A stretch of 64,000 bases of DNA from Flavobacterium degerlachei (GTDB lineage Bacteria > Bacteroidota > Bacteroidia > Flavobacteriales > Flavobacteriaceae), in assembly GCF_900106645.1 (NCBI RefSeq), contig NZ_FNMV01000004.1:124001-188000 (forward strand). Reading direction: 5' to 3'. The first letter of the stretch is position 1. Each line of letters opens with the position of its first letter. The notes beneath the pieces were generated by a model. It ran no database searches. It was not told the origin of the DNA and saw only the letters and a list, made by a program, of their open reading frames with translations. Shown here one piece after another: positions 1 to 64,000 of the stretch. Both the position numbers and the translations under genes were made by a program.

Positions 1-2
1 AA

Positions 3-884
3 GACGAATGTGTTCCAGTACTTGAAAAAATATCTGGATTAAATTTCAATGTTGATTTTTTCGCAGGATATTCGCCAGAGCGTATTAACCCTGGAGATAA
101 AGAACATACAGTAGAAAAAATTTTAAAGGTGACTGCTGGCTCTACGCCGGAAATTGGAATTGTGGTTGATGAGTTATACAAAAGTGTCATTACTGCAGGG
201 ACCCATTTGGCACCGTGCATTAAAGTTGCCGAAGCAGCCAAAGTAATCGAGAATTCACAACGTGACATTAATATCGCTTTTGTAAACGAATTGGCCAAAA
301 TATTCAATCTTATGGATATTGATACCCATGCAGTTTTAGAAGCCGCCGGTACTAAATGGAATTTCTTGCCTTTCAAACCGGGTTTGGTGGGCGGTCATTG
401 TATAGGAGTGGACCCCTATTATTTAGCACAACGCGCTCAGGAATTTGGGTATCACCCAGAAATCATTTTAGCAGGAAGACGACTAAATGACAGCATGGGA
501 GAATATGTGGCTTCCCAAGTCGTGAAGTTAATGATTAAAAGAGGAATTGCTATCAAAGGAGCTAACTTGTTGATGTTAGGAATTACTTTTAAAGAAAACT
601 GTCCAGATGTACGTAATACTAAAATTGTGGATGTTGTTAAGTCGTTAACTGAGTATGGAATTCAAGTTGCAATATTTGACCCAATGGCAAATCCCGCCGA
701 AGTAAAATATGAATATAATCTGATTACAACACAAAATTCGCCAATAGCCAAATTTGATGCAGTTGTATTAGGAGTGGCTCATACAGATTTTTTAAAAATG
801 GATTTGTCTTCCTTTCAAAATCCAAACAGCATTTTGTACGATGTCAAAGGAGTGATAGGAGATGTAGTTGATGGGAAATTATAA
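3..884 (+). CDS. UDP-N-acetylhexosamine 6-dehydrogenase (WbpA/TviB-like), 5' end outside window
   Basis: NAD-dependent UDP-sugar 6-dehydrogenase that oxidises C6 of a UDP-HexNAc to the uronic acid in the cytoplasm. The reading frame is open from the left edge of the window, so 293 residues are visible of a family that usually has about 425; the N-terminal NAD-binding Rossmann half lies mostly outside. Visible motifs are GYSPERINPGD near the start, typical of the WbpA/TviB branch, and GGHCIGVDPYYL, whose catalytic Cys codon is at 399-401. The C-terminal UDP-binding part with GITFKENCPDVRNTK is complete. An in-frame Met-like GTG at 129 is internal to the conserved core and is not the start. It is followed 12 bp later by the FdtA-like genes. 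The exact substrate (UDP-GlcNAc or UDP-GalNAc) cannot be told from the sequence. Confidence 0.93.
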   Translation, partial: DECVPVLEKISGLNFNVDFFAGYSPERINPGDKEHTVEKILKVTAGSTPEIGIVVDELYKSVITAGTHLAPCIKVAEAAKVIENSQRDINIAFVNELAKIFNLMDIDTHAVLEAAGTKWNFLPFKPGLVGGHCIGVDPYYLAQRAQEFGYHPEIILAGRRLNDSMGEYVASQVVKLMIKRGIAIKGANLLMLGITFKENCPDVRNTKIVDVVKSLTEYGIQVAIFDPMANPAEVKYEYNLITTQNSPIAKFDAVVLGVAHTDFLKMDLSSFQNPNSILYDVKGVIGDVVDGKL

Positions 885-896
885 TTATGTATTTTT

Positions 897-1295
897 ATGA
901 AACCTAAAATTATTGATTTACCCAAGATAAAAGACTCCAGAGGAAATCTTTCCTTTTTAGAGCACCCTAGTCAGTTGCCTTTTAAAATAGAACGTACCTA
1001 TTGGATTTATGATGTTCCTGGTGGTGAAATGCGGGGGAGTCATGCATTCAAAGAGCAGCAAGAGTTCATTGTCGCCTTATCAGGTAGTTTTGATGTTGTG
1101 TTACATGACGGTGTTGCAGAAACTAGTTTTTCATTAAATAGGTCGTATTACGGTTTACTTATTCCTAAAGGCTATTGGAGAACATTAAAAAATTTTTCCA
1201 CGAATTCTCTAGCATTAATTATATCTGATAAACAATACAATGAAAAAGACTACATAAGAGATTTTGAAGAATTTAAGAGAATGAAAAATGTATAA
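897..1295 (+). CDS. FdtA/WxcM-like sugar 3,4-ketoisomerase, copy 1
   Basis: 132-residue single-domain cupin of the WxcM/FdtA family, which isomerises dTDP-4-keto-6-deoxyglucose to the 3-keto sugar used for dTDP-3-amino-3,6-dideoxyhexoses. The family core starts at KIIDLPKIKDSRGNL and continues to the RGSHAFKEQQEFIVALSGSF strand. The usual active-site motif has two histidines (HxH). Here it reads H49-A50-F51-K52, so the second histidine is replaced by Phe. That may mean altered or lost catalysis, or a different partner reaction. The stop overlaps the next gene, a second family member, by 8 bp, which suggests translational coupling and possibly a heteromer. The family assignment is firm; the activity is uncertain. 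Confidence 0.88.
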   Translation: MKPKIIDLPKIKDSRGNLSFLEHPSQLPFKIERTYWIYDVPGGEMRGSHAFKEQQEFIVALSGSFDVVLHDGVAETSFSLNRSYYGLLIPKGYWRTLKNFSTNSLALIISDKQYNEKDYIRDFEEFKRMKNV

Positions 1296-1695
1296 AGTGG
1301 CGGATTGCAAGATTGTAGACTTGCCTAAAATTCATAATGAAGCAGGAAATATTACTGTACTACAAAACGGTAAGGATATTCCATTTGAGGTAAAGCGTAT
1401 TTATTATTTATATGACATTCCAATGGGCTCAGAAAGAGGAGGCCATGGTCATTATGAATTACAACAATATATTATAGCGGCAAGTGGGTCATTTACTTTC
1501 ATTTTAGATGATGGTAATAACACAAAAGAAGTATTTTTAAATGACCCGTCCAAAGCATTGCATATTTTGCCAGGTATATGGAGAGAGATTAAGAATTTTT
1601 CGAGTGGGAGTATTTGCTTAGTCATGGCTTCACAAATCTATTCTGAAAAAGATTACATCCGAAATTATGACGATTATTTAAACTATATAAAATGA
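1288..1695 (+). CDS. FdtA/WxcM-like sugar 3,4-ketoisomerase, copy 2
   Basis: 135-residue cupin paralogous to the gene just upstream. It keeps both motif histidines (H53-G54-H55) but has Tyr where the family usually has Lys after the HxH. It is therefore the better candidate for the active dTDP-4-keto-6-deoxyglucose 3,4-ketoisomerase. It overlaps the preceding gene by 8 bp and the following GNAT gene by 4 bp (ATGA), so the three are probably translated as a coupled unit. With RmlA and RmlB (16913-17782 and 15860-16906) supplying the substrate and the aminotransferase at 3120 taking the product, a Fuc3N- or Qui3N-type sugar is the likely end product. Confidence 0.88.
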   Translation: MYKVADCKIVDLPKIHNEAGNITVLQNGKDIPFEVKRIYYLYDIPMGSERGGHGHYELQQYIIAASGSFTFILDDGNNTKEVFLNDPSKALHILPGIWREIKNFSSGSICLVMASQIYSEKDYIRNYDDYLNYIK

Positions 1696-2150
1696 TTTTA
1701 TTAGAGGAATATAGTGAGGCTTACTTGGCTAAATCGTGGGAATGGTTGAATGATACTCAAATAAAGTCACTCACGAATACTACTGATTTCACTAAGGCGG
1801 AGCAACAAAAATGGTTTTTAAACCTTGCTAAGAAAGTAGATTATAAGATTTGGGGGGTAAGTTTTGATGGTGTTCCAATTGGCGTTTTTGGTATAAAAAA
1901 TATAGATTTACTGTGCAAAGAAGGAGAATATTGGGGTTATATTGGAGAGAAGGAATATTGGGGCAAAGGATTAGGTGAAATAATAATTAATGAAGTTCTC
2001 CATATCGCTACTTTTACACTGGGATTGGATTGTGTTTATTTAAAGGTATTGGAAAGTAATAAAGTTGCTCGGAATTTATATAAAAAATGTCATTTTAAGG
2101 AAATTAGGCAGGACAACGGAATTATAACAATGGTAAAAGGATTGCAATAA
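1692..2150 (+). CDS. GNAT N-acetyltransferase, probable amino-sugar acetylase
   Basis: 152-residue GNAT-fold acetyltransferase of the RimJ/RimL-like branch. The acetyl-CoA pyrophosphate loop is YWGKGLG at about residues 89-95, and the C-terminal part carries the usual VLESNKVARNLYKKCHF segment. It sits between the ketoisomerases and the FdtB-type aminotransferase, where a Fuc3N/Qui3N pathway needs an N-acetyltransferase (FdtC/QdtC). Known FdtC and QdtC enzymes are left-handed beta-helix proteins, so a GNAT here would be a non-orthologous replacement. That role is inferred from position only. Confidence 0.85.
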   Translation: MILLEEYSEAYLAKSWEWLNDTQIKSLTNTTDFTKAEQQKWFLNLAKKVDYKIWGVSFDGVPIGVFGIKNIDLLCKEGEYWGYIGEKEYWGKGLGEIIINEVLHIATFTLGLDCVYLKVLESNKVARNLYKKCHFKEIRQDNGIITMVKGLQ

Positions 2151-2152
2151 AT

Positions 2153-3088
2153 ATGATTGAGTTGTGTAAATACAATCCTGAATATCAGGAACAATGGAAT
2201 GCTTTGGTTGAAAGCAGCAAAAATGGAATTTTTCTTGTGCATCGAAATTATATGGATTATCATAAAGATAGATTCATAGATCACTCGATAGTGTTGATCA
2301 AAGGGAAGAAAATTATGGCGGTATTTCCAGCCACCGAAAATGGAAGTCAAATTATTTCCCATGGTGGATTGACATTCGGTTCTTTGATAATGAGCTTTGA
2401 TGTAAAAGCTGTTGAGATTTTTGAAGCACTTAACCAAGTTAAGTACTATTATAAGGCATTAGGTTTTAGTGAAATCATTTACAAAGCCGTGCCATCTATT
2501 TTCCATAAATATCCTTCTGAGGAAGATTTGTATGCTTTATTTAGATTAGATGCAAAATTAGTAAGAAGAGATATTTCCTCTGTAGTTAAGATAAAGAATA
2601 AAATTAGATTTTCAGAAAGTAAAAGGCAGGCCGTAACTAAATGTGAAAAACTTGAGGTTAAAATTATAGAAAATAATAATTTTGATGAATATTGGTGTTT
2701 GCTTACAGATGTACTTTCTAAATTTGGTACTAGTCCTGTACACTCTTTAGAAGAAATAAATAAGCTTAAAAAGCTTTTTCCAACACAAATTAGATTGTTT
2801 GAGGCGAGGAAAGATGATGTGCTTCTGGCTGGAATTGTTATTTATGATTATGGTAACGTAGTTCATACTCAGTATATGGCTAATTCTCAATATGGTAGAA
2901 AAATAGGTGCCCTTGATTTTATAAATCAGAAGTTAATTGAAGATGTATTCAATGACCGGGAATATTACAGTTTTGGTATTTCGACTGAAAATCAAGGCAT
3001 GTACTTAAATGAAGGATTGATACAACAAAAAGAGATGATGGGAAGCAGAGGAATTTCGATAGATTTTTACTCAATTGCTTTGAATTAA
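2153..3088 (+). CDS. FemAB/GNAT-like transferase
   Basis: 311-residue protein resembling the FemAB-related GNAT-like proteins found in Bacteroidota O-antigen loci. The N-terminal half runs from YNPEYQEQWNALVESSKNGIF. The C-terminal half has the acyltransferase-like stretch LLAGIVIYDYGNVVHTQYMANS followed by GALDFINQKLIEDVF. No transmembrane segment is evident. It starts 2 bp after the GNAT gene stop and ends 31 bp before the aminotransferase. It may add an acyl or aminoacyl group to the amino sugar made by its neighbours. The family call rests on overall pattern; the substrate is unknown. Confidence 0.7.
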   Translation: MIELCKYNPEYQEQWNALVESSKNGIFLVHRNYMDYHKDRFIDHSIVLIKGKKIMAVFPATENGSQIISHGGLTFGSLIMSFDVKAVEIFEALNQVKYYYKALGFSEIIYKAVPSIFHKYPSEEDLYALFRLDAKLVRRDISSVVKIKNKIRFSESKRQAVTKCEKLEVKIIENNNFDEYWCLLTDVLSKFGTSPVHSLEEINKLKKLFPTQIRLFEARKDDVLLAGIVIYDYGNVVHTQYMANSQYGRKIGALDFINQKLIEDVFNDREYYSFGISTENQGMYLNEGLIQQKEMMGSRGISIDFYSIALN

Positions 3089-3119
3089 TAATCGTCGGGT
3101 AAACCCGGAATAAATAATT

Positions 3120-4226
3120 ATGATTAAATTTTTAGATTTACAGAAAATAAATCTTTTACACCAAGTAGAGATTGAAGAGAAATTACTAAGTGTATTTAGA
3201 TCAGGATGGTATTTGCTGGGCAAAGAAGTAGCTAATTTTGAAGGTGAGTTGAAACGGTATGTTGGCAGCAATCATGCAATTGGTGTAGCCAACGGTCTTG
3301 ATGCGCTCCGACTGATATTTAGAGCCTACATTGAATTGGGAATTATGAAAAAAGGGGATGAGGTTATTGTTCCTGCTAACACTTATATTGCATCGTTGTT
3401 AGCACTTTCTGATAATGGATTAGTTCCTATATTAGTAGAACCAAATATAAATAATTACAATATTGATATTTCAAAAATAGAATCCCATATTACTTCTAAG
3501 ACTAAAGCCATCTTAATCGTCCATCTATATGGTCGGGTTGTTTTCTCTGAAGAACTGATTGCAATTGCAAAAAGGAATAATTTAAAAATTGTAGAAGATA
3601 ATGCACAAGCTATAGGAGCTACTTGGCAAGGAATTAAATCAGGAAATTTGGGTGATGCAGCGGGATTTAGTTTTTATCCGGGTAAAAATTTAGGTGCGCT
3701 TGGAGATGCAGGCGCGGTCAGCTGTAAAGATGAAGAATTGGCTATTGCAATTCGTGCTATTGCAAATTATGGTTCCACTAAAAAATATGTAAATGTTTTT
3801 CAGGGCTTAAATAGTCGTTTAGATGAAATACAAGCCGTAGTTTTAACTGTAAAATTGAAGTATATTGACGAGGCAAATGATCGAAGAAGAACCATAGCCA
3901 AAAGGTATTGTGATGAAATACAAAATGAGCTAATTGTTTTGCCCATTCCGCCTTTAAAACCGCAAGAACACGTTTGGCATTTGTTTGTTATACGTAATAA
4001 AAACAGAAATAATTTACAAAATTATTTGAAAAATATTGGGGTAGAAACATTAATTCATTATCCAATTCCACCGCACAAGCAACATGCGTATGAAGAAATG
4101 AATAACCTTTCATTTCCAATTACGGAGCTTATTCATGACGAGGTGTTGAGTTTGCCTATAAGTCCCGTGATGACTAACGACGAAGTATCTAAAGTCATAA
4201 CTGCTTTAAATAATTATAAAGTTTAG
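3120..4226 (+). CDS. DegT/DnrJ/EryC1 sugar aminotransferase (FdtB-like)
   Basis: 368-residue PLP-dependent nucleotide-sugar aminotransferase. The PLP-binding lysine is Lys189 in [18 protein letters not shown], and the Asp that holds the pyridine nitrogen is D160 in VEDNAQA. Length and motifs are full family size. This subfamily (FdtB/QdtB) transaminates the 3-keto sugar made by FdtA-type enzymes, which are encoded just upstream, giving dTDP-3-amino-3,6-dideoxyhexose. The flippase gene begins 2 bp after the stop. The stereochemistry (Fuc3N or Qui3N) cannot be read from the sequence. Confidence 0.92.
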
Positions 4227-4228
4227 TT

Positions 4229-5485
4229 TTGCAATTAGTTAAAACGTCCATTTTCTCTGCAATCATCACTGTAATAAGAATAGCATCCGGCTTTGTAGCA
4301 AACAAAGTAGTTGCTATTTATACTGGTCCGGGGGGAGTAGCCTTAATAGGCGCTTTCTCTAACTTCATTTCTATCGCCTTGACTTTTGCTAATGGCGCAA
4401 TTAATAATGGTGTCATAAAATACGCCTCAGAATATAAGGGCAACGAGAGGAAACAAAAATTACTCTATAGTACTTCCTTTAAGATATCAGTCTATTGTTC
4501 GATGTTATTTGGTCCTATACTTATTTTGTTTGCGCCCTTTTTTTCGGATCTCGTATTAACAAATGACGTCTACACTAACGCCATTAGGGTACTTGGTTGC
4601 AGTATCGTTTTATACTCGCTAAATAGCTTACTGATTTCGATACTAAATGGGCGTCATGAGATAAAAATGTTCACCTTAGTCAATACACTAGGAAGTATTG
4701 TGGGTTTAGTTGTTACTGTTATCCTTGTGTATTTTTTCAAAGTGCAAGGAGCCTTGTACGCATTAGTACTCTCGCAATCTATCGTTTTTTTTATTACCTT
4801 AATTTTAGTAGTAAAGAGCAAATGGTTTTCGTGGAGCTATTTTACGCAACCTTTTAATAAAATAATTGCCAGGAAACTTTGGGGCTTTAGTTTAATGGCG
4901 ATCATTACTGCCATTGCAGTTCCTGTGTCCCAAATTTTATTGCGAAATCTGCTGATTGCTGAGGTCAGTATTGAAGGTGCCGGTTACTGGCAGGGAATGA
5001 TGAAAGTGTCTGATGGCTATTTATTACTAATCGTTACTTCTCTAAGCACCTATTACCTGCCTAAATTAGCCTCGTTGAAAACTGATAAAGACTTACAAAA
5101 GGAAATTTTTAGCGGCTATAAAATTATTCTGCCATCTGTTTTATTCGGTTGCATTGTAATTTATTATATGCGGTTTTTTATAATCAAGCTGCTTTATACC
5201 CCCTCATTTACACCAATGGAATCATTATTCTTTTGGCAACTGGTGGGCGATTTCTTTAAGATGGCTGCGTGGATATTATCCTATTTAATGCTAGCCAAAG
5301 CAATGATAAAAATTTTTATTATTACGGAGATTGTATTTACCATTTTGTACGTAGGATTAGGTTATATTTTTGTGCACTACTTCAATTTACAGGGGATAAC
5401 GATGGCTTTTGCTTTAAACTATATTATTTACTTTTTGACTATGTTGTTTTTGTTTAGAAGGTTAATCTTTAAAAAATTTAATTAA
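4229..5485 (+). CDS. wzx: O-antigen flippase, Wzx/MATE-like
   Basis: 418-residue polytopic membrane protein with roughly a dozen hydrophobic segments, of the O-antigen translocase (WzxE-like) type that flips undecaprenyl-PP-linked repeat units across the inner membrane. The N-terminus matches the family pattern: KTSIFSAIITVIRIASGFVANKVVAIYTGPGGVALIG. The start is TTG at 4229, because no ATG or GTG occurs before the conserved first helix. It follows the aminotransferase by 2 bp and precedes a GT2 gene by 2 bp, consistent with one long operon. Together with the polymerase-like gene at 6375 it gives a Wzx/Wzy export route. Confidence 0.92.
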   Translation: MQLVKTSIFSAIITVIRIASGFVANKVVAIYTGPGGVALIGAFSNFISIALTFANGAINNGVIKYASEYKGNERKQKLLYSTSFKISVYCSMLFGPILILFAPFFSDLVLTNDVYTNAIRVLGCSIVLYSLNSLLISILNGRHEIKMFTLVNTLGSIVGLVVTVILVYFFKVQGALYALVLSQSIVFFITLILVVKSKWFSWSYFTQPFNKIIARKLWGFSLMAIITAIAVPVSQILLRNLLIAEVSIEGAGYWQGMMKVSDGYLLLIVTSLSTYYLPKLASLKTDKDLQKEIFSGYKIILPSVLFGCIVIYYMRFFIIKLLYTPSFTPMESLFFWQLVGDFFKMAAWILSYLMLAKAMIKIFIITEIVFTILYVGLGYIFVHYFNLQGITMAFALNYIIYFLTMLFLFRRLIFKKFN

Positions 5486-5487
5486 AT

Positions 5488-6375
5488 ATGATACCATTAG
5501 TTAGTATTGCGATTGTGACGTATAACCAAAAAATATATTTAAAAGAATGTATTGAATCGATCTTAGATCAAGATTATTCTAATATAGAAATAATTGTTGC
5601 AGACGATGGTTCGACTGATGGTACGCATGAAATGCTACATGATTATGATCAAAAACATCCAGGATTATTCGTTCTTCATTTAGCAGTTAAAAATTTGGGG
5701 ATAACAAAGAATCACAATGTGGCGCATTTTTCATGTAATGGAACGTATATTGCGTGGATAGGGGGTGATGATTTAATGCTGCCTGGTAAAATTAGTAAGC
5801 AAGTAGCGTTTATGGAGGCTAATCCAGAGTGTACTTTACTCTATCATAATTTAGATGTATTTTACTCAGATGGTAACCAAGATTCATATCTTTTAAATTC
5901 AAAAAAGAACGCGAAAGAAGGGGATATTAAGACGATGATAAAGTACGGTAGTTTTAATGGAGGGTGTTCAACAATGTTAAGAAGAAGTAGGGCGCCACAA
6001 TACGGCTTTGATGAAAGATTGCCAATAGCCAGTGATTGGATGTATTGGGTTGATGCGCTTGGTAATGGAGGCGAAATCAGATATCTAGATGAAGTGTTGG
6101 GTAGATATAGACGTCATGCTAATAATGTCACTTCGCAAAATAACTATAATGGATATATAGACCATCTTAATTCTTGTAATATACTTCTAACTAAGTATCC
6201 TTATTTACAAAAAATAATTTTATATAGATATTCGGAAAATTTAAGAGCATTAAGGTATAAAGAAAAAGCAAATTATCTTAATTGGTTAAAAGCCAGTTTT
6301 CGTGTTGGGCTAAACAATAAAAGTTTGGTTGCATTGCTTTTGTATTTTTTTTCTTTTAAAAAAATTAGTAAATAG
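5488..6375 (+). CDS. Glycosyltransferase family 2
   Basis: 295-residue GT-A fold glycosyltransferase. The N-terminus, VSIAIVTYNQKIYLKECIES, and the ADDGSTDGT nucleotide-binding motif are classic GT2 features, and GGDD near residue 93 is the metal/acceptor motif. The C-terminal part has the SDWMYWVDAL acceptor-side region. No membrane anchor is apparent apart from a hydrophobic C-terminal tail. The last base of its TAG stop is the first base of the GTG start of the next gene, so the two are coupled. The sugar it transfers is not predictable. Confidence 0.92.
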   Translation: MIPLVSIAIVTYNQKIYLKECIESILDQDYSNIEIIVADDGSTDGTHEMLHDYDQKHPGLFVLHLAVKNLGITKNHNVAHFSCNGTYIAWIGGDDLMLPGKISKQVAFMEANPECTLLYHNLDVFYSDGNQDSYLLNSKKNAKEGDIKTMIKYGSFNGGCSTMLRRSRAPQYGFDERLPIASDWMYWVDALGNGGEIRYLDEVLGRYRRHANNVTSQNNYNGYIDHLNSCNILLTKYPYLQKIILYRYSENLRALRYKEKANYLNWLKASFRVGLNNKSLVALLLYFFSFKKISK

Positions 6376-7637
6376 TGACTTATTATTTAAGATTTAAAAG
6401 GACGCTCCCAAATGAGATATTTAATTTTATTGGGAAGTTACTCTTTATATTTGGATTTTTATACGATATCAATTTTACTTTTTTACCAAGTTTTACAAGT
6501 GCAAGATTAGCTTTCCTATTTTTGTTGTTGCTATTTCTGAAAAAAAATCATGGGATTTCTAAAAATGCACTATATTATATTTTAGTGTTGTTTTTTGTTT
6601 TTTCGATAGCATTAATTCAATTTGTTCTTGTTCCTGACTCGACACAATTGTCAAGGATATTGTGGTTCAGTATTTATGGAGTAATCTCTCCCTTTCTCTT
6701 TGTCAATTTTTTAAAAAGTCGAAATGAATTTTTGATTTTAGTAAGTGTCGCAGCTGCAATTCAGGCTGTACTCTCCATTTTTTCATTTATTAATCCTTCT
6801 GTCAAAGCATTGTTTTATAATCTGGTAATCTTTACTTCTAATTTTGAAGAGGATCAGGTTTTAAGAGCTGTTGCATTCGCTTCTATTGGCGGGGCAGGTT
6901 TGTCAGTTATTCAAAGCCTAGGGGTGATATCCTCAATAGCACTTTTGAAAATAAATAATTTTGGGATTTATCGCACTATATTGATCTGGCTTATGATGGC
7001 TATCACGGTTGTTTCAATTTTTTTAATTGGTCGCACCGGTTTGTTCATTTCACTGTTGTGCATATTTATATATTTTATCAGTGAAATAAAAAGCTTAAAA
7101 AAAATAATTGTAATTAGTTTAGTTATTCTGGGTATTTATCAGATTAATACAATTGATATTCTAGAGAACCTTACTTCAAATGTTGATGGTTTTAGTGTTG
7201 ATATGTTTACTGCCTGGATAGAAAATGCATTTAATATAGAGAATAATGATACTAGCGAGGCTCTAGCAAGTATGCCAATTCCTCCTGTCACCTTTCAAAC
7301 CATAATTGGGACAGGTAGAGTCGTTCATGAATCGGGCGTGGGCAATGCTTCGATGCATGATTCGGGTTACATTCAGACCTATTATTCATTAGGATTGCTA
7401 ACCGCTATTTATTTCTATATCAGTTATATTATTTTCTTAATATTCCAAGTAGGGAAGGGAAAAAGTGGATACCTTTATTTTTTGATTTTACTTATGTTTA
7501 TTATCGAAATAAAAGAACCTTTTATTTTTCAATATGTATTCCCCTTTTTTGTGTTAAGCATGATTTTAATTAGTGATAAAATAGAATTTAAAGAAGAATC
7601 AGAAAATAAAAGTAAATTGAATATTAATTTGAGTTAA
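6375..7637 (+). CDS. O-antigen polymerase-like membrane protein (Wzy)
   Basis: 420-residue highly hydrophobic protein with about ten or more predicted membrane segments and a larger extracytoplasmic loop in the C-terminal half (around SMPIPPVTFQTIIGTGRVVHESGVGNASMHDSGY at 300-345). That layout is typical of Wzy polymerases and O-antigen ligases, which share little sequence. The GTG start overlaps the previous stop by one base; no better start is seen. Adjacency to wzx and GT genes favours polymerase over ligase. A second protein of this type is encoded at 54884. Confidence 0.82.
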   Translation: MTYYLRFKRTLPNEIFNFIGKLLFIFGFLYDINFTFLPSFTSARLAFLFLLLLFLKKNHGISKNALYYILVLFFVFSIALIQFVLVPDSTQLSRILWFSIYGVISPFLFVNFLKSRNEFLILVSVAAAIQAVLSIFSFINPSVKALFYNLVIFTSNFEEDQVLRAVAFASIGGAGLSVIQSLGVISSIALLKINNFGIYRTILIWLMMAITVVSIFLIGRTGLFISLLCIFIYFISEIKSLKKIIVISLVILGIYQINTIDILENLTSNVDGFSVDMFTAWIENAFNIENNDTSEALASMPIPPVTFQTIIGTGRVVHESGVGNASMHDSGYIQTYYSLGLLTAIYFYISYIIFLIFQVGKGKSGYLYFLILLMFIIEIKEPFIFQYVFPFFVLSMILISDKIEFKEESENKSKLNINLS

Positions 7638-7646
7638 GATATATTA

Positions 7647-9578
7647 ATGTGTGGAATTTTTGGATTTGTAGGAAATAAATATTTTGAAAAGGAAGCTGAT
7701 TTATCAGCTATGAGAAGTAGTTTAGCGCATAGAGGACCTGATCATTTTGATTTTTATTCTTTAGAGACAGCTAATAAGCAATTTGAGATTAATTTAGGAC
7801 ATGTTAGGCTATCAATAATTGATACTTCAAATGCAGGGAATCAACCAATGCATAGCGAAAGCGATAGATTTACAATTGTTTTTAATGGAGAGATTTATAA
7901 TTTTTTAGATATTAAAGAAGAGATTGAAAAGAGGTCTCCCCAGATTGTGTGGAAATCAAGTTCTGACACAGAAGTACTTTTAGCGGGTTTAGAAATTTTT
8001 GGTTTGCAAGAATGTGTCTCGAGGCTCGTAGGGATGTTCGCATTTAGTGTATGGGATAAGGAAAAACAAAAATTAACCTTAGTTCGAGATAGAATCGGCG
8101 AAAAACCGTTGTATTATGGTTATCAAAAGGGACAATTGATTTTTGCTTCAGAACTAAAGGCTTTTGAGGTACATTCATGCTTTGATAAAAAATTGAATAC
8201 TGAGGCAGCTGTTGGTTTTTTGCATAGAAGTTGTGTTCCTCAGAATCTTTCTATATATGAAAATATTTATAAAGTGATTCCGGGCACAATCATGGAATTT
8301 GATTTAGATGAAATTCAAAATAAAACGGTGCCTAAGCCCATTTTTTACTGGTCCTTGGTAGAAAAAGTGAAGGAATTAGAGAAGGATAGTTTCAAAGGAA
8401 CATATGAAGAAGCAAAAAATAAATTAGAACAACTACTAATACAGGCTGTAAAAAATCAGGCCATAGCTGATGTGCCATTAGGAGCATTTTTGTCAGGAGG
8501 AATTGACTCTTCTTTGGTTTGTGCAATATTAAAGAAGTATGTCAAAAGTGATTTGCATACCTATACAATTGCAATGCCGGAACCTGGTCAAAATGAATCT
8601 TTGCATGCTGAAAAGGTAGCTGATAATCTTGGAACAATTCACAAGTCAAAAGAACTAAATACAGATGAAATCATTAGTAGGCTAGATGAAATCATTAGCT
8701 ATTGGGATGAGCCGTTTGCGGATAGTTCGCAAATTCCTACTTTCTTTGTGTCAGAACTTGCCAGAAAGGAAGTGACGGTTTCCTTGAGTGGTGATGGTGC
8801 AGATGAGTTTGGTTATGGTTATTCAGATTATCCGATTTATGAAAAATATAAAAAATTTACAATACTGTCTGTTTTAGGGGTGGATACTATTTTTTCTTTG
8901 CTTATGAAATATAAGCCATTTCGTAAAATAGCAATTCTAAGAAAAACCGAAAATTTTTTATCTCTAACAACTATTTTAAAAAACAGTAAGAATCTAAATG
9001 AGGCTCATGCACAATGGAGAAACAAATTTAGAAATGTGCATTTGCCTATACAAAAAGAAATAATTTCCAATTCTAGTAAGTTCTTAAAGACAAAAGATTT
9101 GGGATTTAATTTTGCGGGTTATTATGACGCTCTTGCTTATTTGCCAGACGATATTCTTGTAAAAGTGGATAGAGCAGCAATGGCAGTAAGCTTGGAATCT
9201 AGAGCGCCTTTCCTAGACCATAGAGTACTTGAGTTTTTGATCAGTCTGCCTAAAGAATTCAAATATAAAAACAACATCTCCAAAAGGATTTTAAAAGATA
9301 TTCTTTACGACTATGTTCCAAAAACAATAGTTGATAGGCCTAAACAAGGATTTTCGATTCCTTTAACATTCTGGCTTAGAAATGATTTGAAAGATTGGGG
9401 GTCAGAGATCATAAAAGGTATACCATTAGATTCGACTTTTTGGGACAGAAAGCTTGTGTTGGAAATGTGGAATGAACATCAAGAAGAGCAGGAAGATCAT
9501 ACCGAAAGAATATGGAATATACTATTGTTGGAGAGTTTCTTTAAGAGAAAAGAATTACTTCATTATTCAATTAATTAA
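7647..9578 (+). CDS. asnB: Asparagine synthetase B-type glutamine amidotransferase
   Basis: 643-residue two-domain protein. The N-terminal class-II glutamine amidotransferase domain begins MCGIFGF with the catalytic Cys2, and HRGPD follows near residue 28. The C-terminal ATP-pyrophosphatase synthetase domain has the SGGIDSS P-loop at about residues 283-289. Length is normal for AsnB. Inside polysaccharide loci such proteins usually amidate a uronic-acid sugar rather than make free asparagine, which would fit the UDP-sugar dehydrogenase at the left edge. The GT4 gene start overlaps its stop by one base (TAATG). Genuine asparagine synthesis cannot be excluded. Confidence 0.92.
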   Translation: MCGIFGFVGNKYFEKEADLSAMRSSLAHRGPDHFDFYSLETANKQFEINLGHVRLSIIDTSNAGNQPMHSESDRFTIVFNGEIYNFLDIKEEIEKRSPQIVWKSSSDTEVLLAGLEIFGLQECVSRLVGMFAFSVWDKEKQKLTLVRDRIGEKPLYYGYQKGQLIFASELKAFEVHSCFDKKLNTEAAVGFLHRSCVPQNLSIYENIYKVIPGTIMEFDLDEIQNKTVPKPIFYWSLVEKVKELEKDSFKGTYEEAKNKLEQLLIQAVKNQAIADVPLGAFLSGGIDSSLVCAILKKYVKSDLHTYTIAMPEPGQNESLHAEKVADNLGTIHKSKELNTDEIISRLDEIISYWDEPFADSSQIPTFFVSELARKEVTVSLSGDGADEFGYGYSDYPIYEKYKKFTILSVLGVDTIFSLLMKYKPFRKIAILRKTENFLSLTTILKNSKNLNEAHAQWRNKFRNVHLPIQKEIISNSSKFLKTKDLGFNFAGYYDALAYLPDDILVKVDRAAMAVSLESRAPFLDHRVLEFLISLPKEFKYKNNISKRILKDILYDYVPKTIVDRPKQGFSIPLTFWLRNDLKDWGSEIIKGIPLDSTFWDRKLVLEMWNEHQEEQEDHTERIWNILLLESFFKRKELLHYSIN

Positions 9579-10759
9579 TGCAAATAGATTTTGATTTGGA
9601 ACAAATAAAAAAAATAGTTTTTATAGAGGCTGTGCAAGATTATGGCGGCGCGAGAATCAGTACCGTAGAACTAGCTGAAAGACTATCGAAGAATCATAAT
9701 GTTGCTATAATAGATTTTTATGGTTCATGTAAACCTTTTACCGATAGCGTAACAAAGAGGGGGTTAGAATTGAGTATTATTGATAAAAGAGAGGTGCCTT
9801 ATATCATTAATACTTCACCTTATTTATTGGTCAAAATAGTCAACTTTGTACTGTTTGTGCCTCATTTGATGGGAATAAGAAAAAAGGTGCAACGTTTACT
9901 AAAGGAGATAGAACCGGATTATATTATTCTTAATAATTCGAAGGTGCTGACTTCATTAGCTTTCTTTCCAAATAAAAAATTTAAAGTTTTGTTTTTTGCC
10001 AGAGGTTGGTTTGTTCTCAGTCAGATAACTAAGCTTGATAGGTTGCTTTATAAAAATTTAGTTGATAAATATGTTTGTGTTGCAAACGCAACTAAACAAG
10101 CGCTTTTTTGCGGAGGACTTACTTCATTAGAGAATTTGTATGTTGTTCACAATGCGATTTCAGAAGTGAATTTAGCTAAAGAGGTGGCAGAGATTGAAAA
10201 AGGGGAAAACACCAAGATAGTATTACATGCGGGAGGGTTTTTAAAGGATAAAGGCCAATTAGTGTCATTGGAAATGGCAAAAATATTAAAGGAAAAAGGG
10301 GTGGATTTTAAACTGATTCTCGCTGGTCTTGTATATAAAGGTGGTGAATCAGAGTTGTTTTATAATAAGGTAATTGATTTGGTGCAGTTATACAATCTTG
10401 AAGGTTTTGTCGAACTGGTTAAAAACAAACCTAATGTAATCAGTTATTTTAATGCGTGTGACATATTAATACACCCTTCGGAAACAGAAGGATTACCTAG
10501 AGTCATAATGGAAGCAATGATATTAAAAAAACCAGTTGTAGCTAATGCAGTTGGAGGAGTTTCTGACTACATATTAAATGGTTTCACCGGTTTTTTGCCC
10601 CATCATAATTCAGCTACAGAATATGCTGAGTCTGTTCAGAAGCTTATTGAGAATGAAAGTATTTATAATTTTATAGCTGATAATGCTTACAATCTTGTGA
10701 AAACAAGTTTTACCGCAGAAAATCAGTTGAATAGTTTGAATAAAGTCTTTGAAAGCTAG
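9578..10759 (+). CDS. Glycosyltransferase family 4
   Basis: 393-residue GT-B fold glycosyltransferase. The C-terminal nucleotide-sugar domain shows LHAGGFLKDKGQ, then HPSETEGLPRVIMEAM, in which the two Glu of the EX7E motif lie, and KPVVANAVGGVSD. The N-terminal acceptor domain begins at about residue 12 (KIVFIEAVQDYGGARIS). It lies in the operon between asnB and a GT2. The donor sugar is unknown. Confidence 0.92.
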   Translation: MQIDFDLEQIKKIVFIEAVQDYGGARISTVELAERLSKNHNVAIIDFYGSCKPFTDSVTKRGLELSIIDKREVPYIINTSPYLLVKIVNFVLFVPHLMGIRKKVQRLLKEIEPDYIILNNSKVLTSLAFFPNKKFKVLFFARGWFVLSQITKLDRLLYKNLVDKYVCVANATKQALFCGGLTSLENLYVVHNAISEVNLAKEVAEIEKGENTKIVLHAGGFLKDKGQLVSLEMAKILKEKGVDFKLILAGLVYKGGESELFYNKVIDLVQLYNLEGFVELVKNKPNVISYFNACDILIHPSETEGLPRVIMEAMILKKPVVANAVGGVSDYILNGFTGFLPHHNSATEYAESVQKLIENESIYNFIADNAYNLVKTSFTAENQLNSLNKVFES

Positions 10760-10784
10760 TATCAACAGTATACAAAAATTAAAC

Positions 10785-11579
10785 ATGAAAATTTCTGTAG
10801 TAATACCAATGTATAATTCAAGGAATACTATCTTGAATACATTAAATTCAGTAAAAAATCAGACTATACTTCCTTTTGAAGTGGTTATAATAGATGATGG
10901 GAGTAAGGATGAATCGGTAACTGTTGTTGAAGATTTTATTTCTGTTAATTCTGCTTTAAATATTCAGTTAGTAAAACAAAAAAACAGAGGTGTTTCTTCC
11001 GCTCGAAATGTAGGTCTGAAATTAGCGAAGGGAGATTGGATTGCTCTATTAGACAGTGATGATGAATGGTTGCCTACTAAGCTGGAAAGACAAATTCAAG
11101 TGCTAAATGAGAACCCTACAATTGATTTTTTAGGAACTAATCGGAACGGTGAATATTTTGATAAAATCTTGTGGAAAAAACTGGGTGTTTTAACCAGGAT
11201 TTCTCCAAAGTTGTTAATGGTTAAGTTCATTTTTGTTGTACCTACCGTAATTTTTAGAAAAAAAATTGTTTTGGATGCTGGATATTTTGATGAAACCCAA
11301 AAATATGCCGAAGAAGGGAATTATTTCATTCGAATAGCCCAAAAGTATAATTGTTATTTACTGAACGAAAGCTTGGTCGTTACAGGAGATGGCAAAGCAC
11401 ATTTTGGCCATTCAGGACTTTCTGGAAATTTAAAAGAAATGGAAAGGGGAGAGTTGAAAAATCTTAAAGACGCCTTAAGTTTAAAAATAATCAATCATTT
11501 TCAATATTCATTTTTAGTTTTATTTTCAATATTGAAATATTTTCGAAGAATAGTAATTGTTAAAACGAGACAAGAGTAG
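10785..11579 (+). CDS. Glycosyltransferase family 2
   Basis: 264-residue GT2. The chosen ATG gives MKISVVIPMYNSRNTILNT, a normal family start. An upstream in-frame ATG at 10749 would add 12 residues and overlap the previous gene by 11 bp, and is less likely. The IDDGSKDES motif and LLDSDDEW (DxD region, near residue 88) are present. The C-terminus is amphipathic with a hydrophobic stretch that could associate with the membrane. Confidence 0.9.
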   Translation: MKISVVIPMYNSRNTILNTLNSVKNQTILPFEVVIIDDGSKDESVTVVEDFISVNSALNIQLVKQKNRGVSSARNVGLKLAKGDWIALLDSDDEWLPTKLERQIQVLNENPTIDFLGTNRNGEYFDKILWKKLGVLTRISPKLLMVKFIFVVPTVIFRKKIVLDAGYFDETQKYAEEGNYFIRIAQKYNCYLLNESLVVTGDGKAHFGHSGLSGNLKEMERGELKNLKDALSLKIINHFQYSFLVLFSILKYFRRIVIVKTRQE

Positions 11580-11581
11580 TT

Positions 11582-12172
11582 ATGATAAAGAGATATGGAA
11601 TTTTGGGTTCGATACGTTTACTAATATCATTGATTTATACAAAAATATTTTTCAGAAATGCTAGACTCATAAGACTTCCATTTGATATAAGAAATAAAAA
11701 AAATATTAAAATTGGAAAGGGTTTGACAACAGGTTTTGGTTGTCGATTGGAGGCTTACCCTCAAAAAGAAATTTCAGAACTAATTTTAATTCTTGGAGAG
11801 AATGTAGAGATTAATGATTATGTTCATATTGCCGCAGGTGAAAAGATTTTTATAGGAGATAATGTTTTAATTGCTAGTAAAGTTTTTATTTCAGACCTTA
11901 ACCATGGAAATTACAAAGGTAAAAATCCGGACAGTCCGTTATCAACGCCAAATAGTCGAAAATTGTCGACTAATCCAATTATAATTAAAGATAATGTATG
12001 GATTGGCGAGGGAGTTTGTATTATGCCAGGAGTAACTATCGGTTGTGGGAGTGTAATAGGTGCTTTGTCAGTTGTAACAAAAGATATTCCAGATTATTCC
12101 ATAGCAGTTGGTTCTCCGGCAAAAGTAGTTAAGGAGTATGATTTTGAAAGCAATAGTTGGAAGAGGGTTTAG
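11582..12172 (+). CDS. Left-handed beta-helix acyltransferase
   Basis: 196-residue member of the hexapeptide-repeat acyltransferases (WbbJ/maltose-O-acetyltransferase-like). Hexapeptide repeats run from KIGKGLTTGFGCRLEA through LGENVEINDYVHIAAGEKIFIGDNVLIASKVFISDLNHG, with the active-site-type HG, to IKDNVWIGEGVCIMPGVTIGCGSVIGALSVV. It probably O-acetylates a sugar of the repeat unit in the cytoplasm. It starts 2 bp after a GT2 and precedes another GT2. Confidence 0.9.
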   Translation: MIKRYGILGSIRLLISLIYTKIFFRNARLIRLPFDIRNKKNIKIGKGLTTGFGCRLEAYPQKEISELILILGENVEINDYVHIAAGEKIFIGDNVLIASKVFISDLNHGNYKGKNPDSPLSTPNSRKLSTNPIIIKDNVWIGEGVCIMPGVTIGCGSVIGALSVVTKDIPDYSIAVGSPAKVVKEYDFESNSWKRV

Positions 12173-12188
12173 ATAAAAAGGAGAATAA

Positions 12189-13007
12189 ATGAAATTTAAA
12201 ATTACTTTCTGTATTGTTTTGTACCGAAACGATATAACAATGTTGCAGAATGCGATCCAGTCCATTCTTAAAAATGGCATAATTCACAAACTTTTTTTGG
12301 TCGATAATTCTCCAACAGATGAATTGAAAAAAAATCTTATAAACTCAAAAATAGAATATATTCATAACCCTGCCAATCCTGGATTTGGAGCTTCTCATAA
12401 TGTCGCCGTCGAAAAAGCAATTGGCTTAGGTTCAAATTATCATTTTATTGTGAATCCCGACATCTATTTTGAAGGAGATGTAATTATGCCTATGGTTGAG
12501 TACATGGCAAATGATGAAAAAATTGGTATGATGATGCCTCAAATATTAAATCTAGATGGAACCGTGCAAAATTTACCGAAATTATTGCCAAGTCCATTCA
12601 GTATTTTATGGAGAAAATTGAAAAAACCTAGATCAGCCTATGAAAAATTTATTAATCAATATGAACTTCGTCAAGTATCTAGAGATATGATTTATAATGC
12701 TCCAGTACTTTCGGGCTGTTTTACTTTACTTAATTTACAAGCGATAAAAAAAGTAGGTATGTATGATGACGCATTTTTCATGTATTTTGAAGACTGGGAT
12801 CTGTCAAGACGAATGCATCAACATTATAAAACAATTTATTTTCCTTCAGTATCTGTTTATCATGGATATGATTCTGGGGCAAACAAAAACAGTAAACTGT
12901 TTAAAATATTTGTGAAGTCAGCAGTTACCTATTTTAATAAATGGGGATGGTTTTTTGACGGACAAAGAAAGAAAATAAATAAAGAAGCTTTATCTCAATT
13001 TAAGTAA
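12189..13007 (+). CDS. Glycosyltransferase family 2 (WbbL/rhamnosyltransferase-like)
   Basis: 272-residue GT2 of the branch that contains rhamnosyltransferases such as WbbL. It has NPANPGFGASHNVAV, FIVNPDIYF in place of the usual DxD, and the VLSGCFTLLNLQAIKKVGMYDDAFFMYFEDWDLSRR acceptor-side block. An AAGGAG-type ribosome binding site lies 5 bp before the ATG (about 12178-12183), which is unusual in this window. Complete dTDP-rhamnose synthesis genes a little downstream make rhamnose a plausible donor. That is inference. Confidence 0.9.
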   Translation: MKFKITFCIVLYRNDITMLQNAIQSILKNGIIHKLFLVDNSPTDELKKNLINSKIEYIHNPANPGFGASHNVAVEKAIGLGSNYHFIVNPDIYFEGDVIMPMVEYMANDEKIGMMMPQILNLDGTVQNLPKLLPSPFSILWRKLKKPRSAYEKFINQYELRQVSRDMIYNAPVLSGCFTLLNLQAIKKVGMYDDAFFMYFEDWDLSRRMHQHYKTIYFPSVSVYHGYDSGANKNSKLFKIFVKSAVTYFNKWGWFFDGQRKKINKEALSQFK

Positions 13008-13901
13008 ATGAAAATAATAATTACTGGAGCGTCAGGATTTGTCGGACAAAATCTTCAAAACTATTTAACGAATTTACACGAAATAGAAACTATGAGTGTT
13101 CGTTATATAGCCAATCAGCGATTTGACTTAAAAGCGGACGCTATCATTCATCTTGCAGGAAAAGCCCACGATTTAAAAAAGGTTTCTAATCCTACAGATT
13201 ATTACGATGCAAACTTCGAACTAACTAAGCAATTATTTGATGCTTATTTAGTTTCAGATGCTTCTGTATTTGTTTTTATCAGTACTGTAAAAGCGGTAGC
13301 TGATGTTGTTCAGGGAATACTGATGGAAGATGCTGTTGCTGATCCCAAAACTCATTATGGGATTGCCAAACATCAGGCGGAGCAGTATGTTTTATCTCAT
13401 AAATTACCATATGGTAAAAGGGTTTACATTTTAAGACCGTGTATGATTCATGGCCCAGGCAACAAAGGAAATCTGAATTTATTATACCAATTGGTTGCTA
13501 AAGGTTTACCTTGGCCGTTGGGAGATTTCAAAAACAAACGTTCCTTTTTAAGTGTCGAAAACCTTTGTTTTGTCATTAAGGAATTATTACAGAATACAAA
13601 TATTCCCTCTGGAGTTTATCAAATAGCTGATGATGAATCATTACAAACAAATGAATTAATTCAGTTGTTAAGTTTAAGTCTTAATAAAAAAAGTAGAATT
13701 TGGAAAATTCCATCATCATTGATTAAGAGAACAGCAGTTTTAGGCGATTATATCAGACTACCATTAAATTCTGAACGCCTGCAAAAACTAACTGAGAATT
13801 ATGTGGTAAGCAATAAGAAGCTGCTACATGCGATAGGAAAGCCTTTGCCAATAGAATCAAAAGAAGGTTTGTTGAAAACATTCCAATCATTCAAAAAATA
13901 A
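13008..13901 (+). CDS. NAD-dependent sugar epimerase/reductase (WbpV-like SDR)
   Basis: 297-residue extended short-chain dehydrogenase. The Rossmann motif is GASGFVG (residues 7-13). The catalytic triad is probably S92 (FISTVKA), Y117 and K121 (HYGIAKHQAEQYV). The sequence resembles the WbpV-type 4-ketoreductases/epimerases that act on UDP-HexNAc derivatives, for example in UDP-QuiNAc synthesis, and that often lie close to a WecA/WbpL-type transferase; one is encoded at 17860. The start immediately follows the previous stop. The exact reaction is not certain. Confidence 0.85.
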   Translation: MKIIITGASGFVGQNLQNYLTNLHEIETMSVRYIANQRFDLKADAIIHLAGKAHDLKKVSNPTDYYDANFELTKQLFDAYLVSDASVFVFISTVKAVADVVQGILMEDAVADPKTHYGIAKHQAEQYVLSHKLPYGKRVYILRPCMIHGPGNKGNLNLLYQLVAKGLPWPLGDFKNKRSFLSVENLCFVIKELLQNTNIPSGVYQIADDESLQTNELIQLLSLSLNKKSRIWKIPSSLIKRTAVLGDYIRLPLNSERLQKLTENYVVSNKKLLHAIGKPLPIESKEGLLKTFQSFKK

Positions 13902-13911
13902 TAAGTACAAC

Positions 13912-14460
13912 ATGACGATTGAAAAAACAACAATACAAGATTTATTAGTTATAACTCCCAGAGTTTTTGAAGATTCACGTGGCTTTTTTTTTGAAGCCTA
14001 CAATCAAGCTAAATTTCATGAAAATGGAATTATGTACAACTTTATTCAAGACAATCAATCGTTCTCTAAACGTGGGGTAATCCGTGGATTGCATTTGCAA
14101 ATGAATCCTTTTGCGCAAGCGAAATTAGTAAGGGTTTTAGAGGGAGAGATTCTCGATGTAGCTTTAGATTTGCGTAAAAATTCGGCAACTTATGGAAAGC
14201 ATTTCAGTGTGGTTTTAAGTGCAGAGAACAAAAAGCAATTGATGGTGCCACACGGTTTTGCGCACGGCTTCTCTGTTTTAAGTAAAACGGCATCAGTGAT
14301 ATACAAAGTGGATCAGTTGTATGATAAGGAAAGCGAAAGAGGAATCCTTTATGATGACCCTAAGTTGGCGATTGATTGGCAAATAGATGCTAATGAAGTC
14401 ATAGTTTCTGAAAAGGATTTAGTTTTACCGAGTTTTAGTGAAATTGATTGGGAGTTTTGA
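13912..14460 (+). CDS. rfbC: dTDP-4-dehydrorhamnose 3,5-epimerase
   Basis: 182-residue RmlC cupin that epimerises dTDP-4-keto-6-deoxyglucose at C3 and C5. The catalytic His is H61 in RGLHLQ and the Tyr is Y131 in VIYKVD, both at the expected family positions, and the PHGFAHGF strand follows at 113-120. Full length. With rfbD, rfbB and rfbA downstream it completes dTDP-L-rhamnose synthesis. Confidence 0.97.
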   Translation: MTIEKTTIQDLLVITPRVFEDSRGFFFEAYNQAKFHENGIMYNFIQDNQSFSKRGVIRGLHLQMNPFAQAKLVRVLEGEILDVALDLRKNSATYGKHFSVVLSAENKKQLMVPHGFAHGFSVLSKTASVIYKVDQLYDKESERGILYDDPKLAIDWQIDANEVIVSEKDLVLPSFSEIDWEF

Positions 14461-14584
14461 AATTGTTTAAAAGTTTAAGGTTTAAAGTTGTCTTTTGGAT
14501 CGAGACTTAGATTTCTTTGTAAGTGGAATATTCAAAATAAAATAAAAGCAGCAAATTCCCTAGTGCTTTTAAGTTTAAAAAAAA

Positions 14585-15451
14585 ATGAAAAAAATTTTAG
14601 TAACAGGTGCAACCGGACAATTAGGTTCAGAATTGAAAGTGTTATCTGAGAGCTATTCTCAATTCGAATGGTTTTTTGCGGACAGAACGATGGTTTCATT
14701 GGATAATTTATCCATATTGCAAAATCAATTAGAAGGAATACATCCCGATATTATTTTGAACTGTGGTGCTTATACTGCTGTAGATAAAGCGGAGGCTGAA
14801 GCAGAATTGGCGGATGTTATCAATCATCAGGCGATTAAAATAATTGCTGAACATGCGAATAAGCATCAAATTAAATTGATCCACATTTCTACCGATTATG
14901 TTTTTGATGGGACATCAGCTGTTGCTTTGACAGAAGAAGCAATTACAGAGCCCATCAATGTATATGGCGCTACGAAACGTGCTGGAGAATTAGCCGCTTT
15001 GGCTGTTAATCCTGATATTTTAATTATTAGAACGTCATGGGTATACAGTCGTTTCGGGAATAATTTTGTAAAAACGATGCAGCGTTTACTCAAAGAACGC
15101 GATACACTCGGCGTGGTGAATGATCAAATAGGTTCACCTACCTATGCTGCTGATTTAGCAGAAGCAATGATGGATGTATTAAATAACGAGAATTGGGTTC
15201 CTGGAATTTATAATTATTCAAATGAGGGAGAGATTAGTTGGTATGAATTTGTTTTGGCTATTCAAGAAATAACAGGAGATACTTGTGAAGTAAGGGGTAT
15301 TCCTTCGTCATCTTATCCCACTCCTGCAAAACGTCCTGCCTTTTCTTTATTGGATAAATCCAAGATTAAAGAGGTGTACGGTATTACTGTTCCAGGTTAT
15401 AAAGAGAGTTTGAGAAAATGTATGGGGTTGTTACGAATTGAAACGAATTGA
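14585..15451 (+). CDS. rfbD: dTDP-4-dehydrorhamnose reductase
   Basis: 288-residue RmlD, an SDR reductase that forms dTDP-L-rhamnose. It has GATGQLGSEL (8-17), STDYVFDG (102-109) and the Y127/K131 catalytic pair (VYGATKRAGE). The stop codon lies inside a small tandem repeat of ACGAATTGAA (15433-15459), so the last residues and the stop are products of the repeat. It is separated from rfbC by 124 bp of AT-rich sequence with GTTTAAGG-like words and from rfbB by 408 bp. Confidence 0.97.
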   Translation: MKKILVTGATGQLGSELKVLSESYSQFEWFFADRTMVSLDNLSILQNQLEGIHPDIILNCGAYTAVDKAEAEAELADVINHQAIKIIAEHANKHQIKLIHISTDYVFDGTSAVALTEEAITEPINVYGATKRAGELAALAVNPDILIIRTSWVYSRFGNNFVKTMQRLLKERDTLGVVNDQIGSPTYAADLAEAMMDVLNNENWVPGIYNYSNEGEISWYEFVLAIQEITGDTCEVRGIPSSSYPTPAKRPAFSLLDKSKIKEVYGITVPGYKESLRKCMGLLRIETN

Positions 15452-15459
15452 AACGAATT
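15433..15459 (+). repeat. 10-bp tandem repeat over the rfbD stop
   Basis: ACGAATTGAA is present twice in full (15433-15442, 15443-15452), followed by a third, imperfect start. The rfbD TGA stop (15449-15451) falls in the second copy, so repeat expansion or loss would change the C-terminus by only a few residues. Confidence 0.85.
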
Positions 15460-15599
15460 TCACTAATGGATACTCCCAATTAGGTTTTATAGAAAGTAAA
15501 AAAATATAGGTTACTAATTTTCTTTTTTGCTTGATCAAAAAATAAACAAAAAAATCACTGCCTGAAAATTGAAAACTTAAAAACTACCTCAAAACTCTG

Positions 15600-15649
15600 T
15601 TCCGCAGCCCGAGCCGTTCGCCTTTCAGGCTCAACTCGCGGACTGCTGC
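15600..15649 (+). repeat. 50-bp intergenic repeat, copy A
   Basis: This block begins TTCCGCAGCCCGAGCCGTTCG and ends GCGGACTGCTGC. It aligns without gaps with 57946-57995; the two ends are nearly identical and the middle differs. GCAGCCCGAG at the left and the reverse complement of the right end (GCAGTCCGCGAG) form an imperfect inverted repeat, so it could fold into a hairpin. Its GC content is clearly higher than the surroundings. The element type is not known to me. Confidence 0.75.
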
Positions 15650-15820
15650 TACCTGACTGCCACTGGCAGTCCTCCTTTTAATTTCAAATATTTTTTGACG
15701 TTTTTAATTTAAGGGTGGGGTAAAGAGTGATGCGAAGCGACCATAGGGAATTTTTTGCTGAAATTTCAGAAAATAGTGTTCAGAGAGTGGGTTTGATATT
15801 ATGCTTTAGTTGATGCGGAC

Positions 15821-15828
15821 TAACTTTG
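15821..15828 (+). promoter_or_regulatory. Possible Bacteroidota -7 element before rfbB
   Basis: TAACTTTG fits the TAnnTTTG -7 consensus of Bacteroidota sigma factor and lies 31 bp before the rfbB ATG. The nearest TTTG upstream (15792-15795) is 25 bp away, longer than the usual spacer, so support is partial. It would give the rfbBA part its own promoter after the 408-bp gap. Confidence 0.4.
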
Positions 15829-15859
15829 TGGTTAAATAAAAAAGATAAATTAAATAAAA

Positions 15860-16906
15860 ATGAAAAAAATAGTAATAACGGGTGGTGCCGGATTTATAGG
15901 TTCGCATGTTGTCAGGCGTTTTGTAAATAAGTATCCAGAGTATCAAATATTTAATTTGGATGCGTTGACGTATGCAGGTAATCTGGAAAATATTACTGAT
16001 ATTGAAAATGAACCTAATTATACATTTATCAAAGGAGATATTGTTGATGCTACTTTTATAGATGCATTATTTGCAGAGCATCAGTTTGATGGCGTACTCC
16101 ACTTGGCTGCCGAATCTCATGTTGATCGTTCTATTACTGATCCATTGTCTTTTGTAAAAACGAACGTGATCGGTACAATGAACTTATTAAATGCGGCTAA
16201 AACGATTTGGAAAGACAATATGGAAGGAAAACGTTTCTACCATATCAGTACTGATGAGGTTTATGGTAGTTTAGGTGCTGAAGGTTTGTTTACTGAAACT
16301 ACGGCCTACGATCCTAATTCACCATATTCGGCTTCAAAAGCAAGTTCGGATCATTTTGTACGTGCTTATGGTGAGACTTATGGTTTGCCTTATGTGTTAA
16401 CTAACTGTTCTAATAATTATGGACCTTTTCATTTTCCTGAAAAATTGATTCCATTGTTTATCAATAATATTATACAAAATAAACCTTTACCTGTTTATGG
16501 AGACGGTAAATATACTCGTGACTGGCTTTTTGTAGAGGATCATGCCGTTGCGATTGATTTGGTATTTCATGAAGGAGTTAATCATGATACCTACAATATT
16601 GGAGGATTCAACGAATGGCAAAATATTGATTTGGTGAAATTACTTTGTAAAATCATGGATGAAAAATTAGGTCGTGAAGCAGGTACTTCTGAACAATTAA
16701 TTTCCTATGTCAAAGACCGTCCAGGTCATGATTTACGATACGCGATTGATGCCAGTAAAATAAACAAAGAACTAGGGTGGAAGCCTTCGGTTACTTTTGA
16801 GCAAGGGTTGGAGAAAACTGTGAATTGGTATTTGGACAATCAAACTTGGTTGAATAATATCACTTCTGGTGAGTACGCAAGTTATTATGAGAAACAATAT
16901 AATTAA
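15860..16906 (+). CDS. rfbB: dTDP-glucose 4,6-dehydratase
   Basis: 348-residue RmlB. NAD-binding motif GGAGFIGSH (8-16), catalytic T131-D132-E133 (STDEVYG), and Y156/K160 in [11 protein letters not shown]. Full length. The product, dTDP-4-keto-6-deoxyglucose, is the branch point for rhamnose (rfbC, rfbD) and, in this locus, for the FdtA/FdtB-type 3-amino sugar. It ends 6 bp before rfbA. Confidence 0.98.
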
Positions 16907-16912
16907 AATAAT

Positions 16913-17782
16913 ATGAAAGGAATTATATTAGCAGGAGGTTCAGGGACTCGTTTGCACCCACTTACTTTAGCAATGAGTAAGCAGATGATGCCAGTTTATG
17001 ACAAACCCATGATTTATTATCCATTGTCTACATTGATGATGGCTGGTATCAATGAGATTTTAATTATTTCCACACCGCACGATTTACCAAACTTCAAAAA
17101 ATTATTAGGAGATGGTTCTGCAATTGGTTGTCAATTTAGTTATGCAGAGCAAGCATTACCCAATGGTCTGGCACAGGCTTTTGTAATTGGGGAAGAATTT
17201 ATTGGGGATGATGATGTCGCACTAGTCTTAGGAGACAATATTTTCTTTGGTTCGAATATGCAAGAATTGCTTCGCTCTAATACCAAGCCGCAAGGTGGAG
17301 TTGTTTTTGCCTATCATGTTTCGGATCCTGAACGATATGGAGTGGTGGAATTTGACAAAGATCTAAACGCATTGTCTATTGAAGAAAAACCTTTAGAGCC
17401 AAAATCAAATTATGCTGTTCCTGGTTTGTATTTTTATGATAATTCGGTTGTAGAAATCGCTAAGAATATCAAGCCAAGTGCGCGTGGAGAATATGAAATC
17501 ACTGATGTGAACAAAGTATATTTAGAACAAGGGAAGCTGAAAGTGGGTATTTTAAGCCGAGGAACTGCTTGGTTAGATACGGGAACTTTTAATAGTTTGA
17601 TGCAAGCAGGACAGTTTGTTCAAGTGCTTGAAGAGCGTCAAGGACTAAAAGTAGGTTGTATTGAAGAAATTGCGTGGAGACAAGGATTCATTACTGGACA
17701 ACAGTTGCGAGATTTAGCCGAGCCTCTAAAGAAATCGGGTTATGGTGAATACCTTCTGAGTTTACTGAAACATAAATTATAA
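16913..17782 (+). CDS. rfbA: Glucose-1-phosphate thymidylyltransferase
   Basis: 289-residue RmlA that makes dTDP-glucose from glucose-1-phosphate and dTTP. The nucleotide-binding signature [11 protein letters not shown] is at 8-18, [10 protein letters not shown] near 110 carries the metal-binding Asp, and EEKP lies near 157. Full length. First step for both dTDP-sugar branches in the window. Confidence 0.98.
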
Positions 17783-17859
17783 TAATTTAAGTCATTTGTG
17801 ATTAGTAGCGGTTAAACCGTAATTGGTGTTCGCGTTATAGATTACCTATATTTTTAAAT

Positions 17860-18813
17860 ATGATATATATTGCATTACTTGTGTTATTGCTAGGGATAGA
17901 ACTTATCTATTTTAAAATCGCTGATAGATACAATATCATTGATAAACCTAATAGTAGATCCTCACATACGTCTCTTACTTTAAGAGGTGGAGGGATAATT
18001 TTCCCAATTGCAGTAAGTATAGGCTATTTTTTTGGATATGTTTCTTTGGAAATAGCATTGGCAGTCCTGCTTGTAGCTGCAGTTAGTTTTGTTGATGATA
18101 TTAAACCTTTGCCGCAATTACCTAGAGTTACATCGCATATCATTGCCGTAGGTTTGGTTTTTTATGATTTAGAACTATTTTCTGAGTCATTATGGCTACT
18201 ACCTATTGTATTCGTTTTGTTGATTGGCTGGGTTAACGCCTTTAATTTTATGGACGGTATTAATGGCATAACCGTATTGTATGCGTTAACGGCCATTGTC
18301 AGTTTTTCTTTTATGTCAATAAATGAGCCCAGTTTGCCGATATTGATTACCATGGGCTTGTCTTGCTTAGTTTTTGGACTGTTTAATGTCAGAAAAAAAG
18401 CAAAGACTTTTGCTGGAGATGTGGGTAGCATAAGCATGGCCGTTTTTTTGGGTTATTTTATGATAAAGACTATTTTAGAAACGGGACAATTAGGATATAT
18501 TCTTTTCTTTTCAGTTTATGGTATTGATGCAATTATCACTATTATAGTTCGAATAAAAAACAAAGAAAATATTTTTCAACCGCATCGTTCTCATCTTTAT
18601 CAATATATGGCAAATGAAATGGGTTACTCCCATGTTTTGGTTTCATTTATTTATGCTGGAATCCAGCTATTGATAAATGGACTTGTTATTTATATGGAAA
18701 TTAAAGGCAATCTAAGTTATTTCTTCATGATAGAGACTTTGTTGGTGTTAACTCTGATTTATATATGGATACGAAGATTAGTTTTTCGTAAAATTATCCA
18801 ACATAGTTCTTGA
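17860..18813 (+). CDS. Polyprenyl-phosphate HexNAc-1-P transferase (WecA/WbpL-like)
   Basis: 317-residue integral membrane PNPT-family protein with about ten hydrophobic helices. Conserved motifs: SSHTSLTLRGGG (34-45), the VDD motif (78-80), NAFNFMDGINGI (126-137), FAGDVGS (184-190) and PHRSHLYQ (about 243-250, the HRSH loop). It transfers a HexNAc-1-phosphate to undecaprenyl phosphate to start a repeat unit. At 317 residues it is on the short side, as in WbpL-type enzymes. It lies next to a second initiating transferase of a different fold. Confidence 0.93.
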   Translation: MIYIALLVLLLGIELIYFKIADRYNIIDKPNSRSSHTSLTLRGGGIIFPIAVSIGYFFGYVSLEIALAVLLVAAVSFVDDIKPLPQLPRVTSHIIAVGLVFYDLELFSESLWLLPIVFVLLIGWVNAFNFMDGINGITVLYALTAIVSFSFMSINEPSLPILITMGLSCLVFGLFNVRKKAKTFAGDVGSISMAVFLGYFMIKTILETGQLGYILFFSVYGIDAIITIIVRIKNKENIFQPHRSHLYQYMANEMGYSHVLVSFIYAGIQLLINGLVIYMEIKGNLSYFFMIETLLVLTLIYIWIRRLVFRKIIQHSS

Positions 18814-18849
18814 TTTATTTCTGTTGAAATTCAATTATTTTTTTAAAAT

Positions 18850-19416
18850 ATGGGTAAGCGGGTTTTTGATGGTATTTTTGCTCTAATTTTAGTCCTCCTG
18901 TTTTCTTGGCTTCTAATAATTTTGTGGTTAATAGCAACTATTGATACTCATACAAACGGTATTTTTAGACAAGATCGAATTGGCCAATTTGGAGAAAAAT
19001 TTGAAATATATAAACTACGAACGATTCAGGTTTTTACGGCTGAAAAAGGGAATATTACTAAAGTAGGTCAATTGTTACGTAAATATAAGTTAGACGAATT
19101 TCCTCAGTTGTTTAATGTTCTTAAAGGGGAAATGAGTTTTGTGGGGCCAAGGCCAGATGTACCGGGTTATTATGATTTATTAAAAGGTGAGAACCGAAAG
19201 ATATTGGAGTTGAAGCCTGGGTTAACTAGTCTCGCAGCTTTAAAATATTATAACGAAGAGAAGCTTCTGGCGCTGCAAAAAGATCCTTTGTGGTTTAATG
19301 ACAATGTTATTTTTCTAGATAAAGTACGGTTAAATCTGAAGTATTACTACCATCGCAGTTTTTTTGGGGACATAAAGATTATCGTCAAAAGTGTTGCTTT
19401 GATTTATAGCAAATGA
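18850..19416 (+). CDS. Initiating sugar-1-P transferase (PglC-like)
   Basis: 188-residue monotopic phosphoglycosyl transferase (bacterial sugar transferase family). One N-terminal hydrophobic segment (about 8-30) is followed by the catalytic domain with FRQDRIG, YKLRT, catalytic D82-E83 in LDEFPQLFNVLKGEMSFVGPRP, and LKPGLTSLAAL. The size equals PglC, the minimal form. The gene after it is PglE-like and the next PglF-like, so the sugar transferred is probably a UDP-bacillosamine-type 4-amino-4,6-dideoxy sugar. The following gene overlaps it by 4 bp. Confidence 0.93.
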   Translation: MGKRVFDGIFALILVLLFSWLLIILWLIATIDTHTNGIFRQDRIGQFGEKFEIYKLRTIQVFTAEKGNITKVGQLLRKYKLDEFPQLFNVLKGEMSFVGPRPDVPGYYDLLKGENRKILELKPGLTSLAALKYYNEEKLLALQKDPLWFNDNVIFLDKVRLNLKYYYHRSFFGDIKIIVKSVALIYSK

Positions 19417-20564
19417 ACAAAAACAAAATTTGGCTTTCATCACCTCATATGGGAGGTAATGAACAAAAATTCATACAGGAAGCATTTGACACGAATTGGA
19501 TTGCTCCGGTTGGTGCAAATATTGATGCTTTCGAGTTGGGTTTAGAGCTTTATCTAGGTACAGGCTATGTAACGGCTTTAAATAGTGGTACCGCTGCTAT
19601 ACATTTGGGATTAATTCTTTTAGGGGTTAAGGCTGGTGATGAGGTACTCTGCCAAACTCTGACTTTTTCGGCCTCGGCAAATCCTATTTTATATCAAGGG
19701 GCAATTCCTGTTTTTATTGACAGTGAACCCGATACTTGGAATTTGTGTCCAATGGCACTTGAAGAAGCTATTGTTGATAGGATAGCCAAAGGTAAGTTGC
19801 CCAAAGCGATAATAGCAGTTGCCCTATATGGCGTTCCTTATAAGATCGAAGAAATAAGAATAATTGCCAATAACTATAACATTCCTATCCTTGAAGATAG
19901 TGCAGAAGCCTTGGGTAGTAGTTATAAAGGAAAGCGTTGTGGTACTTTTGGAGATGTAAGTACTTTGTCATTTAATGGAAGTAAAATTATTACCACTTCT
20001 GGTGGAGGTGCAATTGTTACATCGACAAAAGAACTTAAAGACAGATCCATTTTTCTGGCAACTCAAGCCAAAGAGAATGCGCCTCACTATAAACATTGTG
20101 AAGTGGGATACAACTATAGAATGAGTAATGTTTTAGCAGGAATAGGTAGAGGCCAGATGGAAGTGTTAGACAAACATGTCGATTCTAGGAGAAAGATGCA
20201 TGAATTTTATTTTGATTTATTCAAGGGTATAAAAGGCTTCTCTGTTTACATGGTTCCAAATGCAGATTATTTTGCTAATTATTGGTTGACTACTATTTTA
20301 ATAGATCCATCGGAAACCAAAGGAATGACCAAAGAAACTGTAAGATTGAAACTGCTGGAAGAAAACATCGATTGCAGGCCACTATGGAAGCCTATGCACT
20401 TACAGCCTATTTATAGTAACTATCCTTATTATGGAAAACATGTTGCCGAGAGTCTTTTTGACAGCGGGCTTTGTTTGCCCTCTGGCTCTAATCTTTCTGA
20501 TGAAGACCGCGACAGGATAAAAGCTGTTTTTATAGACTTATTTGAAACACAAAAGAAAAAGTGA
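19413..20564 (+). CDS. DegT/DnrJ/EryC1 aminotransferase (PglE-like)
   Basis: 383-residue PLP-dependent sugar aminotransferase. PLP lysine K191 in SFNGSKIITTSGGGA, and D162 in LEDSAEALGS. The SFNGNK-like motif is typical of the PglE/GDP-perosamine branch that aminates C4. Its 4-bp overlap with the PglC-like gene and the PglF-like gene 142 bp downstream indicate UDP-4-amino-4,6-dideoxy-GlcNAc synthesis. No PglD-type acetyltransferase is adjacent. Confidence 0.92.
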   Translation: MNKNKIWLSSPHMGGNEQKFIQEAFDTNWIAPVGANIDAFELGLELYLGTGYVTALNSGTAAIHLGLILLGVKAGDEVLCQTLTFSASANPILYQGAIPVFIDSEPDTWNLCPMALEEAIVDRIAKGKLPKAIIAVALYGVPYKIEEIRIIANNYNIPILEDSAEALGSSYKGKRCGTFGDVSTLSFNGSKIITTSGGGAIVTSTKELKDRSIFLATQAKENAPHYKHCEVGYNYRMSNVLAGIGRGQMEVLDKHVDSRRKMHEFYFDLFKGIKGFSVYMVPNADYFANYWLTTILIDPSETKGMTKETVRLKLLEENIDCRPLWKPMHLQPIYSNYPYYGKHVAESLFDSGLCLPSGSNLSDEDRDRIKAVFIDLFETQKKK

Positions 20565-20660
20565 TTCGATTTTTTAATAAGTATAAGCTAAGTCAATTCC
20601 ATTTCTTTCGTTACGGAATTTTAAAGGATTTAATGATTTTTTTTTAAATTCTTTATTTGC

Positions 20661-20668
20661 TATTTTTG
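20661..20668 (+). promoter_or_regulatory. Possible -7 element before the PglF-like gene
   Basis: TATTTTTG fits TAnnTTTG and lies 38 bp before the TTG start. No good -33 TTTG is visible at the usual spacing. A small inverted repeat (AATTCC at 20595-20600, GGAATT at 20615-20620) lies just upstream in the same 142-bp gap and could be part of a terminator for the preceding gene. Confidence 0.35.
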
Positions 20669-20706
20669 GTATGCTGAATAGAATAACGTTAATATAAATA
20701 AATATT

Positions 20707-22674
20707 TTGAGTAATAATACAAAACCAACTTCAACTACTTTTAGATCTTATTTCTTTTCACGAGAAAACTTGAGGTTTAATATTCATAATTTAAGTTATT
20801 TGCCACGGTGGATAATTGTCATGATGGATTTTGCAGTTTTAATATTGGCTTTTTTCTTTACTTTTCTATTGTTTAGAGGAACAGGATTAGATTATATAAT
20901 AACAGCTCACAGTATCATTTTTATTAACTTGTTGCTTGGTGTGAATATATTTTTCTTTTGGTTATTTCGGACCTATTCTGGAATTATCAGGCACTCCTCC
21001 TATATTGATGCAGTGAAGCTTTTATTTTCTCAAATGGCTGTGCTAATTGTTTTTCTAGTATTGAATTTTTTATTTGAAGTACTTTATGGAACTAAAGCGT
21101 TTTTGAATACCGCACTTTTTATGAATATGGTTTTGTCTTTCTGCGGTTTATTTTTATATCGTGTGATTGTAAAGCAAACTTTCGAACATTATTTTCAGGA
21201 AAAAAGCGATGTTAAATTGATAAGAACAGTAATTTATGGAACGGATGCCAATGCAATGTCTATAGCTAATGCATTGAAAATTGAAACACCAAGCCGTTTT
21301 AAAATTGTTGGATTTGTAGATAGAAACAGTCAAAACTCTTCCAAAAGAATGTTGGATTTACCAATATTAGTATTAAAGAAAAAGTTACCCACCCTAATGC
21401 GATCTGTTGGCGCGGAAGGCGTTATTATAGCAGATAAAAGTTTGTCAAAAGAGGAACGTCTAATTATTGTAGACCAATGTCTGGAATTCAATTATAAAGT
21501 GTATATCCTTCCTGTAATTACGGATTGGGAAGATCAAAAGGAAATTTCCCAAAAGGTAAAGAACTTACAAATTGAAGATTTGCTGGAAAGAAAAGCTATT
21601 GTTTTGGATAATAAATCTATTTCCAAACAGTTGAAAGATAAAACTGTACTGATTACAGGTGCTGCAGGTTCTATTGGAAGTGAAATAGTAAGACAGGTTT
21701 TGGGCTTTAATCCCAAAAGGATTATTATATTAGATCAGGCTGAAACTCCTTTGCATCATCTTAGTTTAGAGACGCAAAATAGTACTTCAAGTGCGGAAAT
21801 ACGCAATGTAGTTGCAGATATTAGAAATAAAGAAGCATTGACTAATGTGTTTAAACTTTACAAGCCGCATGTTGTGTTTCACGCAGCAGCCTATAAGCAT
21901 GTGCCTTTAATGGAAGAAAACCCAGCGCAAGCTATTCTTACTAATATTGGAGGGACAAAAAATTTATCTGATTTAGCATGCGAATATAATGTCGTTAAAT
22001 TTGTCATGGTGTCTACAGATAAGGCGGTGAACCCAAGTAACGTAATGGGAGCCAGCAAAAGAATAGCTGAAAAGTACGTTCAGTCATTGCAACTAAAAAG
22101 CCGAAAAGAAAATAATACAAAAGCAACAAAATTCATTACCACCCGTTTTGGAAATGTTTTAGGGTCTAATGGATCTGTAGTTCCTTTGTTTAGCAAGCAA
22201 ATAGCGGATGGTGGTCCAATAACCATAACACATCCCGACATTATCAGATATTTTATGACCATTCCAGAGGCTTGTCAACTAGTTCTTGAGGCAGGAGCGA
22301 TGGGTAATGGAGGTGAAATCTATATTTTTGATATGGGCAAGCCGGTAAAAATTATCGATTTAGCAAGAAAGATGATCAAGTTGGCTGGATTTATTCCTGA
22401 AAAGGACATTAAAATAAAGATTGTAGGCTTACGACCAGGAGAGAAGTTATATGAGGAATTGCTTAACGACACCTCTAAAACAATACCGACCTACCATGAA
22501 AAAATTATGATTGCAGAAGAAATTCAGGATGAGTATGAAAATCTACATACTGATATAGAAGACCTTATTGGAATCGCCAACTGTTATGAGAATGACGATA
22601 TAGTTGCGAAAATGAAGAAAATAGTTCCGGAATTTAAAAGTATGAATTCAGCTTACGAAGTTTTAGATAAGTAG
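20707..22674 (+). CDS. UDP-GlcNAc 4,6-dehydratase, membrane-bound (PglF/WbpM-like)
   Basis: 655-residue protein with about four N-terminal membrane helices (residues 30-160), a CoA-binding-like middle domain, and a C-terminal SDR dehydratase domain with ITGAAGSIGSE near 313. The catalytic residues are S436 (VSTDKA), M447 and K451 (NVMGASKRIAEKY): Met replaces the usual Tyr, as in the Ser-Met-Lys triad of WbpM-type enzymes. The start is TTG at 20707; no ATG precedes the conserved N-terminus. It supplies UDP-4-keto-6-deoxy-GlcNAc to the PglE-like aminotransferase and perhaps to the epimerase at 13008. Confidence 0.95.
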   Translation: MSNNTKPTSTTFRSYFFSRENLRFNIHNLSYLPRWIIVMMDFAVLILAFFFTFLLFRGTGLDYIITAHSIIFINLLLGVNIFFFWLFRTYSGIIRHSSYIDAVKLLFSQMAVLIVFLVLNFLFEVLYGTKAFLNTALFMNMVLSFCGLFLYRVIVKQTFEHYFQEKSDVKLIRTVIYGTDANAMSIANALKIETPSRFKIVGFVDRNSQNSSKRMLDLPILVLKKKLPTLMRSVGAEGVIIADKSLSKEERLIIVDQCLEFNYKVYILPVITDWEDQKEISQKVKNLQIEDLLERKAIVLDNKSISKQLKDKTVLITGAAGSIGSEIVRQVLGFNPKRIIILDQAETPLHHLSLETQNSTSSAEIRNVVADIRNKEALTNVFKLYKPHVVFHAAAYKHVPLMEENPAQAILTNIGGTKNLSDLACEYNVVKFVMVSTDKAVNPSNVMGASKRIAEKYVQSLQLKSRKENNTKATKFITTRFGNVLGSNGSVVPLFSKQIADGGPITITHPDIIRYFMTIPEACQLVLEAGAMGNGGEIYIFDMGKPVKIIDLARKMIKLAGFIPEKDIKIKIVGLRPGEKLYEELLNDTSKTIPTYHEKIMIAEEIQDEYENLHTDIEDLIGIANCYENDDIVAKMKKIVPEFKSMNSAYEVLDK

Positions 22675-22787
22675 TCTTGAATTCATTCTGGCTTGCATAT
22701 TTAGATTTGATTGTGTTTTAGAACTTATTGAGATGAATCTGATTTAAATCTCAATTTAAAACAAATATTGCCTCAAAAAAAGACAGA

Positions 22788-22828
22788 CGAATTCCCCTTT
22801 TCAGAGGAGTTAGGGGTGTGTCTTTTTT
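22788..22828 (+). repeat. Left terminal repeat of the DUF559 element
   Basis: Contains CGAATTCCCC, a small hairpin (CCTTTTCAGAGG) and AGTTAGGGGTGTGTC followed by a T run. It matches 23684-23724 in direct orientation. Its GTTAGGGGTGTGT part matches the DUF559 gene 3' end (23219-23246) in inverted orientation. The T run after the hairpin could also make it act as a terminator for the PglF-like gene. Confidence 0.75.
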
Positions 22829-22848
22829 GATCAATTTACCACTTATCT

Positions 22849-23274
22849 ATGGCTAAAAGAAAAATCATTCCCTATAATCCAATACTTAAAGAATTTGCTC
22901 GACAACTGCGAAATGATTCTACCAAAACAGAAATCTTTCTTTGGTTGAAATTAAAAGGGAAGCAGATGCATGGATATGATTTTCACCGACAAAAACCGAT
23001 TGACAATTATATTTTAGACTTTTTTTGTAACGAATTAATGCTTGGGATTGAAGTCGACGGCTATTCTCATGAGTTTTTGGAAGTCTATACAAAAGATGGA
23101 GTGAAGGAAAACCGAATGAATGAATTGGGGATTGCCGTTTTGAGGTTCAGCGATGAACAGGTTTTAAAGGATATGGAAAATGTTATTCGGGCTATTGAGT
23201 TTTATATTTTTGAGTATGAAAAACACACCCCCAGCCCCTATAACTCTAGATTATATTTGTTTTGGAATCGTTGA
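22849..23274 (+). CDS. DUF559 nuclease-like protein
   Basis: 141-residue DUF559 protein, a family with a Vsr-like PD-(D/E)XK nuclease fold. Candidate active-site residues are E28 (TKTEIFLWLKLKGKQ), D57 in NYILDFFC, and E68/D70 in GIEVDGYSH, followed by RFSDEQVLKDMENVI. Residues after about 124 (EKHTPSPYNS) are encoded by an inverted copy of the repeat found upstream, so the C-terminus seems to be read through a flanking repeat. It is not functionally linked to the glycan genes around it. The role of DUF559 proteins is not established; a selfish or DNA-processing function is possible. Confidence 0.88.
   Translation: MAKRKIIPYNPILKEFARQLRNDSTKTEIFLWLKLKGKQMHGYDFHRQKPIDNYILDFFCNELMLGIEVDGYSHEFLEVYTKDGVKENRMNELGIAVLRFSDEQVLKDMENVIRAIEFYIFEYEKHTPSPYNSRLYLFWNR
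23219..23246 (-). repeat. Inverted repeat at the 3' end of the DUF559 gene
   Basis: AAAACACACCCCCAGCCCC and the following TATAACT are the inverted counterpart of AGTTAGGGGTGTGTCTTTT at 22808-22826, with a few insertions. The repeat overlaps the coding sequence of the last part of the DUF559 gene. Confidence 0.7.
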
Positions 23275-23291
23275 ACCTGAAACGGTTTCAA

Positions 23292-23699
23292 GAGGGGAGT
23301 TAGAAGGGCAATAAACGGCTGTTGTTTTAGTTTAGAATTTCAAATTGAAAAAATAATTTCTCAAAAATAGTCGTAAACGAATTCTCCTCTTCAGAGGGGA
23401 GTTGGAAGGGCAATAAAGGGCTGTTGTTTTAGTTTAGAATTTCAAATTGAAAAAATAATTTCTCAAAAAATAGACGCAAACGAATTCTCCTCTTCAGAGG
23501 GGAGTTAGAAGGGCAATAAACGGCTGTTGTTTTAGTTTAGAATTTCAAATTGAAAAAATAATTTCTCAAAAATAGTCGCAAACGAATTCCCCTTTCAAGA
23601 GGGTAGTTAGAAGGGCAATAAACGGCTGTTGTTTTAGTTTAGAATTTCAAATTGAAAAATAATTTCTCAAAAATAGTCGTAAACGAATTCCCCTCTTGA
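23292..23699 (+). repeat. Four tandem ~102-bp repeats
   Basis: Units start at 23292, 23394, 23497 and 23599 (spacing 102, 103, 102). Each has GAGGGGAGTTAGAAGGGCAA or a close variant, then CTGTTGTTTTAGTTTAGAAT, TTCAAATTGAAAAA, an A-rich part, and ends in CGAATTC plus a short hairpin such as CCTCTTCAGAGG across the unit junction. Copies are near identical. After the fourth unit the pattern switches to the terminal form with GTTAGGGGTGTGTCC. No spacers differ between copies, so this is not a CRISPR. Confidence 0.93.
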
Positions 23700-23724
23700 G
23701 AGGGGTTAGGGGTGTGTCCTTTTA
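23684..23724 (+). repeat. Right terminal repeat of the DUF559 element
   Basis: Direct repeat of 22788-22828. It contains CCCCTCTTGAGAGGGG, a perfect 7-bp stem with a 2-base centre, followed by TTAGGGGTGTGTCCTTTT. The hairpin plus T run could terminate transcription. Confidence 0.75.
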
Positions 23725-23806
23725 AGCAATATAAAAGAAAATTATTTCCTATCCCCACAAAAATACAGATTGATATGTATCTGGTTTTAAGTTCTATGAG
23801 CCCGAT

Positions 23807-24547
23807 TTATTCCAACTTAAAAAACTGATTATTGGCTATTATCTCTTTTAAGGGAACTAAATCTTTCAATTTTACTTTCTGTTCAAATGCTGCGATATGT
23901 TTGTCATGATGTACATCAGAACCTACATAAGTATACATTCCTTTGGTAAGTAATTGTTCTGCTATTTTAGTGATGCTTTCACCGTAATAACCTACAACAG
24001 CTAGAAGATTCAGTTGAAACAGGCAACCCGCTCTTTTTAGTTTGACATACTCGTTGAAATTATTGTGATAAAACAAATAACGCTCTGGGTGTGCCAAAAC
24101 AGGAATGTATCCCGCCACTTGCAAGTCAAAAAGGATGGAGTATAATTGTATAGGAGCATTTATATATGACATTTCAACCAAAACGTAATTGCCTTTAAGA
24201 GTTAATAAATCATTGGACTGAAAAAGTTGTACAAACTGATCATCCATCAAATATTCTGCTGCTGCTTTAAAAGGAAGCTTTATGTTGTTTTTTTCTAGTT
24301 CCAGGACTGTCTCATTTTTATTGGAGACGATTTGCTCATGGGTATTGTCCCAGACATGCTGGATGATATGTGGTGTAGTGATAATCTCTGTCACTCCAAA
24401 GCCCTGAAGCGCTTGGGTAAGTCGTAAACTGTCTTCAAATGTTCGGGCACCGTCATCTATACCCGGCAAAAGATGCGAGTGAATGTCTATATGACCATCT
24501 GGAATCAGATCCTTTAAAACCGACTTATTTTTAGAGAAAAAAAACAC
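23807..24547 (-). CDS. PHP-type tyrosine-protein phosphatase (CpsB/YwqE-like)
   Basis: 246-residue PHP-domain metallo-phosphatase of the CpsB/YwqE family, which dephosphorylates tyrosine kinases that control capsule or exopolysaccharide assembly. Metal ligands are visible in HIDIHSHLLPGIDDGA (H23, H25), TTPH (H60), AHPERYLFYH and YVGSDVHHDKH near residue 220. Full length. It is transcribed away from the ABC exporter operon and against the upstream glycan operon. No cognate BY-kinase is encoded in the window. Confidence 0.93.
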   Translation of the reverse strand: MFFFSKNKSVLKDLIPDGHIDIHSHLLPGIDDGARTFEDSLRLTQALQGFGVTEIITTPHIIQHVWDNTHEQIVSNKNETVLELEKNNIKLPFKAAAEYLMDDQFVQLFQSNDLLTLKGNYVLVEMSYINAPIQLYSILFDLQVAGYIPVLAHPERYLFYHNNFNEYVKLKRAGCLFQLNLLAVVGYYGESITKIAEQLLTKGMYTYVGSDVHHDKHIAAFEQKVKLKDLVPLKEIIANNQFFKLE

Positions 24548-24736
24548 TTTTTTTGCATTTAGAAATGAGAAAGCAAAGTAAATGAAAATTTTGTAATACC
24601 GTATTTAGTAACAGTCTATTTAAGTAAAAATTGGGACTTCAAGTTTTCTTTAGTATAAAAAGTGTAGTTACAAAGATATTTTAGTCAATGTAAATAGTCC
24701 AGAAAAGATAATGTTACAATAGCAACTGTAAAATAC

Positions 24737-24744
24737 TATATTTG
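24737..24744 (+). promoter_or_regulatory. Possible -7 element before the ABC exporter
   Basis: TATATTTG fits TAnnTTTG and lies 66 bp before the exporter permease ATG in the divergent 263-bp gap. TTAC at 24714-24717 stands 19 bp upstream, a poor -33 match. A promoter for wzm-wzt is expected here on layout grounds. Confidence 0.4.
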
Positions 24745-24810
24745 CTTTTAAGTGAAAAAGCTTTGAGAAATACAACAGAAGTAAAACAACTCTGTTTTTT
24801 TGTAATATAA

Positions 24811-25674
24811 ATGAGTAATAAAGATATAGCAAAATTGGAAACCAGAATTTATTCAAATAGCAATAAATACAGTATTAGACAATTGCTTCGGGATAGTTTA
24901 AAAGGGTATAAAAGTTCCTTTTATCTGGCTAAACAATTGGCTAAACGTGATATTACATCACAACACCGCCAATCTATTTTTGGGATATTTTGGGTTATAT
25001 TACCAGTCTTGATGAATGCCCTGGTTTGGATATTTTTACAAAGTTCAGGGACAATTAATCTGACAGCCACTGCTATTCCGTATCCTTTATTTGTATTAAT
25101 AGGGACGACAGTTTGGTCCATTTTTGGGGAATGTTTGAACATGCCAATAGGCACAATTAACGGTAACAGAGGAATTATAACTAAGATAAATTTTGAAAAG
25201 GAAGCTCTGATCACCTTGGGGTTTATAAAAATCGGGTTTAATTTATTGATAAAATTGGGGATGATCTTATTTTTTATTCTGTATTTTCAAGTGGTTCCTA
25301 CGGTGTCAATAGTGCTGTTTTTCCCTTTTTTATTACTGATGATGCTTTTTTTTATAAGCGTTGGGATTATCATTTCGCCTATTGGAATTTTATACAATGA
25401 CATTAGCCGATTTATTCCTATAGCCTTACAATTATTAATGTATATTACTCCGGTATTATATGTAGTTCCTAAAAGTGGCTTGATGCAAAAAATCATGAGT
25501 TTGAATCCGTTAAGTTATATTATTACTGACATTAGAAATACGTTAACAGCAATGCCTATTGAAAATGGAATTTTTTGGTTGTTTTTTTTACTGGTTACTT
25601 TGTTTTTAAGTTTAATTGCTATGGTAGTCTATCGGGTGTCGATGCCTATCATAACTGAAAGAATGAGTGCCTAA
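24811..25674 (+). CDS. wzm: Polysaccharide ABC transporter permease (Wzm-like)
   Basis: 287-residue permease of the ABC-2/Wzm type. A cytoplasmic N-terminus with RDITSQHRQSIFGIFWVILPVLMNALVWIFL leads into about six membrane helices. It pairs with the ATPase whose ATG overlaps its TAA by one base. The pair exports a polymer fully assembled on undecaprenyl-PP across the inner membrane. Confidence 0.93.
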   Translation: MSNKDIAKLETRIYSNSNKYSIRQLLRDSLKGYKSSFYLAKQLAKRDITSQHRQSIFGIFWVILPVLMNALVWIFLQSSGTINLTATAIPYPLFVLIGTTVWSIFGECLNMPIGTINGNRGIITKINFEKEALITLGFIKIGFNLLIKLGMILFFILYFQVVPTVSIVLFFPFLLLMMLFFISVGIIISPIGILYNDISRFIPIALQLLMYITPVLYVVPKSGLMQKIMSLNPLSYIITDIRNTLTAMPIENGIFWLFFLLVTLFLSLIAMVVYRVSMPIITERMSA

Positions 25675-26855
25675 TGAAAGGAGAAGTATTGATTAAAGCA
25701 GAAAATGTTTCTAAGAAATTTGCCAAGAGTTTAAAGAAAAGTCTCTATTACGGAGTTTTGGACCTAATAAGTGGGATTACGGGCAAGGATCAAAATAAAA
25801 CTATAAGAGAAGACGAGTTTTGGGCGGTAAAAGATATTAGCTTTGAAGTTAGACGAGGAGAATGTTTAGGTCTTATTGGACATAACGGAGCCGGTAAAAG
25901 CACCTTGCTCAAAATGCTCAACGGTTTAATTGGTCCTGATGAAGGAACCATTACCATCAAAGGGAAAATAGGAGCTTTGATAGAATTGGGAGCAGGGTTT
26001 AACCCTATACTTACAGGTCGCGAAAATATTTATAATAATGCAGCAGTTATTGGTTTTTCGAAACAAGAAATTGAAGCTAAGTTTGAGGCTATTATTGCTT
26101 TTTCAGAACTAGAGGAATTTATAGACATGCCTGTTCAAAATTACAGCTCCGGGATGAAAGTGCGTTTGGGTTTTGCTATCGCGGCGCAAATGGAGCCAGA
26201 TGTTTTGATTATTGATGAAGTTTTGGCAGTGGGGGATTTGGGGTTTGTATTGAAATGTTTTAAGCAAATAGATAAATTAATACCCAATACGGCAATTATT
26301 TTTGTATCGCACTCTATGCCCATGATTTCTAGAATTTGCAGTCAGGTTATTTTACTGGAACGCGGTAGGGTGGATTTTCAAGGTATTGATGTTGCTAAAG
26401 GCGTTAATAAATATTATGGGAAGTTTACGAATAATACGCAAAGTATATTGTTAGATGATAAGGTAATTGAGGATTTTGAATTTAAAATAGAAGCAGATAA
26501 AAACACGATTAATTGGAATGATGATTTTAAATTCACAATTTCATTTGTAAATTTAAAACTTACTAAAATGCCTTACTTTTCCATTTCACTGTTTGATAAA
26601 GAGAATAAACCAATTGCATTAATGTATTATAAAGAAAAATCTATTTTGATAGAGAAGAGGAAGTATTTATTAGATTTTTGTCATAAAAAAATGCAATTAT
26701 CGAGGGGGGTATATTCAATAAATGTAACAGTTAATCAGTCATTTAATAATAATATTATTTATCGGATAAATAATGTGCAGCAATTATTTGTTGATTCTGA
26801 AATTGAAGATCTTCCAACATTTTTATTAGAAACTTATTTAACTAAACTAAATTGA
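25674..26855 (+). CDS. wzt: Polysaccharide ABC transporter ATPase with C-terminal Wzt-like domain
   Basis: 393 residues. The N-terminal ATPase has Walker A GHNGAGKST (69-77), signature YSSGMKVRLGFA (about 156-167), Walker B VLIIDEVLAVGD and the switch His in FVSHSM. The C-terminal ~140 residues (from about 255) are beta-rich and match the Wzt C-terminal carbohydrate-binding type, which in E. coli O8/O9a recognises the capped end of the polymer. The gene overlaps the permease by one base. The following FkbM methyltransferase could supply the cap. Confidence 0.93.
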   Translation: MKGEVLIKAENVSKKFAKSLKKSLYYGVLDLISGITGKDQNKTIREDEFWAVKDISFEVRRGECLGLIGHNGAGKSTLLKMLNGLIGPDEGTITIKGKIGALIELGAGFNPILTGRENIYNNAAVIGFSKQEIEAKFEAIIAFSELEEFIDMPVQNYSSGMKVRLGFAIAAQMEPDVLIIDEVLAVGDLGFVLKCFKQIDKLIPNTAIIFVSHSMPMISRICSQVILLERGRVDFQGIDVAKGVNKYYGKFTNNTQSILLDDKVIEDFEFKIEADKNTINWNDDFKFTISFVNLKLTKMPYFSISLFDKENKPIALMYYKEKSILIEKRKYLLDFCHKKMQLSRGVYSINVTVNQSFNNNIIYRINNVQQLFVDSEIEDLPTFLLETYLTKLN

Positions 26856-26895
26856 TTTTTATTTGTAAGTGGTATGAATCGAATGAAATTGTAGT

Positions 26896-27735
26896 ATGAA
26901 AAATTATCTTAAAAAATATATTCCAAACAAATTACTTTATACCTTAAAAAACAATATAAATAGGTATAAGTTGCTTAGAAAAAAAATGCGTAGCCAAAAG
27001 ATGAAAACAAAATTATTCCTTGCAGGTTTGTATTTTATAATATTTAAAAGAACATATGATAATCAAGGGGTAAAAATTCATGTTCCATTTTATCTAACAG
27101 ATTTTAAATTTAGAGAAAGATTTATATTGAATCAATATGAGGTAGAAGAAGCAAAATATCTTGATGAATATTTACCAAATGATGCAAAAGTTTTAGAGTT
27201 AGGAGGTTGTATAGGTTATGTTTCTTGTTTGATAAATAAAATATTAACAGATAAAACTCAACAAGTCACATTAGAAGCAAATCCTAAATTAATCAGTTGG
27301 ATCAAGAAAAACAGGGATCAAAACAGTTGTTCTTATTTTGTAGAAAATTCTATTATTTCACATAAAAAAGAAAATATATTTTATTTTCATAATTTGATCG
27401 TAGGAGGAAGTACTAAAAGAAAAACAGCCAATAAAATTACAGTAAAAGGGGTTGATATAGATTTTTTGAAAGAAAAATACAATATAGAATTTGATACTCT
27501 GGTAATGGATATTGAAGGAGGTGAATTAGATTTAATTAAAAACTTTAAAGAAAGTCTTTCCAATTTTAAAAGGATATTTCTTGAAGTACATCCATTTGCA
27601 AATATTTTAACTGAAGAGGAAGCAAAAACATGTGAAAACATTTTAGAAAGTATTGGATTTTACTTATTACTGAGAGATGGTAATTTTCAAATATGGAATA
27701 AAAAATCAACACACAATATTGTACAAAATTATTGA
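26896..27735 (+). CDS. FkbM family methyltransferase
   Basis: 279-residue SAM-dependent methyltransferase. SAM-binding motif I is VLELGGCIGYVS (99-110), and the FkbM-type LVMDIEGGELDLIKNF lies near 195-210. FkbM enzymes O-methylate sugars. A basic, lysine-rich N-terminus precedes the domain. It lies 40 bp after wzt in the same direction. The target is not known; a terminal methyl cap on the ABC-exported glycan is one possibility. Confidence 0.87.
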   Translation: MKNYLKKYIPNKLLYTLKNNINRYKLLRKKMRSQKMKTKLFLAGLYFIIFKRTYDNQGVKIHVPFYLTDFKFRERFILNQYEVEEAKYLDEYLPNDAKVLELGGCIGYVSCLINKILTDKTQQVTLEANPKLISWIKKNRDQNSCSYFVENSIISHKKENIFYFHNLIVGGSTKRKTANKITVKGVDIDFLKEKYNIEFDTLVMDIEGGELDLIKNFKESLSNFKRIFLEVHPFANILTEEEAKTCENILESIGFYLLLRDGNFQIWNKKSTHNIVQNY

Positions 27736-27800
27736 AAGGATGAATAGTGGCTCTGAAATTAAAGTAATCTTATTTTTGTCCAAATTAATTTAAACAGCTG

Positions 27801-28715
27801 ATGTTAAAAGATTGTATCGTAGTTTTAGGTTCAGGTAAAAGCATTTTAGATTTATCTCCTGAAGAACGAAATTTACTGAATGACTGTGAAATCAAAATAG
27901 CTATCAATAAATTTGCAGGTTTTTATGAAAAAGCTGAAATTGAACCAACAGATATTTATTTTGTCGATAATTATGATTCTTCGTCAAAAATGATGTTGAA
28001 TTATATTTTCAAGCTATTTTGTAATAAGTATTTAAAGAGTAAAACTTTTATAGTTTCAATAGATCATAAAGGATTCTTATTTAGAAATCATTTTTTGCAT
28101 ATAGTATATAAAGAGTTTAATTATAAAAAAGAATATCTCTTTCGGTTTTTAGTCAAATTTGGTCGGTTTTTTTTGAAAAAGGTAAGTGTAAATCAATTCA
28201 ATAAATTTCATTTATGGTTAAGTCAATCATTGATAACTTATCCGGATTATAGCTATTCTGTTTTGCCAAAAAAGTCAAAAATCCATTATATAATAACTCA
28301 AGATTGTATAACAAAAGGTAATAAATGGTCAAAATCATTGGAGGAACCGCTTTATCATTTTAAAGGAAGTTTTTCAACTGTTTTAAATTATATTTCTATT
28401 TGTTATCCTAAGAAGATTATTTTATTAGCTGGAGTTGATTTTAATTCATCGGATTATTTTTTTGAAGAGGAGCTAGAAAAACTAGATTTTGACACTAAAG
28501 ATTGGACTTATGATATCAAAAAAAGTCATAATAAGCATTTTAGTATTATTGAAACAGAGGGTTTGAAAATGGATGATGAACTTCCTTTTATGCTTTCTGA
28601 ATTAGAGAAATCAAATAACAAAGTGTATTCCTTGAATAAATATTCATATTTAGTCGAACAAAAGTATATTGATTATATTAGTTTGAATGATGTTAACATG
28701 ATAAAGAGACCTTAA
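27801..28715 (+). CDS. Putative glycosyltransferase, sialyltransferase/DUF115-like
   Basis: 304-residue protein I cannot place firmly. It opens IVVLGSGKSILDLSPEER, then IKIAINKF and IYFVDNYD. Later it has GSFSTVLNYISICYPKKIILLAGVDFN, followed by an acidic stretch. This order (G-x-G-x-S nucleotide loop, asparagine-containing strand, then 'xxLxGxDF') resembles GT42 sialyltransferases such as Cst-II and the related DUF115 proteins. A donor CMP-nonulosonate is probably made by the NeuA/NeuB genes at 41.4-43.4 kb. Very AT-rich, like its downstream neighbour. The function is inference. Confidence 0.55.
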   Translation: MLKDCIVVLGSGKSILDLSPEERNLLNDCEIKIAINKFAGFYEKAEIEPTDIYFVDNYDSSSKMMLNYIFKLFCNKYLKSKTFIVSIDHKGFLFRNHFLHIVYKEFNYKKEYLFRFLVKFGRFFLKKVSVNQFNKFHLWLSQSLITYPDYSYSVLPKKSKIHYIITQDCITKGNKWSKSLEEPLYHFKGSFSTVLNYISICYPKKIILLAGVDFNSSDYFFEEELEKLDFDTKDWTYDIKKSHNKHFSIIETEGLKMDDELPFMLSELEKSNNKVYSLNKYSYLVEQKYIDYISLNDVNMIKRP

Positions 28716-28806
28716 ACATTACTAATAATTCATAAACAAAATGAAATTAAAGTAATGTTTAAGAATGTTAATTAAGTAATAAAAATATTAGTTTTAAAAT
28801 ATTAAA

Positions 28807-29820
28807 ATGAAATTAGCCTTTACTATTTGCTCTAATAATTATTTAGCTCAGGCTAAAGTTTTAGGTGATACATTGTTAAAACATAATGCAGGTTATAAAT
28901 TTGCCATTGTTTTATGTGATAAATTTTCAGATAAAATTGATTATTCAATTTTTAAAAATTTTGAGATTATAGAAATTGATAGTATTGGTGTTAGAGGATT
29001 TAATGAATTGGTTTATAATTATAACATTATTGAGCTAAATACTTATATTAAACCTTTTGTAATTCGTTTTTTATTTAATAAATATCAAACCGATTTTTTA
29101 TTTTATTTAGACCCAGATATTTGTATTTATGATTCACTTGAAAAAATTGAAAGATATTTTGTAAAAGATGAAATTCTTATTACACCACATATTTTAAAAC
29201 CAATTCCTTTTGATGATAAAATTCCCTCAGAAAACTTATTTCTAAATTTTGGGATTTATAATTTAGGATTTATTGGATTAAAAAATACTAAGCAAGTTGA
29301 TGATCTTTTGAGTTGGTGGGAAGATAAAACATATAACGCATGTTATGATAAAGTTTATTTGGGATTATTCGTAGACCAATTATGGATAAATCACGTGCCT
29401 ATTTTTTTTAAAAAAGTTAAAATTATTAAAGATTATGGAGTTAATTATGGTCCTTGGAATTTTCATGAAAGGCAATTAGTATCTGAACGAGTATTTGAAA
29501 ATGAGGATGAATTAATATTTCTTCACTTTAGCAATTTTAATTTTGAAAATATTTTTTCTTTTACGAAAGGATATAATAGATTTGAAATCAAGTCAAATAA
29601 TTATTTAGTTGCATTGTATAATGAATATAAGGAGAAAGTCAGTTTTAGTAATTTTTCATTATTTTCTACTGTTAAATCACATTACTCAATTCTTAAAGAA
29701 GAATATTTAGAGAGTCTGTTACAGGAATATGAACAAAAGGACAAAGGAAAAATCAGAAATAAGAAAATAAAAAATTTCATAAAACAATTTATCCCTCCTG
29801 TCTTACTAAAATTTAAATAA
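28807..29820 (+). CDS. Glycosyltransferase family 8-like protein
   Basis: 337 residues with a GT-A fold. The start, MKLAFTICSNNYLAQAKVLGDTLLKHN, and the metal-binding DPD motif (102-104, FLFYLDPDICIYDS) match GT8-like transferases common in Bacteroidota. The gene lies in an extremely AT-rich stretch, 91 bp after the previous gene and directly joined to the next GT2. The sugar transferred is unknown. Confidence 0.82.
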   Translation: MKLAFTICSNNYLAQAKVLGDTLLKHNAGYKFAIVLCDKFSDKIDYSIFKNFEIIEIDSIGVRGFNELVYNYNIIELNTYIKPFVIRFLFNKYQTDFLFYLDPDICIYDSLEKIERYFVKDEILITPHILKPIPFDDKIPSENLFLNFGIYNLGFIGLKNTKQVDDLLSWWEDKTYNACYDKVYLGLFVDQLWINHVPIFFKKVKIIKDYGVNYGPWNFHERQLVSERVFENEDELIFLHFSNFNFENIFSFTKGYNRFEIKSNNYLVALYNEYKEKVSFSNFSLFSTVKSHYSILKEEYLESLLQEYEQKDKGKIRNKKIKNFIKQFIPPVLLKFK

Positions 29821-30597
29821 ATGAAATTATCTATCATTACTATCAATTACAACAATCTCGAGGGCTTAAGAAAAACCGTGGAGAGTGTTGTCAGTCAAAC
29901 ATGGCAAGAATTTGAGTATATTGTCATTGATGGAGGTTCAACGGATGGCAGTTTGACTTATATTGAAAGTCGGAGCGATAAAATCAATTATTGGGTTAGT
30001 AAACCAGATAAAGGAGTTTATAATGCCATGAACAAAGGGATTGAAAAAGCATCAGGTGATTATTTACTTTTTTTGAATAGTGGAGATCATTTATATAGTC
30101 AAGATGTATTGAAACAAAATCATCTACATTTAAGAGATAAAGATTTAGTGTATTTTGATCTTCAAGTAATGGGGCCAACAAAAAATTTTATTAAAAAATA
30201 CCCAGAGAAGCTTTCGCTTTCCTATTTCATGAAAGATAGTTTGCCTCATCCCGCAACATTCATTAAGAAAAAAGCATTTTATAGGACTAATTTATATGAT
30301 GAAAGCCTTAAAATAGTTTCAGATTGGAAGTTTTTTATGGATGGAGTTTGTAAGTATAGTTTTTCATACTCTAGAATTAACAATACACTTTCTACCTTTT
30401 ACCTTGATGGAGTTAGTTCATTAAAATCAAATCAGGGTTTGATTATACAAGAAAAAGAAAAAGTTCTAAAACAAGATTATAATTTTTTTTTAAAAGAGAT
30501 TAATAATCATAAACTGAACAAACAAAAAATTGAAAATTTAAGGAAATCGATATTCATTAGGGTTTTAGTAAGATTAGGAATAGTAAATAAGTTTTAA
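29821..30597 (+). CDS. Glycosyltransferase family 2 (WcaA-like)
   Basis: 258-residue GT2 of the short branch with KLSIITINYNNLEGLRKTV, IDGGSTDGS, and SKPDKGVYNAMNKGI (the region that binds the donor), then FLNSGDHLY in the DxD position. First of an unbroken series of GT2 genes. Its stop overlaps the next start (TAATG). Confidence 0.92.
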   Translation: MKLSIITINYNNLEGLRKTVESVVSQTWQEFEYIVIDGGSTDGSLTYIESRSDKINYWVSKPDKGVYNAMNKGIEKASGDYLLFLNSGDHLYSQDVLKQNHLHLRDKDLVYFDLQVMGPTKNFIKKYPEKLSLSYFMKDSLPHPATFIKKKAFYRTNLYDESLKIVSDWKFFMDGVCKYSFSYSRINNTLSTFYLDGVSSLKSNQGLIIQEKEKVLKQDYNFFLKEINNHKLNKQKIENLRKSIFIRVLVRLGIVNKF

Positions 30598-31439
30598 TGA
30601 CAAATAAAGTTTCCATTATTGTTCCTTGCTACGATCAAGCTCAATATTTGAATGAGTGTTTGCAATCTGTTTTAGAGCAATCCTATGCTCATTGGGAATG
30701 TATTGTTGTCAATGATGGTAGTCCAGACGATATGGAAACTTTGGCTAAGTCTTGGCTAGATAAAGATACTCGATTTAAATATGTTTATCAAGAAAATGGA
30801 GGATTGTCAAGTGCTCGAAACTGTGGAATTAGTCATGCTTCGGGGGAATTTATATTGCCTTTAGATGCAGATGATAAAATATCGAAAGAATATGTTTCTC
30901 TAGCTATTAAAGCTTTTGTAGAAGATGATTCCTTAAAAGTAGTTTACTGTAAAGCTGAGAAATTTGGCGTGGAAACTGGAATTTGGGAGTTAGCTCCTTT
31001 TTCTCTTTTTAATTTAAGTCGCGAAAACATGATTTTTTGTTCGGCTTTGTTCCAAAAAAACGATTGGGAACAGGTAGGAGGTTATGATCCTAATATGAAG
31101 TGCGGTTGTGAAGATTGGGAGTTTTGGATTGCCCTATTGAAAAATGGTGGGAATGTAAAACAACTGAATGAAGTAGGGTTTTATTATAGAACTAAAACAA
31201 TCTCCATGATAAAAGAAGTAGGGAACAAGCAATATGATTATCTGTTTTCATACTTAAGTGTAAAGCATGCTGACTTTTTTGTGAATTATTTTGGTTCTTT
31301 TTTTGCTTTAGAGGCAAAGATTACAAAAGCTAAGAAAATAGAACAAACTAAATTAAACAGTCAAAAGTTCGTTATAGATGTTTTTTGTCAACGATTCTTT
31401 GGCTTTACGATTTTTGGACTTTATAAAAAAGAGTTGTAA
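30597..31439 (+). CDS. Glycosyltransferase family 2
   Basis: 280-residue GT2: KVSIIVPCYDQAQYLNECLQS, VNDGSPDD, PLDADDKIS (DxD), and the acceptor-side GGYDPNMKCGCEDWEFWIALL. This last block is very similar to the GT2 at 34380, indicating a paralogue pair. It is followed by a truncated GT2 remnant. Confidence 0.92.
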   Translation: MTNKVSIIVPCYDQAQYLNECLQSVLEQSYAHWECIVVNDGSPDDMETLAKSWLDKDTRFKYVYQENGGLSSARNCGISHASGEFILPLDADDKISKEYVSLAIKAFVEDDSLKVVYCKAEKFGVETGIWELAPFSLFNLSRENMIFCSALFQKNDWEQVGGYDPNMKCGCEDWEFWIALLKNGGNVKQLNEVGFYYRTKTISMIKEVGNKQYDYLFSYLSVKHADFFVNYFGSFFALEAKITKAKKIEQTKLNSQKFVIDVFCQRFFGFTIFGLYKKEL

Positions 31440-31441
31440 TT

Positions 31442-31531
31442 ATGTTAGCTATTGTAATCCCTTATTATAAACGTTCTTTTTTTGAAGAAGCTTTGCAGTC
31501 TTTGGTTAAATAAAACAATAAATACACTTTT
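31442..31531 (+). pseudogene. Truncated start of a GT2 gene
   Basis: An ATG opens a 23-codon frame, MLAIVIPYYKRSFFEEALQS and LVK, then TAA (31511-31513). It aligns with the start of the intact GT2 at 32532, 57 of 72 bases identical by eye. The TAA falls on a CAA (Gln) codon of the intact gene, and similarity goes on for about six codons after it. The rest of the gene is missing. It is too diverged to be a recent duplication. The GT10 gene lies between the remnant and the intact homologue. Confidence 0.82.
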
Positions 31532-31579
31532 TAAAGCAAAGTTTTATTTTAATGATGAACAATACAAGAGAGTGGGGAA

Positions 31580-32530
31580 ATGAAGAATATTAGAGTGAAT
31601 TTTGTTGATTTTTGGCCTGGATTTAAAAAGGAGAATAATTATTTTTATAATTTATTGGTTCAGGAATATGATGTGATTATTGATGACGAACCTGATTTTT
31701 TATTTTATTCCTGTTTTGGGAACGAATACATCCATTATAATTGTACACGTATTTTTTATACACCTGAAAACAGGAGGCCCGATTATTTAGCTTGTGATTA
31801 TGCTTTTTCATTTGACTATACTTCACGTAAAAATCATTTTCGATTGCCCTATTATTCTACAGTAATTGATAAAAATAATTATATTAATAAATTAAATTCC
31901 CCCTTATCTAAGGAAAGAGCAACTGCTACTTGGAAGAAAAAAACAAAATTTTGTTGCATTTTGGTTTCGAATCCTAAAGCAAAAAAAAGATTGGATTTTT
32001 TTGCTAAACTATCCAAAATTAAAAGAGTTGATTCGGCAGGGAGAATATTAAATAATATTGGTATAGAAGTCTACGATAAACTTGAATTTATACAAGACTA
32101 TAAATTTGTTATCGCTTTTGAAAATAGTAGTTATAAAGGCTATACGACTGAAAAAATATTAGATCCCATTTATAAAGATTGTATTCCAATCTATTGGGGC
32201 GATCCTTTAGTTACTAATGATTTTAATGAAAATAGATTTCTAAATTATGCCGACTTTTTGTCAGAAGAAGCATTGATTGAAAGAATCATTGAAATAGATC
32301 AAAATGATGCTTTAGGTATTGAAATTATTCAACAAGCTCCATTTTCAGTTAATAAAATCCCTCATGAGTTAGAACATAAGAAAGTTTTGGTATTTTTGGA
32401 CGTTATCTTTAATTCGAATTGTAAACCAGTTGCTAAACAACATTGGAGGTATCTGCATCGTATGAAGTTTCATTACAGCCAAACCCAAAAAAAGGTTGTT
32501 AGAAAGTTAATTAATATTTTAAAGTTATAG
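31580..32530 (+). CDS. GT10 alpha-1,3-fucosyltransferase-like protein
   Basis: 316-residue GT10. The conserved signature is VIAFENSSYKGYTTEKILDP (about 177-196), then CIPIYWGDP (201-209). The N-terminal half has the short FWPGF and FYTPENRRPDYLACDYAFSF segments seen in bacterial fucosyltransferases of the Helicobacter FucT type. It needs GDP-fucose, for which no synthesis genes are in the window. It sits between a GT2 remnant and the intact GT2 homologue of that remnant, so it looks like an inserted gene. Confidence 0.92.
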   Translation: MKNIRVNFVDFWPGFKKENNYFYNLLVQEYDVIIDDEPDFLFYSCFGNEYIHYNCTRIFYTPENRRPDYLACDYAFSFDYTSRKNHFRLPYYSTVIDKNNYINKLNSPLSKERATATWKKKTKFCCILVSNPKAKKRLDFFAKLSKIKRVDSAGRILNNIGIEVYDKLEFIQDYKFVIAFENSSYKGYTTEKILDPIYKDCIPIYWGDPLVTNDFNENRFLNYADFLSEEALIERIIEIDQNDALGIEIIQQAPFSVNKIPHELEHKKVLVFLDVIFNSNCKPVAKQHWRYLHRMKFHYSQTQKKVVRKLINILKL

Positions 32531-32531
32531 T

Positions 32532-33443
32532 TTGTTAGCCATTGTAATCCCTTATTATAAAATTTCCTTTTTTGAAGATTGTATGCAGTCATTAGCAAAC
32601 CAATCTGATAAACGATTCAAAGTGTATATAGGAGATGATGCCAGTCTAGAAAATCCTTCTGCAATAATTGAAAAGTATCAGGGGAAACTGGATTTAGTCT
32701 ACCATCGTTTTGAGACAAATTTAGGAGGCACATCATTAGTGCAACAATGGAATCGTTGTATTGCGTTGTCAAGTGATGAAGAATGGTTGATGATTTTAGG
32801 GGATGATGATTATATAGATAAAAATGTCGTAGCTGCTTTTTATGCACAACTTGAAGAGGTATGTGAGTTAAATATTAAAGTAATTCGTTTTGCAACTCGT
32901 GTTCACGAATTAGACGGGACTTATTCTAAAATTTACACGCATCAGAAGGTTGAAAAAAGCACGGATTTTTTCTACAATAAGTTTTTTAATCGTTCTAGAG
33001 GATCCTTGTCTGAGCAAATATTTAGTAGAGAAGCTTATTTGAAACATAAATTTAGAGATTTTCCTTTGGCATGGGGTTCAGATAATTTTGCTTGGTTGGA
33101 TTTCACCAATTTTGGTGATATCTATACTATTAATGAGGCTGTTGTTTATTTTAGAATTTCTACAGAAAATATTTCAAGAAAAGGATATAAAGATGAAATA
33201 AAAAATGAAGCTAGGTATCTTTATTTTACTTTAATAATTGAAAACTTTTTACTTAAGTTTAAAAAAGAACAACGTCTAAAATTATTGTTCTATTATGAGC
33301 AATTAATTTATAATTTGGATAAAGCATCTATTTATTTCTGGACGCTAATGTGTATGAAATTTTTAAGTGAATTAGAATTTATTCAAGTCATTAAATTTAC
33401 AAGGAGAGTATTAATTTATCAATTTAAAAAATGGAATTCTTAG
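32532..33443 (+). CDS. Glycosyltransferase family 2
   Basis: 303-residue GT2: LAIVIPYYKISFFEDCMQS, IGDDASLENPS, ILGDDDYID in the DxD position. The start is TTG at 32532, one base after the previous stop; the upstream remnant has ATG at the same place. The homology to the remnant covers the first ~30 codons. It overlaps the next gene by 13 bp. Confidence 0.9.
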   Translation: MLAIVIPYYKISFFEDCMQSLANQSDKRFKVYIGDDASLENPSAIIEKYQGKLDLVYHRFETNLGGTSLVQQWNRCIALSSDEEWLMILGDDDYIDKNVVAAFYAQLEEVCELNIKVIRFATRVHELDGTYSKIYTHQKVEKSTDFFYNKFFNRSRGSLSEQIFSREAYLKHKFRDFPLAWGSDNFAWLDFTNFGDIYTINEAVVYFRISTENISRKGYKDEIKNEARYLYFTLIIENFLLKFKKEQRLKLLFYYEQLIYNLDKASIYFWTLMCMKFLSELEFIQVIKFTRRVLIYQFKKWNS

Positions 33444-34375
33444 TTTCAATTATTATTCCTACTTACAATCGGGCTCATTTAATAGGGGAGACTTTAGATT
33501 CGATTATAGGACAAACCTATTCTAATTGGGAATGTATAGTGGTAGACGATGGTTCTTCAGATAATACTAATGAAATACTAAATTTTTATTGTAATAAAGA
33601 TAAGAGAATTAGTTATATTCAACGACCTGATAATAGGGTTAAAGGAGCTAATACTTGTAGAAATTACGGTTTTGAATTGAGTAAAGGAAAATATGTTAAT
33701 TGGTTTGATAGTGATGATATCATGCTGCCAGAACATATTTTGGTTTTAGTAACTACATTAGAGAAAAGAAATGTAGATTTTGTGGTAGGAGATAGTGTGG
33801 ATTTCAAAGAAGGAATTGAAGAAAAAATTCAATCTTATACTTTTGACAGAAGTAAAAATGAGATGACACCTTTTTTATTTGCTACTCATCAAATTGGTTG
33901 GATAACAGACGATTTCTTAGGGAAAAGAGAAATGTTACTAAGGGTTTTATTTAATGAGACACTTAGTGCTAATCAAGAATATAATTATTTTATTAGATTG
34001 TTGCATTATAAATTTAAAGGTGTTTTTGTGAATCAAATTTTGTCATGGAGACGATTACATTCACAATCTATAACAACAAGGAAAATCGAAAATAAACAAA
34101 TTTATTTCAAAGTAATTTGTGACATAAAGTATCAAACCGCTCAAGATTTAGTCACTTATAATAATCATGAATTGATTAGATGGTTTTTGTCAGGTTACAT
34201 GAAAAATGCATTTGAAATGGCAGTTTTAAAACAAACGATTCCTTATAAAATGGAAGCCTTTAAGTTAATTTGTAGGTATTTTTCAGTTTTTAAAGGAGTG
34301 GCTTATATTGTTGCTTTACTTTTGGCTCGATATAGTAAAAAAGGTTATGTAATAATGAAATATGCAAGAAGCTAA
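33431..34375 (+). CDS. Glycosyltransferase family 2
   Basis: 314-residue GT2: LVSIIIPTYNRAHLIGETLDS, VDDGSSDN and WFDSDDIMLPEH (DxD). Paralogous to the GT2s at 34380 and 35216 in this array. A hydrophobic C-terminal segment (YIVALLLARY) may anchor it to the membrane. Confidence 0.91.
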   Translation: MEFLVSIIIPTYNRAHLIGETLDSIIGQTYSNWECIVVDDGSSDNTNEILNFYCNKDKRISYIQRPDNRVKGANTCRNYGFELSKGKYVNWFDSDDIMLPEHILVLVTTLEKRNVDFVVGDSVDFKEGIEEKIQSYTFDRSKNEMTPFLFATHQIGWITDDFLGKREMLLRVLFNETLSANQEYNYFIRLLHYKFKGVFVNQILSWRRLHSQSITTRKIENKQIYFKVICDIKYQTAQDLVTYNNHELIRWFLSGYMKNAFEMAVLKQTIPYKMEAFKLICRYFSVFKGVAYIVALLLARYSKKGYVIMKYARS

Positions 34376-34379
34376 ACAA

Positions 34380-35216
34380 ATGTATTTACCACTAATATCT
34401 ATAGTGATTCCTTGTTTTAATGATGCTGAATATATCGAGCAATCCATAAATTCTGCTTTAAATCAAAGCCACACTAATTTGGAGGTTATTGTGGTTGATG
34501 ACGGCTCGAATGCAGAAACCAAAGTCGTTTTAAAAAAACTAGAGCCGAAAATCACAAAATTAATTACCCAAGAAAATCAAGGACAAAGCACCGCCAGAAA
34601 TGTAGGTATCACTCAAGCAAAAGGCGATTATATTTTGGTTTTAGATAGTGATGATTTTTTTGAACCTAGTTTTTGTGAAAAAGCAATTATTCATTTTGAA
34701 AAAGATAATACAATCAAAATTATAACTTCTCATGTTAGGCGATTATTGTTAAATAAGCAAAATGATGTTTTTATACCCAATGGTGGAACAATAATAAAAT
34801 TTTTAAAATACAATGGTGCTACGGGTAGTGCTATGTTTAGAAAATCAGATTGGCAAAAAGTCGGCGGTTACGATGAAGCGATGCGTCAAGGATTTGAAGA
34901 TTGGGAGTTTTATATTCGCTTGCTAAAAGAGGGCGGGTATTCTTATGTCATTCCAGAAACACTTTTTAATTATAGAATAAAAGAAAATTCAACTACTACA
35001 ATAGCAAATAAGAATAGAAGTAATTTATTAAATTATATTTATTTAAAACATAAAGATATATACATTAATAATTATGAATTATTGGTGAATAATTTATTAG
35101 CAAGATTAGACCGAGAAGAATTTGAAAAAATAAAAAACACCCAACGTATTGAATTTAGGATTGGGAAAGCTATATTAAGCCCCTTAAGGTATATTAAATC
35201 AATATTTAAAAAATAA
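34380..35216 (+). CDS. Glycosyltransferase family 2
   Basis: 278-residue GT2: LISIVIPCFNDAEYIEQSINS, VDDGSNAET, VLDSDDFFEP (DxD) and GGYDEAMRQGFEDWEFYIRLL. The ATG at 34380 gives a standard N-terminus 4 bp after the previous stop. An ATG at 34362 would add six residues and overlap that gene by 14 bp. Its stop overlaps the next ATG by one base. Confidence 0.9.
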   Translation: MYLPLISIVIPCFNDAEYIEQSINSALNQSHTNLEVIVVDDGSNAETKVVLKKLEPKITKLITQENQGQSTARNVGITQAKGDYILVLDSDDFFEPSFCEKAIIHFEKDNTIKIITSHVRRLLLNKQNDVFIPNGGTIIKFLKYNGATGSAMFRKSDWQKVGGYDEAMRQGFEDWEFYIRLLKEGGYSYVIPETLFNYRIKENSTTTIANKNRSNLLNYIYLKHKDIYINNYELLVNNLLARLDREEFEKIKNTQRIEFRIGKAILSPLRYIKSIFKK

Positions 35217-36151
35217 TGCATCCACAAGTTTCCATTATTATGGCGACCTATAATAGGTCAGAATATATTTTAGAATCTTTGCGCTCTATTCAGCAACAAA
35301 CATTTGAAGATTGGGAATGTTTGATTATTGATGATGGGAGTACTGATGATACTCAAGAAGTTTTAACAGCTATTTTAAATCAAGATACTAGATTCAAATA
35401 TTTTAAAAGAATAACTAATTATCAAAAAGGGTTACCAGGAAGTAGAAATTATGGTTTAGATTTAGCCAGGGGGGATTATATTATATTTTTTGATGATGAT
35501 GATATTGTTCATCCTCAAAATTTAGAGTTATGTGTTTTTGAGTTACTTCGTAGTGAAGTATCTTTTTGTAGATATTTAAGAGTAAGTTTTTATGATACCT
35601 TTGATTATAAATTTGATTACTCAAAAGTATATGATACATTTAAAATTGATAAAAGGCATGTTTTTCAATTATTAAATCAAGAGCTCCCTTTTAATTCGTG
35701 TGCAGTATTGTGGAAAAAAGACTGCTTTAAGGAAGATAGATATGTTGAACATTTATTACATGCTGAAGAATGGGAGTTGTATTCTAGAATTCTCTCTACT
35801 GGAATTACTGGTGTATCAATAGAAAAAGTTTTGTTTTTTGCTCGAAGACATAGCAATTCTATGACAGGACGATATTTTAGAACCGATCCTAAAAGAACAC
35901 AATCAAACATTGATGCTATAGTATTAGTAATAGAGAATCTGAAAAAAAGAAATCAATTAAATTATGCAATAGTTCGATATTTTATTGCAATGTCATATGG
36001 ATATCGTGAATATGACTTATTTGGGGATTTAATTAAAGTTTTAGAATATAAAGGAATATCGGAATTATTTTGGAAAAGTTTTTTCTTTGTTTTACCTCTA
36101 AGATTAAAATTGACTAGAATAAAAAAGCGTTTAAAAAAAATGTATTCTTAA
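35216..36151 (+). CDS. Glycosyltransferase family 2
   Basis: 311-residue GT2: VSIIMATYNRSEYILESLRS, IDDGSTDDT and IIFFDDDDIVHP (acidic DxD-like motif with four Asp in a row). The acceptor region has HAEEWELYSRIL. Last of the six-GT2 series that starts at 29821; wecB overlaps its stop by one base. Confidence 0.91.
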   Translation: MHPQVSIIMATYNRSEYILESLRSIQQQTFEDWECLIIDDGSTDDTQEVLTAILNQDTRFKYFKRITNYQKGLPGSRNYGLDLARGDYIIFFDDDDIVHPQNLELCVFELLRSEVSFCRYLRVSFYDTFDYKFDYSKVYDTFKIDKRHVFQLLNQELPFNSCAVLWKKDCFKEDRYVEHLLHAEEWELYSRILSTGITGVSIEKVLFFARRHSNSMTGRYFRTDPKRTQSNIDAIVLVIENLKKRNQLNYAIVRYFIAMSYGYREYDLFGDLIKVLEYKGISELFWKSFFFVLPLRLKLTRIKKRLKKMYS

Positions 36152-37260
36152 TGAAGATTTTATTATGTTTTGGAACACGTCCTGAAGCCATAAAAATGGC
36201 GCCTTTGTTTCATGAATTAAAAAAACAAGTTGCTTTTGAGATTAAGGTTTGTGTTACTGCTCAGCATCGGGAAATGCTCGATCAGGTATTGGATTTTTTT
36301 GAGATTGTTCCTGATTACGATTTGGATTTAATGCAAACTAACCAAACATTAAACAAACTGAGTGCTTCTATTTTGTATAAAATTGATGAGGTTCTTCGAG
36401 AAGTAAAACCAACTTTGGTTTTGGTACATGGTGATACTACAACGTCTTCTATGGTGGCATTGGCAGCTTTTCATTTAGGAATACAAGTGGGGCATATCGA
36501 AGCAGGCTTGCGTAGCTTTAATAAACAGGCTCCTTTTCCAGAAGAAATTAATAGACAGTTTACAAGTAAGTTGGCCGATATTCATTTTACACCGACAAAG
36601 ATAGCGACACAAAATTTATTGAATGAAGGGGTGCAATCGCAGAGTATTGTACAAACTGGAAATACAGTGATTGATGCTTTGTTTTGGGCCTCTGGTAAAA
36701 TAGCTGAAAAAGAATATATACATCCTGAAATTGAACTTTTAAAAAGTACTATACCATTTGGAAAAAAAATAGTTTTAGTTACGGGACATCGCAGAGAGAA
36801 CTTTGGATTGGGTTTTATTAATTTATGCGAAGCTCTGTTGACTATCGCCAAACGTGATGACGTAAATATAGTATACCCAGTTCATTTGAATCCCAATGTA
36901 CAAGATGTGGTAAAAGAAAAATTGGCTAATCAAAAAAATATTTATCTGATTCCACCCGCATCATATCCTGCTTTTGTATGGTTAATGTATCAGTCCTTTT
37001 TGATAGTAACCGATTCAGGAGGAATACAAGAAGAAGCTCCTTCTTTAGGTAAACCTGTCTTGGTAACCCGGACAGTTTCGGAACGACCTGAAGGAGTAGA
37101 AGCAGGATTTTCTCAAATAGTAGGTACTGAACAAGAAAATATTGAAAAAAGTATTGTAGAACTTTTAGATACTTTTTCGGGCTTTAACAATAGTGAAAAC
37201 CCTTATGGAGATGGGAATGCTTCTCAAAAGATTGTTGATTTTTTAGTTAGTAAAATGTAA
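36151..37260 (+). CDS. wecB: UDP-N-acetylglucosamine 2-epimerase, non-hydrolysing
   Basis: 369-residue WecB-type epimerase that interconverts UDP-GlcNAc and UDP-ManNAc. Motifs: FGTRPEAIKMAPL (6-18), VHGDTTTS, GHIEAGLRS, TGHRRENFG (about 211-219) and TDSGGIQEEAPSLGKPVLV near 288. Full length. UDP-ManNAc may feed a ManNAc/ManNAcA residue, with the dehydrogenase at the left edge. It is not by itself a source of free ManNAc for the NeuB at 42.5 kb. Confidence 0.95.
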   Translation: MKILLCFGTRPEAIKMAPLFHELKKQVAFEIKVCVTAQHREMLDQVLDFFEIVPDYDLDLMQTNQTLNKLSASILYKIDEVLREVKPTLVLVHGDTTTSSMVALAAFHLGIQVGHIEAGLRSFNKQAPFPEEINRQFTSKLADIHFTPTKIATQNLLNEGVQSQSIVQTGNTVIDALFWASGKIAEKEYIHPEIELLKSTIPFGKKIVLVTGHRRENFGLGFINLCEALLTIAKRDDVNIVYPVHLNPNVQDVVKEKLANQKNIYLIPPASYPAFVWLMYQSFLIVTDSGGIQEEAPSLGKPVLVTRTVSERPEGVEAGFSQIVGTEQENIEKSIVELLDTFSGFNNSENPYGDGNASQKIVDFLVSKM

Positions 37261-38523
37261 ATGAAAATACTGGTAGTTGTTGATTCTATTGATGTTGAGG
37301 ATAGTAGTGGTTCTAAAGCTAATGTAGCTTTGATAAATAATCTAGCCAAAGCAGGTTATGATGTTGTGGTATATCATTATTCCAGAAAAGACATTCAGCT
37401 TTCAGGAATGTCTTGTTTTGCGATAGCGGAAATAAAATACAGTGCACTGTATTTTATGAGCAGAGCGCAAAGAATGATACAAAGAAATTCTACTATAAAT
37501 TTAGCTCCTTTCTTTGAGAAATTATTTGGCTTTTCATTTACTTTTTTTAATGATTGTCGAAGTATTGTTAAAGCTTTGGAAAAACAGAGTTTTCGAGCTG
37601 ATTTAGTTCTTACGTTAAGTAAAGGGGGGAGTTTTAGACCGCACTATGCGTTGCTTAAGTTGCCTCAGTTGCATGATAAATGGATGGCTTATATTCATGA
37701 TCCTTATCCGTTTTATTATTACCCTGTCCCGTACAAATGGTTAGAACCAAGTCATAAATTTAAAGAAGCTTTTTTTAAAGAGGTTGCTGAAAGAGCTAAA
37801 TATAGTGGGTTTCCAAGTTTATTGTTGAAAGAATGGATGGGGAGGTATTTTTCGAAATTTTTAGATACTGGTTTGGTAATTCCACACCAAAATGCGAAAT
37901 CGAATCTAAATAATCCAGATGATACGATTAATTTTTTGGACTATTTAGATCTGTCTAAATTTAATTTACTTCATGCGGGGAATTTACTTGATGCACGTTC
38001 ACCACAAGGACTAATAGAAGCTTTTAAATTGTTTTTGGAACGCAACCCCGATGCAACAAAGGATGTTCGGTTGTTATTAATTGGCCCATCGTCTCATTTT
38101 AGTAATCTTATTCAAAGCTATCAGGAAGTGTTGCCAGAATTAGTCGTGAAAAATGAAAATGTAAAATTTGATACCGTATATCAAGTTCAGCAACAAGTTA
38201 CAGTAAATATTATTTTAGAGGCTAAATCAGAGATTAGTCCTTTTTTGCCTGGTAAATTTCCTCATTGTGTGGAGTCCAATAAGATGATATTATCATTAGC
38301 TCCATCAAACTGTGAAGTGAGAAGACTTTTAGGTAAAGATTATCCTTATTGGTCTGAAGTAGATGATATTGAATCCATTGCAGAAATTATAGAAAAAATG
38401 TATTTTATGTGGAAACAAAATCCAGAGGATCTGTTGTTGAATCGACCAGATTTAGAACAATATGTCTCTGCGGCATACCTTAAACAAATTATGGATGAAC
38501 TGTATTTAAGCAGTTCTAATTAA
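37261..38523 (+). CDS. Glycosyltransferase, GT4-like
   Basis: 420-residue GT-B protein. The N-terminal domain begins KILVVVDSIDVEDSSGSKAN. The C-terminal domain has LLHAGNLLDARSPQGLIEAF and an EISPFLPGKFPHCVES segment where GT4 proteins bind the nucleotide sugar. The EX7E motif is not clear, so it may be a diverged GT4 relative. It directly follows wecB with no gap. Confidence 0.78.
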   Translation: MKILVVVDSIDVEDSSGSKANVALINNLAKAGYDVVVYHYSRKDIQLSGMSCFAIAEIKYSALYFMSRAQRMIQRNSTINLAPFFEKLFGFSFTFFNDCRSIVKALEKQSFRADLVLTLSKGGSFRPHYALLKLPQLHDKWMAYIHDPYPFYYYPVPYKWLEPSHKFKEAFFKEVAERAKYSGFPSLLLKEWMGRYFSKFLDTGLVIPHQNAKSNLNNPDDTINFLDYLDLSKFNLLHAGNLLDARSPQGLIEAFKLFLERNPDATKDVRLLLIGPSSHFSNLIQSYQEVLPELVVKNENVKFDTVYQVQQQVTVNIILEAKSEISPFLPGKFPHCVESNKMILSLAPSNCEVRRLLGKDYPYWSEVDDIESIAEIIEKMYFMWKQNPEDLLLNRPDLEQYVSAAYLKQIMDELYLSSSN

Positions 38524-38532
38524 GGATCATTG

Positions 38533-39558
38533 ATGTCTATACAAAACAAAAAAAAACTAGCGGTTTTACTTCCTACTTATAATGCGGCCTCCTATTTAAA
38601 GGAAAGTATAGATTCCGTATTAAATCAAACGTTTACTGATTTTGATTTGTATATCTATGATGATTATTCTCAGGATAATACAGCAGAACTAATTGGTTGC
38701 TATCATGATTCCCGAATTTTTTACATTAAAAACGAGAAGAATATCGGGGTTACTAAAACCTTAAACAAAGGCCTTGACTATTTGCTGCCTCATTATGAAT
38801 ATGTCGCCAGAATGGATGCAGATGACTGGTGTTATCCGGAACGTTTTGAAAAGCAACTTCAAGTTTTAGATAAAAATGAGGAAGTATTTTTATGCGGAAC
38901 ACAAGGTTATTGGCTAAAAGATTTGAATTTAAGTCCTAATGAAGGCTGGTCATATCCTGTATCAGCAGAATACATTAAATATTATTTACTTTTTGGCGCT
39001 ACGTTCGGTCATTCTTCGGTTGTTTTAAGAAGTGCTGCTTTTATTGAAAATGAATTGAGATATGATGAAACAAAAGTAAATTGCCAAGATTGGGAATTGT
39101 GGTCCCGAGTTTCTAAAATTGGGGTTATGGTTAATCTAGCTGATTTTTTGATGAAATACCGGATTGTGGGAAATAGTAACCACAGATCTCCAGAGAAGCA
39201 ACAAATACATTTTGAAAACCGTTCCAAAATTATTGCGAGCTATTGGGCTGTATTTGGTATAACATTTTCTGAAGTTGAAATTTATAATTTGTATTATGCT
39301 TGTGAGACTGTTTCTAATCAGGATTTTAGAACTAATGTCGATAAAATGATTGCTGCTTTTAATTTAGTTTTCGAAGAAAGTAAAGCAGAACTTTCAGTAA
39401 CAGATCAAAAAAACTTCAGTTATCTGCTGGCCAGAAAAGTGTTGAGTTATTGGAAACGTTCAGGTGTAAGCAGAAATGATTTTGTGGTGTGGTTTTTTAT
39501 TTTAAGACAAGTGCAATTTATGAATAAAATGAGATTGTTAAAAAGTATAATACGATAA
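38533..39558 (+). CDS. Glycosyltransferase family 2
   Basis: 341-residue GT2: KLAVLLPTYNAASYLKESIDS, YDDYSQDNTAE, RMDADDWCYPERFEKQ (DxD) and CQDWELWSRVS. ATG at 38533 is preferred over the TTG directly before it. Confidence 0.91.
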   Translation: MSIQNKKKLAVLLPTYNAASYLKESIDSVLNQTFTDFDLYIYDDYSQDNTAELIGCYHDSRIFYIKNEKNIGVTKTLNKGLDYLLPHYEYVARMDADDWCYPERFEKQLQVLDKNEEVFLCGTQGYWLKDLNLSPNEGWSYPVSAEYIKYYLLFGATFGHSSVVLRSAAFIENELRYDETKVNCQDWELWSRVSKIGVMVNLADFLMKYRIVGNSNHRSPEKQQIHFENRSKIIASYWAVFGITFSEVEIYNLYYACETVSNQDFRTNVDKMIAAFNLVFEESKAELSVTDQKNFSYLLARKVLSYWKRSGVSRNDFVVWFFILRQVQFMNKMRLLKSIIR

Positions 39559-39560
39559 TC

Positions 39561-40448
39561 ATGCAAGCTTCGATTTTAATTGTTTCTAAAAATAGAAAGA
39601 CTGAACTGGAGAAAACATTAGGAATACTTAAAATGAGGATAGATCTTTCAATTCATGAAGTATTGGTTTTTTTGGATGGTTGTACTGATGATAGTATTGA
39701 ATTGAAAAATCAATTTTCATGGGTGCAATGGTATCAATCCGATACTAGTATTGGTGCTTCTGGCGCAAGGGCTATATTGTACCCCAAAGCCATTGGTCAG
39801 ATACTAATCGGTTTGGATGATGATGCGCATCCATTGAACTCTGATTTTGTTAGGCTTTCGGAACAGCTTTTTAATCGATATCCCAATGTTGGAGTTCTCG
39901 CTTTTCAGGAAATAAAAGGCAATTTTCACTCAGATGTCGAAGCCTTAGCTCAAAAACAAGATGAATTAGTTGAATATTTTTGCAGTGAGTTTATAGGCTG
40001 TGGTTTTGCTATTCGCAAGGCAGTTTACGATTCTACTCGAGGTTTTCCGCTTTGGGTAGATATTTATGGTGAAGAGTCATGCGTGTCTATTGAAGTTTTG
40101 GCTAATGGTTACGATATTCTTTATACCAACAGTATTTCAGTTAATCACAGAGTAGACAGAGCGCAAAGGATTTTAAAAGGGAAAAACTATTTTAGATTTG
40201 GCAAACAATTAAAAAATACAGCCTTTTATTATTTGGTCTATTATCGCTTTCCTATGTATAAAATTTCCCGATTATTGTGGCATAATTTTAAGAAGTACGG
40301 CTGTAGTGACTGGAGGTATTTTAAAATTTATCTTCAAGCTTTGTTTCATGTTCTTTTGTTTCTGCCTAAATTAAAAAAATATAGAAGACCTATTAATAAA
40401 TCTGTACTGACAAGAATTCGCCAATTGCGAAGTCCCCAATTTTATTAA
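39561..40448 (+). CDS. Glycosyltransferase family 2
   Basis: 295-residue GT2-like protein: ASILIVSKNRKTELEKTL, FLDGCTDDSIE and LIGLDDDAHPL (DxD). The acceptor-side region has WVDIYGEESCVSIEVLANGYD. Last gene before a 234-bp gap that holds a decayed neuA-like sequence. Confidence 0.88.
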   Translation: MQASILIVSKNRKTELEKTLGILKMRIDLSIHEVLVFLDGCTDDSIELKNQFSWVQWYQSDTSIGASGARAILYPKAIGQILIGLDDDAHPLNSDFVRLSEQLFNRYPNVGVLAFQEIKGNFHSDVEALAQKQDELVEYFCSEFIGCGFAIRKAVYDSTRGFPLWVDIYGEESCVSIEVLANGYDILYTNSISVNHRVDRAQRILKGKNYFRFGKQLKNTAFYYLVYYRFPMYKISRLLWHNFKKYGCSDWRYFKIYLQALFHVLLFLPKLKKYRRPINKSVLTRIRQLRSPQFY

Positions 40449-40507
40449 AAAATGATCTCTATTAAAATATTCAAATCATATATTTGAATATTATTAAATA
40501 ATAATAC

Positions 40508-40672
40508 ATGAAAAAAATGGGGATTATTCCGCTTCGCAAAGATTCTAAATGAATTATGGGATCACAAATGGGTTTCAATCTTTTTTACTAATGATTCTTT
40601 GCTGAAAATTAGATTCTTATTAGTAATATAACGGCAAGAAGGAGTTTTTTACCAGAGATAAGAATAGTTAAT
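40508..40672 (+). pseudogene. Decayed start of a neuA-like gene
   Basis: ATG followed by 14 codons, MKKMGIIPLRKDSK, then TGA. The first 16 codons match the start of the intact NeuA-HAD gene at 41354 at 42 of 48 bases; the TGA replaces a Gly codon. After an apparent internal deletion, another frame continues with KWVSIFFTNDSLLK, which aligns with VVYVFTNDEEII of the intact protein. EFFTRDKN near 40650 may align with ALLRDEEN. The first part is clear; the later part is weaker. Confidence 0.72.
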
Positions 40673-40682
40673 TTAAATAGAT

Positions 40683-41318
40683 ATGAAATATAAAGAAATT
40701 GCATTCAATAATTACAAACATTTTTGTAGATTGGAAGGTTCTGATTACATCGCAAGTGAATTTGCATTAGAAACTATTTTAAAGTTGATAAAAGAGTTTA
40801 ATGTTTCAAATATTCTAGAGTTAGGATTAGGAATTGGATCTATTTCCGATACTGTTTTCAAATTTGCTAAAAACAGTAATTTGACCATAGATTATGTTGG
40901 AACTGAAAAGAATAATTTTTGTTTAAAAGCATTAAGTAAGAATGTTGAAGATTATAAAAAAATTCATTTGTTTTCTGAATTGAATAAAATAGAGAATGAA
41001 AATTTTGAATTTATTGTTATTGATGGCTATGATAATTCTTTCACTGAAATAGAAAAATATTGTGCTAAAAATGCGATACTATATGTTGAAGGTGATAGAG
41101 CAGTTCAGACAGGGAAACTTCTGGATATTTTTCCGAAAAGTTTACATGTTAATGTAATTACTCTTAAAAAGAATCCAGCTTACGCACATGAAAGCAGAAG
41201 TGTTAATAGTTATATTGGAGGCGGTCAATTAATTTTTACAAATCCTACTATTGAAATGAAGTTATTTTGGTTCAAAGAAAAAATTTCAACTTTTATAAAG
41301 AGAAAATTAAGAAATTAA
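40683..41318 (+). CDS. SAM-dependent methyltransferase-like protein
   Basis: 211-residue class I methyltransferase-like protein. Motif I is ILELGLGIGS (44-53), the acidic residue after strand 2 is in YVGTEKN, and FEFIVIDGYDN is the later SAM/catalytic strand. The substrate is unknown. It lies between a neuA-like remnant and the intact NeuA-HAD gene, the same layout as the GT10 gene at 31580, and is more AT-rich than the genes after it. Confidence 0.72.
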   Translation: MKYKEIAFNNYKHFCRLEGSDYIASEFALETILKLIKEFNVSNILELGLGIGSISDTVFKFAKNSNLTIDYVGTEKNNFCLKALSKNVEDYKKIHLFSELNKIENENFEFIVIDGYDNSFTEIEKYCAKNAILYVEGDRAVQTGKLLDIFPKSLHVNVITLKKNPAYAHESRSVNSYIGGGQLIFTNPTIEMKLFWFKEKISTFIKRKLRN

Positions 41319-41353
41319 CTATTTTATGGATTCTGATAAATAAAAAAAGCAAC

Positions 41354-42514
41354 ATGAAAAAAATAGGAATTATTCCGCTTCGTAAAGATTCCAAAGGGAT
41401 TCCGGGGAAAAACAAGAAGAAAATGCTTGGTCGGCCTTTGTTTTCATGGGTATTGACCGAGGCTATTTTTTCGGACTTAGATGTTGTTTATGTTTTTACT
41501 AATGATGAAGAAATTATCAATTATGTCAATAAGGAGTACCATTGGACTTCTAAAGTTGTTGCCCTATTGCGAGATGAGGAGAATGCAGATGACACTGCAT
41601 CAACCGAAAGTGTACTGCTTGAGTTCGCCGAGAAAATAAACTATGATTTTTCGGTTTTATGCCTATTGCAGGCCACTTCAGCATTTACTTTGGCGAATGA
41701 TATCAATCAGGCAATAAACAAGGTAATCCTTGAGGAATTTGATTCGGCTTTGACTGTGGTAAAAACCCATCGATTTACTTGGAACAGTGCTGGAAGTCCG
41801 CAAAATTATGATATTTTCAACAGAGCCAGAAGACAGGATTTTGAAGGATTATTGATAGAAAATGGGGCTGTATATGCCAGCACTAAAGAGGCTTTTTTGA
41901 CCTCCAAAAATAGAATCAGTGGAAAAATAGGTTTGGTAGAGATGCATGAAGAATCCCTGACCGAAATAGACAGTTTGACAGATTGGATTGTCGTAGAAAA
42001 CCTTTTGGCTGAAAGGCAAAAAAGACAAAAAAGCAATCAGCGCATCGAATATCTGGTTTTGGATGTGGATGGTGTTTTTACCGATGGAGGTATTTATTAT
42101 AATGCTGAGGGTGAAATGGCCAAGCGATTTGATATGCGTGACGGAATGGGATTGGAAATTTTGAGACAGAATGGTGTACAAGTGATGGTGCTTACCTCAG
42201 AAAATTCAGAACTAGTTGGCCAACGAATGAAAAAATTGCAGATACAGGATACTTTTTTAGGGGTTAAAGATAAATATTCGTTCCTGAAGCATATTTTAGC
42301 TATTAAAAACAGTAGTTTTGGATCTGTTGCCTATGTAGGCGATGATGTTAATGATCTGGCTAATATATGTTCTTCAGGCTGGTCGTTTACACCAGCCAAC
42401 GCGACGGATATAGTAAAACACCATGCCGATATTGTATTAAGAAACGATTCGGGTACGGGCGCAATAAGAGAAGTCTGTGAAACGATACTAAAGTATAACA
42501 AACGATATGACTAA
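41354..42514 (+). CDS. CMP-nonulosonate cytidylyltransferase fused to HAD phosphatase
   Basis: 386 residues, two domains. The N-terminal ~225 residues are a NeuA-type cytidylyltransferase: IGIIPLRKDSKGIPGKN (4-20), VFTNDEEI, and LLQATSAFT in the CMP-binding region. The C-terminal part is a KdsC-like HAD phosphatase with nucleophile D237 and D239 (LVLDVDGVFTDGG) and VAYVGDDVNDL near 327. The ATG at 41354 is chosen; an upstream start at 41267 would add 29 unrelated residues inside the previous gene. The fusion suggests 9-phosphate removal and CMP activation by one protein. It overlaps the NeuB gene by 8 bp. Confidence 0.92.
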   Translation: MKKIGIIPLRKDSKGIPGKNKKKMLGRPLFSWVLTEAIFSDLDVVYVFTNDEEIINYVNKEYHWTSKVVALLRDEENADDTASTESVLLEFAEKINYDFSVLCLLQATSAFTLANDINQAINKVILEEFDSALTVVKTHRFTWNSAGSPQNYDIFNRARRQDFEGLLIENGAVYASTKEAFLTSKNRISGKIGLVEMHEESLTEIDSLTDWIVVENLLAERQKRQKSNQRIEYLVLDVDGVFTDGGIYYNAEGEMAKRFDMRDGMGLEILRQNGVQVMVLTSENSELVGQRMKKLQIQDTFLGVKDKYSFLKHILAIKNSSFGSVAYVGDDVNDLANICSSGWSFTPANATDIVKHHADIVLRNDSGTGAIREVCETILKYNKRYD

Positions 42515-43382
42515 TTATAAAAAGCCCTATGTGATAGCCGAAATTGGTTGCAATCACAAGGGCGATATGGGAATTGCAAAAGAATTGATAAAAATTGCTA
42601 AAATCTTTTGTAACATGGATGCCGTAAAATTTCAAAAACGAAACAATAAAGAATTATTGACAGAGGCGCAATACTACGCAGCTCATCCTAACGAAAGCAA
42701 TTCGTATGGAGCTACGTATGGCGAACATAGAGAATTCCTGGAGTTTGATGTAACACAACATGCAGAATTAAAAAGATATTGTGAAGAGGTAGGAATAGTC
42801 TACTCTACTTCGGTTTGGGATTTAACCTCTGCTAAAGAAATAACATCCTTGAATCCAGCGTTCATCAAAATCCCTTCGGCTTGTAATAATAATTATAAAA
42901 TGTTGGATTGGTTGTGTGAAAACTACACAGGTGAAATTCATATTTCCACAGGAATGACCACCAAGAGCGAAACCGATGATTTAGTTGATTTCTTCGTGTC
43001 TAAAGGAAGAATTAAAGATTTGGTATTGTACAACTGTACTTCTGGTTATCCAGTGCCTTTTGAAGACGTCTGTTTACTTGATATTAATTTACTGAAGCAA
43101 AAATACCAAGATAAGGTCAAGCATATTGGTTTTTCTGGGCATCACCTTGGGATTGCGGTCGATGTAGCTGCCTATACCTTGGGAGCCAATATTATCGAAA
43201 GACATTACACCTTAGACAGAACATGGAAAGGAACCGATCACGCTGCTTCTTTGGAGCCTATGGGATTGCGTAAATTGTCTCGGGATTTAAATGCTGTTCA
43301 TGCCGCTTTGTCATTTAAATCAACGGATATTTTGCCTATTGAGCAGGTGCAAAGAGACAAGTTGAAGAATCAGAAGGACTAA
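42507..43382 (+). CDS. Nonulosonate (sialic acid/KDN) synthase, NeuB-like, no SAF domain
   Basis: 291-residue NeuB-type TIM barrel that condenses PEP with a ManNAc- or mannose-type sugar. Motifs: VIAEIGCNHKGDM, VKFQKR, STSVWDL, KIPSACNNN, HISTGMT, GFSGHHLGIAVDVAAYTLGANIIERHYTLD and KGTDHAASLEP. Typical bacterial NeuB is about 340-350 residues with a C-terminal SAF (antifreeze-like) domain. Here the protein ends just after the barrel, and the DNA after the stop is a repeat element, so the domain is absent. Whether that is natural for this branch or a truncation is not decidable here. Confidence 0.92.
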   Translation: MTNYKKPYVIAEIGCNHKGDMGIAKELIKIAKIFCNMDAVKFQKRNNKELLTEAQYYAAHPNESNSYGATYGEHREFLEFDVTQHAELKRYCEEVGIVYSTSVWDLTSAKEITSLNPAFIKIPSACNNNYKMLDWLCENYTGEIHISTGMTTKSETDDLVDFFVSKGRIKDLVLYNCTSGYPVPFEDVCLLDINLLKQKYQDKVKHIGFSGHHLGIAVDVAAYTLGANIIERHYTLDRTWKGTDHAASLEPMGLRKLSRDLNAVHAALSFKSTDILPIEQVQRDKLKNQKD

Positions 43383-43402
43383 TGATCTCTCGTCTAACTG
43401 GT

Positions 43403-43548
43403 CCGTCACTTCGAGTATTTTGATTTGAATAATTTGTTTGAGAAAAGAGAGCTGATATATCAAAATGTATCGAGAAGTCTTTTGCAAGGGTTCTCGATAC
43501 TTCACAAAGGTTTTCTATCGCAAACCTTTTCTCAACTTGAACTGACGG
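43403..43548. repeat. REP-like element with nested inverted repeats
   Basis: The outer ends are CCGTCACTTCGAG (43403) and TTGAACTGACGG (ending 43548), an imperfect inverted pair. Inside are a perfect 10-bp pair GTATCGAGAA/TTCTCGATAC (43467-43476, 43491-43500) and a perfect 8-bp pair AAAGGTTT/AAACCTTT (43506-43513, 43522-43529). The latter is followed by T residues and could be a terminator. No gene is supported in the 286-bp gap. Confidence 0.8.
43506..43531 (+). terminator. Possible intrinsic terminator after the NeuB gene
   Basis: Stem AAAGGTTT/AAACCTTT, 8 bp with an 8-base loop, then TTC. The stem is AT-rich and the T run short, so termination is only possible. It lies inside the REP-like element. 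Confidence 0.4.
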
Positions 43549-43668
43549 CGAGATGTATTCTAGATTATATAGAACAAAACAATCTCTTTTTTCTTAAAAT
43601 AAGCCAGCAATCTAAACTACAATACCCTTATTTTTGTTCAGTTTGTTAAAAACATAGTTTCATAGTAG

Positions 43669-45132
43669 ATGAAGAATAAAAAAATATTTGTTTTCTTCCC
43701 TGATGGCGTGGGTTTACGCAATTTTGCGTTTACCCAATTCAAAGCATTAGGAGAAAAAAAAGGCCATCAAATTGTATATTGGAATAATACTGCTTTCTCA
43801 CTCAAAGATGAATTGGGTTTTGATGAGGTAAAAATTGAAAACCATAGAATAAATAGGTTAACACCAATCTATTCCCGCATTAGAAAACACATCGAATTGA
43901 ATCTTTCTCAAAAGAAATTTAAGGATGACGTGTATCCTACTTATAAATTTCCTTTTAGCTACAATGGTTTGAAAAACATACTGATAACGCTTTATACGAA
44001 GTTATTAATAGGATTGAATTCATCAGAAAAAGGGATTGTGCGCATTCGAAAACGAATCAATAGTTTAGAACGTTCCACTGAAAAATACCAGTATTGCAAG
44101 GCACAGTTGCAAGAACATCAACCGGATTTGGTGTTTTGTACCACACAACGCGCCACGCAATCTATTAGCGCTTTATTAGCTGCTCAAGATTTAGGGATTA
44201 CTACTGTAGCATTTGTCTATTCATGGGATAACGTACCTAAGGCAATGCAAGTCGTAGAAACAGATTATTATTGTGTGTGGAGTGATTTAATGAAGGCGGA
44301 AGTCTTACAATACTATCCTTTTGTCAAGGAATCTCAAATTTTTGTTACTGGAACACCGCAATTTGAGCCACATTATGATGGCAGTTTGGAACTAAGTCGT
44401 GAAGTTTTTTGTGAAAAATACGGCTTAGATGCGGCAAAAAAATATATTTGTTTTTCGGGTGATGATGAAACAACTTCTCCTTTAGACCAATATTATTTAG
44501 ATGATTTAGCTCATGCAGTACGAAGTTTGAATACCCAAGGGTATAACTTAGGGATCATTTATAGAAAATGTCCGGTCGATACTACGAATAGATATGATGC
44601 TGTAATTGAGGTAAATAAAGATCTTGTAAAAGTAATAGATCCAATTTGGAAACCAATTGGGAAACAATGGAATGAAGTGTTTCCGACTAAAGCCGATTTG
44701 GAAATGTTGTATAATGTTTGCAGGCATACGGAATTAGTTACCAATGTTTGTTCTTCGACGGTTTTTGATTTTGTGGCTCATGATAAAGCCTGTATTTATT
44801 ATAATTATGAACAACCACAATTAAAAAATGGAATTCGTGATATTGGTCAAAATTATAAATATGTTCATTTTCGATCTATGCCAAGTCCGGAAGCGGCTAT
44901 TTTTTGTAGGGATAAAACGGAATTAGAAAATTTAGTTAGAAAGATTTTGGACCAGCAATTATCTAATATTAAAGATGGTAAAAAATGGTTTGAAATTGTA
45001 GCTGGTACAAATCCGACTCAAGCTTCGGAAACAATTTGGTCTGCCATTGAAAACTGTTTAGAAAACTCTTCTTGTGGTAAACAAAATGACAGTAGATCAA
45101 AAAAAGGGAATCAATTTTCCTCAATCCAATAA
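43669..45132 (+). CDS. Putative GT-B glycosyltransferase
   Basis: 487-residue soluble protein I cannot assign to a named family. It begins KKIFVFFPDGVGLRNFAF. The middle has PDLVFCTTQRATQS and VAFVYSWDNVPKAMQVVETDYYCVWSDLMKAEVL, followed by IFVTGTPQFEPH. The C-terminal half has LVTNVCSSTVFDFVAHDKACIYYNY. This order looks like a GT-B fold related to CDP-glycerol/UDP-glycosyltransferases. It directly precedes a GT4 gene, with no gap, and follows the nonulosonate genes; a nonulosonate transferase is one possibility. Confidence 0.6.
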   Translation: MKNKKIFVFFPDGVGLRNFAFTQFKALGEKKGHQIVYWNNTAFSLKDELGFDEVKIENHRINRLTPIYSRIRKHIELNLSQKKFKDDVYPTYKFPFSYNGLKNILITLYTKLLIGLNSSEKGIVRIRKRINSLERSTEKYQYCKAQLQEHQPDLVFCTTQRATQSISALLAAQDLGITTVAFVYSWDNVPKAMQVVETDYYCVWSDLMKAEVLQYYPFVKESQIFVTGTPQFEPHYDGSLELSREVFCEKYGLDAAKKYICFSGDDETTSPLDQYYLDDLAHAVRSLNTQGYNLGIIYRKCPVDTTNRYDAVIEVNKDLVKVIDPIWKPIGKQWNEVFPTKADLEMLYNVCRHTELVTNVCSSTVFDFVAHDKACIYYNYEQPQLKNGIRDIGQNYKYVHFRSMPSPEAAIFCRDKTELENLVRKILDQQLSNIKDGKKWFEIVAGTNPTQASETIWSAIENCLENSSCGKQNDSRSKKGNQFSSIQ

Positions 45133-46278
45133 ATGAAAATAGCTTTTTTAACCCCAGAATACCCTCATGCCAGAACGGGAAACTCCGGCGGTATTGGTAC
45201 GAGTATTAAAAATTTGGCCAAAGGACTTTTGGCCGAAGGCTGTCAAGTTCGCATACTCGTTTATGGACAAAAAGAGGATGCCGTTTTTGATGATGCCGGT
45301 ATTTGCATCCAACAAATTCGAAATGTAAAAGTAAAAGGTCTATCCTGGTTTTTTAGTCGTAAAAAAATAGAGAAGATTATCAATACATTATATCGATCAA
45401 AAGAAATAGATGTCGTAGAAGCGCCAGATTGGACGGGAATCAGCTCTTTTATTAAACCTAAGCAATGTCCTATCGTAATCCGACTAAATGGTTCTGATAC
45501 TTATTTTTGTAATTTGGACAAGCGTGCTGTCAAATGGAAGAACAAATTCCATGAAAAAAGAGCGCTGCAAAATGCGGATGCTTTACTTTCTGTAAGTCAA
45601 TTCACAGCTGATAAAACAAATGAAGTTTTTAGCTTAGATAAAAAATTTAGGATTATTCCCAATTCAATTGATGTTGGCTCTTTTAATAATAGCGATGGAT
45701 TAGAAGAATCTCCGAATACGATTTTGTATTTCGGAAGTTTAATTCGAAAAAAGGGATTGTTAGAGTTGCCTTTCATTTTTAATGAAGTGATCAAGGAAAA
45801 TCCAGCAGCTCAATTGGTTTTGGTAGGAAAAGATGTGCCAGATATCATTTCAGGATCTACTTCTACGTGGGAGATGATTAAGCAGTTATTTACTAAAGAA
45901 GCATTGCAGCATGTAAATTATTTGGGCGGTGTACCATATGCTGAAATTCAAACACATATCAATGAAGCTACGGTTTGTGTTTTTCCTTCTTTTGCGGAAG
46001 CCTTGCCTGTTTCATGGATTGAAGCGATGGCAATGCAAAAATCTATTGTGGCTTCGAATATCGGTTGGGCAACAGATGTTATTGATGATGGTGTCAATGG
46101 TTTTTTGGTTCATCCACAAGATCATGTGGAATATGCTTCAAAAATTAATATATTGCTATCCAATAGTCAAATGCGGGAAGAATTTGGAATTGCTGCTAGA
46201 GAAAAGGTGATAGGAAAATTCAGTATTTCAGTTGTAGCACAACAAAGTTTGGCGTTTTATAAATCTTTAAGAAAGTAA
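45133..46278 (+). CDS. Glycosyltransferase family 4
   Basis: 381-residue GT4. The N-terminus, KIAFLTPEYPHARTGNSGGIGTSIKNLA, has the glycine-rich loop. The C-terminal domain has LYFGSLIRKKGLLELP, VFPSFAEALPVSWIEAMAMQ (EX7E region) and SIVASNIGWATDVID. Full length. Confidence 0.93.
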   Translation: MKIAFLTPEYPHARTGNSGGIGTSIKNLAKGLLAEGCQVRILVYGQKEDAVFDDAGICIQQIRNVKVKGLSWFFSRKKIEKIINTLYRSKEIDVVEAPDWTGISSFIKPKQCPIVIRLNGSDTYFCNLDKRAVKWKNKFHEKRALQNADALLSVSQFTADKTNEVFSLDKKFRIIPNSIDVGSFNNSDGLEESPNTILYFGSLIRKKGLLELPFIFNEVIKENPAAQLVLVGKDVPDIISGSTSTWEMIKQLFTKEALQHVNYLGGVPYAEIQTHINEATVCVFPSFAEALPVSWIEAMAMQKSIVASNIGWATDVIDDGVNGFLVHPQDHVEYASKINILLSNSQMREEFGIAAREKVIGKFSISVVAQQSLAFYKSLRK

Positions 46279-46281
46279 AAT

Positions 46282-47823
46282 TTGATTTTTGTTTATCATA
46301 TAAATACTAAAATTGTAGCAGTAGAAACGGAGGCAGGAAAGCAATTGGATTTTGAATTCAAGAAGTCTGTGGCAGAAGGTTTAAGTCATATCGCCATAAA
46401 GAATCCGAACAGCAAAATAGTCTGGTGTCGTACTGACTGTAAAGATGTGTTAAACATTAAGGAGTTATGTACTCTTTTTCATCACGATAAATTATTGTTG
46501 TCTTTTAATCCAAGCAGTTCAAATTATATTAGTAAGGCAATAGGTTATGTTGATGAATCCTTATTTATTAACGTAAATAAAAAAGTAAGCTTTCCTTGTT
46601 GGCAGATGAGCAGTATAGTGGGAATCGTGCATGCTTCCGTTTTAATCGAATTGAAAAACAAAATTCCTTTTGATTCTGATTTTGACTATTATTTACATTC
46701 GGTAGCCAAACTGGCCATGCCTTTGGGATTGTTGTGTTATTCAGAACCCCAACTTTTAAGGGAGTCGAATAAAAAAGAAACTTCAAATGTGTCTAATTAT
46801 ATCCTTTTCCGTTTTGTAAAACAGCATTATAAGAAACGATGGGTGTTTTTGTTGTTTTTTAATCTATTCTTATACGAAAGGAAATTGGTACTATTAGCTT
46901 TTTTGGCTTCGTTTTTTTATCGAAAAAGGAATAGTGGGAATATCAATTTAGAAAATATAAAGGCTACATCTTCAAGAAATGTTATCAATAAAAAGACCAT
47001 TGATGTGATTATTCCAACCATTGGAAGAAAGGACTATTTGTATGATGTTTTACAAGATTTGACAAAACAAACACATTTACCATTAAACGTAATAATTGTT
47101 GAGCAAAACCCAGATATAGCAAGCGTTTCCGAATTAGACTATTTGAAAAATCAAAGTTGGCCGTTTTTTATTAAGCATATTTTTACCCATCATGCAGGTG
47201 CTTGTAATGCACGAAACCTCGCCTTAAATCAGGTTCAAAGTGAATGGATTTTTCTGGCAGATGATGATATTAGATTTGAAAATGATTTTATTTATGAAAC
47301 ATTTGAAAATATTAATAAGTCGGGGGTTAAAGCAGTTTCAATAAAATGTGTTCAAAATAAGGAAAAGTCAATATTCAAACCTGTTTATCAATGGGGCAGT
47401 TTTGGCTCAGGTTGTAGTTTTGTAGAGCGTAAAGCAATTGAAAAGTGCGACTTTAATATGGGTTTTGAATTTGGGTATGGCGAAGACAATGATTTTGGCA
47501 TGCAGTTGCGGAATCTGGGGCAGGACGTTTTGTATTTGTCAGAGCCTCAAATACTGCATCTGAAAGCTCCAATGGGTGGGTTTAGAACAAAGCCTTCTTT
47601 AGCTTGGCATAACGATAAAATACAGCCGAAACCTTCGCCGACAGTGATGTTGTATCAAATGAAGCACAATACCAGACAACAGAATTTAGGATATAAAACC
47701 ATATTATTTTTTAAATATTATAATCGTCAGCAAATTAAAAATCCAGTCTATTATTTAATCCATTACAGAAAGCAGTGGAATCAAAGCGTGTTATGGGCCA
47801 ATCAATTAAATCAAAAAATATGA
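46282..47823 (+). CDS. GT2 glycosyltransferase with extra N-terminal domain
   Basis: 513 residues. The first ~235 residues are a region I do not recognise, ending in a hydrophobic/basic stretch (WVFLLFFNLFLYERKLVLLAFLASFFYRKR). The C-terminal ~270 residues are GT2: TIDVIIPTIGRKDYLYDVL, FLADDDIRFENDF (DxD), FGYGEDNDFGMQLR. The start is TTG at 46282; no ATG is near. It overlaps the next GT2 by 4 bp (ATGA). Confidence 0.85.
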   Translation: MIFVYHINTKIVAVETEAGKQLDFEFKKSVAEGLSHIAIKNPNSKIVWCRTDCKDVLNIKELCTLFHHDKLLLSFNPSSSNYISKAIGYVDESLFINVNKKVSFPCWQMSSIVGIVHASVLIELKNKIPFDSDFDYYLHSVAKLAMPLGLLCYSEPQLLRESNKKETSNVSNYILFRFVKQHYKKRWVFLLFFNLFLYERKLVLLAFLASFFYRKRNSGNINLENIKATSSRNVINKKTIDVIIPTIGRKDYLYDVLQDLTKQTHLPLNVIIVEQNPDIASVSELDYLKNQSWPFFIKHIFTHHAGACNARNLALNQVQSEWIFLADDDIRFENDFIYETFENINKSGVKAVSIKCVQNKEKSIFKPVYQWGSFGSGCSFVERKAIEKCDFNMGFEFGYGEDNDFGMQLRNLGQDVLYLSEPQILHLKAPMGGFRTKPSLAWHNDKIQPKPSPTVMLYQMKHNTRQQNLGYKTILFFKYYNRQQIKNPVYYLIHYRKQWNQSVLWANQLNQKI

Positions 47824-48818
47824 AGTTTGCTTTAGTGATTTGTACCTATATGCGTCCTGAACCACTGCTGGAATTGTTACAATCAGTTAACAGACAGACA
47901 ATTTATCCTGATGAAATTATCATTATTGATGGTTCATTAAATCAAGAAACTGAAAAAATAGTAGAGAAGAATAGTTTTGACAGTTTGCATTATTATAAAG
48001 TTTCAGAGCAAGATCGCGGATTAACAAAACAGCGTAATTACGGAATAGATCGAGTAGGAGAAGCGATAGATGTTGTTTGTTTTTTGGATGATGACACGGT
48101 TTTAGAAACGGATTATTTTGAAAAATTAATAGCAACATATAAATTGCATCCAGATGCTTTGGGTGTTGGTGGTTATATTAATAATGAGACAAACTGGGAT
48201 TTTGTAGGGAATCAATACATGGCAGCGCTTAATGAATTTTACTTCGATGGATGGAAACGGAAAGAAGGTTCCCGTTTTGTGCTACGAAAGAGATTAGGCT
48301 TGGATAGTGACTGTCCGCCTGGATATTCATCTTTATATTCTCATGGTCGAAGTGTTGGTTTTTTGCCTCCAAGCGGTAAAACATACGAAGTCGAAATGCT
48401 GATGGGCGGAGTTTCCTCTTTTAGAAAAAAGGTGTTTGAAAGCCTTCAATTCTCCACTTATTTTGAAGGCTATGGTTTGTATGAAGATGCCGATTTTACT
48501 TTAAGAGTAGCAAAAAAGGGGAAGTTGTATCTCAATACAGCGGCGAAGCTAAGTCATTTTCACGCTGTCTCAGGCAGACCCAACCAATACAACTATGGCA
48601 AAATGGTTGTGCGTAATGGCTGGTATGTTTGGAGGACTAAAAACCCCAAGCCAAAAATTGTTTCTCAATTGAAATGGCATTGCATAACAATTCTCTTGAC
48701 ATTGATTCGATTTAGCAATACATTTACTTCTACTAAAAAAGCAGCGGCTTTGACAGAGGCGCTGGGCAGAACTGTGGGCTGGTGGAGTTTATTGTTTTAT
48801 AAACCAAAAAGGCAATAG
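47820..48818 (+). CDS. Glycosyltransferase family 2
   Basis: 332-residue GT2: KFALVICTYMRPEPLLELLQS, IDGSLNQET, VCFLDDDTVLE (DxD) and GLYEDADFTLRVAKKGKLYL. ATG at 47820 overlaps the previous stop by 4 bp; an earlier ATG at 47775 would add 15 residues inside the preceding gene. Confidence 0.9.
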   Translation: MKFALVICTYMRPEPLLELLQSVNRQTIYPDEIIIIDGSLNQETEKIVEKNSFDSLHYYKVSEQDRGLTKQRNYGIDRVGEAIDVVCFLDDDTVLETDYFEKLIATYKLHPDALGVGGYINNETNWDFVGNQYMAALNEFYFDGWKRKEGSRFVLRKRLGLDSDCPPGYSSLYSHGRSVGFLPPSGKTYEVEMLMGGVSSFRKKVFESLQFSTYFEGYGLYEDADFTLRVAKKGKLYLNTAAKLSHFHAVSGRPNQYNYGKMVVRNGWYVWRTKNPKPKIVSQLKWHCITILLTLIRFSNTFTSTKKAAALTEALGRTVGWWSLLFYKPKRQ

Positions 48819-48857
48819 CTCATTCTAACCGTTGAATTGCTAAACAGTATTTTAATT

Positions 48858-49412
48858 ATGACAGTATTTAAACTGATACAATCCGATTATTGTAAATATA
48901 AAAAATACGGAGGGCATTTCTTTGCCATCGTATTTTTGAGCCAGGGATTTTGGGCAATTTTTCAATACCGTATCGCCAATGGAATCTATAGGAAGATACG
49001 AATTCCAATTGTAAGACATATTTTGTTGTTATTTTGTTTATTCTGGCAAAAAATAGTAGAAATTACCACGGGGATTTCGATACCCGCTTCGGTACAAATC
49101 GGGCATTCGTTTTACATCGGACATTTTGGAGGAATTATTCTTAATGGAAATGCCGTAATAGGGAACAACTGTAATATTTCACAAGGCGTCACCATTGGTA
49201 TTTCGGGAATAGAAAACAAAAGAGGCGTTCCGGTGATTGGTAATGATGTGTATATTGGTGCTAATGCAGTTTTGGCTGGAAAAATTAGGGTTGGCAATTC
49301 TGTGTTAATTGGCGCTTGCTCTATGGTAAATAGTTCTATTGCTGATAATGCTGTTGTTATGGGCGTCCCTGCTGTAGTTATTTCTAACCATGGATCTAAA
49401 GGCTATATTTAA
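48858..49412 (+). CDS. Serine acetyltransferase-like hexapeptide acyltransferase
   Basis: 184-residue left-handed beta-helix protein of the CysE/WcaB type. It has ITTGISIPASVQIGHSFYIGHFGGIILNGNAVIGNNCNISQGVTIG and then repeated hexapeptides to VVMGVPAVVISNHG. The N-terminal part, with a hydrophobic LLLFCLFW, is as in capsule acetyltransferases. ATG at 48858 is preferred to an in-frame TTG at 48837. It probably O-acetylates a glycan rather than serine. The next gene overlaps its stop by one base. Confidence 0.88.
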   Translation: MTVFKLIQSDYCKYKKYGGHFFAIVFLSQGFWAIFQYRIANGIYRKIRIPIVRHILLLFCLFWQKIVEITTGISIPASVQIGHSFYIGHFGGIILNGNAVIGNNCNISQGVTIGISGIENKRGVPVIGNDVYIGANAVLAGKIRVGNSVLIGACSMVNSSIADNAVVMGVPAVVISNHGSKGYI

Positions 49413-50530
49413 TGAAATTATTGATTGTTTCAACTGCGCCGTTTATCTATAGAGGAAGAGATGTATATGCCTACGGACCTTATGTAAACGAACTTTTGGT
49501 GTGGAATAAAAATGCAACTACAATAGGATTTTGTTGCCCAGTCTGGGAATCAGATAGGGGTTTATTAATATCAAAAGTACCGTTTGAAATCGGGAAGCAT
49601 TTTAAATTAATAGATTTAAATGGCGTTACCTTGAAAGGTAAAATACAATCCTTCTTTAGGTCATTTTATAATATAATTATTTTGTTTAAAGCTTATTATT
49701 GGGCAGATCATATTCATATACGTTGTCCGGGGAATATTGGTTTGTTGAGCTGTTTTGTTCAAATATTTTTTCCTAGTAAACCAAAATCCGCAAAATATGC
49801 TGGGAATTGGGATCCTGAATCCAATCAACCGTGGAGTTACTGTTTACAAAAATGGATTTTAAGTAATACTTTTTTGACTCGAAATATGCAGGTGTTAGTC
49901 TATGGAGAATGGCCCAATCAATCTAAAAATATAAAGCCTTTTTTCACGGCCAGTTATTCTGAGAAAGAAAAACTGCCTTTACAACCATTGAATATGAGCG
50001 GGACTATCAATTTTATTTTTGTGGGGTCTTTGGTCGTGGGAAAAAATCCACTATACGCCATTAAGCTAGTCGAGCAGTTTTTCAAAAACAACCATAATGT
50101 AAGGTTGAATATTTATGGTGATGGAGTTTTAAAAGCTGAACTTGAAAAATATATTGAAGAGAATTATTTAGAAAAACATGTTTTTTTACATGGAAATCAA
50201 AATCAAGAAGTCATAAAAAAAGCCTATCAAAATAGTCATTTTGTAATTTTGCCATCAAAAAGTGAAGGTTGGCCCAAAGCCATAGCAGAAGGGATGTTCT
50301 GGGGATGTGTGCCAATTGCAACTCCCGTTTCTTTCGTGCCGTTTATGTTAGATTATGGAAAAAGAGGGGTGTTGTTGGAAATGGATTTCACCTCTGATTA
50401 CAATCAGTTAAAAATGTTTTTGAGAAATGAAACTCTTTATCAAGAAATGAGAAATGAAGGGGCAAATTGGTCTCGATCGTATACTACAGACTTATTTCAA
50501 ACTGAAATTAAGAGCATATTAATAAATTAA
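49412..50530 (+). CDS. Glycosyltransferase family 4
   Basis: 372-residue GT4: C-terminal FIFVGSLVVGKNPLYAIKLV, VILPSKSEGWPKAIAEGMFWG (EX7E region). The N-terminal domain has TAPFIYRGRDVYAYGPYVNELL. It ends 7 bp before the convergent reverse-strand methyltransferase, so no terminator of any size fits between them. Confidence 0.92.
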   Translation: MKLLIVSTAPFIYRGRDVYAYGPYVNELLVWNKNATTIGFCCPVWESDRGLLISKVPFEIGKHFKLIDLNGVTLKGKIQSFFRSFYNIIILFKAYYWADHIHIRCPGNIGLLSCFVQIFFPSKPKSAKYAGNWDPESNQPWSYCLQKWILSNTFLTRNMQVLVYGEWPNQSKNIKPFFTASYSEKEKLPLQPLNMSGTINFIFVGSLVVGKNPLYAIKLVEQFFKNNHNVRLNIYGDGVLKAELEKYIEENYLEKHVFLHGNQNQEVIKKAYQNSHFVILPSKSEGWPKAIAEGMFWGCVPIATPVSFVPFMLDYGKRGVLLEMDFTSDYNQLKMFLRNETLYQEMRNEGANWSRSYTTDLFQTEIKSILIN

Positions 50531-50537
50531 TTTTTAA

Positions 50538-51170
50538 TTAAGAGCTGTGTTTTTCTGCTAAAATTATAGTCCAAGGTATAGGTGACTCAATAGCGATTAC
50601 CTTACCGTATTCTTTTTCAACTAGTTTGATGATTGATTTTTTCGACCAATGATTTAAATGTCCTGGTGTATTGCCAAAATGTCTTAAATATTTAAATCTG
50701 CAAATATTTAAAAAACGCCATAGTGGCTCACGTGGAACACCCAAAATAATATATTTTTTAGAAATTCTTTTTAATTCTTCTAGTGCTAATTTTGGAAAAT
50801 CTAAATGTTCTAAAACTTCTAATAGAAGAACTAAGTCAACGCTATTGTCTTCATATTTAAGTTCGTACACGCTCTCTTGAAAAATAGTTAAATGAGGATT
50901 GTTATTTTTGGCAAGAGGTATTAAGCTTTCTACATATTCAGAAGCGGTCAAATTCGAAATCATTTTATTGATTTTCATCGTAGATCTTCCTTCTCCACAC
51001 CCTATTTCATGGGCGGAATTAATAGTTGCAGTTTTGTTTAATAATTTTTCAACGGATTTAAAGTAATTGTCAACCAAAAACTTTGAGATTAAGTTACTGT
51101 CTTCATACTTTCCGGAAAAATTTTCTATTTCTGGAGTGGCCTTTAATTTGGTATGGTCAATTTTTTTCAT
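50538..51170 (-). CDS. SAM-dependent methyltransferase
   Basis: 210-residue class I methyltransferase. Motif I is AHEIGCGEGRST (about 54-65), followed by VDLVLLLEVLEHLDFPKLALEELKRI. It is the last gene of a four-gene reverse-strand cassette with GtrA-, GtrB- and GT-C-type genes, 18 bp after the GtrA-like gene. It may methylate the glycan or a lipid-linked sugar handled by that cassette. Confidence 0.85.
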   Translation of the reverse strand: MKKIDHTKLKATPEIENFSGKYEDSNLISKFLVDNYFKSVEKLLNKTATINSAHEIGCGEGRSTMKINKMISNLTASEYVESLIPLAKNNNPHLTIFQESVYELKYEDNSVDLVLLLEVLEHLDFPKLALEELKRISKKYIILGVPREPLWRFLNICRFKYLRHFGNTPGHLNHWSKKSIIKLVEKEYGKVIAIESPIPWTIILAEKHSS

Positions 51171-51188
51171 TGTAAATTAATATTTTAT

Positions 51189-51575
51189 TTAATTGTATAC
51201 ATAATATTTAGATACAATAAATCGGAGAGGCATTAAAATTAGGATAGTAATAACAGTCGATATCATGTAACTTAATTTTAAATACATTCCTGTATTATAT
51301 AGTAAGTTCGCAAGCAGATAAAATGTTATTAAGAAAATACAAAATTTAATTAGTTTGTTTTTTTTGTGGGAGGTTTTGAATAATAGTTTTAATTGGATGA
51401 GATATAGTAATAAATACCAAATTGCATAAGTAACCATAAATGCCATAGACTTATCAATTTTAATAATACTGACTAATAGATATAGAGATAGAAAAATATA
51501 TGTATACCCAAAAACACTGATTAAGATATAACGTACTATCTGTGATTGAAATTTTTTATCTTTCAGGATTTTCAA
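51189..51575 (-). CDS. GtrA family membrane protein
   Basis: 128-residue protein with four predicted membrane helices and the GtrA layout: short N-terminus, IVRYILISVFGYTYIFLSLYLL, then paired helices ending in RFIVSKYYVYN. GtrA proteins are thought to flip bactoprenyl-linked sugars made by GtrB. It overlaps the GtrB-like gene by 20 bp. Confidence 0.82.
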   Translation of the reverse strand: MKILKDKKFQSQIVRYILISVFGYTYIFLSLYLLVSIIKIDKSMAFMVTYAIWYLLLYLIQLKLLFKTSHKKNKLIKFCIFLITFYLLANLLYNTGMYLKLSYMISTVITILILMPLRFIVSKYYVYN

Positions 51576-52518
51576 AATGCGTTTTTTTTAAAAAATATAA
51601 TATCTTTTCTTGATTTTTTCTAATTCTACCGAGCATATCTGCCATAAAAGAAAAAATAGTAACTACCACACTCATTCCTAAAAGTGATAATCCAATTATA
51701 CCAAAACTTTTATAAGGGGTAATTGTATCATAAACAATCCAATGGGTTAAAGCCCATCCACCAAAAAATAGGGCGACTAAAAAGGTAAAAAATGCTATTC
51801 CTAGGAAAAACTGTAAGGGTTTGTAGTCTTTAAGCGATTTAAAGATTATGGAAGAGGTTTTAAAAGCATATTGAAATAAATTATTCGCAATTCTGGAAAC
51901 ACGATCTTCAAAGTATTGTACACGCACAGGTATTTGCTCTACATTGAATCCTTTGTCCAATAAATCTAAAATAGTTTCATGCGTATAGGTAAAACTACCG
52001 TGCAAATTTAAACTTAACAAAGTATCATTAGAATAAGCTCTAAAACCACAGGAGGCATCATGAATTTTTGTGTTACTTACAAAACTTACAATTTGGTTGA
52101 CTTTTTTGTTGCCCCAAAATTTGATTTTAGGCATATTATCTGGTTTTCCGTTTGTGAAACGAATCCCAATACAAAAATCGGCTTGGTTATTTAAAATGGG
52201 AGCTAGCATTTCAGGTATTTGATTAACATCAAATTGACCATCTGCATCAATGCTAACAAGAGCTTCAGCTTTTGTTTGTAAAGCATAGTTAATGGCGGAT
52301 TGAAAAGCGTCGCCGACACCCTTGTTTTTATTATGGCTTAAAACTGTAGCACCTGCTTTTTTTGCCTCAGAAACGGTTTGATCGGTACTTCCGTCATTTA
52401 CTACTAGAATTTCAATGGCTCTAAAACCAATAATTGTTTTAGGGATGGAATTAATTACCTGTGAAATGGTTTTTTCCTCATTCAGAGCAGGCATATAAAT
52501 AATTAATTTTCGCAACAT
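51556..52518 (-). CDS. Polyprenyl-phosphate glycosyltransferase (GtrB/DPM1-like)
   Basis: 320-residue GT2 of the dolichyl/undecaprenyl-phosphate hexosyltransferase type: LIIYMPALNEEKTISQVI, VVNDGSTDQT, SIDADGQFD (DxD) and DASCGFRAYSNDTL. Two C-terminal membrane helices (about 240-300) are as in GtrB. It would load a sugar onto undecaprenyl phosphate for use outside the membrane by the GT-C protein. Confidence 0.92.
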   Translation of the reverse strand: MLRKLIIYMPALNEEKTISQVINSIPKTIIGFRAIEILVVNDGSTDQTVSEAKKAGATVLSHNKNKGVGDAFQSAINYALQTKAEALVSIDADGQFDVNQIPEMLAPILNNQADFCIGIRFTNGKPDNMPKIKFWGNKKVNQIVSFVSNTKIHDASCGFRAYSNDTLLSLNLHGSFTYTHETILDLLDKGFNVEQIPVRVQYFEDRVSRIANNLFQYAFKTSSIIFKSLKDYKPLQFFLGIAFFTFLVALFFGGWALTHWIVYDTITPYKSFGIIGLSLLGMSVVVTIFSFMADMLGRIRKNQEKILYFLKKTHFENPER

Positions 52519-52520
52519 GT

Positions 52521-53669
52521 TTAGAGGATTTTTTTTAAGATCAGAAAAGTTAATCGAATTTCATTTAAAACCAAAACGATACTTAGTATTTGAGCAATTC
52601 TTATAAAATACTTGGGATTTGGAAAGAACTTGGCGTAAATTAAATAATACCCCAAATAAATTATAGGTAATAGAAGAAGCCAATATCTGCTAAAACCTGT
52701 TCCCGCTAAAATAAAACCAAGCATGACTAAAGAAAAGGCCAACAGTAAATTGACGACAATGGCGTTTTTGACTTTTTGATAAAGACCAAAAAAAACAGCT
52801 AAAAGTAGAACTGAACTAATAAAAAAGTTTCTGACTCCAGTTATAGGTACAAATAATGATATAAAAGCCGGTATTCCATTTATACGACTAACTTCATAAT
52901 GTTTTTCTAAACCTAGTCCACATTTTATATTGTACCAAAGTGGATTTTCCCCAATTTTAAATCTATTGAAGTAACTTATCTCACTTAAGTTTTGAGATTC
53001 AATATTGTACACATATTTAAACCAAAAAAGTAGAGGAGTAGTGAGTAGAAGAGATATTACGAGTACTTTTAAAAAATATTTTCGAGAACTGGTGAAAAAA
53101 GAAAAATAATATAAAATTACGAGTAACCCTAAAATGGCATATAGGTATCTCGTAAAAACTAGTAAAATAAATAACAAGAAAAATTTTTTGAAATTGGATA
53201 GGGTTTTGGGTTCGTTGAGGTAATATATAAACCCCCAAAAAGAAACAAAAATAATAGATTCGGGATATAGAGAAGGAAGAAAGGATATGAAACCAGAAGA
53301 AATTATAGTCAGTAGGATGATGCTGTAAACAACCGCTCTGTCTAAATTAAGTTTTGACATAGTTAAGTAACAAAACCGAATACCTAAAATAGTTAGCATT
53401 ATATGAAAAAGTTTCTGCAATGCAAATCCTAAATAAGGAAATTTGCTAATGCTGAAGAAAGCCATTAAAAAAGGGACTATAGGTATTACAGTTGAAGGAT
53501 GATTGGTTTGGTAATATCTTCCAGTTAATAAATTTTTAGAAATTTTAAAGTAAGTGGTTTCATCACCTTGAAGAGGTATAATGAGATTTCTAAGAGACAG
53601 TATTAGTATTGAAATAAAAAGTAAACTAAATAATTTTTCCTTTTTTATGAAAGATAGAACACGTTGCAT
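52521..53669 (-). CDS. GT-C membrane glycosyltransferase (GT39/ArnT-like)
   Basis: 382-residue protein with about ten membrane helices. The first extracytoplasmic loop has the acidic motif IPLQGDETTYFKISKNLLTGRYYQTNHP, which matches the D-E active-site region of GT39/GT83-type transferases that use polyprenyl-phosphate sugars. First gene of the reverse-strand cassette; the GtrB-like gene is 2 bp downstream. It probably decorates a glycan in the periplasm. Confidence 0.82.
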   Translation of the reverse strand: MQRVLSFIKKEKLFSLLFISILILSLRNLIIPLQGDETTYFKISKNLLTGRYYQTNHPSTVIPIVPFLMAFFSISKFPYLGFALQKLFHIMLTILGIRFCYLTMSKLNLDRAVVYSIILLTIISSGFISFLPSLYPESIIFVSFWGFIYYLNEPKTLSNFKKFFLLFILLVFTRYLYAILGLLVILYYFSFFTSSRKYFLKVLVISLLLTTPLLFWFKYVYNIESQNLSEISYFNRFKIGENPLWYNIKCGLGLEKHYEVSRINGIPAFISLFVPITGVRNFFISSVLLLAVFFGLYQKVKNAIVVNLLLAFSLVMLGFILAGTGFSRYWLLLLPIIYLGYYLIYAKFFPNPKYFIRIAQILSIVLVLNEIRLTFLILKKIL

Positions 53670-53726
53670 AAAGTAAATGTTAATGGAGTAAAAATAGTAT
53701 TTTTTATTTGAAACGAAATTATTGTT

Positions 53727-54887
53727 GTGAAACGACTAACAAGTTCATTTTATTTATATTTGCTTGGTCCTAACTTTAAAAATAATAAAGCGATTAAAGC
53801 AAATATAAGAATACTTCAAATTATAGATTCACTTGAAGCTGGTGGTGCCGAACGTATGGCGGTGAACTATGCCAATGCGCTTATAAAGTATACTGAGTTT
53901 TCCGGTTTGGTAAGTAGTAGGAAGGGAGGACCATTATTAGAGCAATTAGATGATGAAGTAAATTACCTTCATTTGAATAAGAAAAATGCTTTTGATGTTG
54001 CAGCCGTATTTCGATTACGGGATTTCGTAAAAAATAACAATGTTACCATTGTTCAAGCGCATAGTAGTTCTTTTTTTATCGCTTTTCTTTTGAAATTGAT
54101 TCGTCCTTCCGTAAAACTGATTTGGCACGACCATTACGGGGATAGTGAGTTTCTAAATAAAAGAACTAGTACCATTTTGAAAATGACAATGCCTTTTTTT
54201 GATGGTATAATAGCGGTGAATCAAAATCTTAAAAAGTGGTCAATCGAAAAATTATATTTTAATAATGTTATTTATTTAGCCAATTTTGCTACAATAGAAA
54301 AAGAAGTTTTTCCGCCTACAATTTTGGAAGGCAAAGCTGGTAAACGAATAGTGATGTTGGCAAACCTACGAGAACAAAAAAACCATTTTTTGGTTTTGGA
54401 GGTGGCAAAAAAAATAAAAAAGAAATATCCCGATTGGAGTTTTCATTTGGTAGGGAAAGATTTTAATGATGTATACTCCCGGAAAATAAAGAATCTAATT
54501 AATGATTATAGTTTGGAAGAAATGGTTTTTATTTACGGTTCGCGACAAGATGTTGGAGCTATTTTAGAGCAAGCTAGTATTGGAATTCTTACTTCAAAAT
54601 CAGAAGGCTTAGCCGTTGCTTTACTCGAATATGGTTTTCATAAAATCCCCGTTGTAATTACAGATGTAGGAGATGCTGGATTAGTAGTTAAAAATCGTAA
54701 AAATGGCTTATTAATAAATTCCCGAAACTCAGATTTGTTTTATAATTCAATAGTAGAATTAATTGATGACGATAGCTTAAAGATAGAATTTGGTAATGAA
54801 TTGTACAAAACGGTTATTGAAAATTTTTCAGAAACTGTCGTTATTAAGAACTATTTAAATTGGGTGCAAACCACTATTTTGAAATGA
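53727..54887 (+). CDS. Glycosyltransferase family 4
   Basis: 386-residue GT4: IRILQIIDSLEAGGAERMAVNYANAL in the N-terminal domain, VMLANLREQKNHFLVLEV, GILTSKSEGLAVALLEYGFH (EX7E region) in the C-terminal domain. The start is GTG at 53727; about 25 residues lie ahead of the conserved part. It overlaps the next gene by 4 bp (ATGA). Confidence 0.9.
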   Translation: MKRLTSSFYLYLLGPNFKNNKAIKANIRILQIIDSLEAGGAERMAVNYANALIKYTEFSGLVSSRKGGPLLEQLDDEVNYLHLNKKNAFDVAAVFRLRDFVKNNNVTIVQAHSSSFFIAFLLKLIRPSVKLIWHDHYGDSEFLNKRTSTILKMTMPFFDGIIAVNQNLKKWSIEKLYFNNVIYLANFATIEKEVFPPTILEGKAGKRIVMLANLREQKNHFLVLEVAKKIKKKYPDWSFHLVGKDFNDVYSRKIKNLINDYSLEEMVFIYGSRQDVGAILEQASIGILTSKSEGLAVALLEYGFHKIPVVITDVGDAGLVVKNRKNGLLINSRNSDLFYNSIVELIDDDSLKIEFGNELYKTVIENFSETVVIKNYLNWVQTTILK

Positions 54888-56224
54888 AAAAAGAAGAATT
54901 ATCATATCTCTACTTAGTCCTATTCCATGTCTTTATTGGGTTTGTTATTTATTTGCTGCCTTTTACCGCAAAATTATATGGCTATTCCATGTTTCTATTA
55001 GGATCTTATTTTGTTATAAAAACCCAAAATAGAAATAATGAAGCCTTGATTGTCGCAGCTTATATTGTAGGTGCGGAGGTGCTGTTGCGGATGACAGGCG
55101 GAAACATATCCTATGAATTTTCAAAATATGCGGTAATTATTTTTCTTTTTATGGGGATTTATTTTAGCGGATTTTCCAAGGGAGCGACCCCTTATTGGAT
55201 TTTTTTACTGCTATTGGTGCCTGGTGTGGTTATCTCTACTTTTGTTTTGAATTTTGACACCAACATCAGGACGACAATTGCCTTTAATATATCAGGACCA
55301 GTATGTTTGGCGGTAGCCTCCCTATATACCTATAGGCGAAAAATAGCATTGGAACAGCTAAATAACATATTGCTCAGTATGGGGTTGCCTATTTTAAGTT
55401 GTGCGATTTATCTGTTTTTTTATACCCCAAGTATACGTGATGTTATAACAAGTACGCAATCCAATTTTGAAGCTTCAGGGGGATTTGGCCCCAATCAGGT
55501 AGCTACTTTTTTAGGGCTTGGGATGTTTATCTTTTTTTCAAGGATTATTTTAGAATCCAAGTCAAAATTTTTAGTGATCTTAAATTTGATAATAGTTTTC
55601 AATATCAGTTATCGAGGAATGATTACTTTTTCACGAGGTGGTATGATTACTGGTTTTTTAATGATCCTTTTATTGTTATTGTTTTTGTATTTAAAATCCA
55701 ATTATCGAGGAAAGGTTAAGTTGAACTACATAATAGTTATTATTGCTATGGCAATGATGGCTGTATGGGGATTTACCTCATTTCAGACAGGTGGTCTGAT
55801 TAATAAGCGTTATAAGAATCAAGATGCTGCTGGTCGCGTAAAAGAAAATCAGTTTACAGGGCGGGAGGACATCGCTCAATCTGAAATTAATATGTTTTTA
55901 GAAAACCCTATTTTTGGAGTTGGAGTTGCTAAGGGAGCCGAGATAAGAGAAACAGAATCTGGGGTTTTTGCTGCTTCACACGATGAAATTACCCGGATGT
56001 TGGCGGAGCATGGTAGCTTGGGTATTATCGGTTTGTTAATTCTCTTTTTTACTCCCCTTATTTTGTATTTGGAAAACAGTTTCAACATGTATTTGTTGTG
56101 TTTTCTTGCTTTCTGGTTTTTAACGATTAATCATGCTGCAATGCGAACTGCGGTGCCTGCATTTGTTTATTCACTGGCTTTATTAAATGTACAGTTGGGG
56201 TCTGCTAAGAGGAGTGTTCAGTGA
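54884..56224 (+). CDS. O-antigen ligase/polymerase-like membrane protein
   Basis: 446-residue polytopic protein of the O-antigen ligase/Wzy superfamily: about ten helices and a periplasmic loop with NQFTGREDIAQSEINMFLENPIFGVGVAKGAEIRETESG, then SHDEITRMLAEHGSLGIIG, the H-containing motif common to this family. ATG at 54884 is preferred over 54860, which lies inside the previous gene. It is the second such protein in the window. Confidence 0.88.
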   Translation: MKKEELSYLYLVLFHVFIGFVIYLLPFTAKLYGYSMFLLGSYFVIKTQNRNNEALIVAAYIVGAEVLLRMTGGNISYEFSKYAVIIFLFMGIYFSGFSKGATPYWIFLLLLVPGVVISTFVLNFDTNIRTTIAFNISGPVCLAVASLYTYRRKIALEQLNNILLSMGLPILSCAIYLFFYTPSIRDVITSTQSNFEASGGFGPNQVATFLGLGMFIFFSRIILESKSKFLVILNLIIVFNISYRGMITFSRGGMITGFLMILLLLLFLYLKSNYRGKVKLNYIIVIIAMAMMAVWGFTSFQTGGLINKRYKNQDAAGRVKENQFTGREDIAQSEINMFLENPIFGVGVAKGAEIRETESGVFAASHDEITRMLAEHGSLGIIGLLILFFTPLILYLENSFNMYLLCFLAFWFLTINHAAMRTAVPAFVYSLALLNVQLGSAKRSVQ

Positions 56225-56432
56225 TCAGTATTCAGCGATTACTATATAGTTTTTTAGTGTTTAACATGCGTTATGAGTGTTCAGTTATGAGTGTAGAAGA
56301 GCATTTACAGCTGTTTTGCCACTATTATAGAGATTAGGTCTTTAAAAAAAATAATCTGTTTAAAATATTTAAGCTTTTTTAGAATTACATGAGCGCAAAA
56401 GCACTAAATTGCGAGGATAATCACTAAAAACA

Positions 56433-57827
56433 ATGTCCAAGAAAAAAATACATTTTGAGATCTCCGAAAGGAAAATGATTCTTCGGCTATTTGATGTTTT
56501 TTTTGTTTTGGCAGCTTTGTACTTGATAGGGAATGGCTTTGAACTAAACTATTTACAGGCCTCAGTTTCCAACTTTTATGTGGTACTGGTTTTGGCAATT
56601 TATATCAATATTTTCGGAATGATTTTCGAGATGTACGACCTTCAGGTAGCTAGTAATGAATTCCAAATTTTAAAAAGTACTTTGCTTACCGTGTCTACCA
56701 CCGTCTTGGTGTACTTACTGACTCCCGTTTTTTCACCAGAATTACCATCAAATCGCCTTCAGATTCTGGCATTTTATGTTGTTGTATTTGTAGCGCTAAT
56801 TTTATGGAGGCTGTTTTACGTTAAGTTTTTGGCATCGAACCGATTTCTCCAAAATGCGGTATTGATTTGTGAAGAGGAGCAGCTGGAAGAATTGGTTTTA
56901 GGTTTGGAAAATATAGATCCCCACTACAAAATTATTGCTTACGTTAGTGTAGATCCTGTTGAGAACGATGAGCTTTCAGCTTACCATTATGTACCGCATA
57001 TTAAGAGGGGTGATTTGGCCTCATTTGTTAAAGAAAAAGGCGTTTCGGAAATTGTAATCGCGTCAAAAAATACTGAAGGAATTACTTCTGGATTATACCA
57101 GCAGTTACTTCATCTTTTAGAATCGGGTAAAGTAATTAGGGAATATACCCAAGTATATGAAAGTAAGACCCAGCGCATTCCTGTTCAGCATATGGCTAGG
57201 GATTTTTACAGTTTTTTTCCATTTAGCAGAAGCAATCAAAATAAATTGTATTTATCGATAGTGCGTTTTTTTGAAATAGGGTTTTCTGTCATAGGACTTG
57301 CTATCGGGGCTTTATTGTCGCCGTTGATAATATTGGGAAATGTTATAGGCAATAGAGGTAAACTATTTTATACCCAAGAGCGCATAGGAAAAGATGGTGT
57401 AGTGTTCAATATTTTGAAATTCCGAACAATGGTCAAAAATGCTGAGTCGAACGGTGCCGTTTTTGCCACATTAAATGATTCGAGAATTACCGCGTTTGGT
57501 AAATTTTTAAGGAAATCGAGGATAGATGAAATTCCACAATTTGTCAATATCCTTAAAGGGGAGATGGCGGTTATTGGTCCACGTCCCGAGCGTCCACATT
57601 TCGTAAAGGAAATTAGGGGACTCATGCCTTTCTATGAAACGAGACATGTGATTAAACCGGGACTGACCGGTTGGGCACAGGTGAACTACGCTTACGGAGA
57701 AACAATAGACGACAGCCTAATCAAACTGCAATACGATCTCTATTATATCAAGCACAGGAGCTTTTACCTAGATTTGAATATTACGCTAAAAACGATCACT
57801 ACCGTTTTGTTTTATAGGGGACAATAA
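56433..57827 (+). CDS. Polyprenyl glycosylphosphotransferase (WcaJ-like)
   Basis: 464-residue initiating transferase of the long form: about four N-terminal helices, a CoA-binding-like domain (FLQNAVLICEEEQLEELVLG), a fifth helix around 280-305, and the catalytic sugar-transferase domain with YTQERIGKDG, LKFRTM, catalytic D365-E366 (DEIPQFVNILKGEMAVIGPRPE) and LKPGLTGWAQV-like IKPGLTGWAQV. It starts glycan assembly on undecaprenyl phosphate, usually with glucose- or galactose-1-P. Third initiating transferase in this window. Confidence 0.94.
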   Translation: MSKKKIHFEISERKMILRLFDVFFVLAALYLIGNGFELNYLQASVSNFYVVLVLAIYINIFGMIFEMYDLQVASNEFQILKSTLLTVSTTVLVYLLTPVFSPELPSNRLQILAFYVVVFVALILWRLFYVKFLASNRFLQNAVLICEEEQLEELVLGLENIDPHYKIIAYVSVDPVENDELSAYHYVPHIKRGDLASFVKEKGVSEIVIASKNTEGITSGLYQQLLHLLESGKVIREYTQVYESKTQRIPVQHMARDFYSFFPFSRSNQNKLYLSIVRFFEIGFSVIGLAIGALLSPLIILGNVIGNRGKLFYTQERIGKDGVVFNILKFRTMVKNAESNGAVFATLNDSRITAFGKFLRKSRIDEIPQFVNILKGEMAVIGPRPERPHFVKEIRGLMPFYETRHVIKPGLTGWAQVNYAYGETIDDSLIKLQYDLYYIKHRSFYLDLNITLKTITTVLFYRGQ

Positions 57828-57828
57828 A

Positions 57829-57865
57829 GTTCGTTGTCCGTTGTTCGTTGTTCGATGTTCGTTGG
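57829..57865 (+). repeat. Degenerate GTTCGTTGT repeats
   Basis: The words GTTCGTTGTC, CGTTGTTCGTTG and TTCGATGTTCGTTGG follow each other directly after the WcaJ-like stop. This is simple-word repetition, likely grown by slippage. Confidence 0.7.
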
Positions 57866-57945
57866 GAAAACGGTTAACGATGATCGTTTTTCGATATTCT
57901 GCTATTTTGGATTTGCAATGGCAGTCCTCTTTTTACATTCAAACA

Positions 57946-57995
57946 TTCCGCAGCCCGAGCCGTTCGTCCTTCGTCCTCAACTTGCGGACTGCTGC
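57946..57995 (+). repeat. 50-bp intergenic repeat, copy B
   Basis: Same length and orientation as 15600-15649. TTCCGCAGCCCGAGCCGTTCG and GCGGACTGCTGC are identical at the two ends; the centre differs in several positions. TTTAAGGG followed by G-rich sequence occurs 45-70 bp downstream of both copies, so the shared unit may be longer. Confidence 0.75.
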
Positions 57996-58249
57996 CACTT
58001 TGCTTGTTCGTTGTTTTGCTATGCTTTTTATTTAAGGGCGGTGTGAGGAGTTTTAAGGAAGAAGTGTTCAGTTATTGTTAGTTTTGAGAAGTAAGTTTTT
58101 TTTGAAAAGAGTCTTTTTCTTTTAGCTCACTGTACTTTTTTGCTAGTGGTGTTTGCTTCGCCTGTTCGCTTCACTCGGGTGTCTGAATCTTCGATTTCAA
58201 GCCTGAAAATCAAAAGAGCAGCCGTATAGCTTTCGTTGCTCTTCACTCT

Positions 58250-59410
58250 TTACTCTTTACTCTTTGTTCCTTTTTCATCGCTGACCGCTAATCGTTTGTT
58301 GTCCAGTAACAATCTCACTAATACAATGCTACTAGTTAATACCAAAGGAAGTACAATCAAAAGATGGGCTTTGTTTATAAGAATAAGCAAGTATATGAAC
58401 AATGCAGCCAAGTTAAATAACGATAGTGCATAAATCCATTTGGTATTCTTCCTGAAACAAAAGTAAAGAAGAGCTAATGTAGCTGGATTGAATAATAGGA
58501 CATTATAATTGTATCCCAATTCCTGATGGCTTGAATAAAATCCTACAGCTAAAAAGAACAAACCTAACAACCCCATAATCAAAAGATATAGTTGGTTGGT
58601 GAACGTTCTGTTCGCAAGAACAATTGCGACTAGTAGAAGAAGGTATGAATAGCAATTGTTCCACCAAGAAACCGGAGGGACTTCATTGAACTCGAGTAAG
58701 GTTTTGCTTTCTTTTGCAAGTAGTTGATTGTTGTATTGTACCTTTTTTAAACTTTTATGTAACTCAAAGGGTAAAAAAATCTTTGTTCCTAGTTGATCTA
58801 CTTTTCTACCAAATATGATACTGGTACCCAGTTTTTCGTAAAAATGATTGTCAAAATAAGGATACAAGATTGTTCTGTATGTAATGTCAGTATCAGAATT
58901 TTTTACAATTGCGACAGTGTCTAAAGTTTTGTTGATTATGTCAACTACCATAGATGTACAGTTCTTGTCGATAAATTTATAGGTATAATGGCTTTCTCCA
59001 GATGCCAGGGAGCTGTTGAGGTTCTCAAACAATTTTTGTTTAAGTGTATATGGAATATTAAGCTCCTGCTCATAAACGGACCTTCTTTCATAGTTGTACT
59101 CGTTCATAAAGTCAGTAAAGGGATGTGCTACAGCATAATATTGTAGATCTCCTTTTGTGAATTTAGCTACAAAATTCGGAGTGTTAAAATCAAAAGCACC
59201 ATAATTATAAACGAGATCGATAAAATGGTCAGGATCGGTGATGCGGATGGCGGTATGCCCAAACAGTGAGTAGGATTCGTTTCCTGTTCCACAAGTCAAG
59301 ACGCTAACTTTTGCATTTTCTGATAATATTGGATTTTGTCCAAAGCTGTTATTCACGATGCCTAGGAAAACGGCAATAAGAATTATTTTTTTTAAAATGG
59401 AAATGTTCAT
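58250..59410 (-). CDS. DUF4105 (Lnb N-terminal periplasmic-like) membrane protein
   Basis: 386 residues. A signal peptide (1-24, ending NNSFG before Q25) is followed by a periplasmic DUF4105 domain with YSLFGHTAIRI, VYNYGAFDF, GDLQYY and FIDKNCTSMVVDII; the Cys and His are candidates for a peptidase-like active site. Several hydrophobic segments follow in the last third (from about 250). The family is related to the periplasmic domain of Bifidobacterium lacto-N-biosidase, but its function in Flavobacteria is not known to me. Confidence 0.87.
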   Translation of the reverse strand: MNISILKKIILIAVFLGIVNNSFGQNPILSENAKVSVLTCGTGNESYSLFGHTAIRITDPDHFIDLVYNYGAFDFNTPNFVAKFTKGDLQYYAVAHPFTDFMNEYNYERRSVYEQELNIPYTLKQKLFENLNSSLASGESHYTYKFIDKNCTSMVVDIINKTLDTVAIVKNSDTDITYRTILYPYFDNHFYEKLGTSIIFGRKVDQLGTKIFLPFELHKSLKKVQYNNQLLAKESKTLLEFNEVPPVSWWNNCYSYLLLLVAIVLANRTFTNQLYLLIMGLLGLFFLAVGFYSSHQELGYNYNVLLFNPATLALLYFCFRKNTKWIYALSLFNLAALFIYLLILINKAHLLIVLPLVLTSSIVLVRLLLDNKRLAVSDEKGTKSKE

Positions 59411-59433
59411 TTTTATTTTGTTAAAGAGTATAA

Positions 59434-60504
59434 TCAGTTTCTAAATAGGGATAAATCTACTTTTACCGAAAAAATATTAGAGTAGACAGCAGCGCTTTGA
59501 TTGCCTAAGTCTGTTAATGCATAATCTACTTGGATGCCTTTGTATTTAAAACCCAAACCGATATTGGGTTGGAAACCCACTTTTTCCGTGCTATCTAATT
59601 GTTGTATTTTTTGAAAATTACCTACGCCTGCGCGAAGAAAAACTAAATCGGTATAACCAAATTCGAAACCTAAGGCGGGGTCTATACTGACAACATCTGT
59701 CGAAATCAAATCATTGGTTTTGGTAAATCGCATGTTGACATTGGCTGCAGCCAAAAGACTATAGTCGTACCGAATGATAAACTTTTTAGAAAGTCCCAGT
59801 TGGGCTTTGGGAGCGGTAATCTCTGTGCTTTCTGGAAGCTCCTGATTTTGTCCAGGTACCGCATCAGCAATTTTTTGATATTCCTTTTCGTCTATATTCC
59901 AGACGTTGTAAGTGGTAGTGATATCACGTAGCATTAGTCCAAATTGCCAATCATTCTTTTCAAATTGTAATCCGACATCAAAACCGAATCCCCAGGAATT
60001 AGCAAACTTACCGATAATGCGACGTATTATTTTTGCATTAACACCATATTGAAAACCTGGAACGGCTAATTTTCGAGCATATGAAAAAGTAAAACCATAA
60101 TCAGCAGTAGAAAAAAGGCTTATTCTATTATAGTCGATATTACCTTGGCTGTCTATCAGTTCAGTCGTGTTAAGGATGTCATCAACTCCAAAACGGATTA
60201 ATGAAATTCCCCAAGCACTACGGTCATCTATAGGACTAGCATATCCGATATAGTCGTATTGCGCGATATTAGCAAAGTAATTGGCATGCATTAAAGAAAT
60301 CTGATGGTCTTCAAGATGCGTTAGCCCCGCTGGATTCCAGTACCCTGAATTCACATCGTTAGTGCTAGACACAACAGTATTTGCCATACCCAAGGCCGCC
60401 GCATCAACGCCAATATTCATGAATTCATTGGAATATTTTCTAACGGTTTGCCCGTAACTTAAGGAGCAAATCAAAAGCAATATAAAGAATTGAATTTTTT
60501 TCAA
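59434..60504 (-). CDS. PorV/PorQ family outer-membrane protein
   Basis: 356 residues with a signal peptide (MKKIQFFILLLICSLSYGQ), then EFMNIGVDAAALGMANTVVSSTNDVNSGYWNPAGL, the hallmark of the FadL-like PorV/PorQ family, and a beta-barrel-like alternating pattern to the aromatic C-terminus. PorV is part of the type IX secretion machinery; members of the wider family have other roles. Upstream of the DUF4105 gene by 23 bp, so the two may form an operon. Confidence 0.9.
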   Translation of the reverse strand: MKKIQFFILLLICSLSYGQTVRKYSNEFMNIGVDAAALGMANTVVSSTNDVNSGYWNPAGLTHLEDHQISLMHANYFANIAQYDYIGYASPIDDRSAWGISLIRFGVDDILNTTELIDSQGNIDYNRISLFSTADYGFTFSYARKLAVPGFQYGVNAKIIRRIIGKFANSWGFGFDVGLQFEKNDWQFGLMLRDITTTYNVWNIDEKEYQKIADAVPGQNQELPESTEITAPKAQLGLSKKFIIRYDYSLLAAANVNMRFTKTNDLISTDVVSIDPALGFEFGYTDLVFLRAGVGNFQKIQQLDSTEKVGFQPNIGLGFKYKGIQVDYALTDLGNQSAAVYSNIFSVKVDLSLFRN

Positions 60505-60693
60505 TCGAATTGTTTTTACAAGCGGGGAAGCTGTTTAATTTTTATCAAAAATATAATTTTTTACTGAGCTTCCTTTGTTCTAAAGCTAAATAAATGACAA
60601 TGGGAAAAGAGCTGTTAATAATCTCTATGAAAAACGTGGCGTGCATTGACTTATTATATTAAATTTGTCAACTAAGACTTAAATTAAATTGCA

Positions 60694-61419
60694 ATGAACA
60701 TTAAAAAACATATCCCTAATTCCATAACATTACTTAATCTGCTTTGTGGATGCATTGCTATGGTCTTTGTGTCTAATTCAGATTTCGAAATGGCTTTTTA
60801 TTTCGTTTGTCTTGGAATATTCTTAGATTTTTTTGATGGATTTTTTGCCCGATTATTGAAAGTTTCAGGACCGCTAGGTTTACAGTTGGATTCTTTGGCT
60901 GATATGGTTACCAGTGGTCTGGTACCAGGATATGTAATGTATTTTTTACTGTCCAACAGCCAGCATGAGATTTCTGCGAGCCCAATGTTGCCTTATCTGG
61001 GGTTCATCATTACTATGGGTTCGTGTTACCGTTTAGCAGTGTTTAATATCGATACGCGCCAGACTAATTCTTTTATTGGTTTACCTACACCTGCAAATGC
61101 TTTGTTTATATTGAGTTTGCCTCTAGTATTAAAATATTCTGATTCCTTATTTATTCTCGAAGTGCTGACAAATCAATGGGTTTTATTAGCCATTACACTT
61201 TTTAGTGCTTACATTTTAAATGCTGAGATTCCGTTGTTTTCTTTGAAGGTTAAAAAGTTTAGTCTTAAGCATAATGCGCTTCAGATTGTGTTTTTGTTGT
61301 TTTCTTTCTTGCTGTTAATCTTTTTCCAATACGCGGGAATTCCATTAATTATTATTAGTTATGTGTTGCTGTCAATAGTGAGCAATAAATATTTATTGGA
61401 TGAGAAGAAAAAGCGTTAA
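60694..61419 (+). CDS. pssA: CDP-diacylglycerol-serine O-phosphatidyltransferase
   Basis: 241-residue membrane enzyme of the CDP-alcohol phosphatidyltransferase family. The signature D-x2-DG-x2-AR-x8-G-x3-D-x3-D is complete (D45, D48, G49, A52, R53, G62, D66, D70). It makes phosphatidylserine, the precursor of phosphatidylethanolamine. A TAAATTTG promoter-like word lies at 60660-60667. It overlaps the GH25 gene by 20 bp. Confidence 0.94.
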   Translation: MNIKKHIPNSITLLNLLCGCIAMVFVSNSDFEMAFYFVCLGIFLDFFDGFFARLLKVSGPLGLQLDSLADMVTSGLVPGYVMYFLLSNSQHEISASPMLPYLGFIITMGSCYRLAVFNIDTRQTNSFIGLPTPANALFILSLPLVLKYSDSLFILEVLTNQWVLLAITLFSAYILNAEIPLFSLKVKKFSLKHNALQIVFLLFSFLLLIFFQYAGIPLIIISYVLLSIVSNKYLLDEKKKR

Positions 61420-62263
61420 AAGAAAGCCACCTATAAGACGCCGAACTAAAAAGAATACTTCTTTTTTTTCTGGGAAAGTATTGCGATTTATGATAGCTGC
61501 TTTTTTTGTTCTTCTAGTTTTTGGTACGGCTTATCATTATCGAAATGGCCTTGCTTATTATTTTAGTTTCAAATCAAATCGGGTTTTACAAAAGGAAGCG
61601 GAGGACAAACGAATTTCAGATGTCCGTAATTACCAGGTTTTAAACAAACATGAAGGAAAGGTAATAGGACTGGATGTATCTGAATACCAAGGAAAAATAA
61701 GTTGGACAGAAGTAGATACTTTGGAAAATAAATATCCCGTACACTTTGTATTCATCCGAGCAACCGTTGGTGACGATAGATTAGATAAGAAATTTAACGA
61801 AAATTGGCTTGGCGCCAAAAAAAATAAACTACTACGAGGAGCCTATCATTATTACCGTCCCAATGAAAACTCTCTTGAACAGGCAGAGCTTTTTATTAAA
61901 ACGGTTTCCTTAAGTAAAGGTGATTTGCCGCCAGTTTTAGATATTGAGAGATTACCTGAAAATCAATCTGTCGAACGATTGAAAATTGGTCTAAAAAGAT
62001 GGTTAAAAAGGGTAGAGGAGCATTATAAGGTAAAGCCTATAATCTATACGGGAGAGCGGTATTATGATGATTTTTTGAAAGAAGAATTCAGTGATTACCT
62101 TTTTTGGATAGCCAATTATAATTTTTATCGTGAGGAAATTGATGAGGAGTGGTTATTCTGGCAGTTCACAGAAAAAGCATCAGTCAATGGAATTAAAGGG
62201 AATGTAGATGTTAATATTTACAATGGTGATTTACAACAGTTACGTTATATTACGGTGGAGTAG
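61400..62263 (+). CDS. GH25 muramidase (lysozyme-like)
   Basis: 287 residues. A basic N-terminus and one membrane anchor (about 27-45) precede a GH25 domain: VIGLDVSEYQGKISW with D92, FVFIRATVG, RGAYHYYRP, and the catalytic D181-x-E183 in PVLDIERLP, then LFWQFTEKASVNGIKGNVDVN. It likely cuts peptidoglycan from the periplasmic face. It shares 20 bp with pssA. Confidence 0.93.
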   Translation: MRRKSVKRKPPIRRRTKKNTSFFSGKVLRFMIAAFFVLLVFGTAYHYRNGLAYYFSFKSNRVLQKEAEDKRISDVRNYQVLNKHEGKVIGLDVSEYQGKISWTEVDTLENKYPVHFVFIRATVGDDRLDKKFNENWLGAKKNKLLRGAYHYYRPNENSLEQAELFIKTVSLSKGDLPPVLDIERLPENQSVERLKIGLKRWLKRVEEHYKVKPIIYTGERYYDDFLKEEFSDYLFWIANYNFYREEIDEEWLFWQFTEKASVNGIKGNVDVNIYNGDLQQLRYITVE

Positions 62264-62335
62264 TCAGTGAGCAGTTTGTAGTGATCAGTGATCAGTAATC
62301 AGTGTACAGTTTTTAGTAGTCAGTGTTCAGTATTA
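62263..62335 (+). repeat. Degenerate GATCAGT/GTTCAGT repeats
   Basis: Words such as GTCAGTGAGCAGT, GTGATCAGTGATCAGT, AATCAGTGTACAGT and GTCAGTGTTCAGT follow each other. Similar words occur at 56220-56300 and, reversed, at 63085-63130. Origin by slippage or as remnants of an element is open. Confidence 0.75.
62316..62330 (+). repeat. Left arm of inverted repeat around the four-helix-bundle pseudogene
   Basis: GTAGTCAGTGTTCAG pairs with CTAAACACTGACCAC at 62734-62748, 13 of 15 positions complementary. The two arms enclose the pseudogene. Confidence 0.65.
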
Positions 62336-62351
62336 AATAACAACAGAAGTA

Positions 62352-62722
62352 ATGAAATTTCAAGATTTATTAGCCTATCAGAAATGATTTTCACTGGCGA
62401 TGAAAATTTTTGAAATGACAAAGCTATTTCCGCTAGAAGAAATGTATTTTTTAACGGATCAAATTAGGCGTTCTTCAAGAAGCGCGTACCCGCCAATATC
62501 TCGGAATCTTATAGAAAAAGAGTTTATCTCAAAAACTTTCATAGTAAATTAACCAATTCAGATTCCGAACATTCAGAAACTCAGGTTTGGTTGGAGTATT
62601 CATTTAAATGCAATTATATCACGGAAGGTGTTTATAACGAATTGCTAAATGAAAGTAATGAAGTAGGCAAGCTAATTAAGTACATGATTTTAAATCCGCA
62701 AAAATTTGGAGTGGTTCTCTAG
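62352..62722 (+). pseudogene. Broken four-helix-bundle (S23/TIGR02436-type) gene
   Basis: It begins MKFQDLLAYQK, then an in-frame TGA at 62385-62387. The frame continues FSLAMKIFEMTKLFPLEEMYFLTDQIRRSSRSA, with a frameshift near 62484-62492. The other frame then gives ANISESYRKRVYLKNF and on to YMILNPQKFGVVL before TAG at 62720-62722. All conserved parts of the four-helix-bundle family are recognisable. The family is common as lone genes between repeats in Bacteroidota, and its role is unknown. Confidence 0.87.
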
Positions 62723-62733
62723 AGAAGTATTTA

Positions 62734-62748
62734 CTAAACACTGACCAC
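62734..62748 (-). repeat. Right arm of inverted repeat around the four-helix-bundle pseudogene
   Basis: CTAAACACTGACCAC, the partner of 62316-62330. It lies 11 bp after the pseudogene stop. Confidence 0.65.
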
Positions 62749-62781
62749 TTTATTTAAATCTGTCCTTGTAGTACTTATTCT

Positions 62782-63012
62782 TTATTTTGGCTGGAACACG
62801 GCAATTCCAATTATTATGATAATTATAATGACAAAAAAAGCAACGGAAGTAGTATTTGCAAAATTAACTGTCCAGCCAGCCCAAGCCACTCTTTTAGGAG
62901 GAAGTAGGCGTTTGTCTTTTTTGTTGTAGTAAAAGATACCAAGCTTCCAGTTATTAGGATTCTTGTGCCATTTTTCAAGTGTTTCTTTACTTGGTTTTTC
63001 TTTTTCGCTCAT
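62782..63012 (-). CDS. DUF5808 small membrane protein
   Basis: 76 residues. The N-terminal DUF5808-type segment, with HKNPNNWKLGIFYYNKKDKRLLPPKR and GWTVNFAN, is followed by one membrane helix (about 56-72, rich in Ile). The family is small and of unknown function. It lies between two CAGT-repeat patches. Confidence 0.82.
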   Translation of the reverse strand: MSEKEKPSKETLEKWHKNPNNWKLGIFYYNKKDKRLLPPKRVAWAGWTVNFANTTSVAFFVIIIIIIIGIAVFQPK

Positions 63013-63084
63013 AGCAAATAATTTAAGTTAAGGATTTGCTGTTGTTTTGATTTTGGAACAAATTAAGGCTCGTTTTTTAGAATT

Positions 63085-63130
63085 GACCACTGATTACTCT
63101 GTATAAGCTGATCACTGAATACTGATAACT
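63085..63130 (-). repeat. Degenerate CAGT-type repeats, reversed
   Basis: On the reverse strand the words ATCAGTATTCAGTGATCAG and GTAATCAGTGG resemble those at 62263-62335. They fill most of the gap between the DUF5808 gene and lptB. Confidence 0.65.
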
Positions 63131-63134
63131 TTAT

Positions 63135-63875
63135 TTAAAACTCCAACTTCTTCTTTCTCAGCTCAAAATTCTGTCCTAAATACACACGACGTACCATTTC
63201 ATCTTCAACTAGTTCTTCTGGGATTCCCGCTTTCAAAATTCCACCTTCAAACATCAAATAGGTTTTATCAGTAATGGCTAATGTTTCCTGAACGTTGTGA
63301 TCAGTGATTAGAATACCAATATTTTTATTTTTTAATTGCGCAACAATTCGTTGTATGTCCTCAACAGCAACAGGGTCAACACCGGCAAATGGTTCATCGA
63401 GCAAGATGAATTTTGGGTCGGTAGCTAAACAACGTGCTATTTCAGTACGACGTCGCTCACCACCTGAAAGTAAATCACCACGATTAGTACGAATGTGTTC
63501 CAAACTGAATTCAGCAATCAAGCTTTCCATTTTTGCCTCTTGCTCTTCTTTTGAAAGAGTAGTTAGCTGCAAAACGCTCAATATATTGTCTTCAATACTT
63601 AGTTTTCTAAAAACAGAAGCTTCTTGTGCTAAATAACCAATCCCGTGCTGTGCTCTCTTGTACATAGGGTAATCAGTAATGTCCATATCATCAAGATAGA
63701 TGTTTCCTGAATTTGGTTTAACCAAGCCAACAATCATATAAAACGAAGTCGTTTTTCCAGCACCATTTGGTCCTAAAAGACCAACGATTTCACCTTGGTT
63801 TACTTCAACCGAAATGCCTTTTACCACACTTCGGCCTTTGTATTTTTTTATTAAATTATCTGCTCTTAAAATCAT
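63135..63875 (-). CDS. lptB: LPS export ABC transporter ATP-binding protein
   Basis: 246-residue LptB: Walker A GPNGAGKTT (35-43), YLAQEASVFRKLSIEDNI at the Q-loop, signature LLSGGERRRTEIARCLA, Walker B FILLDEPFAGVDP, and the switch His in ITDHNVQETL. It powers LPS extraction from the inner membrane with LptF/LptG, which are not in this window. Full length. Confidence 0.96.
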   Translation of the reverse strand: MILRADNLIKKYKGRSVVKGISVEVNQGEIVGLLGPNGAGKTTSFYMIVGLVKPNSGNIYLDDMDITDYPMYKRAQHGIGYLAQEASVFRKLSIEDNILSVLQLTTLSKEEQEAKMESLIAEFSLEHIRTNRGDLLSGGERRRTEIARCLATDPKFILLDEPFAGVDPVAVEDIQRIVAQLKNKNIGILITDHNVQETLAITDKTYLMFEGGILKAGIPEELVEDEMVRRVYLGQNFELRKKKLEF

Positions 63876-63911
63876 TTCGTTTCGTGTAATTGTTTAATCA
63901 AAGTCCTGCTT

Positions 63912-63932
63912 ATTCGTTACAAATAAACGAAT
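63912..63932. repeat. Short inverted repeat upstream of lptB
   Basis: ATTCGTT, seven-base centre, AACGAAT: a perfect 7-bp inverted repeat 37 bp before the lptB start. It could be an operator or a chance AT-rich palindrome. Confidence 0.45.
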
Positions 63933-64000
63933 AAACAAATAAGAAAATCAAGCTGTTAACAATTATTTAGTTTCTTTTCAAAGACAATTGCCTTCCCAAA

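Follow-up and report, generated by a model that had tools for sequence, protein, structure and literature searches.

Homing endonuclease genes of the LAGLIDADG family are nested unspliced in the rps3 gene of fungal mitochondria, i.e., in an organellar gene and without palindromic ends. The family of the 'Fractured genes' (Dassa 2009) reportedly belongs with the EDxHD homing endonucleases. A named example of the EDxHD family is I-Bth0305I, described in the accessible part of PMC3943268 as an enzyme of the phage type that has long additional regions for DNA binding. In REP/RAYT systems (REPtrons, REPINs), an enzyme gene is flanked by its own palindromes with clade-specific ends, and REPs are also reported inside genes, recB among them (PMC3733652, as excerpted). 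The enzyme of these systems is an HUH tyrosine transposase and their ends are GTAG-tagged. Rickettsia palindromic elements (RPEs) of ~150 bp are palindromic inserts translated in frame in unrelated genes (excerpts of PMC10969869 and PMC3733652), and the CGTC repeats, whose tag is found on RPEs, apparently have no dedicated transposase as far as the available portion of PMC3733652 extends. A DUF559 protein, VsrA of Caulobacter, is required for the SOS response in cells without the methyltransferase ScmA, and was modelled as a repair nuclease and interpreted as a mismatch-repair enzyme (PMC12907096, in the sections available). Since VsrA is a presumed repair enzyme, not every DUF559 protein need be selfish.

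The locus considered here is a DUF559 gene with hairpin repeats of Flavobacterium degerlachei (assembly GCF_900106645.1, contig NZ_FNMV01000004.1, positions 124,001 to 188,000); the analysed stretch of 64,000 nucleotides is hereafter called the window. REP/RAYT systems are resembled at the level of the family to which this locus belongs by the inverted palindrome pair, the dispersed solo ends and the inverted doublets, the window's own pair being below the threshold applied here. Unlike these systems, the enzyme is a Vsr-like DUF559 protein, whole elements including the enzyme are situated inside conserved genes, and the ends read by inspection are GGGGTGG, TTAGGGGTGTGT or a C-run, with no GTAG tag among them. 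Likeness to the EDxHD homing endonucleases comprises the kinship in fold and sequence to I-Bth0305I, the conserved E, D, H, and D, the predominant association of each clade with a single host gene, and the patchy occupancy of homologous sites. In contrast to these enzymes, neither intron nor intein was found and the nuclease is read within the host protein as one of its internal domains, inverted palindromes bound the nuclease, and end-only copies disperse; whereas long extra DNA-binding regions are described for I-Bth0305I, Pfam finds the DUF559 domain only. The likeness to RPEs concerns the in-gene relatives and not the intergenic copy of the window, and is drawn from the insertion habit, not from sequence; different from RPEs, the version found here carries a conserved nuclease. 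With the rps3 nucleases, the elements share a nuclease gene in a conserved gene without self-splicing. Each of the ingredients has a known counterpart, and their combination with an unspliced in-frame nuclease in conserved genes appears to be new: no description of such elements was found in the literature on DUF559, on in-frame insertions in LeuRS, on REP, and on EDxHD, as covered by titles, the starts of abstracts, and few subscription papers.

Anatomy of the DUF559 locus

A sequence-only reading had proposed a mobile block at positions 22788 to 23724 that is bounded by ~41-bp direct repeats and comprises a DUF559 gene, at whose 3' coding end the left repeat recurs in inverted form, and four ~102-bp tandem units with hairpins. 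As features of the sequence, all of these were recovered. The direct repeat (22788-22828 and 23684-23724) matches at 36 of 41 positions, with 5 differing, and a longer form of 81 nt at 73% (22747-22827 and 23643-23723) was given by a repeat search. The DUF559 (PF04480) nuclease gene of 141 aa is located at 22849-23274 on the forward strand, as supported by a profile match, a structure model, and an alignment. The inverted copy at its 3' end (23223-23239 vs. 23701-23717) comprises 17 nt with 88% complementarity, and a further inverted pair (22805-22834 and 23210-23239) comprises 30 nt at 73%. The tandem array at 23291-23705 (forward strand) has a period of 102 bp, 4.1 copies, 94% matches, and a TRF score of 735, the next-best array of the window scoring 63; each of its four units contains a terminal-type hairpin with a decayed tail. 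At the end of the array, an intact clade-C repeat, CCCCTCTTGAGAGGGGTTAGGGGTGTGT (23684-23718, forward strand), constitutes the right-hand copy of the 41-bp direct repeat. On the left, a diverged partial copy of the spacer of the 102-bp unit is situated in direct orientation at 22743-22790 (forward strand; BLAST to the unit over 22743-22802 with 78% identity, E=9.6e-5). Beyond the four copies and this partial copy, just matches of 16-27 nt to the unit, with E of at least 0.028, were found in the genome. The motif TTAGGGGTGTGT occurs four times in the whole 3.86-Mb genome, two of these in the block, and its reversed pattern, used as a control, does not occur.

The role assigned to the direct repeats and to the array was not upheld. 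In the loci of the genus, of the phylum, and of named records described below, the recurring ends are an inverted hairpin pair and not the 41-bp direct repeats, and the 102-bp unit is found in this genome only here, arrays of other end repeats occurring elsewhere. The recurring unit is a DUF559 nuclease gene between inverted REP-like hairpins, which in the window extends over 22788-23303 and is thus smaller than the block initially noted. Its left end is the hairpin CCCCTTTTCAGAGGAGTTAGGGGTGTGTC (22788-22823, forward strand) of the clade C type common to other clade-C ends. The right end (23221-23303, reverse strand) is an inverted, long-loop variant of the repeat, ACACACCCCCAGCCCCT...TTCAAGAGGGGAG, recognised by sequence reading and repeat search, from which the C-terminal 'KHTPSPYNSRLYLFWNR' of the nuclease is translated; solo copies of a similar variant were observed in the same genome (L006, from 1501) and in genome G051 (L385). 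With an inverted-match score of 11.0, the window's own end pair is below the control threshold of 15.5. We infer that the 102-bp array and the direct repeats arose by local amplification of one end. The adjacent genes, which we take to be pglF-like on the left (20707-22674, forward strand) and cpsB-like on the right (23807-24547, reverse strand), were used for the comparison of empty sites.

A second DUF559 gene of the same genome is flanked by an inverted pair of a different hairpin repeat, CCCCTCC-TTT-GGAGGGG-TGTC...GGACGGGGTGGT, of which the copy 5' of the domain is located within the open frame and translated as '...SPPLEGCPQDGVV' (start codon chosen mechanically). Because this gene is also located between inverted hairpins, the genus was surveyed. 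The best explanation of the block in the window is that it belongs to a large family of selfish elements that is found in its phylum and, by record labels, in some other phyla.

Inverted ends in the genus and the phylum

PF04480 matches were obtained in 80 of 150 genomes of the genus (143 rows), of which 101 full-length matches (61 genomes) were fetched with their flanks and 42 partial matches below 40 bits were dropped. The dropped rows, scattered over many genomes, cover mostly the last ~40 positions of the profile (66-108) and probably belong to another nuclease family. For the end test, the best inverted match between the 300 nt preceding and the 300 nt following the domain was set against 1057 control placements in the same loci; 100 of the 101 loci were included, idx 48 being excluded due to its short flank. 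Inverted ends above the 99th percentile of the controls (15.5) were observed for 63 of the 100 genus elements and, each set being judged by the 99th percentile of its own controls, for 36 of 56 loci of a phylum sample and 28 of 49 loci from named records that encode a relative of the window protein. Thus the earlier proposal that a pair of repeats delimits DUF559 genes holds for these loci, but not for the 37 of 100 genus elements, including that of the window, in which no significant end pair was found. The phylum sample consists of 40 stretches chosen mainly for long frames, and therefore not a random sample, and 16 free-standing genes of the 30 listed. From the named records, 3 of 52 loci were left out due to short flanks; those above the threshold include Flavobacterium franklandianum, F. 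soyangense, F. xinjiangense, F. urumqiense, and F. gawalongense. Within the phylum sample, PF04480-type matches with E<=1e-12 were obtained for 126 of 296 genomes, which represent 79 of 139 genera. Clade-C-like elements, one of which (L429) has almost perfect inverted ends, are also present in metagenome-assembled contigs labelled Parcubacteria and Paceibacterota (L427, L429), due to either transfer or contamination. Over 42 nt, the two inverted ends agree almost perfectly at L337 and completely at L356 (G313), which suggests recent insertion.

The nuclease

The window protein matches PF04480 with E=2.6e-27 (95.3 bits vs. a curated cut-off of 20.6) and has the conserved residues E28, D57, E68, D70, H74, and D83. 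Among 100 domains (idx 100, with two internal stops, is absent from these counts and from the tree), E28 is conserved in 100, D57 in 99, H74 in 98, and D83 in 99. In our own assignment, the conserved E..D..H..D of DUF559 domains may be matched to the EDxHD residues. For the AlphaFold2 model (mean pLDDT 82.6), Foldseek places 3hrl first, followed by the catalytic domain of I-Bth0305I (3r3p_B, E=2.0e-4, prob 1.00, TMt 0.82), with weaker matches of the predicted structure to Vsr folds (E=0.15 and 0.33). The hmmsearch result (3hrl 5e-31, 3r3p 1.4e-6) agrees with this ranking. No HUH transposase domain was found in the window protein by Pfam, nor any other transposase domain in this sole gene of the element. 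An assignment to a defence system was rejected, the window protein being without PADLOC match, and so was an assignment to a phage family, for which phrog_503, a family with no assigned function, is the single match (E=7.2e-6). When fusions were subjected to PADLOC, that of RecG matched helicase-type models and that of MetH two weak models, one of them 'homing endonuclease' (4.4e-5).

Residence inside conserved genes

Of the 101 full-length genus matches, 43 are free-standing and 58 (42 genomes) are located in frames of more than 250 aa. The latter are distributed over metH (15 at site 1 and 6 at site 2), leuS (15, and 1 at a second leuS site), a gene for a RecB-like UvrD helicase (10), recG (8), and genes for type ISP restriction enzymes (3), one example per host gene having been named by profile search. 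In 54 of the 58 cases the frame is open into the host protein on both sides; three others are cut by contig ends and one (metH of G112) is frame-shifted in a C-run. The open frames run through the terminal palindromes as peptides, e.g., APPAPEGG and APPSGAGGAG, which would permit the element to reside in metH, leuS, recG, and other genes with no need for splicing. In-frame residence in conserved genes is the most striking form of these elements, and is beyond what the sequence of the window alone could reveal.

Host domains recognised by Pfam and NCBIfam around or beside DUF559 are those of MetH, LeuRS, RecG, UvrD/RecB-like proteins, type ISP enzymes, HsdR, HsdM, IcmF, and others. Among the matches listed for the phylum, long frames include HsdR, HsdM, IcmF, and other DNA methylases or restriction-modification enzymes; metH site 1 is occupied in four genomes from outside the family (L334, L336, L341, L344), recG (L331, L353) and leuS (L328, L330, L349) are occupied in other genera of the family, and in smaller frames DUF559 is fused to HisF, RNase HI, HemF, PurQ-like, and HutG-like proteins. 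The hosts of L335, L340, L343, L345, L346, L352, L361, L362, and L365, as well as further metH, recG, and leuS hosts of the phylum, were named from reading of the junctions only. Aligned for one RecG and one LeuRS, the insert is positioned between residues 514 and 519 of 1gm5 and between 236 and 243 of 1h3n, respectively, both being short stretches in the solved structures.

A group I intron was rejected as an explanation, as no Rfam intron reached the gathering score in six loci and the frames are open across the junctions in 54 of 58 cases. Likewise, an intein was rejected: 15 fusions show host domains, DUF559, and the overlapping MTES_1575, and no intein domain (Pfam, E<=1e-6). Several in-gene loci show further peculiarities. 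The type ISP enzyme of G046 (L149) apparently contains two solo read-through repeats, FPSSGGVSEGRGG, in frame besides DUF559; leuS of G146 (L145, idx 90) contains a long-branch nuclease (0.92 changes per column) without recognisable ends, which is probably decaying; and Flavo-1 RNA (RF01705) was found in recB-like and leuS loci and a SAM riboswitch in a metH locus (L072, L064, L059).

Our preferred reading, with a probability of roughly 0.6, is that of selfish elements which an EDxHD-like homing nuclease spreads with the aid of neither intron nor intein, and which are tolerated through their translatable palindromic ends. Such an element would consist of a gene for a ~110-residue EDxHD/Vsr-like (DUF559) nuclease between two inverted REP-like palindromes. 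The nuclease would cut a target allele without the element, which for the in-gene clades would be a single site within a single conserved gene, and the element would then be installed in a homing-like manner by repair from the copy that carries it. With the G/C-run palindromic ends presumably read in frame as short Pro/Gly-rich peptides, the host enzyme would remain functional and gain an extra domain. Loss of the nuclease would leave scars or end-only derivatives, and end-only copies of the free-standing clades may disperse like REPs and REPINs, their spread possibly being driven by the nuclease. The reading builds on directly observed features, namely anatomy, site clades, patchy occupancy, purifying selection, and co-occurrence.

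Occupied, empty, and scar-like sites

Across the 150 genomes, recG has an unbroken match at the insertion site in 135, is split there in 8, and gave no informative match in 7. Thirty unbroken sites were read, of which 28 are of the LWKKN(D/E)IPPH kind and two are scar-like, with LWQKGGGAIPPH in G101 and LWQKGGSAGGTQVPPH in G082. Three genomes have recG genes of extra length; that of G090 retains the end-like ASPSPSNDGAS, and those of G071 and G149 contain other short inserts. At metH site 2 of G105 (L249), both inverted ends are present in frame and the nuclease is absent between them. No target-site duplication was seen at recG, diverged relatives only being compared, and no exact pre-insertion sequence is definable from the sites compared.

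For the locus of the window, the 30 closest cpsB-like loci (own included) were inspected. A pglF-like gene is next in 14 of these, and DUF559 is located in between only at the window locus, so that 13 relatives with adjoining cpsB-like and pglF-like genes are empty; among the remaining 16 loci, two run off the contig. A sister nuclease in G145 is situated on the opposite side of cpsB. Empty sites, as looked for in the sequence-only reading, thus exist in relatives, and the block is not fixed at an identical site in all of them.

The loops of leuS and metH site 2 without DUF559 often carry other short in-frame repeats (L216-L245, L186-L215, L250-L264), such as QPTTDNRQPTT, LPTSNFQLL, VIASETKQS, and KVESQKSKVES, and represent a general hotspot of in-frame repeats. 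Due to these repeats, the loops may simply tolerate inserts.

Phylogeny and divergence of nuclease and host

In a tree of 100 domains and 108 columns, many forks of which are unresolvable, all in-gene rows except those of type ISP enzymes form one clade (55 rows, support 98/96). Within the in-gene rows, clades tied to a host were obtained for recG (8 rows, 100/100), the recB-like gene (10 rows, 99/91), and metH (21 rows, 100/100), whereas the leuS nucleases are not one clade and four changes are required on the tree. The nuclease of the window belongs to the free-standing clade 'C' (11 rows, TTAGGGGTGTGT ends); clade 'A', also free-standing, comprises 22 rows with mostly GGGGTGG ends. Values of dN/dS were 0.01-0.17 for the nuclease in the 19 of 22 chosen pairs that were computable, and the host genes carrying the insertion gave 0.00-0.09 in 12 pairs. 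Values this low suggest that purifying selection acts on both parts.

Site-specific clades and purifying selection on host and nuclease would also agree with DUF559 in metH, leuS, and recG being an old, vertically inherited domain of use to the host that was mostly lost, and with the free-standing genes encoding Vsr-like repair enzymes, as suggested by the work on Caulobacter VsrA (accessible part of PMC12907096). Divergence was compared in 28 host-selected pairs with a host pS<=0.60, which share genomes and are not independent. The nuclease is within the range of the host windows in 18 of these, in agreement with an old domain, but it is below every host window in seven, i.e., younger, and above every host window in three. 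Furthermore, an old domain is at odds with the occupation of recG in just 8 of 143 informative genes, with the scar-like and end-only derivatives, with the presence of DUF559 also in restriction-modification enzymes, isobutyryl-CoA mutase, and others, and with leuS nuclease 30, which is of another lineage than nucleases 45 and 50 despite close hosts (host pS 0.26 and 0.40, nuclease pS 0.64 and 0.72, respectively). We therefore regard this origin as improbable.

Nor is the nuclease generally younger than its host, nuclease pS being lower in just 9 of the 28 host-selected pairs; the comparisons indicating a younger nuclease in 11 of 12 chosen pairs and in 22 of 23 cases are biased, because the pairs were picked on the nuclease or its low divergence. 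Identities of host and nuclease are weakly correlated (Spearman 0.27 for recG, 0.19 for metH site 1, -0.04 for the recB-like gene, and 0.21 for leuS). From these sequence comparisons, we read the pattern at the sites as probable turnover in both directions, which is short of proof of homing.

Dispersed ends and their possible movers

The clade-C repeat AGAGGGGYTRGGGGTGTGT occurs 105 times in 18 of the 150 genomes and the clade-A repeat GGAGGGGTGN9CGGGGTGG 151 times in 37, both with no occurrence of the reversed control. Repeat C is present in 10 of 10 genomes with a clade-C nuclease vs. 8 of 140 others (p=4e-11), and repeat A in 20 of 21 genomes with a clade-A nuclease vs. 17 of 129 others (p=8e-14), kinship being ignored in both cases. 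Mean numbers of repeats beyond two ends per nuclease are 6.2 vs. 0.16 for C and 3.8 vs. 0.29 for A. As to whether the repeats are found independently of DUF559, a point on which the proposed block had been made to depend, the answer is mixed: they accompany the nuclease of their clade, but also occur in the mentioned 8 and 17 genomes without it. End repeats in tandem arrays like that of the window were noticed for clade A (G138:C1:95872-98037, ~153-bp period, 15 copies) and for clade C (G145:C1:74552-74855, 95-bp period, 4 copies).

Machinery other than the nuclease might move the elements, either a transposase of the Y1/RAYT type or recombination by the host among the dispersed palindromes, with DUF559 as a passenger or repair enzyme. 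Y1 transposases (PF01797) are indeed present in 101 of the 150 genomes, repeat C has a borderline link to strong Y1 matches (p=0.046), and the other in-frame repeats of the leuS and metH site-2 loops occur without DUF559. Over the same 150 genomes, however, no association with any Y1 match was observed for repeat A (p=0.15, and likewise p=0.15 for strong matches) or repeat C (p=0.23), in contrast to the association of both with their own DUF559 clade. Since the end repeats track this clade without a clear link to Y1, a Y1/RAYT mover was rejected, and the retained catalytic residues, the purifying selection on the nuclease, and the lack of an HUH transposase domain in the window protein according to Pfam also argue against a passenger; we give such machinery little credence.

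More weight, although it is still unlikely in our view, is given to the possibility that the nuclease itself cuts or nicks its own palindromic ends and that the whole unit, or one end by itself, is thereby excised and copied in a RAYT-like manner, the in-gene elements being a tolerated subset. This would be in agreement with the inverted ends of 63 of 100, 36 of 56, and 28 of 49 elements in the three sets of loci, with end types specific to the clade, and with the dispersed ends. Clade-A repeats form REPIN-like inverted doublets ~60 bp apart, three of which were read and folded (L398, L400, L403); these fold into very stable hairpins. Free-standing clade-C elements are located mostly at unrelated places, with 3 of 55 pairs sharing neighbours, for which transposition fits better than homing; clade-A elements share neighbours more often (22 of 171 pairs). 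On the other hand, the in-gene elements recur at the identical sites of metH (site 1), recG, and leuS in other families or genera, and the EDxHD relatives are described as homing endonucleases (PMC3943268, in the part available). Recurrence at the same host site suggests recognition of the host gene, but could also be explained by the tolerance of the loops. With homing as the preferred reading, a REP-like action on the own ends may operate too, chiefly in free-standing clades like that of the window.

Implications

It is tempting to regard the elements as a new autonomous class, 'nuclease-bearing protein-coding palindromes', whose ends would serve as translatable linkers, which would home into essential genes unspliced and give rise to end-only REP/REPIN-like derivatives; this classification is tentative and we hold it with somewhat less than even confidence. 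Should the homing reading be true, selfish nucleases could enter the coding regions of essential enzymes in bacteria unaided by introns or inteins, and DUF559 'fusion domains' in proteins such as LeuRS, MetH, RecG, and HsdR would have to be read differently. Furthermore, a testable mover would be given for in-frame bacterial palindromes such as RPEs. The family would also offer compact nucleases of ~110 residues with an apparent preference for sites in conserved genes, and experiments could draw on sites in the empty, the occupied, and the scar-like state.
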